Shown here piece by piece: positions 1 to 34,464 of a stretch of DNA of 34,464 bases (position 1 is its first letter; every line of letters starts with the position of its first letter). Source of the DNA: an uncultured Anaerobiospirillum sp. GTDB lineage: Bacteria; Pseudomonadota; Gammaproteobacteria; Enterobacterales; Succinivibrionaceae. Made by a program: the position numbers and the translations under genes. The notes below the pieces were generated by a model. The model was given only the letters and a program-made list of their open reading frames with translations, ran no database searches and was not told the DNA's origin. The DNA is taken from positions 1-34,464 of the forward strand of contig CALXOW010000031.1 of the NCBI GenBank assembly GCA_944390115.1, given 5' to 3'.

Positions 1-4
1 CCCT

Positions 5-77
5 GCGTTTTCACTTAGGGGATAGGGGCGACCAAGGCGCCGCTTGCAGGTTCTGCTATGCGTGCCATCGGTCTGTT
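5..77. repeat. 73-bp direct repeat, copy 1
   Basis: The block matches 192-264 at 72 of 73 positions (C at 47, T at 234) with an offset of 187 bp. Identity stops abruptly on both sides. The near-perfect identity points to a recent duplication. The function is unknown. Confidence 0.85.
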
Positions 78-191
78 CCATGGTCATGGCCAGGCTTGGT
101 TCTGCCAGCGCTCAGGCCTGAAAAAAGAAAAAGTTTTTTTTGTGGCCACCCACACGTCTGAGCAGCAAATTTTTCTGAATTAGCGTCCCCG

Positions 192-264
192 GCGTTTTCA
201 CTTAGGGGATAGGGGCGACCAAGGCGCCGTTTGCAGGTTCTGCTATGCGTGCCATCGGTCTGTT
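192..264. repeat. 73-bp direct repeat, copy 2
   Basis: Second copy of the block at 5-77, with one mismatch. The 114 bp between the copies is not itself repeated inside the window. Confidence 0.85.
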
Positions 265-471
265 GCGACCATCATAAGGCAAAAGCTGACTGAAGTTCAA
301 GCCAGTGTCTCGGGAGTCCTACGACCCATTGGGCTTGAGACCTTTCTTGCTAAACCAGGAGGGTGTGGGGGCGACAATTTGAGAAAGCGCCGCCCAGGCT
401 CGGCGATGTTCTAAAGCTTTTGGGGTTGAGGGGGCCAAAAGCGTGAGCTTAAGCGCGTTTTGCACAGGAAG

Positions 472-501
472 TTGAGCCCTAGACGCCGCTTATTCTTTAA
501 G
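472..501 (+). promoter_or_regulatory. Candidate promoter of sugar-binding protein gene
   Basis: A TTGAGC box (472-477) is followed 18 bp later by TTTAAG (496-501). The -10 box is weak, but the predicted start near 508 would fall inside the inverted repeat at 501-518, as expected for a repressor that blocks initiation. Confidence 0.35.
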
Positions 502-518
502 ATGTAAGCGTTTACATC
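501..518. promoter_or_regulatory. LacI/GalR-type operator
   Basis: GATGTAAGCGTTTACATC has 7-bp inverted arms around a central GCGT. The core TGTAAnCGnTTACA form with a central CG is the classic operator shape of LacI/GalR-family repressors. It lies 52 bp upstream of the sugar-binding protein start. No repressor gene is in the window, so the regulator is unknown. The family of regulator is inferred from the shape of the site. Confidence 0.7.
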
Positions 519-569
519 AGAGCTGGGCGCAGTGTGGGCACACAGCGCGTAAGGGATTTGGTTTTGTTT

Positions 570-1838
570 ATGAAGAAGTTGGCACAAGCAGTCGGTTTAT
601 GTGCAGCAATGGCTTTGGGCTCCTCAATGGCCTCGGCCGCCGATCAAGAGCTCTTGGTCTGGTGCTGGGATGATAACTTCAATGTTCCAGCAGCTAAGCT
701 CGCCGGTGAAAAGTTCATGGCAGCACACCCTGATGTTAAGGTCACGGTGCAGAGTATTGCCCAAGATAATATTGTGCAAAAGCTCAATGCGGCTTTAGGC
801 GCCAACAATGTGCGCGGTCTGCCGGACGTGGTCTTGATCGAGGACTACCGCGTCAAGAACTTCATGGTGGGCTACCCTGACTTCCTGCGTGATATCACTG
901 ACTCGATTGATGTCAGCAACTTCATCGACTCTAAGGTCTATGCCTCTTCTTACAACGGCCGTCACTACGGCGTGCCATTTGACTCGGGCACCAGCGCCTT
1001 ATTCCTGCGCAAGGATATTATCGAAAAGGCTGGTTTAAGCGTCACGGATTTCCAAGATATCACCTTCAACCAGTACTTGGATTTAGGCAAGACGGTCAAA
1101 GAGAAGACCGGTGTGGCTCTGTTGCCATTTGACCCGAATGACCTCATTGAGATGCGCCTGATGCTCCAATCCAACGGCGAGTGGTTTACCGCTGCCGATG
1201 ACGTCAACAAGGTCACGGTCAAGGACAACGTCGCCTTAAAGCAGGCCTTTAACTTCTATCAGCGCGTCACCTCTGAGGGCTTGGGCTATACCATCACTGG
1301 CTGGAATCAGCTCTTATCTTCCTTCCAGCAAGGCAAGGTTGCCTCCTTAGTCTATGCTTGCTGGATTATGCCATCGATCAAGCAAGCCACCGATCAATCG
1401 GGCAATTGGGTCGTCATCCCAATGCCTAAGGTTGAGGGTCCTAATGCCACCCACTTCTCCAACTCCGGTGGCTCGCAGTGGTACGTCAACAACTACTCCA
1501 ACCAGGCTGACTTAGCCACCCAGTTCTTAAAGGAGACCTTTGCCTCCGACCACGACCTCATCAACGAGTTAGTCGATCGCATTGGCCTGATCTCCACGAT
1601 GAAGGACGCCAACACTCTGCCTAATTACCAAGAGGGTGACCCATTCTTTGGTGGCCAGAAGGTCGGTAAGGACTTTGTTGAGTGGAACACTCAGATTCCA
1701 TCGGTTAACTACGGCATCCACACCAAGGAAGTCGAGAGCGTAGTCGGTGAAGCGATGCAAAGCGTGCTGCAAGGTACTCCAGTCGATGAGGCCTTAGAGC
1801 AGGCTCAAGAAATGGCTCAGATGCAACTGGGCATGTAG
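570..1838 (+). CDS. Periplasmic sugar-binding protein of an ABC transporter (extracellular solute-binding family 1)
   Basis: A 422-residue protein with a classic signal peptide (MKKLAQ, hydrophobic core, cleavage after SMASA near residue 24). The mature part opens with LLVWCWDD and continues with a LPDVVLIED stretch and YGVPFDSGTSALFLRKDI, as in MalE/UgpB-like binding proteins of carbohydrate (CUT1) transporters. The ATG at 570 is preferred over the upstream GTG at 534 because it starts the signal peptide and has AAGGGA 13 bp before it. The gene stands alone: no permease or ATPase lies within the window, so its partners must be elsewhere or to the left. A LacI-type operator upstream supports control by a sugar. 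The substrate cannot be read from the sequence. It ends with adjacent TAG and TAA stops. Confidence 0.9.
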   Translation: MKKLAQAVGLCAAMALGSSMASAADQELLVWCWDDNFNVPAAKLAGEKFMAAHPDVKVTVQSIAQDNIVQKLNAALGANNVRGLPDVVLIEDYRVKNFMVGYPDFLRDITDSIDVSNFIDSKVYASSYNGRHYGVPFDSGTSALFLRKDIIEKAGLSVTDFQDITFNQYLDLGKTVKEKTGVALLPFDPNDLIEMRLMLQSNGEWFTAADDVNKVTVKDNVALKQAFNFYQRVTSEGLGYTITGWNQLLSSFQQGKVASLVYACWIMPSIKQATDQSGNWVVIPMPKVEGPNATHFSNSGGSQWYVNNYSNQADLATQFLKETFASDHDLINELVDRIGLISTMKDANTLPNYQEGDPFFGGQKVGKDFVEWNTQIPSVNYGIHTKEVESVVGEAMQSVLQGTPVDEALEQAQEMAQMQLGM

Positions 1839-1862
1839 TAAAGATTAGCTTTTACTTACCTA

Positions 1863-1901
1863 GGCTCGGCAGCGCTGTTGTGGCAGTGCCGGGCCTTTTT
1901 T
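1863..1901 (+). terminator. Rho-independent terminator
   Basis: GGCTCGGCA (1863-1871) pairs with TGCCGGGCC (1887-1895), with one G-T pair, followed directly by six T. It closes the single-gene transcript of the sugar-binding protein. Confidence 0.8.
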
Positions 1902-2085
1902 GTCTTAAGGGCTCAGAACAGCTAAGAGCTGGGTGCGGCACTGCCCGGTCTTTGGGGCTGAAGCGCGTGCGGGGCTGATGCTTGGGGGTACCGAACTTTG
2001 AGGCTTTCTTTGAGCTAAGGGCTCACTAAGATCTTGCTGGTAGGCTAAACTATATCGCTTGAGTGTTTTCTTGGGGAAGGATCTG

Positions 2086-2781
2086 ATGAGTAAGTTAACC
2101 CGCGCCCTAGCTGTTGCTGCTTCCTTAGTGTCTATCGCCACCGGCGTGCTCTTGTTAAGCCAAGAGGCCTTGGCCCAAGAGGCTACCTCCGAGCTTAAGG
2201 AGCACATGACGGCCTCCTTAAGTCCTGAGCAGCTGCGGGAGCAGGATCGCGCCGCGCTCAAGGCGCGCCTTGAGGCACTCACCGGTTTTAGCGCGCACTT
2301 TAAGCAAGAGCTCACCGATAGTGCGGGCAATGTGCTAAGCGAGGGAGTGGGGCAGATCTTCTTGCTGCGCCCTAATCACTTCTTAATGCACAATCAAAGC
2401 CCAGATGAGCTGGCCTTCTACACCAAGGATTCAGACCTCTATTATTACGATGCGATGGTCAACCAGCTCTCGATTACCTCCTTGGATGCCTTAGGCACCA
2501 ATCCTTTGATGCTCCTGGCCGACATCGATAATGTCATCTGGGATGAGTATGAAGTATTGCGCGAGGGCGAGTTTTTTACCTTAGTGCCGCGCCATCCCCA
2601 AGATGTGCAGAGCCTGACTATGGCCTTTGCTGAGGGCACCTCATTCTTATCGGCGCTCACAATCCGCATGGATGATGACAACACCAACTTCTACCTTTTC
2701 AGCGAGCAAAGCGCTCAGGTGGATCCTACCGTGTTCGACTTTAAGCTGCCCGAAGATGTCGAAATCGACGATATGCGCTAA
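2086..2781 (+). CDS. lolA: Outer-membrane lipoprotein carrier protein LolA
   Basis: LolA carries lipoproteins across the periplasm from the LolCDE exporter to LolB. This 231-residue protein has a signal peptide ending in EALAQ, then the hallmark SAHFKQELTDSAGN, RPNHFLMHNQSPDE and the C-terminal PEDVEIDDMR, all aligning with E. coli LolA. It is somewhat longer than usual (about 203), with roughly 30 extra residues of charged helix between the signal peptide and the conserved start of the mature fold. ATG 2086 is chosen over TTG 2059 because GGGGAAGG lies just before it and it begins the signal peptide. rarA follows 14 bp downstream, as in E. coli; ftsK, the usual upstream neighbour, is absent. 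Confidence 0.92.
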   Translation: MSKLTRALAVAASLVSIATGVLLLSQEALAQEATSELKEHMTASLSPEQLREQDRAALKARLEALTGFSAHFKQELTDSAGNVLSEGVGQIFLLRPNHFLMHNQSPDELAFYTKDSDLYYYDAMVNQLSITSLDALGTNPLMLLADIDNVIWDEYEVLREGEFFTLVPRHPQDVQSLTMAFAEGTSFLSALTIRMDDDNTNFYLFSEQSAQVDPTVFDFKLPEDVEIDDMR

Positions 2782-2795
2782 GGGACAAGGTAACC

Positions 2796-4391
2796 ATGGC
2801 CGCCAAAGATAGTGCCCACGAGCTGGGCTTGCTCCTTGATTTAGAGGCAAGTGAACAACAAGCAGGACGAAGCTTGCCAGAAGAGAGCTTTGACCCTGAG
2901 TCAGCAACAGAGGGTATGGCGTCAGCTGGGAACATGGCGTCAGCCGAAAGCGCAGCTAACTTGGTGGATGCTGAGGCCGCTGATGATCCCTTTGCGCCGC
3001 TTGCGGCCCGGATGCGCCCGCGCAATCTTGATGAGTACATCGGCCAAAGTCATTTATTGGGGCCCAATAAGCCGCTGCGCCAGGCTTTAGAGCGTGGGCG
3101 CTGTTACTCCATGATTTTCTGGGGGCCGCCGGGCGTGGGCAAGACCACGCTTGCTTTGCTCATTGCGCGCAGCACCAATTCTTATTTAGAGCAGATTTCG
3201 GCGGTCGCGAGCGGCATTAAGGATATCCGCGCCGCTATTGAGCGCGCCCAAGCGCGCAAGCGCCGGGGCATGCGGACGATCTTGTTTGTCGATGAAGTGC
3301 ATCGCTTCAATAAGGCCCAACAAGACGCTTTCTTGCCCTATATCGAAAATGGCACGGTCACCTTTATCGGCGCGACCACGGAAAATCCGTCCTTTCAGGT
3401 CAACTCAGCCTTGCTCTCGCGAGCGCGCGTCTACGTCTTAAAGAAGCTCAGTGACGAGGAGCTCTCCCAGCTTATTGACGTAACTTTAAGCTCAGAGCGC
3501 GGCCTTGCCTCCTTTAATCTGACCTTTGATGACAAGGTGCGCCAAGCCCTCATTGCCTTGAGCGATGGTGATGCGCGCCATCTCTTGAGCACCTTGGAGA
3601 TGTTAAGCGACGATGCCGCGCCCCTGCCTAATGGCCAGCGCGTGATCACCTATGCCATGGTGGGTGCGGTCGCAGGGCGGCGCCTTATCAAGTACGACAA
3701 GGGCGGCGATGCCTACTACGACTTGATTTCCGCTTTTCATAAGTCGGTGCGCGGCTCCTCGCCTGAAGGCGCGCTTTATTGGTATGCCCGCATTTTAGAG
3801 GCAGGCGGTGACCCGCTCTATGTGGCACGGCGCCTGTTGGCCATCGCCACCGAAGATATTGGTCTTGCCGACCCGCAAGCGATGCAGGTTGGACTTAACG
3901 CCTGGGATATTTTCACGCGCGTGGGTGAAGCCGAAGGCGAGCGCGCCATTGCCGAGGCGGCGGTTTATATGGCCTTAGCCCCTAAGAGCAATCATCTTTA
4001 CACCGCCTTTGCTCAGGCGCGCGAGGATGCGCGCAAGCTGCCGTCCTTTGAGGTGCCGCTTTATCTGCGCAATGCCCCGACTAAGCTTATGAGCGATTTG
4101 GGCTATCACCAGGGCTATCGCTACGCCCACGACTACCCTAATGCCTATGCCGCCGGTGAGTGCTTCTTGCCGGAGGAGCTTCATGGCCGGCGCTATTATG
4201 AGCCAAGCGAGCGTGGTTTTGAGCAGCGCTTACGGCAAATGGAGCAGTACCTCCAGCAATGTGATGCCTTAGCGCCGCCGTCTGAGCAGCGCTATAGCCC
4301 CGAGCACGCGCGCGCCAAAATGGCTGAGCTCAAGCGCTATGCCCCAGACTTGTTTTCAGATGATGTGGGGCGTAACCCCAGCCACAACTAG
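2796..4391 (+). CDS. rarA: Replication-associated recombination protein A (RarA/MgsA AAA+ ATPase)
   Basis: RarA is a clamp-loader-like AAA+ ATPase that acts at stalled replication forks. The sequence shows Walker A GPPGVGKT (residues 110-117), Walker B ILFVDEVH (162-169), sensor 1 GATTENPSF (192-200) and the C-terminal RarA domain with YWYARILEAGGDPLYVARR and FLPEELHGRRYY. At 531 residues it is about 85 longer than E. coli RarA (447): an acidic, alanine-rich extension of about 65 residues precedes the conserved DDPFAPLAARMRPRNLDEYIG, and a further stretch follows at the C-terminus. The start at 2796 has a ribosome site (ACAAGG); no better internal start is obvious before the core. The gene is coupled to lolA and ends with a lone TAG stop. 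Confidence 0.93.
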   Translation: MAAKDSAHELGLLLDLEASEQQAGRSLPEESFDPESATEGMASAGNMASAESAANLVDAEAADDPFAPLAARMRPRNLDEYIGQSHLLGPNKPLRQALERGRCYSMIFWGPPGVGKTTLALLIARSTNSYLEQISAVASGIKDIRAAIERAQARKRRGMRTILFVDEVHRFNKAQQDAFLPYIENGTVTFIGATTENPSFQVNSALLSRARVYVLKKLSDEELSQLIDVTLSSERGLASFNLTFDDKVRQALIALSDGDARHLLSTLEMLSDDAAPLPNGQRVITYAMVGAVAGRRLIKYDKGGDAYYDLISAFHKSVRGSSPEGALYWYARILEAGGDPLYVARRLLAIATEDIGLADPQAMQVGLNAWDIFTRVGEAEGERAIAEAAVYMALAPKSNHLYTAFAQAREDARKLPSFEVPLYLRNAPTKLMSDLGYHQGYRYAHDYPNAYAAGECFLPEELHGRRYYEPSERGFEQRLRQMEQYLQQCDALAPPSEQRYSPEHARAKMAELKRYAPDLFSDDVGRNPSHN

Positions 4392-4509
4392 CCCAGAACG
4401 TAACCGGGGCAGGGTAAACAGTCACTGGCAAGCAAACAGTCTCCGGTAAAGTGGCTGCGTAATGGGCCTGACCAGGCGGGCCTGGGGCCGGGCAAAGTAG
4501 CTTAGCGGC

Positions 4510-4601
4510 CTGGTTTTATCCCGGTGGTGGGCTTGGTAAAGCAGGGCGGTGGGGATTGGTAAAGCAATGCTGTGGAGCCTAATAAAGCAGCGTGGTGGGG
4601 C
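4510..4601. repeat. Four imperfect 23-bp tandem repeats
   Basis: Units begin at 4510, 4533, 4556 and 4579. The shared pattern is TTGGTAAAGCA followed by a G-rich GGTGGGG segment; the first unit is the most divergent. They sit in the rarA-serS gap. Function unknown; they resemble a small minisatellite. Confidence 0.7.
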
Positions 4602-4641
4602 TTGATTTGGGCGCGCGCGCTGAGAATAGGGTTAAACGTGA

Positions 4642-6077
<1,436 letters not shown>

Positions 6078-6078
6078 G

Positions 6079-6594
6079 ATGTTGACAGCAGCTGATTGGC
6101 TTATTCTCGCTGTAGTCGTGATTTCAGGTGGCATCTCGCTGTTTCGTGGATTCATCCGAGAGGCCATCTCATTAGTCGCGTGGGTGAGTGCCTTTATTAT
6201 CACCAGCCGTTTTTACGAGGCCTTAGCGCCGAAGCTGACTTTCTTCTCGGACAGTATTGTACGCAACACCATGGCGTGCATTATTCTCTTTACTGCGACC
6301 TTGATTGTGGTGGGACTGTGCGGCACGATTTTGCGCTCGCTTATCACCAAGGTGGGCTTGTCCGGAACTGATCGCCTGCTCGGCGTGGCCTTTGGCGTGT
6401 TGCGCGGCGTGCTCATCGTCTGCGTGATTTTGGCCTTGCTGCAGATTGGCTTTAAGCTTCATATCCTAAGCTTTGTGGCCGATTCTCCATTCTATCGCGA
6501 TTCGCTCTTCATTCCGGAGTTACAGCGCATCGTTAACTGGTTCTTTGTTTACGGACCTAATACCCCTGAAGCGGTAGCGGATCTAGGAGCTTAA
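6079..6594 (+). CDS. cvpA: CvpA family membrane protein
   Basis: CvpA is an inner-membrane protein named for colicin V production and lying upstream of purF in many gammaproteobacteria. This 171-residue protein begins [18 protein letters not shown] and shows four hydrophobic segments (about residues 7-25, 30-48, 66-88 and 102-124), with the conserved [14 protein letters not shown] and [15 protein letters not shown] stretches. ATG 6079, one base after the serS stop, is chosen over the longer open frame from 6010, which would overlap serS and add a non-hydrophobic leader. Coupling to serS and purF suggests one transcript. Its molecular role is not settled. Confidence 0.9.
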
Positions 6595-6595
6595 T

Positions 6596-8113
6596 ATGTG
6601 TGGTGTAGTCGGTATCTTTGCCTACAGTCCGGTTAACTTGACCTTGTATGATGCTCTGACGGTGTTGCAGCACCGTGGTCAGGATGCAGCCGGTATTGTG
6701 ACCTTAGACGAAGGCAACTTCAGACAGCGCAAGGCCAATGGCCTGGTAAGCGATGTGTTCCAGCAAAAGCACATGATGCGCCTTAAGGGTAATATCGGTA
6801 TTGGTCACTGCCGTTACCCAACCGCCGGCTCGTCTTCGGCGGCCGAAGCTCAGCCTTTCTATGTCAACTCGCCTTTTGGTATTGCTTTAGCCCACAACGG
6901 CAATTTGACCAATAGCCGTGAGTTAAAGCGCAAGTGCGATAGCATTTTCCGTCACGTCAACACCAGCTCGGACTCGGAAATGCTGCTCAATATCTTCGCG
7001 TGGCGCTTACAGCAAATCACTAAGTGCGAGCACTTACCTGAGGCTGATGATATCTTTGCCGCGATTCGCGGGGTCAACGATGATATCTCCGGTGGTTATG
7101 CCGTCGTCAGCGTCATCATCGACGTGGGCTTGGTCGCCTTCCGCGATCCATTTGGCATTCGTCCGTTGGTCTTAGGCCAAAGAAAGGATGAGGCCGGGCG
7201 CACCGAGTATATGGTGGCCTCCGAGTCGGTTGCTTTAGCCGTATGCGGCTTTGAGTTAGTGCGTGATATCGCTCCAGGTGAGGCGATCTTCGTCTCCAAG
7301 GACGGCAAGCTCCACTCCTCGATCTGCGCTGAGCACACCAAGCTGCAGCCATGCCTCTTTGAGTACGTTTACTTTGCCCGTCCTGATTCGGTCATGAATG
7401 GTGTCTCGGTTTACGCTTCGCGCGTCAGCATGGGCACCAAACTGGCCGAGAAGATCAAGCGTGAGTACGCCGATCTTAAGATTGACGTGGTGATCCCGAT
7501 CCCTGAGACCAGCTGCGATATCGCAGTCCAGATTGCACGCATTCTGGGTATCCCATATCGCCAGGGCTTTGTTAAGAACCGTTATATCGGTCGTACCTTC
7601 ATTATGCCGGGCCAAAAGCAGCGCAAGAAGTCGGTACGTAACAAGTTAAACCCAATTCCAGCGGAGTTTAAGGGCAAGCGCGTACTCTTAGTGGACGACT
7701 CGATTGTGCGTGGCACCACTTCAGGACAGATCGTCGATATGGCCAAGGAAGCGGGAGCTGCTGCCGTGTACTTTGCTTCGGCCGCGCCAGAGGTTCGTTA
7801 TGCCAATGTCTACGGCATTGACATGCCAACCAAGAAGGAGCTCATCGCCTACAACCGCACCAATCAAGAGATCGCCGATTTAATCGGGGCTGACGCTCTG
7901 ATTTATCAGGACTTAAAGGATCTTGAGGATGCGGTCAAGGCTGAGAACCCAGAGCTCACGGTCTTTGAGGAGTCGGTCTTTACCGGTGAGTACATCACCC
8001 CAGGCATCGACGAAGAGTACTTTGCCTACTTAGACCAGCAGCGCTCGGATGACGCCAAGGCCGACAAGGCTTGGAAGGATTCCAACGAGAGCCTCGAGAT
8101 TTACAATATCTAA
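6596..8113 (+). CDS. purF: Amidophosphoribosyltransferase
   Basis: First committed step of purine synthesis: it transfers the amide of glutamine to PRPP. The protein starts MCGVVGIFA, so Cys2 becomes the N-terminal nucleophile of the glutaminase domain after Met removal; [11 protein letters not shown] and AHNGNL follow. The phosphoribosyltransferase domain carries the PRPP loop [13 protein letters not shown] at about residues 363-375. At 505 residues it matches E. coli PurF. AGGAG lies 6 bp before the ATG, and the gene begins one base after cvpA. The E. coli PurF gene is under PurR control; no PurR box was recognised here. A strong terminator follows. Confidence 0.97.
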
Positions 8114-8131
8114 AGGCAGAGCCAGCTAGAT

Positions 8132-8190
8132 AAAAAAAGAAGCGCCGACCCGCTGGGGCAAGTCCCCAGCGCGTCGGCGCTTTTTTCTTT
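8132..8190. terminator. Bidirectional terminator
   Basis: A perfect-arm hairpin (AAGCGCCGAC, CGCTGGGG and their complements, 8140-8182) has an A-run before it and a T-run after it. It serves purF on the plus strand and probably the convergent gene at 8287-9027 on the minus strand. Confidence 0.92.
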
Positions 8191-8286
8191 CCAGTAAGGC
8201 CACCACCGGGCTTGCCGCTGGGGCCTTAACGATTAAAACTGGGCAGCTACGACCGGCGTAGCTTGGCTTGCTGCTTAGCTCTCAGC

Positions 8287-9027
8287 TTAGCCCGCAGCTT
8301 CGGTGGTGCCCTTGAGGCGGTTTAATTGCTCGCTCATCAGGGAGATTTGCAGATTGTGCATCTGCGAAATCTCTTCGCGGATAGCAGCCTTCTCGTCGTC
8401 AGCGGCATCGGCTAAGCGGGCCTCGGCGTCGGCCAGGTCAAGCTTGAGTTGATCTAAGCACTCAGTGATTTGATCATCCGAGAGCATCTCTGGGGTAGCT
8501 TGCTCGGTGCCTTGAGCGGCGGCAGCCGATGGGCTGAGCAGCATATTAGCTAAGAGCACACCAGCACCAGCGCCAGCAAGCGAGCTTAAGAAGGTCGAGC
8601 CCATACCCATGCTGCCTGGAGCGGCACCAGCTTGGTTGTAGCCGGTGGTACCAGGGCGCGTGGTGGCCATATTGTTACCAACGGTGCCAGTACCCGTAGT
8701 GTTGTTACCACGGTAGGCATTCTGCGAGAACTGGGCGTCTTGCTGCTGGTTGGTGTTATTGGTGGTGTTGCGGTTAGTGCTCGTGTTGTTGCTAGCAGTA
8801 GAGCTGCTGCGATTGACCGGAGCGACCGCACGGCTAGAAGAGGTGGAGCTACGACGGGCCGAACGGCTGCTGCGGAAACCACCACGACGAGCCTCAAAGC
8901 TGGTGGTAGCCCCATGGCCATCAAACAGACCACCTAACATGGAGCTTAAGGTGCCAGCTTGAGCGCTTGGCACTGCGGTAGCTAAAGCTAAAGTAACAGA
9001 AGCGGCAAGAAGGGTCTTCTTGATCAT
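8287..9027 (-). CDS. Secreted low-complexity protein, function unknown
   Basis: Not recognised. The 246 residues show a signal peptide (MIKKTLLAASVTLALATA, cleavage near PSAQA), a Gly/Phe patch, an Arg/Ser-rich run (about residues 48-72), an Asn/Thr/Gln-rich run (about 78-96), then a hydrophobic Ala/Gly segment FLSSLAGAGAGVLLANMLL (about 144-162) and a predicted coiled-coil C-terminus rich in Asp, Glu and Ala. The ATG at 9027 is chosen because it starts the signal peptide; the longer frame from 9153 adds a leader without such features. TAGGAG lies 13 bp upstream. The layout (signal, Arg/Ser-rich linker, Gly/Ala membrane segment) faintly recalls bacterial Tim44-like proteins, but no Tim44 domain is present. 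Probably envelope-associated. Confidence 0.7.
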   Translation of the reverse strand: MIKKTLLAASVTLALATAVPSAQAGTLSSMLGGLFDGHGATTSFEARRGGFRSSRSARRSSTSSSRAVAPVNRSSSTASNNTSTNRNTTNNTNQQQDAQFSQNAYRGNNTTGTGTVGNNMATTRPGTTGYNQAGAAPGSMGMGSTFLSSLAGAGAGVLLANMLLSPSAAAAQGTEQATPEMLSDDQITECLDQLKLDLADAEARLADAADDEKAAIREEISQMHNLQISLMSEQLNRLKGTTEAAG

Positions 9028-9261
9028 ACGGTGGACATCTCTCCTAAGACGGTAGGGCGCAAGCATCAGCCTAAGCCCACGGCTTAAGCTTCCTGCACCA
9101 AGCGTAAAAACGCTCACTAATCTCTCAGCATAGCACAGGCAAATTAGGCGCAACTTAGAACGCTGGGCGTAATTTCAGATCTGTGATGCCGCGCGCACCA
9201 CCGCAAGGCGTATGGTTGGTGCGCAAAAAAGGCTTGGAGTGAGTGCTCGGGAGTTTCCATC

Positions 9262-10692
9262 TTAGGCCTCGGCAAAAAACTTTTGTTGTAGCTCGTGGTA
9301 TTTAATCTTGCCCACTTCGTTACGTGGTACGGAGCAAGTGGCTGCCGTTTTGATCTCAAAGAGCTTGGAGTGTAGGTGTAGGGTCTTAGCTATGAGTTCT
9401 TTTAGCCGTAACACCTTGTCCTTTAAGGGCAGCGGGTCGCTATATGGCACTTTTTCATCGTCAATGAGCAGGATGCACAAGTGCTCATCTTGCCCCGTGC
9501 AAATGGTGGTAAAGCCATGCTGCGCTAAGATCTGCTCGCACTCAGTGAGGCTGTAGCGCAGGCCCGTAAGCTTGATAAAGCGGCTTTGGCGCCCCGCGAT
9601 ATAAAAGTAGTGGTCAGCGTCAAAGTACGCAAGATCCCCAGTTTCAAGGCACCCGTGATTGACATCGCCTAAAGCCAAATCTTCTTTTTTGGTGGCATAG
9701 CCCAAGTTAACGTTGGGTCCGTAATAAATGAGGTTGCCCGTGGTGTGCGGGGTAATGATCTCCTGACCTTGGTCGTCTTCAAGGGTGAAATGGCCTTGGT
9801 CAATGGCAATGCCAATCGAACCTGGTTTGTGGGCGAGCATTTGAGGCGGCACATAACTCATGCGCGCCGTGGCCTCAGTTTGGCCGTACATGACGTAGAA
9901 CTGCACGCCCTTGGGGGCTAAGGCTTGCGCCAACTCTTGTACTATCTCGGGGTCTAAGTGGCCTCCAGCTTGAGTTAAGGTGCGTAGCGTCGGCAAATTC
10001 ATTTTGGTAAAGCGCAGACGCTTGAGCATCTGGTAGGTGTAAGGTACGCCTGCAAGTGAGGTGACGGCTTGTTCCTTGAAGAAGTCCCAAAACTGCGCTT
10101 GCGCCACACTCAAGTCGGTGAGCACAATGGTGGCCCCCACTAACAGATGCGAGTTGATGACCGAGAGGCCATAGCTGTAGTTGAGCGGCAGCGAGGTGAT
10201 GGGACGCTCCTGAGGCGTGAGCTGTAGATAGCGCGCGATAGCTTGGGCGTTGCTGTGCAGGTTGTTGCGGCTAAGACGCACCAACTTGGGACTGCCCGTG
10301 CTGCCCGAGGTACTAAGTAGGAGAGCTAAGTCAGAATGAAGCTTGGGGTGAGTGCTTTGGTGGGCGGTGATCTCGTATTGGGGTGCTGTACCTTCAGTTG
10401 GGGCGTAGCTAAAGTTTGGCTAGTAGCATGCGCTGATGGTTTGTTGGAGCTCTGGGTTAAGGTGCGCCGCTAACAGCAAGGGCACGTGCCCATGGCGCAA
10501 ACACCCTAAGTAAGCGGCTACGCACTCGATGCTGTTGTGGCAGGACAAGAGTACTAAACTGCGTTGGGCAAGCTGATTGGCAAAGTCATCGGCGCGTTGC
10601 GCTAATTGCAGATAGGTGACGCTGCGCCCGTACTCATCGACTAGGGCCAGGTGGTCCCCAAATTGTTCCAGCTGCTAAAACTTAGGCTCCAT
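9262..10692 (-). pseudogene. AMP-forming acyl-activating enzyme interrupted by two in-frame TAG codons
   Basis: Read through, this frame gives 476 residues of an ANL-superfamily adenylate-forming enzyme. It starts MEPKF at 10692 with AGGAAGAGG upstream. TAG codons lie at 10677-10675 (codon 6) and 10422-10420 (codon 91). The rest is intact: phosphate loop LLLSTSGSTGSPK (around codon 130), YGQTEATARMSY, the TGDLAYFD aspartate motif, the GRQSRFIKLTGLR hinge, and C-terminal PRNEVGKIKY with the catalytic lysine. No frameshift is present. The longest uninterrupted frame (10284-9262, TTG start) lacks the N-terminal third and the phosphate loop, so it would be inactive alone. Recent nonsense decay is most likely; suppression or an unusual fate of TAG cannot be excluded. 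The acid substrate is unknown. Confidence 0.8.
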
Positions 10693-10796
10693 AGCGCCTC
10701 TTCCTTATGACTTTTGCTTAGGTGGTGTCATTAGACTTGTGCTAGATTACTATCGGCAAAATTGATCTTAACCTAAAGTCCTGTCTCTCCTCAATT

Positions 10797-10834
10797 AGGT
10801 GGGGTGCCATGGCGTAGGTGGTATGCCATGGCGG
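10797..10834. repeat. Two imperfect 19-bp tandem repeats
   Basis: Two adjacent units, beginning at 10797 and 10816, share AGGTGG and TGCCATGGCG with three differences. They lie between the interrupted synthetase gene and the qmcA terminator. Function unknown. Confidence 0.6.
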
Positions 10835-10857
10835 AAGCTGATTTGGAGCAGTTTTAA

Positions 10858-10883
10858 TTAAAAAGCCCCGCAGGGCGGGGCTT
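10858..10883 (-). terminator. Terminator of qmcA
   Basis: On the minus strand AAGCCCCGC pairs with GCGGGGCTT across a 3-base loop and is followed by TTTTTAATTAA. It lies 29 bp past the qmcA stop. Confidence 0.88.
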
Positions 10884-10911
10884 GTTAGGGCTTTGGTTGC
10901 TGTCTTTGGCT

Positions 10912-11859
10912 TTACTTAGCTTGTTGATTACCTTCAACAATCTTCATCGCCGAGCTGATAAGCGAGGTCAGATCGCCCATATTGGCCGGAACAATCAAGG
11001 TGTTGTTGGTGCGCGCTAATTGCTGGAAGGCCTCGACGTACTTCTCGGCTACCTGCAGATTGACCGCCGTCATGCCGCCTTGGGCTTGTGAGGCGTCGGC
11101 CACCTTGCGAATGGCTTCGGCCGTAGCGGTGGCGATGGCTAAGGTTGCTGCCGCTTGACCTTCGGCCTTGTTGATCTCAGCTTGCTTTTCACCTTCGGAT
11201 TTAGCAATGGCTGCTTCCTTTTCACCGGTTGCTAAGTTGATCTGCTCTTGCTTGCGACCTTCTGACTCGGCAATCAAGGCGCGCTTTTCACGCTCGGCTG
11301 TGATTTGCTGTTGCATCGCTTGCAAGATGACCGCAGGTGGGGTTAAGTCCTTGATCTCATAACGTAGGACTTTAACGCCCCAGTTTAAGGCCGCCGCATC
11401 GATGGCTGAGACCACCTCGGAGTTGATGACATCACGCTCCTCAAAGGTCTTATCAAGCTCCATGCGGCCGATGACCGAACGCAGCGTGGTTTGCGCCAGC
11501 TGAGTGATGGCAATGATGTAATTGGAGGTACCGTAGCTGGCGCGCATCGGGTCGGTGACTTGGAAGAAAAGTACGCCGTCAACACTAAGTTGGGTGTTGT
11601 CACGGGTGATGCACACTTGAGCCGGGGTATCAAGCGGGATTTCTTTTAAGGAGTGCCGGTAGGCCACGCGGTCAACAAAGGGGATGATGAAGTTGAGGCC
11701 AGGGTTTAATACCGCGTGGAATTTGCCTAAGCGCTCGATCACCCAAGCTGATTGCTGGGGTACGACTTTGATGCTCTTGTAGGCAAAGATGATGGCCAAA
11801 ATCAAGAACACAATGGCAAACACTAAGGTACTTGAGATAAAGTCAGCTAAGTTGGTCAT
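10912..11859 (-). CDS. qmcA: SPFH/stomatin-family membrane protein QmcA
   Basis: QmcA-type proteins are inner-membrane SPFH proteins, thought to organise membrane microdomains and interact with FtsH. The 315 residues start with one membrane helix (about 8-28: TLVFAIVFLILAIIFAYKSI), then the SPFH core KVVPQQSAWVIERLGKFHAVLNPGLNFIIPFVD, and a long Ala/Glu/Lys coiled coil (KRALIAESEGRKQEQINLA onward). nfeD lies immediately upstream, the usual partner (YbbJ/YbbK in E. coli), 40 bp away. An AGGAGG sits 23 bp before the ATG, with CAGGCTCAGCCTG, a small hairpin, between them; no nearer ribosome site is visible. The partner is broken here, so QmcA may act without it. Confidence 0.92.
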   Translation of the reverse strand: MTNLADFISSTLVFAIVFLILAIIFAYKSIKVVPQQSAWVIERLGKFHAVLNPGLNFIIPFVDRVAYRHSLKEIPLDTPAQVCITRDNTQLSVDGVLFFQVTDPMRASYGTSNYIIAITQLAQTTLRSVIGRMELDKTFEERDVINSEVVSAIDAAALNWGVKVLRYEIKDLTPPAVILQAMQQQITAEREKRALIAESEGRKQEQINLATGEKEAAIAKSEGEKQAEINKAEGQAAATLAIATATAEAIRKVADASQAQGGMTAVNLQVAEKYVEAFQQLARTNNTLIVPANMGDLTSLISSAMKIVEGNQQAK

Positions 11860-11899
11860 GATGGCACGCAGGCTGAGCCTGTCCTCCTCTGTTGTGGGC

Positions 11900-12613
11900 T
11901 TATTGCTTGTTATCTGTTGTAGGTTCGGTGGTTTCAGGCTCTGTAAGCTTGTCCCCTAAGACCAGCTTGGCGCCGTCGATCTTGGTAATAAAATAGATGC
12001 CAGGGGTGAGCACAGCCTTGGGATGGTAGGCGTTCCATTGAGCGCCGCGATAGCTGACTTGCGCCAGGGTGGTTGCATGAATCGCTCATTATGACTGTAA
12101 GCGAGCTTGCTCTATCTGGCTAAAAGCTTGAATTTATCAGTAATTTGACAAGCAAACCGAAGGGGTAGCATGTTTCTGTAGCTCTGTGCGCAATCTATCA
12201 CAGAAACGGTGTTTTGCTACGTGCTCTTGTTAAAAATGGCTATTTTATCGGGCTTATGATAATTCTGATTTGGTCAAGCTTTAATTCATGCAATCACCCT
12301 GGACTTGCGCCGAGCCATCTTCCTTGATGTTATCTTCCTTAACAACCACGCGCTGGCCGATATCAAGCTGGTTGCTGTGCTTGTCGGTCATTTGCTTAAA
12401 GCGCTTTCTCAGGCAAAAACAGCCAATTGAAGCAACGATGGTGGCCAGTGCTGCGACCATAATTTGCTGCTGGAAGCTTTGCTCGCAATAGGCGCTGATG
12501 CCGCCTGCGATTGCACCCGCTGCCACCGCCAAGAGGTAAAACGACATCAGGTTCATTTCGGCGATGACCACGATGAGCGCGAGGATGAACCAAGCAATGT
12601 AGTACAAGGTCAC
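11900..12613 (-). pseudogene. NfeD-family membrane protein, split by a MITE-like insertion
   Basis: The N-terminal piece (12613 to 12302, GTG start with AAAGGAG 7 bp before it) encodes MTLYYIAWFILALIVVI and further membrane helices. The C-terminal piece (12055 to 11900) encodes the soluble OB-fold part with VSYRGAQWNAYHPKAVL. Removing the 237-bp insert and one copy of the 9-bp duplication joins GSAQV to SYRGAQW in one frame, giving a 155-residue protein, close to E. coli YbbJ (about 152). As it stands, translation runs into the insert and stops at 12281 after 110 residues, leaving the membrane part without its OB domain. NfeD proteins partner SPFH proteins such as QmcA, encoded just downstream. 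Confidence 0.88.
12065..12301. mobile_element. 237-bp MITE-like insertion in nfeD
   Basis: The ends are inverted repeats: CAGGGTGGTTGCATGAAT at 12065-12082 and the complement of CAGGGTGATTGCATGAAT at 12284-12301 (17 of 18 match). It is flanked by the 9-bp direct repeat GACTTGCGC at 12056-12064 and 12302-12310, a target-site duplication. The inside has no coding capacity but a palindromic centre: GTAGCA (12165-12170) with TGCTAC (12215-12220) and GTTTCTGT (12172-12179) with ACAGAAAC (12200-12207). It is more A/T-rich than its surroundings. Non-autonomous, probably moved by a transposase encoded elsewhere that makes 9-bp duplications. The parent family is not identified. Confidence 0.85.
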
Positions 12614-12637
12614 GTCAAGACTCCTTTGGGTTCAAGG

Positions 12638-13246
12638 TTAGAGTTGGGAACGCAGACTTTTGCTTTTGACTGTGGAGTAGATAAAGCCCACTAATCCAAA
12701 GATAAAGACCAGAGTGAAAATTAGATTGCCGGGAAAGTATAGGTCTTCGAGCACAAGCAGTAAGAAGGCCACTGTGCCAAAAACAAAAGAGGCGCCTTGC
12801 AAACTATTGAGCTTGCGTAATTGCTGCTGCACTTGCTGGCGCTCATTTGAGGAGAGCGGGCGCTGGGTGCGGCTTAGATTAGGCGCGCCTTTCAGATTAG
12901 GCGCGCCTTGAACGGAGGTTCTTGGGCTAAAAGCTGACGGGCGGGGGGCAGCTTGGATGTTGGGGGAGGGCGCTGCGCTAAAGCTTGTTGATGTGTTGGG
13001 GCTTGGCTTGGCACTTTGATGCTGCTGGGCGCTTTGATGCAGCGCATGCATCGTCTTTTGATGCTGGCTTCTAATCTTGGCAAAGCTATCTTGTGGGCTC
13101 TCGTAGCTGCAGGTTAGAGGCATAGGCTTGCCCTCTAAGCGCTTTTGCAGTGCCAGTTGGTGGAGCGCCTCAATGTAGCTTACAAAGTCACCATCCTTGA
13201 GCTCGTAAGGTACAGTGCTACTAAAGCGGTTTTGACTTCGAGCCAT
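12638..13246 (-). CDS. Small membrane protein with a low-complexity linker, function unknown
   Basis: Not recognised. The 202 residues have a polar N-terminal part (MARSQNRFSSTVPYELKDG, with a helical stretch SYIEALHQLALQKRLEG), a Ser/Pro/Gln-rich linker (about 65-135) that includes a 6-residue tandem GAPNLK-GAPNLS (an 18-bp DNA repeat at 12876-12910), then two membrane helices near the C-terminus (about 150-170 and 174-194) and a basic tail. ATG 13246 is chosen over GTG 13252 because AAAGGAG is then 7 bp away rather than 1. It lies 24 bp upstream of nfeD and is probably the first gene of a nfeD-qmcA transcript, which suggests a membrane-quality role; that is inference from context only. Confidence 0.72.
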   Translation of the reverse strand: MARSQNRFSSTVPYELKDGDFVSYIEALHQLALQKRLEGKPMPLTCSYESPQDSFAKIRSQHQKTMHALHQSAQQHQSAKPSPNTSTSFSAAPSPNIQAAPRPSAFSPRTSVQGAPNLKGAPNLSRTQRPLSSNERQQVQQQLRKLNSLQGASFVFGTVAFLLLVLEDLYFPGNLIFTLVFIFGLVGFIYSTVKSKSLRSQL

Positions 13247-13417
13247 GGGCACACTCCTTTTGCGGTTGGTTTAGTGCCATCATAGCCAAAAATATGCCGT
13301 ATGTCTGTGCTTTGAGGGCTAGGTTAGCGATCGTGCTTTTGCTAAAGCGGGCATGGGTAGCAACTTGGTAGGTTGCAGGGCAACTTTTAGTCTAAAGTGT
13401 ACGGCGTTGCGACAGGG

Positions 13418-13433
13418 CGTGATCTAAGTCACA
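13418..13433. promoter_or_regulatory. CRP-like binding site
   Basis: CGTGATCTAAGTCACA, read on the other strand as TGTGA-N6-TCACG, matches 9 of 10 positions of the CRP core TGTGA-N6-TCACA. It lies about 170 bp upstream of the membrane-protein gene starting at 13246. No strong -10/-35 pair could be fixed beside it, so the target promoter is uncertain. Confidence 0.45.
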
Positions 13434-13585
13434 AAGACCTAGTAGCCCTCGGTTCTTGTTGAGGCCGGGATCCGCTTAATGGCGCTGTTCTATGTGGCCT
13501 TTGTTTAAGGAGTCATGTGGGCAAAGACAAAAATGCAACGTAGATCACACTCGGTCAAAACGCCGTACACCACCGTGCCCACCTA

Positions 13586-13629
13586 GTCTATCCGTTGTCT
13601 ATCCACTGTCTATCTGCTGTCTATCAGTC
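13586..13629. repeat. Four 11-bp tandem repeats with GTCTATC core
   Basis: GTCTATC occurs at 13586, 13597, 13608 and 13619, exactly 11 bp apart, with variable 4-bp spacers. The period is about one helical turn, so all cores face the same side of the DNA. It lies between the small ORF at 13663-13746 and the gene at 12638-13246. It could be a binding-site array or simple slippage. Confidence 0.75.
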
Positions 13630-13662
13630 GGTCCAGGACTTGAGCTGAGTAAGTCGGTAGGT

Positions 13663-13746
13663 TTAGGCGCCCATGAAGAGAAGAAAGGTAGCGACCAAGG
13701 CTGCGATGATGAGCCCTAAGAAGATGTAGGCAAAGAATTTGAGCAT
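13663..13746 (-). CDS. Candidate 27-residue single-helix membrane protein
   Basis: The frame encodes MLKFFAYIFLGLIIAALVATF and six further residues before TAA, that is, one membrane helix with an N-terminal lysine. No family is recognised. A plausible promoter (TTGCAC, 17 bp, GATACT at 13819-13791) lies upstream on the same strand, and the tRNA terminator before that isolates it from read-through. The ribosome site is weak (GGGA about 10 bp before the ATG). It is too short for homology to be judged by eye. The composition and position support a real small membrane protein, but a chance frame is possible. Confidence 0.5.
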   Translation of the reverse strand: MLKFFAYIFLGLIIAALVATFLLFMGA

Positions 13747-13790
13747 GGCTTAATCCCGCACAAGAGAAAGGAAAAGAAAAGGATGGTCTC

Positions 13791-13819
13791 AGTATCGGCG
13801 ATTGCGCGGGCGGGTGCAA
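13791..13819 (-). promoter_or_regulatory. Candidate promoter of the small membrane ORF
   Basis: On the minus strand TTGCAC (13819-13814) is separated by 17 bp from GATACT (13796-13791). It lies just past the tRNA-Val terminator and 45 bp before the small ORF. Confidence 0.45.
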
Positions 13820-13846
13820 GCTCATAATAGATACAACATTTGGGGA

Positions 13847-13871
13847 TAAAAAAAATCAGCTCGAGGCTGAT
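13847..13871 (-). terminator. Terminator of tRNA-Val
   Basis: On the minus strand ATCAGC and GCTGAT pair across CTCGA and are followed by a run of eight T. It begins 7 bp past the tRNA 3' end. Confidence 0.88.
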
Positions 13872-13877
13872 TGTGAA

Positions 13878-13955
13878 TGGTGCGCCTTAGTGGACTCGAA
13901 CCACCGACCCCCACCATGTCAAGGTGATGCTCTAACCAAGCTGAGCTAAAGGCGC
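13878..13955 (-). tRNA. tRNA-Val (anticodon GAC)
   Basis: The minus strand reads GCGCCTT, TA, D arm GCTC-loop-GAGC, anticodon stem TCACC/GGTGG with loop TTGACAT (anticodon GAC), variable region, T arm GGTGG-TTCGAGT-CCACT, then AAGGCGC, A and an encoded CCA. All arms pair (a few G-T). It is very close to E. coli tRNA-Val(GAC). It reads valine codons GUC and GUU. It is a single tRNA with its own strong promoter and terminator. Confidence 0.97.
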
Positions 13956-14005
13956 ACTGTGTTGTTTTGTTGATTAGCATTACTCACTGCGTTTCAACGG
14001 GGCTC

Positions 14006-14034
14006 ATTATAGCGGTGGGTGCGGGGTGGGGCAA
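14006..14034 (-). promoter_or_regulatory. tRNA-Val promoter
   Basis: On the minus strand TTGCCC (14034-14029), a 17-bp spacer and a perfect TATAAT (14011-14006) are followed by a GC-rich discriminator GAGCCCCG, the form expected of stringently controlled stable-RNA promoters. The 17 bp from the -10 onward nearly match the thrS promoter at 14300-14316. Confidence 0.85.
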
Positions 14035-14274
14035 GCGATTTTTCAAATTTTTGCTGAATTTTTTATGATGCCATGATTTTGCCTTAACAAAACGCGATTT
14101 TTATCGTGTTTTGTGCGCTACATCACTTTTAGCGCTACGATCTCCCCAATCTGAGGGCCCTGGGGGCCAGCGCGCGCAAGGCGCAGTTGGGCTGGGAATA
14201 GGACACGGGTTGGGTGGCGATGCCGCACGTGGGTAGGGGCAGGATGGGGATTGTGCGTGAGAATGCGTTTCAGT

Positions 14275-14305
14275 TTGCGCCGCGCGCGCTAAAAAGTTGT
14301 ATAGT
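14275..14305 (+). promoter_or_regulatory. thrS promoter
   Basis: TATAGT (14300-14305) is preceded by TTGCGC (14275-14280) with a long 19-bp spacer and followed by GAGCCCCG, the same discriminator as the divergent tRNA-Val promoter. It would give a leader of about 230 nt before thrS. Confidence 0.6.
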
Positions 14306-14511
14306 GAGCCCCGTTGTGGGTGCTCTCAGTTGGACCTGATTGCTGGGTCACGCTGAGCCCTTCGATGGCTGCGCACGGACTAGCGCTTACGAGTCAGTGG
14401 AGCGCATGGTTGCGTTGCTGTCTGAAACGAGCCTGAGCTGAAGTTCCTTTTTTTCTCTTTTTTGCTTGGCTGGGCTTTCGTTTTTCCCTTTTCTTTTTTA
14501 GAGGACCTCAA

Positions 14512-14528
14512 GGTGCATCGTTGGCACC
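14512..14528 (+). promoter_or_regulatory. thrS operator: tRNA-Thr anticodon-arm mimic
   Basis: GGTGC (14512-14516) pairs with GCACC (14524-14528) around the 7-base loop ATCGTTG. This is the exact geometry of an anticodon arm: 5 bp, 7-base loop, U in the position of U33 and CGU in positions 34-36, the anticodon of tRNA-Thr(CGU). It ends 13 bases before the thrS ATG. In E. coli, ThrRS binds a similar anticodon-like hairpin in its own mRNA and blocks ribosome loading. The same feedback is inferred here. Confidence 0.75.
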
Positions 14529-14541
14529 GTTGGTTTGAATC

Positions 14542-16491
14542 ATGATTAAAGTTACTCTCCCTAATGGCGCAATCAAGGAGTTTGAGCGCGCAGTTTCGAT
14601 CGCTGATGTCGCCGCTGCTATTGGCCCAGGTTTAGCCCGCAGCTGCGTTGCTGGTCGTATCAATGGCGTGTTACATGATGCCTGCGACTTAGTAACCGAG
14701 GATGCTGCTGTCGAGATCGTCACCCCTAAGGATAAGGACGGTCTGGAGATTATCCGCCACTCCTGCGCTCACCTCTTAGGCCATGCCATCAAGCAGTTAT
14801 GGCCTCAGACCCAGATGGCAATCGGTCCGGTCGTCGATAATGGCTTCTACTACGACGTCGACTTAGACCACAAGCTCACCGCTGAGGACTTAGAAGCCTT
14901 AGACGCTAAGATGCATGAGCTGGCTAAGACCGACTATAAGGTCATCAAGGAAGTAGTTTCCTGGCAGCAGGCTTGGGACGTCTTCGATCAGCGCAATGAG
15001 CCTTACAAGAAGCTCATCTTGGAAGAGAACATCGATAAGAACGACCACCCAGCACTCTATCACCACTTAGAGTACACCGATATGTGCCGTGGCCCACACG
15101 TTCCACATATGTCGTTCTGCTCGCACTTTAAGTTAACCCACTTTGCTGGTGCTTATTGGCGCGGTGACTCCAAGAACAAGATGCTGCAGCGTATCTACGG
15201 CACCGCTTGGGCCACCAAGGAAGAGTTAGCTGAGTACTTAAAGAAGCGTGAAGAGGCCGCCAAGCGCGACCACCGCGTCTTAGGTAAGAAGTTAGACCTC
15301 TTCCACTTCCAGCAGGAAGCTCCAGGCTTAGTCTTCTGGCACAACGATGGCTGGACCATCTACCGCTTAATCGAGGACTACATGCGTGGCATGCTCCACA
15401 AGTACGGCTATATCGAGGTTAACACCCCTCAGATTATGGATCGTGTTCTGTGGGAGCGCTCGGGTCACTGGGATAAGTACGCCGAGAACATGTTCACCAC
15501 CTCCTCGGAAAATCGTGATTACGCCATCAAGCCAATGAACTGCCCAGGCGCTATCCAGATTTTCAACAGCCGCACCCGGTCTTACCGCGATCTGCCAATT
15601 CGTATGGCTGAGTTCGGTAAGGATCACCGCAATGAGCCATCGGGTTCGCTCCATGGCCTGCTGCGTGTTCGTGGCTTCGAGCAAGACGACGCCCACATCT
15701 TTATCACCGAAGATCAGATCCTCCAAGAGGTTACCGAGTGCATCAAGATGGTGTACGAGGTCTATGACAACTTCGGCTTCCACAATATCGACGTTAAGCT
15801 CTCGACCCGTCCTGAGAAGCGTATCGGTTCCGATGAGATCTGGGATAAATCCGAGCAAGATCTGGCCGATGCCTTAAAGGCTAACAACCTCGAGTATGAC
15901 CTCCAACCAGGTGAAGGTGCTTTCTACGGTCCTAAGATCGAGTTCACCTTACACGACAGCTTAGGCCGTGCTTGGCAGTGCGGTACGATTCAGCTCGACT
16001 TCTCGCTGCCACAGCGCCTTGATGCCCACTATATCGGTGAGGACAATCAAGAGCACACTCCAGTTATGATTCACCGTGCGATGTTAGGCTCGTTAGAGCG
16101 CTTCATCGGTATCTTAACTGAGGAGTTCGCCGGTGCCTTCCCTACTTGGTTAGCCCCAATTCAGGCCGTAGTGATGAACATCACCACCAACCAAGTTGAT
16201 TACGTCAAGGAAGTGGTCAAGAAGTTAGACGAGGCTGGCATCCGCGTTCGTGCTGATCTGCGCAACGACAAGGTTGGCTTCAAGATTCGCGAGCACACCT
16301 TAATGCACGTTCCTTATATGTTAGTCTGCGGTGATCGCGAGGCCGAGAATGGCCAAGTTGCCGTACGTACTCGTAAGGGCGTTGACTTAGGTGCAATGGC
16401 AATTGAAGATTTGATCGCTATGATCAAGTCTGATATAATTTCGCGCAAACTTTTGACCAAGGCTGATGAGAAGCCTGAAGAGCAAAAGTAA
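14542..16491 (+). CDS. thrS: Threonyl-tRNA synthetase
   Basis: Class II synthetase with editing. The 649 residues (E. coli 642) show an N-terminal TGS domain (about 1-62), the editing domain with HSCAH at 73-77 and CRGPHVP, and the catalytic core. The zinc ligands fall at the same numbers as in E. coli: Cys334 (MNCPGA), His385 (DDAHIF) and His511 (MIHRAM). Motif 2 is [20 protein letters not shown]; the anticodon-binding domain occupies about 540-640. There is no strong ribosome site next to the ATG; initiation probably depends on the operator region upstream. The last codons depart from the gene's strong TTA preference because they contain the infC promoter. infC, rpmI and rplT follow. Confidence 0.97.
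16411..16439 (+). promoter_or_regulatory. infC-rpmI-rplT promoter inside thrS
   Basis: TTGATC (16411-16416), a 17-bp spacer and a perfect TATAAT (16434-16439) lie in the last codons of thrS. The frame there uses ATA, CTT and TTG, rare elsewhere in this gene, as if constrained by the promoter. E. coli also has infC promoters inside thrS. Confidence 0.75.
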
Positions 16492-16503
16492 GGCTTTAGC
16501 TGC

Positions 16504-16588
16504 ATCAAGTCGCGATTAGGCGAGCTTGATCCAACAAAGAGCTATGAACCTGGAGGGTCACCCTTTAGTGCTTGTAGCTCTTTTGTTG
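16504..16588 (+). promoter_or_regulatory. Two stable hairpins in the thrS-infC leader
   Basis: Hairpin 1: ATCAAG-TCGC (16504-16513) with GCGA and CTTGAT (16520-16530). Hairpin 2: CAACAAAGAGCTA (16532-16544) with TAGCTCTTTTGTTG (16575-16588), one base bulged, with an internal GGGT-CA-CCC. There is no T-run after either, so they are not ordinary terminators. They would lie in the 5' leader of the infC transcript. The role is unknown. Confidence 0.6.
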
Positions 16589-16642
16589 TGGGTAAAACTT
16601 GCCTAAGGGATCTCGCGCTGCCCCAAAAGGAAGGTATCGCCA

Positions 16643-16706
16643 TGTGCTAACACCTCGTTGTGGTAACACATCATTGTGCTAACACATCGCTGTGGTAACA
16701 CATCGT
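16643..16706. repeat. Four 16-bp tandem repeats, alternating in pairs
   Basis: Units at 16643, 16659, 16675 and 16691 read TGTG(C or G)TAACAC(A or C)TC plus two bases. The fifth base alternates C, G, C, G, so the array also has a 32-bp period. TGTGGTAACACA is near-palindromic. It lies in the infC leader, about 100 bp before the start. Confidence 0.85.
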
Positions 16707-16802
16707 TCTGCCTGGCCTTTTGGTGAGCACGACCTCTGGTGGTAGCTCCGATCCCAAGGAGAGCAGCCTGACCCAAACTTTCTGTGTAGTAGGAGTTTTG
16801 CT

Positions 16803-17351
16803 ATAAACAGCGCAAAGAAGACCGGTAGGCTCCAGCCTAAAAACCGGGTGAATGGTGATATTAGATGCCGTGAAGTGCGTCTATTAGGTGAGGACAACGA
16901 GATTATTGGTGTTATGCCGACATCTCAAGCTCTGCACATGGCTCAAGAGGCCGGTGTGGACTTAGTTGAAATCAGTCCAAATGCTGATCCGCCAGTTTGT
17001 CGCTTAATTGAGTATGGCAAGTACCTCTACGAGAAGAGTAAGGATCAGAAAAAGAAGAAGCAAAAGGTTGTCCAGATCAAGGAAATCAAATTCCGCCCGG
17101 CAACCGATGAAGGCGACTATCAGGTTAAACTACGCAACCTGATCCGCTTCTTAGAAGAAGGCAACAAGGCCAAGGTGACCCTGCGCTTCCGTGGACGCGA
17201 AATGGCTCACCAGCACATTGGCCTCGATGTCTTAAAGCGCGTCGAGCATGATCTGTGCGAAGAGCGCGGCTTAGCCACAGTGGAAAGCGCCTCGCGCGTC
17301 GAGGGCCGCCAAGCCACTATGGTGTTAGCACCAAAGAAAAAGCAGCAGTAA
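16803..17351 (+). CDS. infC: Translation initiation factor IF-3, starting at AUA
   Basis: IF3 binds the 30S subunit and checks start codons. From ATA at 16803 the frame reads [20 protein letters not shown], matching the E. coli N-terminus that leads into RINGEIR, then [43 protein letters not shown] and the tail VLAPKKKQ. This gives 182 residues (E. coli 180). AGGAG lies exactly 7 bases before the ATA. The only alternative, GTG at 16848, has no ribosome site and would remove 15 conserved residues. E. coli infC starts with AUU so that IF3 represses its own translation; AUA would serve the same feedback. It is transcribed from the promoter inside thrS and with rpmI and rplT. Confidence 0.93.
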
Positions 17352-17399
17352 CCTCAGGCTAATAAGCCTCCAGCTTAAAAGCCCCAGGCCTCAGCTGCA

Positions 17400-17450
17400 G
17401 CTGCTAGGTAACACTAGCAGCACAGGATCTTAAGGGTTCAAAGCCTTAAG
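17400..17450 (+). promoter_or_regulatory. Probable L20 autoregulatory leader between infC and rpmI
   Basis: Two perfect hairpins: GCTGCTAG (17400-17407) with CTAGCAGC (17414-17421), loop GTAACA; and CTTAAGG (17429-17435) with CCTTAAG (17444-17450), loop GTTCAAAG. They sit in the 189-bp infC-rpmI gap. In E. coli ribosomal protein L20 binds structures in this gap and represses rpmI-rplT. The equivalence is inferred from position; a match to the 23S rRNA site was not checked. Confidence 0.5.
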
Positions 17451-17540
17451 TGCAGTTCCCAAAATAGTGTCAGCCAGCTTGGCTTACCTTACTGCCTTGA
17501 GCCCCTTACTATCTTTCATCGATTTAATGCGGAGTATCAA

Positions 17541-17753
17541 ATGGCTGCAAAAGTCAAGGTCAAGATGAAGACCGATCGTGGCGTTGCCAAGCGCTTTAAG
17601 AAGACCGGCTCCGGTCACTTCAAGTGCCGTCACCAGAACTTACGTCACATCCTCACCAAGAAGAGCCGTAAGCGTAAGCGTTCGTTACGTGTTATGAACA
17701 TCGTTCATAATTCCAACATTCGCGCAATTATGCGCCAGTTACCTTACGCTTAA
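17541..17753 (+). CDS. rpmI: 50S ribosomal protein L35
   Basis: A small basic ribosomal protein of the large subunit. The 70 residues contain the family signatures [14 protein letters not shown] and [17 protein letters not shown] and end in the usual LPYA. The family is about 65 residues; the extra ones lie at the N-terminus ([11 protein letters not shown] instead of MPKIKT). ATG 17541 has CGGAG 6 bases upstream, better than an internal start at the ninth codon (17565). Probably repressed by L20 through the leader upstream and co-translated with rplT, which starts 15 bp downstream. Confidence 0.96.
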
Positions 17754-17768
17754 TGGGAGGATCGTTAA

Positions 17769-18128
17769 ATGGCAAGAGTTAAGCGTGGTGTTACCGCACG
17801 TGCTCGTCACAAGAAGGTTTTAGAGCAGGCTAAGGGTTACTACGGTGCTCGTTCCCGTACTTACCGCGTAGCCGTTCAGGCTGTTACCAAGGCTGGTCAG
17901 TACGCCTACCGCGATCGTCGCCAGAAGAAGCGTCAATTCCGCGCTTTATGGATCGTTCGCATCAACGCTGCTGCTCGTCAGTACGGCTTAAGCTACAGCA
18001 AGTTCATGAATGGCTTAAAGAAGGCTAACATCGAGATCGATCGCAAGGTCTTATCTGACCTCGCCATCAACGAGAAGGCAGCTTTCGAGGCCATTGCTAA
18101 CCAGGTTCGTGCTACCTTAGGCCTCTAA
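17769..18128 (+). CDS. rplT: 50S ribosomal protein L20
   Basis: Large-subunit assembly protein that also acts as a translational repressor of its own operon. The 119 residues show the family sequence [54 protein letters not shown] and [15 protein letters not shown]. The length matches E. coli (118). GGGAGG lies 7 bases before the ATG. It is the last gene of thrS-infC-rpmI-rplT and is followed by a strong terminator. Confidence 0.98.
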
Positions 18129-18171
18129 TTCACGCCTTATAGCACAAGACTGGTGAACGGTCTTGACCCAT

Positions 18172-18208
18172 AAAAAAGGAGAGTTGGCTCAGCCAACCTC
18201 CTTTTTTA
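18172..18208 (+). terminator. Terminator of the infC-rplT operon
   Basis: AGGAG, GTTGG and their complements form a long stem (about 18175-18203) with an A-run before and six T after it, so it may work in both directions. A weaker hairpin, CAAGAC with GTCTTG (18145-18165), precedes it. Confidence 0.92.
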
Positions 18209-18245
18209 CTGTTCACTAAAAAATATTTAACATAATTAAAATAAG

Positions 18246-18932
18246 TTATGTTATTTCGTGATTAAGCTTTACGCGGTAGCGGTTTTGTTCGTAGCTCAGG
18301 GCGGTGGTACCATGAGTACGCGCGCGCACTCCTCCCTTATCGTCCCAATAGAAGTCCTTGAGGCACAGTCGGTAGTCTTTACGCATCCAATGCTCGGTTA
18401 AGATGACCTTGCCCGTCTTGAGCGCAAAATCCAGCACTTCCTCGTCTTCGGCGAGCTCGCAGGACCAATACCACCTTCCTTTGGGGCAGCGCTGTGTTAA
18501 AGCTTTCATGAAAGGATATGGTACCTCATAGGCCGTGCCAAAGTAGATGCACTCTTGGGACTGGCCCAAGGGTAAGGGCCCGTACACGATGCCCCAATGC
18601 TTGAGGGTAAAGTCAAAGCGATTGTCCACGCCAAATTGCGCCAACAGGCGCTGTTGACACTCCGCTGTGAACCAGCTGAGCTCATTGCCTTCACCATCGT
18701 CGCCTAAGAGCAAGCCCCGCTCGAAGTACGTACTGTCCACCTTAGTCTGCTCCTTTAAGCGCTGCAGCTCTTCAGGGGTGACTAGGGTAGGGCTGATGCA
18801 TCGAGCCAGGATGGGCGGAATCGGGATGAGCTTTTCAAAGCTAAAATTGCCAGCCGCATCGAGCAAATGAGCCTGCTGAAAGTCCAGTGCCGCCTGGTTG
18901 TGTGGGGTCACCATATTGACCAAATTGGGCAT
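18246..18932 (-). CDS. YubB/DUF1281-like protein, copy 1
   Basis: The 228 residues start MPNLVNMVTPHNQAALDF and contain NFSFEKLIPIPPIL, a FDFTLKHWGIVYGP stretch, FGTAYEVPYPFMKALTQRCP and WYWSCELAEDEE. This order (MPNxVxN start, F-x-F-x-K-x-IPxP, a Trp-Gly segment, then TAxxxPxPFM) is the pattern of the DUF1281/YubB ferredoxin-like (Api92-type) family found on plasmids, prophages and genomic islands. The function is unknown. A start at 18932 is supported by AAGG 6 bases upstream. It is a clear paralogue of the next gene (19076-19807) on the same strand. The family assignment is from recalled motifs, not a search. Confidence 0.72.
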   Translation of the reverse strand: MPNLVNMVTPHNQAALDFQQAHLLDAAGNFSFEKLIPIPPILARCISPTLVTPEELQRLKEQTKVDSTYFERGLLLGDDGEGNELSWFTAECQQRLLAQFGVDNRFDFTLKHWGIVYGPLPLGQSQECIYFGTAYEVPYPFMKALTQRCPKGRWYWSCELAEDEEVLDFALKTGKVILTEHWMRKDYRLCLKDFYWDDKGGVRARTHGTTALSYEQNRYRVKLNHEIT

Positions 18933-19075
18933 AACTTACCTTTTACTAAAATTATGTTTTAAGTTGCGATTAGCCAAGAGGCACAGCACGCTGCGCCTCT
19001 TTGAAGGGCTCAGGCTCACGCCCAAGCCGCACTCCGACAAGAACCGGCGTAATTGCCACCCCTTCTTGGCAGGCA

Positions 19076-19807
19076 TTAGTCGTCCAAAACTACTTTGTAG
19101 TTTGGATTGACGCTGAACACCTTGCCTGGGATCAGTGCGGTGTCGTTTTCCATATCGTTGGGGCCTGGAACTTCACCGCGATCGTTCCAATAGAGATCTT
19201 CGACGCTCAGATCTTCGTAATCATCCATCCCATGCTCAGTGAGGATAACCTCACCCTGATTTAGCTCAAATACGAGCCAATCCGTACCACATTCTGCTTC
19301 ACAGCGCCATTGCCACTGACCTTCAGGGCAGGCAGCGGCTAATTTGAGCATGAATGCCATCGGCGCATCCCACGCGGTGCTGAAGTCATAGGACAGCGTG
19401 TCGTCCTCGTCCTCAGTCTCGCAGTCACCGATCTCGTTCTTACAGCCCCAGACTTTGATGCGGTAATCGAGGTAATTGTCGCAGCCGTACTGCTCGATCA
19501 CGTGCTCGTTGCATGCCTCGGTATAGACCGACCTTTCGAGCTCGCCGTCTTCGTCTAAGATATAGAGCAAGCCCTCTTGCTCGAACTCACAATGGGTCGC
19601 CTGTTGATGCTTAGCCTTAAAGGCTTGGAGCTCTTCAGGTGAGACGATAGGTCTTGGATACATATCTTTGATTTTGGCGAGGATGTCAGGAACTGGTACC
19701 AGCTTGCTGAAGCAGAAGTTGCCTTCCTCATCAACCACATGCTTGCGGGTAAAGTCCTTTGCCGCGTCGTTGAGCGCGGTAACGTTGTTGTTAATCCAAT
19801 TAGCCAT
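19076..19807 (-). CDS. YubB/DUF1281-like protein, copy 2
   Basis: The 243 residues are acidic and align end to end with the neighbour at 18246-18932: MANWINNNVTALNDAAKDF, NFCFSKLVPVPDIL, YLDYRIKVWGCKNEIG, FSTAWDAPMAFMLKLAAACP, WQWRCEAE and VILTEHGMDDYEDLSVEDLYW. By eye the two are clearly related but much diverged. AAGG lies 11 bases before the ATG. It is upstream of copy 1 in the same direction, 143 bp apart, with a GC hairpin between them lacking a clear T-run. A tandem pair of a typically mobile family inside housekeeping DNA suggests an acquired accessory island. Confidence 0.75.
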   Translation of the reverse strand: MANWINNNVTALNDAAKDFTRKHVVDEEGNFCFSKLVPVPDILAKIKDMYPRPIVSPEELQAFKAKHQQATHCEFEQEGLLYILDEDGELERSVYTEACNEHVIEQYGCDNYLDYRIKVWGCKNEIGDCETEDEDDTLSYDFSTAWDAPMAFMLKLAAACPEGQWQWRCEAECGTDWLVFELNQGEVILTEHGMDDYEDLSVEDLYWNDRGEVPGPNDMENDTALIPGKVFSVNPNYKVVLDD

Positions 19808-20057
19808 AGCGTTGGAAACCTTATGCTCTAACGGGCACGCTACACGCTGCCGTATATCTTTGCGGTTGCGCGCCTTAGGGCTACGCAGCGCGTAGCTTAA
19901 GGGGAGTGCCCTTGTTTTTGTTGGATTAGAGTTTAGCGCTATTTTGCGATAAAAGCAATCTTTATCTTAATTTTTGAGAGTCGCTTCACATATCAGCCGT
20001 AAATTTGCCCAGCATGGAGGAGGGGGCAAAGCATGGTGTCCGTTCTTTTCTGCAGCC
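19808..20057. other. Intergenic stretch without a gene
   Basis: No convincing gene. It contains the presumed promoter of the upstream YubB-like gene in A/T-rich DNA (about 19920-19985) and a gtaGCTTAAG-like inverted pair near 19870-19900. Nothing else is supported. Confidence 0.4.
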
Positions 20058-20084
20058 ATGAAAAAGGGGAGCTTGAGCTCCCCT
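20058..20084 (-). terminator. Terminator of gltA
   Basis: On the minus strand AGGGGAGCT and AGCTCCCCT pair and are followed by five T. It lies about 100 bp past the gltA stop, beyond the 12-bp repeats. Confidence 0.85.
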
Positions 20085-20146
20085 CTTGGCGCCGGTCTAT
20101 GGCGCTGAATGGTTGTTAATTGGCGCTTAGCGTGCCATGAGCACGC

Positions 20147-20182
20147 GTCTTTGGCGCGCATCTTGGCGCGCGTATTGGCGCG
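20147..20182. repeat. Three 12-bp tandem repeats after gltA
   Basis: Units at 20147, 20159 and 20171 all end in TTGGCGCG with a variable four-base lead. They abut the gltA stop (5 bp away). Function unknown. Confidence 0.7.
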
Positions 20183-20187
20183 TGATG

Positions 20188-21513
20188 TTAGCGCTCGTCC
20201 ATGGCGATGACGTGACGCTCGGGCGAGCCGATGTAGATCTGGCGTGGACGGCCGATGCGGCTCTCTTCCATATTCTGCATCTCGTTCCAGTGCGAAATCC
20301 AGCCGATTGTACGCGACAGGGCGAAGATAACGGTGAACATCGAGATCGGGATACCGATTGCCTTCAAGATAATGCCCGAGTAGAAGTCGACGTTTGGATA
20401 GAGGTTGCGCTTGATAAAGTAATCGTCGCTCAAGGCAATCTGCTCTAACTCGGTGGCAACCTTCAAGATTGGGTGATCCTTGATCTTGAGCTCTTGCAGT
20501 ACCTCGTGGCAGGTCTCACGCATTACCAGTGCACGTGGGTCGTAGGTCTTGTACACGCGGTGACCAAAGCCCGAGAGGCGGAATGGATCGTTCTTGTCCT
20601 TAGCACGGGCAATGAACTCAGGGATGCGATCGACCGTGCCGATCTGCTCTAACATGCGTAAGCACGCTTCATTAGCACCGCCGTGAGCTGGACCCCAGAG
20701 CGAGGCAATACCAGCGCTGATGCAGGCAAATGGGTTAGCACCCGAGGAGCCTGCTAAACGAACCGACGAGGTCGAGGCGTTTTGCTCGTGGTCGGCGTGC
20801 AGAATAAAGATGCGGTCTAAGGCGCGCTCAATGACTGGGTTGACCTCATATGGCTCGCATGGGGTGGCGAACATCATATGGAGGAAGTTAGCAGCGTAAC
20901 TTAAGTCATTGCGTGGGTAGATAAATGGGTGACCAATCGAGTACTTGTAGGCCATCGCCGCTAAGGTTGGGATCTTAGCGATCAAGCGGATCATGGTCTG
21001 CTCACGGTGCTCTGGGTCGTAAATATCGAGGCTGCCGTGATAGAACGCACTTAACGCACCGGCCACACCGCATAAAACCGCCATTGGGTGGGAGTCACGA
21101 CGGAAGGCCTTGAACAGCGAAGTGATCTGCTCGTGAATTAAGGTGTGATGCTTGACGCGAACGCAAAACTCATCGTACTCACGCTTGCTTGGCATCTCGC
21201 CCTTGTAGAGCAGATAGCATACTTGTAAGTAATCGGCCTTGCGCGCTAAATCGGCAATTGGATAGCCGCGATATAACAGCACGCCTTTCTTGCCATCGAT
21301 GAAAGTGATGCGCGAGCTACAGGCGGCAGTCGAGACAAAGCCTGGATCGTAGGTGAAGTAACCTTGTTTGCCCAATTCTCGAATGTCGATGCATTCAGGG
21401 CCCAGGGTGCCCTTTAAGATTGGCAACTCGATAGGATCATGTCCTGGGATGGTCAGCGTCGCAACCTTATCAAGGACAGTGATGCCGTTTTCCTGCTCTA
21501 ACTCTTCGCTCAT
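20188..21513 (-). CDS. gltA: Citrate synthase (type II)
   Basis: Condenses acetyl-CoA and oxaloacetate to citrate. The 441 residues (E. coli 427, extra residues at the N-terminus) include [21 protein letters not shown] with the catalytic His near 275, FGHRVYK near 316 and NVDFYSG with the catalytic Asp near 373; all expected active-site residues are present. An NADH-inhibited hexamer is typical of this type. AGGAG lies 6 bases before the ATG. It stands alone between its own promoter and terminator. In a fermentative organism it probably feeds glutamate synthesis rather than a full cycle; that is inference. Confidence 0.97.
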
Positions 21514-21610
21514 TCCGCGCTCCTAAGATGTATGTGACTTACAGCGCAACCACGCCGTCTAAAAACATGCGTCCCAGTTACCCCTTGGGTCAAAACACAT
21601 AACTGCTTTC

Positions 21611-21638
21611 ACTATACTCAGTGAATTGGGCGGCTTAA
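21611..21638 (-). promoter_or_regulatory. Candidate gltA promoter
   Basis: On the minus strand TTAAGC (21638-21633), a 16-bp spacer and TATAGT (21616-21611). It would give a leader of about 90 nt. Confidence 0.35.
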
Positions 21639-21639
21639 C

Positions 21640-22130
21640 AAAATATTTATTTTTGGGCCACAGTGGTGCACAAGCGCCAATGCGCCTGATTTTGGTGCAA
21701 AATTGCCCTTTACCCAAAATTCCACTGAGTCGGGCAGCGCTCTGACCAGGGCTAATGTGCTGATTGAGGTATGCAATTGCAGTAGCGCAAATCAGGCAAT
21801 AAGATGGTAAATAGGCCAAATTCACTCAATTTGAAGCAAGCATTGGTGATATCTAGATAGGGGTGAGCGCGCAGCGCTGATCGGCGTGCTCAGGGGGCGG
21901 GGCTCAGCGCGACTATTTGACCCCGATCTTAGATTTAGGCGCGGCTCACGCTGAGTTTTGCACTATGCTGGGGCACATTTTCGGGGCTGGTGTGCGCCCT
22001 TGGCAGCTTTTGGGGCAATGTGCGCTGAGTTTGCAACGACGATCACGAATTTTCGGATTTTTAGCCTTTTTTGATAAGATGAGGGTTTTTGAGAACACCT
22101 CATTTCTTTTGGGAACCCTGCCGCATCCGA
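21640..22130. other. Intergenic stretch between gltA and purU
   Basis: No gene supported. It includes GC-rich inverted segments near 21865-21910 and a candidate purU promoter: TTCGGA (22052-22057), 17 bp, TAAGAT (22075-22080). A 72-codon frame (21917-22135) has no recognisable features. Confidence 0.4.
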
Positions 22131-22200
22131 GCTGATTTATCTCTACTGATTGGTCGCTGCTGATGTGTCTTTGCTGATGCATCTTGGCTGATTTATCTCT
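22131..22200. repeat. Five 14-bp tandem repeats before purU
   Basis: Units at 22131, 22145, 22159, 22173 and 22187 share (G/A)CTGAT and a following TCT; the first and last are identical (GCTGATTTATCTCT). The array ends 27 bases before the purU ribosome site and would lie in its 5' leader. Function unknown. Confidence 0.85.
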
Positions 22201-22239
22201 GTAAGCTTGGATGGTAGGCACGGGGTTAGGAGATTTTTC

Positions 22240-23130
22240 TTGTCACAGCCTCAGGTAGAGCCACGCACGAGCGCGGCCCCAGCAAGCAAGCAGAAGATTT
22301 TATTGACCGAGTGCACTGACGCCACCGGTTTAATTGCCAAGGTCGCCACCACCTGCTTTGAGTTTGGTCTCAATGTCGTGCGCCAAGACCAATTTGCATC
22401 GGAAGATCACCGCTTCTACATGCGCTCGGTCTTAGAGGGTGACTTCAGTGGCAACAATGAGAACAAGTTCTTACAATGCGTAACCGCTAAGTTACCGGAC
22501 GATGCCAAGGTGCAGCTGCGCGATAAGGACAAGCTGCCGCGTATTGCCGTCTTAGTGACGAAGGAAGCCCACTGCTTAGGCGACCTCTTGATCAAGAGCT
22601 ACTCGGGTGCCTTACATGCCGAGATCGTCATGATCGCCGGTAATTATCCTAATTTAGGCGATCTCGCCGCTAAGTTTGATATCCCATTCCACTGCGTCTC
22701 GCACGAGGGTATCAGCCGCGAGGAGCAAGAAGAGCGCATGATGAAGGTGATTGATGACTGCAATCCAGACTACATCGTGCTCGCCAAGTACATGCGTATC
22801 CTCTCGCCTAAGTTTGTTGCGCACTATCCATTAGGCAAGCTCATCAATATCCACCACTCGTTCTTACCAGCCTTTATCGGCGCCAAGCCTTATCAGCAGG
22901 CCTTTGACCGTGGTGTGAAGATTATCGGTGCCACCGCCCACTTTGTGACCGACAACTTAGACGAAGGCCCAATCATTGAGCAGGACGTCATCAAGGTCAA
23001 CCACCGCTATGACGCCGAGGCCATGGCTAAGGCCGGTCGCGATGTGGAGCGTATCGTGCTGCTGCGTGCCTTAAACAAGGTCTTTGACAATAAGGTCTTT
23101 ATCCACGGCAACAAGACAGTCGTCTTCTAA
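22240..23130 (+). CDS. purU: Formyltetrahydrofolate deformylase
   Basis: PurU hydrolyses 10-formyl-THF to THF and formate, balancing one-carbon units and supplying formate for purine synthesis. From TTG at 22240 the protein has 296 residues: an N-terminal ACT domain (ILLTECTDATGLIAKVATTC onward), then the formyl-transferase-like domain with IVLAKYMRIL, NIHHSFLPAFIGAKPY and GATAHFVTDNLDEGPII. TTG 22240 is chosen because AGGAG lies 7 bases upstream; the longer frame from 22207 would cover that ribosome site. It lies after five 14-bp repeats that may affect expression. A hairpin terminator follows. Confidence 0.94.
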   Translation: MSQPQVEPRTSAAPASKQKILLTECTDATGLIAKVATTCFEFGLNVVRQDQFASEDHRFYMRSVLEGDFSGNNENKFLQCVTAKLPDDAKVQLRDKDKLPRIAVLVTKEAHCLGDLLIKSYSGALHAEIVMIAGNYPNLGDLAAKFDIPFHCVSHEGISREEQEERMMKVIDDCNPDYIVLAKYMRILSPKFVAHYPLGKLINIHHSFLPAFIGAKPYQQAFDRGVKIIGATAHFVTDNLDEGPIIEQDVIKVNHRYDAEAMAKAGRDVERIVLLRALNKVFDNKVFIHGNKTVVF

Positions 23131-23157
23131 ACACAGCGCGGTCTTAGCCCCAGACAA

Positions 23158-23199
23158 CAACGCCCAGCCTCCTTTTGGAAGCTGGGCGTTGTGCTTGTT
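23158..23199. terminator. Terminator after purU
   Basis: CAACGCCCAGC (23158-23168) pairs with GCTGGGCGTTG (23181-23191), plus TCC with GGA inside. The T-run is short and mixed (TGCTTGTT), so efficiency is uncertain. It may also serve the convergent gene at 23295-24182. Confidence 0.65.
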
Positions 23200-23294
23200 A
23201 CGTCCGAAGCGCGGTAGCCGAGCCGCTGCTTTTGTCATTGCAGGCGCGCCCGGCAGGCTCGGTGTGGGAGCGCTGCGTGAGTGCTGCAGCGCTC

Positions 23295-24182
23295 TTAGCG
23301 CTTGCGCTTTAAGATGCGCTCGACGTCAGGCTTTTGGTTGATGTTGGTGATGTGGAAGAGCGGGATCCCAGCGGCGGCACAGACGCGATCTAATCTGCGA
23401 TCGCGCAGCTTGCGCTCGACCCGGTTGTGGGTCGGGTCATCAAGCTCAATGGCGCAGATGATGCGGTCGGTGCGCTTTTGTACCAGCATGAAGTCAAAGC
23501 TCATGTTATGGCACTTCTGGGCAAAGGTGCGGCGCTGAACCATATTGAGGCTGGAGACATCGGCATTGATGTTGAGCGCTGAGCCCACCGCGACTTGGCA
23601 GAAGATGTAATAGTCCTGGCCAAACCAGATGCGCAGCTTCTCTAAGTAGTGGTGCTCGAAGTTGGTGACCAAATACTCCTTGCCTGTGACCGCTCCGGCT
23701 TTGAGCATCGCCGTAAAGATCTGGTCGATCTCATCAAAATCCGGAATTTTGGGGTCAAGCAGGGAGCCGTCGCGCACCAGCTCCTTATAAGAGCCATCAG
23801 CCTTAGGGTGCTTGAAGTAGCGCACCGCTGGATCTTGCTCTTGTAAGAAATCGAGCTTCTCGTTGACGCTACCGTTTTGCTTCTCGTCGGCCTTGCTCGC
23901 GGTAAAGTCGCGGTCGCGCTTGAGCCAAGAGCTGGTGCCCTTGCCTTTCTTATCGCGATTAGCGGCGCGGCGTGCGGCCGCTTTGGCGGCTTTTTCTTGT
24001 TCAGCCTTTTCCTTTTCGGCCTTTTTGCGCGCTAAGAGCTCGGAGTACCACGAGTTATCGATGCGGCGCCGCCCACCAAAAGGAATAAGGAAAACGATCA
24101 AGATAAAGACTAAGACCGCTCCAGCTAAGTGTAAGGTCAGCTGAGCGGCAGAAAGTCCAGAGAGGTAGTCAAGGAGCGCCAT
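23295..24182 (-). CDS. Membrane-anchored DUF2726 protein
   Basis: The 295 residues have an N-terminal membrane helix (about 15-35: LTLHLAGAVLVFILIVFLIPF), a strongly charged Lys/Glu/Ala coiled region (about 50-85), then a DUF2726 domain in the second half with FAQKCHNMSFDFMLVQK, IICAIELDDPTHN and DRVCAAAGIPLFHI. DUF2726 has a restriction-endonuclease-like fold; the DFMLV / AIELDD / GIPL pattern with an Asp and Glu in place of the PD-(D/E)xK acids is visible. A nuclease role is not shown. AAGAG lies 9 bases before the ATG. It is 22 bp downstream of pdxH and probably co-transcribed. Confidence 0.82.
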   Translation of the reverse strand: MALLDYLSGLSAAQLTLHLAGAVLVFILIVFLIPFGGRRRIDNSWYSELLARKKAEKEKAEQEKAAKAAARRAANRDKKGKGTSSWLKRDRDFTASKADEKQNGSVNEKLDFLQEQDPAVRYFKHPKADGSYKELVRDGSLLDPKIPDFDEIDQIFTAMLKAGAVTGKEYLVTNFEHHYLEKLRIWFGQDYYIFCQVAVGSALNINADVSSLNMVQRRTFAQKCHNMSFDFMLVQKRTDRIICAIELDDPTHNRVERKLRDRRLDRVCAAAGIPLFHITNINQKPDVERILKRKR

Positions 24183-24204
24183 AGTAAGAGGCTCTTAGTT
24201 TTGG

Positions 24205-24846
24205 TTAAGGGGCGAGGCGGGCGGTGGTCCAGCTGCCGTCTTCTTGCAGGTCGTAGATAAAGCGGTCGTGCAGGCGGTTTTCACGGCCTTGCCAGAACTC
24301 AACTTGGTGGAAATAGACACGATAGCCACCCCAGAAAGTAGGGAGCGGTACCTCGCCGTTCTTAAACTTTTCCTTGAGCTCCATAAACTTGCTCTCTAAG
24401 GCCGAGCGGGCGCTGATGCGGCTTGATTGATGCGAGGCCCAAGCGCCGATTTGGCTGTCGCGTGGACGCGAGTGGAAGTACTTGACGACTTCAGGAATGG
24501 AGAGCTTTTGCGCCGTGCCGATAAACATGACCTGACGCTCGAGGAAGTACCACGGAAAGAGCATGCAGATCTTAGGGTTCTGGGCTAATTGCTGGGCCTT
24601 ACGCGAGCCTAAATTGGTGAAGAATACCAGCGACTTTTCATCGTAGTTTTTGAGCAGCACCATGCGCGAATAAGGTTGGCCCGAGGCGTCGACGGTACTT
24701 ACGACTACGCCATTTGGGTCGTACATCCCTGCGTCAATAGCTTCTTTGAGCCAGCGCTCAAAGAGCTCAATCGGGGTAGCGGTGAGATCACTCTCACTTA
24801 AACCGGCCATGGTATAGCTGCGACGCAGCGGAGCAACATCAATCAT
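24205..24846 (-). CDS. pdxH: Pyridoxamine/pyridoxine 5'-phosphate oxidase
   Basis: FMN enzyme making pyridoxal phosphate, using oxygen. From ATG 24846 the protein has 213 residues (E. coli 218): [66 protein letters not shown] and the C-terminal [12 protein letters not shown], all family hallmarks. GGAGG lies 8 bases before this ATG; the GTG at 24861 would overlap that ribosome site and is rejected. The oxygen requirement is notable if the organism is anaerobic, as inferred from the rest. It is followed at 22 bp by the DUF2726 gene. Confidence 0.95.
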
Positions 24847-24861
24847 CTCAAAAACCTCCAC

Positions 24862-25732
24862 ACACTAAGGGAGTCAAAGCATTAACAGCTGTGGGGAGCA
24901 CAGCAGGCGAGCGCATAGTTTACCGCAATCAGTCCGCCCGTGTCGCAATCGCTGTGCTTATGCGCACCAGCGCCGTGGCTGGCCCCATAAGCGTCGTAGA
25001 TGTGTGTATGTGCCGTGGCTGGCGCTCAGCCCGTGTTTGCGTCCATGTGCTGTGCTGGCCACCAAAGTGCGGTGCTGGCGACCAAGTGCGATGCTGGCGC
25101 CCAAGTGCTGTGCTTGCAGTGCGGTGCTGGCACCTGCTGTGACCTTAATTACCGCAGGGCGTCCCTTGGGACTTTCCCATGATTTGTGTTGTGCGGCGTT
25201 CGCATATGTCTTAGCATTTTTTTCTTTTGTTGCATTCTGGCTACAACTGTTGCGTATTTGCGACTTGAAACTATGTTTTTGTGACGTAACAGCTACAGGT
25301 ACCGCTTGTCGTGCTGGAGGCAGGCTGCTTGGGATGGGCTGTACGTGGGAGCGTTGTTGTTGCCGAGTTTATGCGCAGAGCTGGAGTGTGGGTTAGGATG
25401 AGGCCGGGGCGCTTTTTAAATAAGTTAAACTTATCGGTTTAGCGCTAAAATGGTAGTAGGCCAGGCCTTAAGACTAAGGTGTTTTAAGCTTTAAGTGGCA
25501 TGCTGGGTCAATTTCATCTTAAATAAGACTATTTATTAAAAACTCTTTATTTTAGTTACTTGTAACCTGGTGCTGATATGGAAGCTGCCCTTGGGGGTGA
25601 GCTGCCTAAATTTGGCCGTAGAGTGCGGTTTCAACTGAAATGGTAGTGTGCGGATAGCGCGCATGAGTGCGGGGTTTTGTGATTAGAGTGAGATTATTAC
25701 GTCCCCGCTATCAGGTCACAATCGGGCCTGAT
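24862..25732. other. Long intergenic stretch without a supported gene
   Basis: About 870 bp. The first half is GC-rich and carries the repeats at 25047-25133. The second half turns A/T-rich (25400-25560). Several open frames exist on the plus strand (for example 25004-25396), but they are Cys/Ala/Val-rich, lie over the repeats and lack ribosome sites. I see no gene here. Confidence 0.5.
25047..25133. repeat. Imperfect 19-20-bp tandem repeats
   Basis: Units at 25047, 25067 and 25086 share GTGC, TGCTGGC and CCAA; shortened units follow at 25105 and 25119. They lie in the gap upstream of pdxH (divergent) and ackA. Confidence 0.7.
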
Positions 25733-25833
25733 GCTATAATGCCCGCACACGTGCATCGGGGTAGGTCCGATTGGATCGCTAGGTGGTCCAATACAGACTT
25801 AAGTCTTGCCCCGTTTGTGGCAGATTTTTTTTT
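25733..25833 (+). ncRNA. Candidate structured small RNA or ackA leader element
   Basis: An extended -10 promoter (TGC then a perfect TATAAT, 25735-25740) is followed by a GC-rich discriminator. The predicted RNA has CGGGG (25757-25761) pairing with CCCCG (25809-25813), enclosing ATTGGA/TCCAAT (25770-25792) and the palindrome AGACTTAAGTCT (25795-25806), a three-way junction. An alternative, TGCC/GGCA, directly precedes a run of nine T (25825-25833); a second run of thirteen T lies at 25845-25857. An inverted repeat ATCAGG/CCTGAT (25710-25732) overlaps the -35 region. It could be a free RNA of about 85 nt or a leader of ackA. No known family is recognised. Confidence 0.4.
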
Positions 25834-26079
25834 AGCTCTGTTTGTTTTTTTTTTTTTAGGTCAAAGCGCGTCGCACGGTTCGACCTGGTGTGGGGGTCAG
25901 CCTTGAGCTCTGATTTGACTCAGGTGAGTTAAGTGCTACCTTAGCTTGAAGTTAAGTGATAACTTAAGCTTTAACGGTAAGGGTGGCCTTAGCTTGCAGA
26001 GCGCGGCGTAAGGCTGATGCTCAGTGGTGGATTGCCACTAGTTGTGCATCTTTGGTTTGTTTAGCATCTAGGATTTAAC

Positions 26080-27303
26080 ATGTCGAATAATATTTCCAAG
26101 ACGGTCTTAGTTATCAACTGCGGCAGTTCGTCGGTTAAGTTTGCCATCATGGATCCAAATGATGGCCACGTCTTCTTAAGCGGTATTGCCGAGGCTATGA
26201 ACTTACCTGAGGCCTTTATCTCATGGCGTTTTGGCGATGAGGATAAGACCAAGGTTAATATCCCAGGCTATAACCACCAGCAAGCTTTAGCTTACTTAGT
26301 TGAGAACATCTTAAGCTCGCACCAGGAGCTGTTAGATTCGATCGTAGCTTGCGGTCACCGTATCGTTCACGGCGCTGACTACTACAGCGCTCCAACCTTA
26401 GTTGATGACGAAGTTGTTGCTAATATCGAGCGTGCCGTTCCATTTGCTCCACTGCACAACCCAGCTCACATCTTAGGTATCAATGCAGCTCGTGCTTCCT
26501 TCCCTAATATTCCTCATGTCGTGGTCTTCGATACCGCTTTCCACCAGACCATGCCTCCAGTAGCTTACCGCTTCGCTATTCCTGAGGAATACTACACCGT
26601 TGACCACTTACGTCGTTACGGTGCTCACGGTACCTCCCACATGTACCTCTCGCACGAGGCTGCTAAGCTCTTAGGCAAGCCACTTGAGGAGACCAATGTC
26701 ATTACCTGCCACTTAGGCGGTGGTGCTTCGGTTTGCGCCGTTAAGGGTGGCAAGTGCATGGATACCTCGATGGGCTTAACCCCACTTGATGGCTTAATCA
26801 TGGGTACCCGCTCCGGCTCGATCGACCCATCGGTCGTCTTCTATCTGTGCCGCAAGTACAACATGCAGGTTACTGAGGCCAAGGACATCTTAAACAAGAA
26901 GTCGGGCTTATTAGCTTTATCGGGCGTTTCCTCTGATATGCGTCCAATCTGCGAGGGCTATGAGAAGGGTGACGAGCGCTGCACCTTAGCCATCGAGGCC
27001 TTCTCCTATCGCTTAGCTAAGTTCATCGCTTCCTACTACGTACCATTAGGCCGTGTTGACGCCATCGTCTTCTCCGGCGGTATCGGTGAGAACTGCTGGG
27101 AAGCCCGTAAGATCACCTGCGAGTACTTACGTGACTCCTTTGGCGTTGAGTTAGATCAAGAGATCAACGTTGGTGCTTTAGGCCGTTTAGGCCACGAGGG
27201 CGGCGTCATTTCGACCCCAGCTTCGCGCGTCAAGGTCATGATGATCCCAACCAACGAAGAGTTAGTCATTGCTCAGTCGGCTATGAAGTTCGTTAAGGAC
27301 TAA
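26080..27303 (+). CDS. ackA: Acetate kinase
   Basis: Interconverts acetyl phosphate plus ADP with acetate plus ATP, the energy-yielding step of acetate fermentation. The 407 residues show the ASKHA-fold motifs in order: VINCGSSSVKFA, CGHRIVHG, DTAFHQTMP, YGAHGTSH, HLGGGASVCAVKGGKCMDTS and VFSGGIGEN, with the Arg, His and Asp active-site residues in place. AGGA lies 7 bases before the ATG. Codon use is strongly biased to TTA and CCA, so expression should be high. pta, the usual downstream partner, is not present: a terminator and the opposing acrB gene follow. The long upstream region holds the candidate structured RNA. Confidence 0.97.
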   Translation: MSNNISKTVLVINCGSSSVKFAIMDPNDGHVFLSGIAEAMNLPEAFISWRFGDEDKTKVNIPGYNHQQALAYLVENILSSHQELLDSIVACGHRIVHGADYYSAPTLVDDEVVANIERAVPFAPLHNPAHILGINAARASFPNIPHVVVFDTAFHQTMPPVAYRFAIPEEYYTVDHLRRYGAHGTSHMYLSHEAAKLLGKPLEETNVITCHLGGGASVCAVKGGKCMDTSMGLTPLDGLIMGTRSGSIDPSVVFYLCRKYNMQVTEAKDILNKKSGLLALSGVSSDMRPICEGYEKGDERCTLAIEAFSYRLAKFIASYYVPLGRVDAIVFSGGIGENCWEARKITCEYLRDSFGVELDQEINVGALGRLGHEGGVISTPASRVKVMMIPTNEELVIAQSAMKFVKD

Positions 27304-27313
27304 TAGCCTAAAG

Positions 27314-27389
27314 GTCAGGGCAGCGCCCTGACTGTGAGCCCCCAAAAAAAATCAGCAGCGGCCCTCCGCCCACTGCTGATTTTTTTTTT
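27314..27389. terminator. Double hairpin terminator after ackA
   Basis: GTCAGGGC/GCCCTGAC (27314-27332) is followed by ATCAGCAG (27351-27358) pairing with CTGCTGAT (27373-27380), with eight A before and nine T after. The A/T flanks make it likely to work in both directions, also for the convergent acrB. Confidence 0.9.
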
Positions 27390-27485
27390 CGCGCCTAAGA
27401 CCAGCTGTTGGGTTGCCGTGCGCACCCAGCGCAGCTGCTCGAGCGCGCTGGTGCTGGACCGCGCCTGTGCGGCGTCGGCGTTAGG

Positions 27486-30400
27486 CTAGTCTTGGCTTGA
27501 GGTAGAGTCTGCGCTCTTAGCAGGGGGCTTGCTGCCTAAGCCTTTGCGGCGGTGCAGCGGGTTAAAGAGCATGGTGACCAGCACAAAGAAGGTCGGCACC
27601 ATGATAAGGCCCAGGGTGGTCGCGGTTAAGGTGCCACCAAAGACGCCCGTACCAATCGATTGCTGGGAACCAGCACCGGCGCCATCGGCACTCATGAGCG
27701 GCAGCACGCCCAATAAGAACGCCACTGAGGTCATAACGATTGGTCTAAAGCGCAGGTTGGCGGCCTCTTGGGCACTCTTTAAGAGCGATCGGCCTTGCAA
27801 CCTGAATTGGTGCGCATACTCCACGATCAAGATTGCGTTTTTGGCCGAGAGGCCACCGGTGGTGAGCAGGCCCACTTGCAGATAGACGTCGTTGGCCATG
27901 CCGCGCAGAGCAATAAAGAGCAGGGCACCAAAGATACCGATGGGCACGATCAGCATCACGGCAAAAGGAATCGACCACGACTCATATAGCGCGGCTAAGC
28001 ACAGGAATACCACCACCGCTGAGAGCAGATAGAGGCTGCTTTGGCTCGAACCCGTGAGCTTTTCTTGATAGGAAATGCCGCTCCAGGCATAGCCGTATTC
28101 GCCAGGGTGCTGCTCGATAATGCGGGCAATCTCATCCATGGCTTGGCCTGAGCTGACCCCTGGAGCGGGGTCACCTGACAGGGAGATCGAAGCGATACCG
28201 TTGAAGCGCTCAAGCTGCTGCGGACCGTAGCTCCAATCAATCGAGCCAATCGTGTCAAAGGACACCATCTTGCCGTCGCTGTTCTTAAAGTAGAGCTTAC
28301 TTAAGTCCGAGGGCAGCGAGCGAAATTGGGCGTCGGACTGGACGTAGACGCGCTTGATACGGCCGCGATCAATGAAATCGTTGACGTAGGAGCCGCCCCA
28401 GGCGATCTGGAGGTTTTGGTTGATCACGGCCGGATCCAGCTTAAACTGACCGGCGCGTTGATCGTTGATGTTGATATTGAGCTGGAGCGCGTCGTTCTGG
28501 GCATTGGAGCGCACGTTGTACAGCAGGGTGCTTGAGCGTGCTTGCTCCACGATCGCAGCCACGTCCTGCATGAATTGCTCGTGGCTGTGGCCCATTACAT
28601 TTTGCACGTAGACGTTAAAGCCTGAGCTGCCGCCCATACCCGAAATCGAGGCGGGCAGATTGAGGCGAATCTCGGCGTCCGGATAATGGTCAAAGTAGCG
28701 CTTAGCGCGGTCTAAGATGGCAAAGGCGGTATTTTCCTCACCCGGGCGTTGCTCCCACGGGACTAAGCGAATTGAGGCGCGGGCGGTAGCCTGACCGCGT
28801 GAGAAACCGGCCGAGCCTAAGGAGAGCAAGATACCTTCGACATTATCGACTTCGTGCTCTAAGAAGTAATTTTCGACATCACGGCCCACACGCGCGCTCT
28901 GCGCCATAGTCGAAGAAGACGGCAGAACGATGCGCACCGAGATAATGCCTTGGTCCTCAGAGGGCAAGAATGAGGAAGGAATCCTGGTAAATAAGAAGGC
29001 CGACCCAGCGGTCACGCCAATAAAGCCCAGCACCACTATGAATTTGTGGGTTAAGCAAAATTCGTTAATGGCGCGATAGCCGCGAAAGCAGAGGTTAAAG
29101 CCCCGGTCAAAGAAGACCAAGATGCCTTGTTGGCTGGCAGGCTTGCCTTCATCGGCACGCATTTGTTGACGCGCGCGCTCTTTGCGGTTGAGCTTGGTGT
29201 GATCCTTTAAGATCGTGGCACATAAGGCCGGGGTAATGACGACAGCGACCAGGATTGAGACTAACATGGCACTGACGATAGTCACCGAGAACTGGCGGTA
29301 GATGTTGCCAGTGGCACCTGAGAAGAAGGACATCGGGGTGAAGACCGCTGCGATCACCAGGCCCACACCAAAGAGCGCTGAGGTAATCTCGCTCATCGAC
29401 TTGACGGCGGCATCATAGGGGCTCAGGTGCTCAGTCTCGATAATGCGGTTAACGTTTTCCACCACCACAATGGCGTCGTCGACCAAGAGGCCGATCGCAA
29501 GCACCATCGCAAACAAGGTCAGGGTGTTAAGCGAATAGCCTAAGGTGTAGAGCACGACTACCGTGGCTGCCAGCACAATCGGGATGGTCAGAGCCACGAT
29601 CATCGTCGAGCGCAGATCGCGCAAGAAGAGCAAGATCACTAAGGACACTAAGCACAGGGCTTCGACTAAGGTCTTGCCCACCTCATAGAGCGAGGCCTTG
29701 ACAAAAGGTACGGTGTCGTAAGGGATGGCGTACTCAAGATTGGTTGGGAAGAGCGGGCGCAGGCGCTCGAGCTCGGTGGCGACTAATTGCGCCACTTCGA
29801 CCGCGTTGGCGCCGTCGGTCAAGCTGATATCCAGCGCCGCCATCGGGCTCTTGTTGTAATTACCAAAATAGGTGTAGGAGTTGCGGCCCATCTCCACGCG
29901 CGCGACATCGCGCAGATAGACGGTCGCACCATCGCTCGTGACCTTAACGAGGATATTTTCAAAGTCCGCAACCTCGTTTAAGAGCGCACGCGATTTAATC
30001 GTGACATTGATGACTTGATCGGGGCCTGCTGGGAGGTCGCCTAATTGGCCCACCGAGATCTGCTTGTTTTGGTTCTCAATAGCTGCGACCACGTCCGAGG
30101 GGTTGAGCTTGTATTGAAAGAGCTTGTTTTGGTCGAGCCAAATACGCATGGCATAGGATGCACCCAGCACCGAGACGTCACCGACGCCATTGAGGCGCGA
30201 AATCGGGTCTTGCACCACCGAAACCAAGAAGTCAGCGATATCCTCTTGGCTCATCGAGTCATTGCGGGTGTAGAAGGCTACGGTTTGCAGGGTGTCATCT
30301 GAGACCTTGCGCACACGTAGGCCCGAGCGCTGTACTTGGTCCGGCAAGCGCGAGGTAATACCGCTTAAGCGGTTTTGCACCTGCATTTGGGCAACGTCGA

Positions 30401-30701
30401 CGTCGACGCTGGTATCAAAGGAAAAGCGTAGTCTAACCGAGCCATCTGAGGTCGAGGTGGTGGAGAAGTAGAGCAGGCCATCAAGACCGGTCATTTCCTG
30501 CTCAATGACTTGGGCCACCGAGTTTTCAACTGTTTGGGCCGAAGCACCCGAGTAGGTACAGGACACCGAGACTGACGGTGGGGCAATTTCCGGCAGGCGC
30601 GCGATCTTCATGCGTGGCAGGCAGATCGCACCTGCGATCATGATCATCAGGGCAATGACCCAAGCGGCCACCGGGCGATCAATAAAGAACTTGCTGATCA
30701 T
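27486..30701 (-). CDS. RND multidrug efflux transporter, AcrB/MexB type
   Basis: Inner-membrane proton antiporter of a tripartite pump. The 1071 residues begin MISKFFIDRPVAAWVIAL, the classic HAE1-family start, with two repeats of one plus five membrane helices and large periplasmic loops. The proton-relay pair is present as Asp408-Asp409 in GLLVDDAIVVVENV (AcrB Asp407-Asp408). LLLFLRDLRSTMIVALTIP and the C-terminal AKNAILIVEYA and MTSVAFLLGVLPL are typical. The tail ends Ser/Lys-rich. It is 14 bp downstream of the adaptor gene; no TolC-like gene is in the window, so an outer-membrane channel must be shared. It ends with TAG. Substrates cannot be predicted. Confidence 0.95.
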   Translation of the reverse strand: MISKFFIDRPVAAWVIALMIMIAGAICLPRMKIARLPEIAPPSVSVSCTYSGASAQTVENSVAQVIEQEMTGLDGLLYFSTTSTSDGSVRLRFSFDTSVDVDVAQMQVQNRLSGITSRLPDQVQRSGLRVRKVSDDTLQTVAFYTRNDSMSQEDIADFLVSVVQDPISRLNGVGDVSVLGASYAMRIWLDQNKLFQYKLNPSDVVAAIENQNKQISVGQLGDLPAGPDQVINVTIKSRALLNEVADFENILVKVTSDGATVYLRDVARVEMGRNSYTYFGNYNKSPMAALDISLTDGANAVEVAQLVATELERLRPLFPTNLEYAIPYDTVPFVKASLYEVGKTLVEALCLVSLVILLFLRDLRSTMIVALTIPIVLAATVVVLYTLGYSLNTLTLFAMVLAIGLLVDDAIVVVENVNRIIETEHLSPYDAAVKSMSEITSALFGVGLVIAAVFTPMSFFSGATGNIYRQFSVTIVSAMLVSILVAVVITPALCATILKDHTKLNRKERARQQMRADEGKPASQQGILVFFDRGFNLCFRGYRAINEFCLTHKFIVVLGFIGVTAGSAFLFTRIPSSFLPSEDQGIISVRIVLPSSSTMAQSARVGRDVENYFLEHEVDNVEGILLSLGSAGFSRGQATARASIRLVPWEQRPGEENTAFAILDRAKRYFDHYPDAEIRLNLPASISGMGGSSGFNVYVQNVMGHSHEQFMQDVAAIVEQARSSTLLYNVRSNAQNDALQLNININDQRAGQFKLDPAVINQNLQIAWGGSYVNDFIDRGRIKRVYVQSDAQFRSLPSDLSKLYFKNSDGKMVSFDTIGSIDWSYGPQQLERFNGIASISLSGDPAPGVSSGQAMDEIARIIEQHPGEYGYAWSGISYQEKLTGSSQSSLYLLSAVVVFLCLAALYESWSIPFAVMLIVPIGIFGALLFIALRGMANDVYLQVGLLTTGGLSAKNAILIVEYAHQFRLQGRSLLKSAQEAANLRFRPIVMTSVAFLLGVLPLMSADGAGAGSQQSIGTGVFGGTLTATTLGLIMVPTFFVLVTMLFNPLHRRKGLGSKPPAKSADSTSSQD

Positions 30702-30715
30702 AGCGGGGCTCCTTA

Positions 30716-32005
30716 TTACGAGCCACTAGGGGCTACAGCGGCGCTTTGATTAAGGCCGGAGGCGGCCGGGAGCGCACTTGAAGGCAGGGCCGGGCTTTGC
30801 TCGCTCTTGCTATCCAAGGTGATGTCGACGCCATCGCGATTGACCACGCGTACCTTGGAGCCATGGCGCAGGGAACCACTGCCTGAGACCACCACCTCAT
30901 AGCTGCTATCTAAGCCATCTAAGACGCGCCAGCCATCGTTATAGAGCTCTCCTAGAGTGACCGGAGTTTGGACCGCGCGGCCATTTTGCACCGTGTAGAC
31001 GTAGGCATTGCCCTTAGGGTCGCGCATGACCGCTTGCGGCGGCAGGGTCATGATGTTTTGGGCGACACCACCATTGACCTTGCACACCACCGCCATGCCA
31101 GGCAGTAACAGGTGGTCAGGATTATCAAAGATTGCGCGCAAGGACAGGGAGCCTGACTCTTCATCGACGAGCACCTCCGAGAGGCTGAGTACGCCTAATT
31201 GGTCATAGAGCGAGCCGTCTTCAAAGTACAGCGAGACATCATAGGCGCGCTCGCTTAAGTAAATGGAGCCATCGAGCAGACCCTCACGCAGCTTGCGCCA
31301 TTGCAGCGAGCTTTGCTCCATATCGACGTAGACCTTATCAAGGTCAATAATCGTGGCGAGCGGCTCGCTTTGATTGGCCGTGACCAAGGCACCGCGCGTA
31401 ATCTTAGAGGAGCCGATGATGCCCGCGATCGGGGCGCGTACAGTGGTGTAATCAAGGGAAATCTTGGCGCTAGTGAGCGCAGCTTGATAGAGCTTTTCGT
31501 CGGCCTGCGCTAATTCATAGGCCAAGAGCGCATCGTCACGCTCTTTTTCGGAGGCACTGCGGCGTTTGTAGAGCAGGGCAAAACGTTCATAGTCCTTATA
31601 AGCCATCTTGCGCTGGACCACCGCGCGCTCGTAGGAGGCTTGAGCATGCTCTAACTGTGCTTGGAAGATGGCAGGATCGATCTCGTAGAGCGGCGTACCC
31701 TCTTCCACTTCGGCGCCTTCTTCAAAGAGGCGATTTAAGATAATGCCATCGACTTGGGGGCGGACATCGGCGCGGGTATAGGCGCTGATGCGGCCACTTA
31801 AGTTAAAGGAGCGCTCGCGATTTTTAAACTGAGGGTGGATGGTGCTGATGTCGTAGGTGACTTCGGCTAAAGACGGGGTTTTACCAACAGCGGCATCCTT
31901 TTGCTCTTCGAGTTTGCAGCCGGTGAGGCCGATAAGGCAGCATAGTGTTAGGGTAATGAGCGTAACGCGTAACTTGGTTGAAGCTAAGCCTCGATGCTCT
32001 GCCAT
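30716..32005 (-). CDS. RND efflux membrane-fusion lipoprotein, AcrA type
   Basis: Periplasmic adaptor joining the RND pump to the outer-membrane channel. The 429 residues have a lipoprotein signal ending in the lipobox LTGC (Cys about 30), then the barrel/lipoyl start VRPQVDGIILNRLFEEGAEVEEGTPLYEID, an alpha-hairpin (about 112-170), the second lipoyl half TTVRAPIAGIIGSSKITRGALV and the beta-barrel and membrane-proximal domains with LLPGMAVVCKVN. The C-terminus is Ser/Pro/Ala-rich. AGGAGG lies 10 bases before the ATG. It forms an operon with the transporter downstream and has a leader with a possible attenuator. Confidence 0.95.
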   Translation of the reverse strand: MAEHRGLASTKLRVTLITLTLCCLIGLTGCKLEEQKDAAVGKTPSLAEVTYDISTIHPQFKNRERSFNLSGRISAYTRADVRPQVDGIILNRLFEEGAEVEEGTPLYEIDPAIFQAQLEHAQASYERAVVQRKMAYKDYERFALLYKRRSASEKERDDALLAYELAQADEKLYQAALTSAKISLDYTTVRAPIAGIIGSSKITRGALVTANQSEPLATIIDLDKVYVDMEQSSLQWRKLREGLLDGSIYLSERAYDVSLYFEDGSLYDQLGVLSLSEVLVDEESGSLSLRAIFDNPDHLLLPGMAVVCKVNGGVAQNIMTLPPQAVMRDPKGNAYVYTVQNGRAVQTPVTLGELYNDGWRVLDGLDSSYEVVVSGSGSLRHGSKVRVVNRDGVDITLDSKSEQSPALPSSALPAASGLNQSAAVAPSGS

Positions 32006-32125
32006 ATCGCAAACCCCTCCTAAAACATGACGAAAGTTTGAGCTTTTTGCCCGAACCTAACAACACTTGCAATGAAAGGGCCGCGCCAATTAGCCTTATT
32101 TCGCATTTTGCCTGTGCAGCTGGCA

Positions 32126-32235
32126 TAAAAAAGGCCCTGTCTGGTGAACAAGGCCAATTTCTATTGCGCTTTACGTTCTTTGCTTAGGTTTTGTTCAGAA
32201 CGTGTTTATATTATGCCCCCTTTTTCTTTGAACAA
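32126..32235 (-). promoter_or_regulatory. acrAB promoter and possible attenuator
   Basis: On the minus strand TTGTTC (32235-32230), a 16-bp spacer and TAATAT (32213-32208) form a promoter. About 50 nt into the transcript a terminator hairpin, GGCCTTGT/ACAGGGCC followed by six T (32155-32126), lies 120 bp before the adaptor ATG. The 5' arm of that hairpin includes TTGTTCA, perfectly complementary to TGAACAA at the start of the leader (plus-strand 32191-32197), so an antiterminator pairing is possible. An ACGTTCT/AGAACGT hairpin (32203-32173) is a third option. pepD has its own terminator further upstream, so this one is not needed for it. Confidence 0.5.
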
Positions 32236-32391
32236 ACTTAGCTGCATCAGCTTGGCACAATTTTTTTGCAACTTCCTTGATTTTATCTGGCGCGCGCCGC
32301 CGCAGCACCCTGCCCAAAGCCCTCTCAATGTCTGTAAAACGCCGCAAAACACACCGGTATCCAAACACCACCAGCGTCGCCCTTGCCTCCT

Positions 32392-32422
32392 GACAAAACA
32401 GCCCGCTAGACAGCGGGCTGTT
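32392..32422 (-). terminator. Terminator of pepD
   Basis: On the minus strand AACAGCCCGCT and AGCGGGCTGTT pair perfectly (11 bp, 4-base loop), followed by TTTTGT. It lies about 80 bp past the pepD stop; the DNA between (32466-32489) contains two 12-bp repeats TTAGCGCTTAGC and TTAGCGCTTGGC. Confidence 0.85.
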
Positions 32423-32502
32423 GGAGCGCACTGATCTTCTGGGCTCAGTGCTCGGGCTTTAGCTTTTAGCGCTTAGCTTAGCGCTTGGCTTTGAGCTTTT
32501 GC

Positions 32503-33990
32503 TTAGAGCTCAGCTAAGGTCGAGCGCAGGATGTGGTACACCAGCTTGGTGTGCTCAACCGAGCAGTACTCGTCAGGCGAGTGCGCATTGCGTACCGTAG
32601 GGCCTAAGGACACCATTTGCAGGCTTGGGTTGGCCTTAGCAAAGTAGCCGGTCTCAAGACCTGCGTGGATCGAGGTGATCGCGATGTCGAGTTGAGCCTG
32701 CTCCTTGTAGTGGTGCTTTAAGATCTCAATTAAGCGATTGTCCTTAGGCGAGGTCCAGCCAAAGGTGCGGCCGGTGAAGCCGACATCAACATTGTCTAAG
32801 AGCGAGCAGATGCAGTCTAACTTATCGATGACGTCATCTAAGCCGTGGTCCTTGAGCGAACGGGCTAACAGAGCGATAGCGATGGCATCAGGCTTGGTGC
32901 GGACCATCGAGAGATTGCACGAGGTCTCAACGACATTTTCGTAGTCGTGCGACATACGGATCACACCGTTAGGCAGGGCGCGCAAGAAGGAAATCAGATT
33001 TTGCGAGCTGGTGTAGGATAGTGCGGTTGGCTGCAATGGGCAGGTACCTAAAATGAGGTGCATGTCCGGATCGGTGTCGCTATAGAGCTCCTGATAGCGC
33101 ACCATGGCAGCGGTGGCGGCGGCCTTGAACTCATCAAAGGTATTGCTTGGTACCGCCAGCTCAACATAGGCGCTCGATGGAATCGAGTTGCGGATTTCGC
33201 CGCCTTGGAACTTCTGGATAAAGAAGTCGTTGGTGTCGGAGACCTCAGCTAAGATGCCGCACATGATATCGATGGCGTTACCACGATTTAAGTGGATTTC
33301 GCTGCCGGAGTGACCACCGGTTAAGCCCGTTAAATTGAGCACAATCGGCATGCAGTCCACGACCTTAACCAGCTCTGGGGTAAAGGTGATGTTAGCGTTG
33401 ATCGAGCCCGCGCAACCCACAAACAAGGTGTCAAATTCCTCGGAGTCGAGGTTGATGAGGTAGTCGCCCTGTAAGTAGTCGTGGTCGAGGGTTTGGGCAC
33501 CCTTCATGGTGCTTTCCTCTTCCACGGTAAAGATTGCGGTAATTGGGCCGTGGCTTAATTCGTCATCACCTAAGATCGCTAAGATCAAGGCGACACCTAA
33601 GCCATCGTCGGCACCTAAGGTGGTGTTAGTGGCGGTGATATAAGGACCGGCGCACACCTCTAAGATCTTAGGATCAGCCTCAGGGGAGCTCATGACGCGT
33701 GGGGCAATTGGGGTGCTGACGAAGTCGTGCTCGCTCCCGGCGCGGGCGACCGGCACCATATCCATATGGGCCTGTAAGATCACTACTGGGCTGTGCTCGC
33801 GGCCTGGGCTTGCCTTCTTTCTGATAATGACATTGCCTTGATCTTCTAACTCGAACTCCAAGCCATGTTCACGAGCAAAGGAAATGATGTACTTGGCGAT
33901 ACCGCGCTCGTAACCAGAAGGGTGTGGGATGGCGCACAGGTTTTGGAAGTGGCTGAATACCGCTTGAGGAGCAAGATCTTTGATTTCCAT
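32503..33990 (-). CDS. pepD: Aminoacyl-histidine dipeptidase (peptidase D)
   Basis: Cytosolic metallopeptidase of family M20 that cleaves dipeptides such as carnosine. The 495 residues start MEIKDLAPQAVF, aligning with the E. coli start, then CAIPHPSGYE, the metal-binding QAHMDMVP and TLGADDGLG, the catalytic-base region FTVEEESTMKGA, DSEEFDTLFVGCAG, GLTGGHSGSEIHLNRGNA and IHAGLETGYF, all typical. ATG 33990 is chosen for this alignment; TTG 33996, two codons earlier, is the alternative and has the better spacing to AGGAGG if the intervening hairpin is folded. The AGGAGG itself is 28 bases upstream. The gene has a long, highly structured leader. Confidence 0.95.
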   Translation of the reverse strand: MEIKDLAPQAVFSHFQNLCAIPHPSGYERGIAKYIISFAREHGLEFELEDQGNVIIRKKASPGREHSPVVILQAHMDMVPVARAGSEHDFVSTPIAPRVMSSPEADPKILEVCAGPYITATNTTLGADDGLGVALILAILGDDELSHGPITAIFTVEEESTMKGAQTLDHDYLQGDYLINLDSEEFDTLFVGCAGSINANITFTPELVKVVDCMPIVLNLTGLTGGHSGSEIHLNRGNAIDIMCGILAEVSDTNDFFIQKFQGGEIRNSIPSSAYVELAVPSNTFDEFKAAATAAMVRYQELYSDTDPDMHLILGTCPLQPTALSYTSSQNLISFLRALPNGVIRMSHDYENVVETSCNLSMVRTKPDAIAIALLARSLKDHGLDDVIDKLDCICSLLDNVDVGFTGRTFGWTSPKDNRLIEILKHHYKEQAQLDIAITSIHAGLETGYFAKANPSLQMVSLGPTVRNAHSPDEYCSVEHTKLVYHILRSTLAEL

Positions 33991-34000
33991 CAACAACAGG

Positions 34001-34182
34001 GCTGACCTAAGTCAGCATCCTCCTAAGAAGTTATTGTCCGAGCTCCTAACAACAAAAAGAATGGGCTCGACAATAGAACCATGAGAAAGTAAAACAAAGT
34101 CCACCCAAGAACTAGCCTTGGGTCTTAGCTCCAGGAGCTAAGTATCCATGCCCAATATGTGGGCTCAATCGCGGCCATTATA
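34001..34182 (-). promoter_or_regulatory. pepD promoter and five-hairpin leader
   Basis: A perfect TATAAT (34182-34177, minus strand) starts a leader of about 180 nt. It contains, in order, GCCCA/TGGGC (34164-34150), CTTAGCTCC/GGAGCTAAG (34142-34124), ACCCAAG/CTTGGGT (34123-34103), TATTGTC-GAGC/GCTC-GACAATA (34075-34032, one base bulged) and GCTGAC/GTCAGC (34016-34001). The AGGAGG lies between the fourth and fifth hairpins, and the fifth separates it from the start codon. No known riboswitch class is recognised. Such density of perfect stems is unlikely by chance and suggests RNA-level control. Confidence 0.65.
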
Positions 34183-34395
34183 CGTGAGATCTTTGCACTT
34201 GAAAGGGGCAATCAGCCCCAAAGTGGGGGTTAGCCCGCAAAACTGCCGCAAAGCCCAGCGCTCCAGGGCTGGTCGCCCCTCATCTCTGCGCTTATCTATG
34301 CCTAAATACGTCCCCATCTAAGGGGAACGGTGCGTTCTGGGATCCCAGTGTCGAATATGGGCATGATTTGGAAAAATTTCAGATGTAATTGAAGC

Positions 34396-34418
34396 TCCCA
34401 CCGTCTTACGACGGGGGA
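34396..34418 (+). other. Hairpin resembling an IS200/IS605 right end
   Basis: GAAGC is followed by TCCC, a bulged A, CCGTC, loop TTAC, then GACGG and GGGA, with ATTC after it. IS200/IS605-family elements, and the 3' ends of the guide RNAs of their TnpB proteins, often end in such an imperfect hairpin opening with GAAGC and closing with GGGGAT. A plus-strand frame ends with TAA at 34388, just before it. No tnpB motif is visible in the window, so this is only a resemblance. Confidence 0.3.
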
Positions 34419-34464
34419 TTCTCCTGGACCAGAAAACGGCTTTCTGACGAAATGAAATTAACTT

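Follow-up and report, generated by a model that had tools for sequence, protein, structure and literature searches.

INTRODUCTION

The thrS operator of Escherichia coli is a classic example of tRNA mimicry in an mRNA, worked out mainly in this one organism. The anticodon bases that confer threonine identity are G35 and U36. Threonine identity is attributed to anticodon bases (PMC9976931), and the operator is described as carrying two anticodon-like arms that are bound by threonyl-tRNA synthetase (ThrRS) (PMC11088916, PMC9976931), with control of the operator by the enzyme treated as established (PMC9976931, PMC11088916). The ribosome-binding site of E. coli thrS is described as bipartite, consisting of the start-codon region and the U-rich 3′ part of the linker, with a weak Shine-Dalgarno (SD) sequence and a requirement for S1 (PMC3858243), and domain 2 of the operator reportedly stays folded when it is accommodated on the E. 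coli ribosome (PMC3936740).

Two further systems come close by their descriptions. In the split start regions of T4 genes 38 and 25, a hairpin brings the SD to the AUG, shortening the distance from 22 to 5 nt and from 27 to 11 nt, respectively (PMC3014915). In yeast, mRNAs of aminoacyl-tRNA synthetases carry an anticodon-like element to which the synthetase binds (PMC6542539, PMC9976931); these elements are eukaryotic and come without an SD.

Here we analyze the leader of thrS in a 34,464-nucleotide (nt) stretch of DNA (the window) from an Anaerobiospirillum genome of the Succinivibrionaceae, in which the SD lies 5′ of an anticodon-like hairpin.

RESULTS

The thrS locus of the window

In a protein search, the ThrRS of the window was 100% identical over 649 amino acids to that of locus L005, which serves as the counterpart of the window in the leader comparison. 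The gene is as follows.

Positions 14542 to 16491, forward strand: thrS, threonyl-tRNA synthetase of 649 amino acids, the presumed repressor, a full-length match to E. coli ThrRS (1qf6).

Aligned to the E. coli enzyme, the protein carries the TGS/editing, catalytic, and anticodon-binding domains. With the domain boundaries that we presumed, identities are 33/62 for N1, 117/162 for N2, 217/310 for the linker plus the catalytic domain, and 65/108 for the anticodon-binding domain. An N-terminal extension of ThrRS was ruled out, since an in-frame TGA at 14536 to 14538 prevents translation from starting farther upstream. All three tRNA-Thr isoacceptors (GGU, UGU, and CGU) are present among the 30 tRNA loci of the genome.

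The genes thrS, infC (IF3; Pfam IF3_N and IF3_C), and rplT (L20, 17769 to 18128) stand in the E. coli order. There is no ATG at the expected start of infC; AGGAG at 16791 to 16795 is followed after 7 nt by an in-frame ATA (16803 to 16805, forward strand). E. coli infC starts at AUU, and IF3 of the window possibly starts at this AUA in a comparable way. The roughly 310 nt between thrS and infC (16492 to 16802, forward strand) contain an inverted repeat, AAAGAGCTA..TAGCTCTTTT, near 16537 to 16584, which looks terminator-like by eye and is absent from the list of the terminator scan, and a 16/32-bp tandem repeat at 16643 to 16711.

An anticodon-arm mimic directly upstream of thrS

The hairpin closest to the start codon was described letter for letter by the first-pass annotation.

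Positions 14512 to 14528, forward strand: anticodon-arm mimic P2, counterpart of domain 2 of the E. coli operator, recognized from sequence, conservation, and covariation.

Its stem, GGTGC (14512 to 14516) with GCACC (14524 to 14528), closes the 7-nt loop ATCGTTG (14517 to 14523), in which a T in the position-33 slot is followed by CGT at positions 34 to 36, G35 being 14520 and U36 being 14521. The hairpin ends 13 nt before the ATG at 14542, just as had been claimed. On both strands of the window, 55 places combine a perfect 5-bp stem with a 7-nt loop, giving 110 loops; 8 of these have GT at loop positions 4 and 5, and the pattern N-T-C-G-T-N-N occurs once, in the thrS hairpin alone.

Folding of the 230-nt leader, proposed earlier as a check, yielded no support, since a 270-nt leader folded no better than its shuffles (z = +0.66). 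The 45-nt hairpin piece was not significant either (z = −1.11). Folding energy was rejected as proof of the hairpin for this reason, and the case for P2 therefore rests on the comparison of leaders. A terminator reading of P2 was also discarded: the terminator scan lists the hairpin, but its tail, GTTGGTTTGA, has no clear U-run, and the location is a gene start.

The hairpin is conserved and its stem covaries

Leaders were collected by a protein search, from which the best 80 of 165 thrS loci were kept, and by whole-genome searches, in which thrS was found in 11/11 genomes of the genus and 57/57 of the family. Leaders identical over 90 nt were removed, and the 107 that remained, including E. 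coli K-12, were sorted into 36 with the SD 5′ of the hairpin (SD-up), 65 with the SD between the hairpin and the AUG (SD-down, E. coli among them), and 6 others. Since L011, L020, and L108 duplicate other leaders across the hairpin region, the SD-up alignment (A1) has 33 rows. The hairpins of L025, L027, L029, L083, L084, and L123 were placed by hand; L029, which is degenerate, was left out of the class counts. Among the 107 leaders, no hairpin was found in L030, L078, L125, L135 (contig end), and L139.

All 11 Anaerobiospirillum genomes carry the hairpin before thrS with a CGU loop, although the absence of both from close relatives had been named in advance as the result that would speak against the element. 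Within the genus, the stem GGTGC/GCACC changes to GGCAC/GTGCC or GGTAC/GTGCC, and in Succinivibrio it is mostly GATGC/GCATC. The stem thus covaries across Succinivibrionaceae leaders, as the first-pass annotation had suggested looking for. In A1, 165 of 165 stem cells are paired, with double changes in 3 of 5 pairs. The covariation score was matched by none of 500 shuffles, and 81 of these reached the observed number of further pair types; relatedness is not removed by such shuffling. When the partner was slid by 1 to 3 columns as a control, pairing fell to 12 to 55%.

The loop is kept in a more selective manner. G35 and U36 are present in 22/22 and 35/35 distinct 7-nt loops, a count biased by the automatic hairpin finder, which required GU in the loop. 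When this requirement was lifted, 57 of the 106 strongest hairpins had a 7-nt loop with GU in place, 38 more were, by eye, this hairpin with additional pairs closing its loop, and 11 were others. Among the 22 distinct 7-nt SD-up loops, position 34 is any of the four bases and position 33 any base, with A37 in 19; one 6-nt loop, GAGTAT, also has GU. The exact mimicry of U33 and CGU claimed earlier therefore holds within Anaerobiospirillum but not for the element as a whole, in which neither U33 nor C34 is kept. Because G35 and U36 are the invariant bases and positions 33 and 34 are free, the pattern points to recognition by ThrRS rather than to an exact copy of tRNA-Thr(CGU). With all three isoacceptors present in the genome, the variation at position 34 would fit a synthetase that reads positions 35 and 36.

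A Shine-Dalgarno-like sequence lies 5′ of the hairpin

The first-pass annotation had noted that no ordinary strong ribosome-binding site is nearby. This is right for the segment between the hairpin and the ATG but not for the sequence just 5′ of the hairpin, where the following elements are found.

Positions 14500 to 14505, forward strand: AGAGGA, Shine-Dalgarno-like, with GAGG at 14501 to 14504, 5′ of the operator hairpin and of a kind conserved in the clade.
Positions 14505 to 14507, forward strand: ACC, 5′ side of lower helix P1, pairing with GGT at 14532 to 14534.
Positions 14532 to 14534, forward strand: GGT, 3′ side of P1, pairing with ACC at 14505 to 14507.

An SD match was defined as 4 nt or more of exact complementarity to the anti-SD, and the upstream search covered the 14 nt 5′ of the hairpin. 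Such a match was present 5′ of the hairpin in 33/33 SD-up leaders versus 2/65 SD-down leaders, and between the hairpin and the AUG in 10/33 versus 65/65. Thus, no such match follows the hairpin in 23 of the 33 SD-up leaders, including the counterpart of the window. Of 12 other genes in the window whose starts were read, 10 have such a match within 20 nt. Canonical 16S 3′ ends occur at 7 places in G031, an SD-up genome, and at 6 places in G028; the drafts G000, G003, and G016 yielded none.

Measured along the sequence, the SD of the SD-up leaders is 33 to 43 nt from the AUG, and across the hairpin, as a matter of geometry only, the distance is about 6 to 13 nt (the value of 15 for L006 reflects a script match to GTGA; its GAGG gives 10). 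In the window, GAGG ends at 14504, 37 nt before the ATG, or 9 nt if 14506 to 14533 are looped out. SD-down leaders have a spacing of 3 to 9 nt with a mode of 4, and the looped spacing of SD-up leaders is longer. The upstream SD adjoins the CC of the lower helix with 0 or 1 nt between them, L006 excepted, where the script chose another match.

The CC/GG core of P1 is present in 33/33 leaders, with an outer A-U pair in 20 and a G-U pair in 13, in a register chosen for best pairing. The inner pair switches among T-A, C-G, and T-G in 14 Succinivibrio-type leaders, which are real double changes found there only; among the 19 Anaerobiospirillum-type leaders, it is paired in 6 and unpaired in 13. Flank swapping was set aside as an argument for coevolution, since 1,201 of 20,000 permutations were as good. 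Support for P1 is thus drawn mainly from invariant pairs.

In free-RNA folding, the upstream SD is mostly paired, with a median unpaired probability of 0.25 over the 33 leaders and 0.03 in L005; it is therefore predicted not to be simply open. In the fold of a short piece of the window, the SD region GGACC pairs with GGUUU after the hairpin.

A second SD-like GAGG occurs just 3′ of the hairpin in seven Succinivibrio-type leaders (L018, L021, L022, L023, L026, L028, and L116), where, as part of the 3′ strand of the lower helix, it faces CCT. It is similar to the GAGGTT found in L032, L033, and L133, which are SD-down leaders of the Ruminobacter type, and is possibly a relic of, or an intermediate in, the move of the SD.

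An upstream arm, a T-rich linker, and a candidate promoter

Farther upstream, three additional features were recognized.

Positions 14371 to 14414, forward strand: upstream anticodon-like arm, counterpart of E. coli domain 4, with the loop GAGTCA at 14391 to 14396 and GU at 14393 to 14394.
Positions 14446 to 14499, forward strand: linker rich in T, interrupted by GCTTGGCTGGG and read from the sequence, a putative counterpart of domain 3 in E. coli.
Positions 14300 to 14305, forward strand: TATAGT, a possible but weak −10 element of a thrS promoter, read by eye, implying a leader of about 230 nt.

Many leaders have a two-tier hairpin upstream of P2 with GU in the apical loop, and this GU is invariant in the alignments, which cover 29 of the 36 SD-up loci. 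The segments, picked by eye from folds, were aligned for 12 Succinivibrio-type loci (A3) and for 17 other loci (A4). The arm is unclear or the sequence short in L007, L014, L015, L031, and L116, and L020 and L108, identical to others over the hairpin region, were likewise left unaligned. In A3, 93% of 142 cells are paired, and double changes occur in 10 of 12 pairs, a number reached in 0/500 shuffles, which again leave relatedness in place. In A4, 119 of 132 cells are paired in the 12 Anaerobiospirillum-type leaders and 23 of 25 in the 5 Succinatimonas-type leaders; pooled, the 17 score 75%, and 119/500 shuffles reached the number of double-changed pairs, an outcome due in part to an offset of one position between the two types. 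Three Succinatimonas-type loops are 7-nt and anticodon-like (GUCGUCA, GGGGUCA, and CGGGUUA). The arm of the window folded alone with a z value of −1.46.

T-rich stretches are seen by eye in many other leaders as well, and the 270-nt fold of the window pairs parts of the linker. As for the promoter, the scan of the window did not list TATAGT at 14300 to 14305 and shows no thrS promoter. In relatives, TATAAT or TATACT was found in 27 of 31 loci, giving leaders of 108 to 143 nt in 25 of them and of 189 and 242 nt in two; the script for these two motifs found none in L005, L006, L017, and L087.

Distribution of the two leader types

A model built from the SD-up leaders (R1) matched genomes in six of the 14 genera of the family, 39 of 57 genomes in all, partly by construction, since it was made from leaders of these species. 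Apart from G041, each genome has one strong place, which is beside the ThrRS start. In G041, a second match (G041:C60:44-89) with a score equal to that of the thrS leader lies at another contig end and is possibly an assembly overlap. Fourteen other family genomes have the hairpin in the E. coli form (that of G053 being cut by a contig end), three have no hairpin before thrS (G022, G038, and G052), and in G020 it is degenerate. The hairpin-less leaders L030/L121 (G038), L125 (G022), L139 (G052), and L078 sit inside hairpin-bearing groups, and control of thrS may have been lost in them.

In 395 genomes of the order, R1 found 22 of Succinivibrionaceae and one weak match outside the family (G273, E = 0.008), with no ThrRS match within the 801 bases around it. 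Three weak second matches (G003:C12, G047:C49, and G010:C7; E = 0.09 to 0.44) were considered as further ThrRS targets and rejected; one is antisense in an open reading frame (ORF) that, from its sequence, we presume to be flagellin-like, one is in two overlapping ORFs, and one is where no ORF of 90 amino acids is listed.

On the ThrRS tree, a single clade (support, 100/100) contains every SD-up leader; it is made up of 35 SD-up rows, 2 in which the hairpin is lost, and 1 that is degenerate, and the other 23 rows of the tree comprise 22 SD-down and 1 lost. With midpoint rooting and the degenerate row at an open fork, the SD-up label needs four changes, which we read as one gain and three losses. 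A single move of the SD would be the simplest account.

The E. coli-type model (R2) was built from 37 SD-down leaders, E. coli included (A2), in which 96.9% of 259 cells are paired. The covariation score of A2 was matched by 0/500 shuffles, and the double changes in 5 of 7 pairs were reached in 135/500, relatedness not being removed in either case. R2 matched 278 of the 395 genomes of the order at E ≤ 0.01, among them the SD-up genome G033 with a weak match (0.006); in G000, there was no match at this threshold. In the class, it matched 14 of 151 genomes at E ≤ 1e-4. All 29 order matches that were checked lie before thrS (the 10 best, including 3 from family genomes read before, and 19 sampled at intervals farther down the ranking), as do 13/13 class matches checked, the remaining one of the 14 having been seen earlier. 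These thrS-adjacent matches across order and class point to an old thrS operator, of which the window element would be an evolutionary member. By eye, CACTG directly follows the hairpin in 32/32 leaders from many families (L208 to L226 and L258 to L270), a count biased by the model used for finding them, which contains that stretch; it may have a function of its own.

Rfam yielded no match to a T-box or another leader in 14250 to 14600 up to E = 1, and it gave no family for the operator in the leaders scanned. Its only matches above the gathering score were a single tRNA in each of the window, L090, and L105; the E. coli thrS piece L142 had nothing at this level.

Comparison with the E. coli operator

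In the E. coli leader, the corresponding hairpin is GTGATCT-TTCGTGT-GGGTCAC with the loop UUCGUGU, in which G35 is G(−32). There is also a variant called BS4-9, which we take to be an operator mutation. According to a figure legend in PMC3936740, G(−32) is changed in BS4-9.

The window and E. coli share the gene, the position, the 7-nt anticodon-like loop with G35 and U36, a second such arm farther upstream, a linker that is T-rich by sequence, and a ThrRS that can be aligned over its full length. They differ in the stem (5 bp versus 7 bp in E. coli), in the lower helix (ACC/GGU), and in the SD, which is 5′ of the hairpin in the window and between the hairpin and the AUG in E. coli. The domain 1 layout is thus not found in the window, nor is the CACCACTG..AAGGA stretch of the E. 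coli type. The likeness to the autorepression hairpin of E. coli pointed out by the first-pass annotation is borne out, with P2 as the counterpart of domain 2, and the compared sequences indicate that the window element is homologous to the E. coli operator. Autogenous control kept in a distant lineage, as had been suggested, is supported by the comparison, but the lineage is not very distant, belonging to the same order-level group.

DISCUSSION

Our preferred reading, to which we assign a probability of roughly 0.7, is that the leader carries a translational operator of thrS in which the SD has been displaced to the 5′ side of the tRNA mimic and the hairpin would be looped out. From the leaders compared, it is very likely that autogenous control has been kept, in a variant with the mimic between the SD and the AUG, and the hairpin probably lets ThrRS shut down its own production. 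We infer that the leader offers two imitations of the tRNA-Thr anticodon arm (14371 to 14414 and 14512 to 14528), and that dimeric ThrRS free of tRNA-Thr would bind G35 and U36 of both loops through its anticodon-binding domains. Bound in this way when it exceeds tRNA-Thr, it would keep the 30S subunit off the thrS start and limit its own synthesis. When the start is free, the 30S subunit would use GAGG at 14501 to 14504 with P2 and the lower helix ACC/GGU looped out, so that the distance between SD and AUG would shrink from 37 to about 9 nt. The mimic would then have two roles: as a spacer, it would make the start site usable, and as a handle, it would allow ThrRS to close that site; ThrRS binding might also stabilize a closed form in which the SD is paired. 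Use of the upstream SD across a looped-out hairpin is suggested by the hairpins of T4 genes 38 and 25 and by the E. coli ribosome accommodating domain 2. In T4, a distant SD is likewise brought near by a hairpin, which is described as a spacer, whereas that of the window is presumably also the repressor site and imitates a tRNA arm. The yeast synthetase mRNAs can be likened to the window by description.

An unlikely alternative accepts the ThrRS operator but takes GAGG as a structural part of the lower helix rather than the SD of thrS, the ribosome being brought to the AUG by the U-rich linker and S1. It would agree with the in silico pairing of the SD, GGACC with GGUUU in the window, with the weak SD and the need for S1 reported for E. 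coli thrS itself (PMC3858243), and with the downstream match kept in 10/33 SD-up leaders. What speaks against it is that complementarity to the anti-SD is kept in changing forms (GAGG, GGAG, AGGA, AGGAG, and AAGGAG) instead of one sequence, and that an SD match of 4 nt or more downstream of the hairpin, lacking in 23/33 SD-up leaders, is present in 65/65 SD-down leaders. Less probable still, in our judgment, is a role of the hairpin confined to the start region. Hairpins between SD and AUG can stimulate initiation alone, as described for T4 genes 38 and 25 (PMC3014915), and a mere spacer or stability element unrelated to ThrRS might therefore be imagined, but such an element would hardly explain a loop in which G35 and U36 are invariant and their neighbors vary, a second arm with the same GU, or strong matches that sit before thrS in every case examined, and it is the counterpart of an operator whose control by ThrRS is presented as established (PMC9976931, PMC11088916). 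We regard this structure-only account as very improbable.

A further alternative involves a short reading frame within the hairpin.

Positions 14513 to 14545, forward strand: possible upstream ORF of 10 codons, with its GTG in the 5′ arm of P2 and its TGA (14543 to 14545) overlapping the thrS ATG (ATGA).

The upstream SD would here serve this RTG, thrS would be translationally coupled to it, and ThrRS would block the upstream start. ATG or GTG does occur in the 5′ arm of P2 in 31/33 leaders, 6 to 9 nt after the SD, the overlap of TGA and ATG in the window resembles translational coupling, and a stop within 9 nt of the thrS start is found in 17/31. But the stops are not significantly enriched over the 24/62 of the other two frames (P = 0.18), the reading frame varies (13/11/7), also between close relatives, and in 4 of 31 leaders the upstream ORF would be fused to ThrRS. 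L010 and L012 (L011 being identical to L010 here) lack the RTG and yet keep the upstream SD, with none after the hairpin. In addition, the same arm positions read GGTAC, GGTAT, or GATAC in 8 of 11 SD-down leaders of the family that have no upstream SD, so the R and the T of the arm need no start codon to explain them. We consider the upstream ORF improbable, between the structural role of GAGG and the structure-only account in likelihood, and hold to a thrS operator with a displaced SD.

The ThrRS-operator hairpin itself is already known from E. coli; what appears to be new, judging from the leaders, is an SD on the other side of the tRNA mimic. The literature consulted, mostly without subscription papers and with the older work on E. 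coli thrS known through reviews and later papers, held no study of Succinivibrionaceae thrS leaders or of an SD 5′ of the operator. The comparison singles out the parts of the operator that hold among the compared leaders, namely, G35 and U36 of the loop, the pairing, and, in the SD-up clade, the second arm. With somewhat less assurance than for the operator as such, we favor the view that the SD jumped across an ancient autoregulatory hairpin in one clade of the Succinivibrionaceae, where the mimic would have become a required spacer as well as the switch for ThrRS. Such a natural rearrangement of a split ribosome-binding site would provide a direct test of whether the 30S subunit tolerates the hairpin or needs it.
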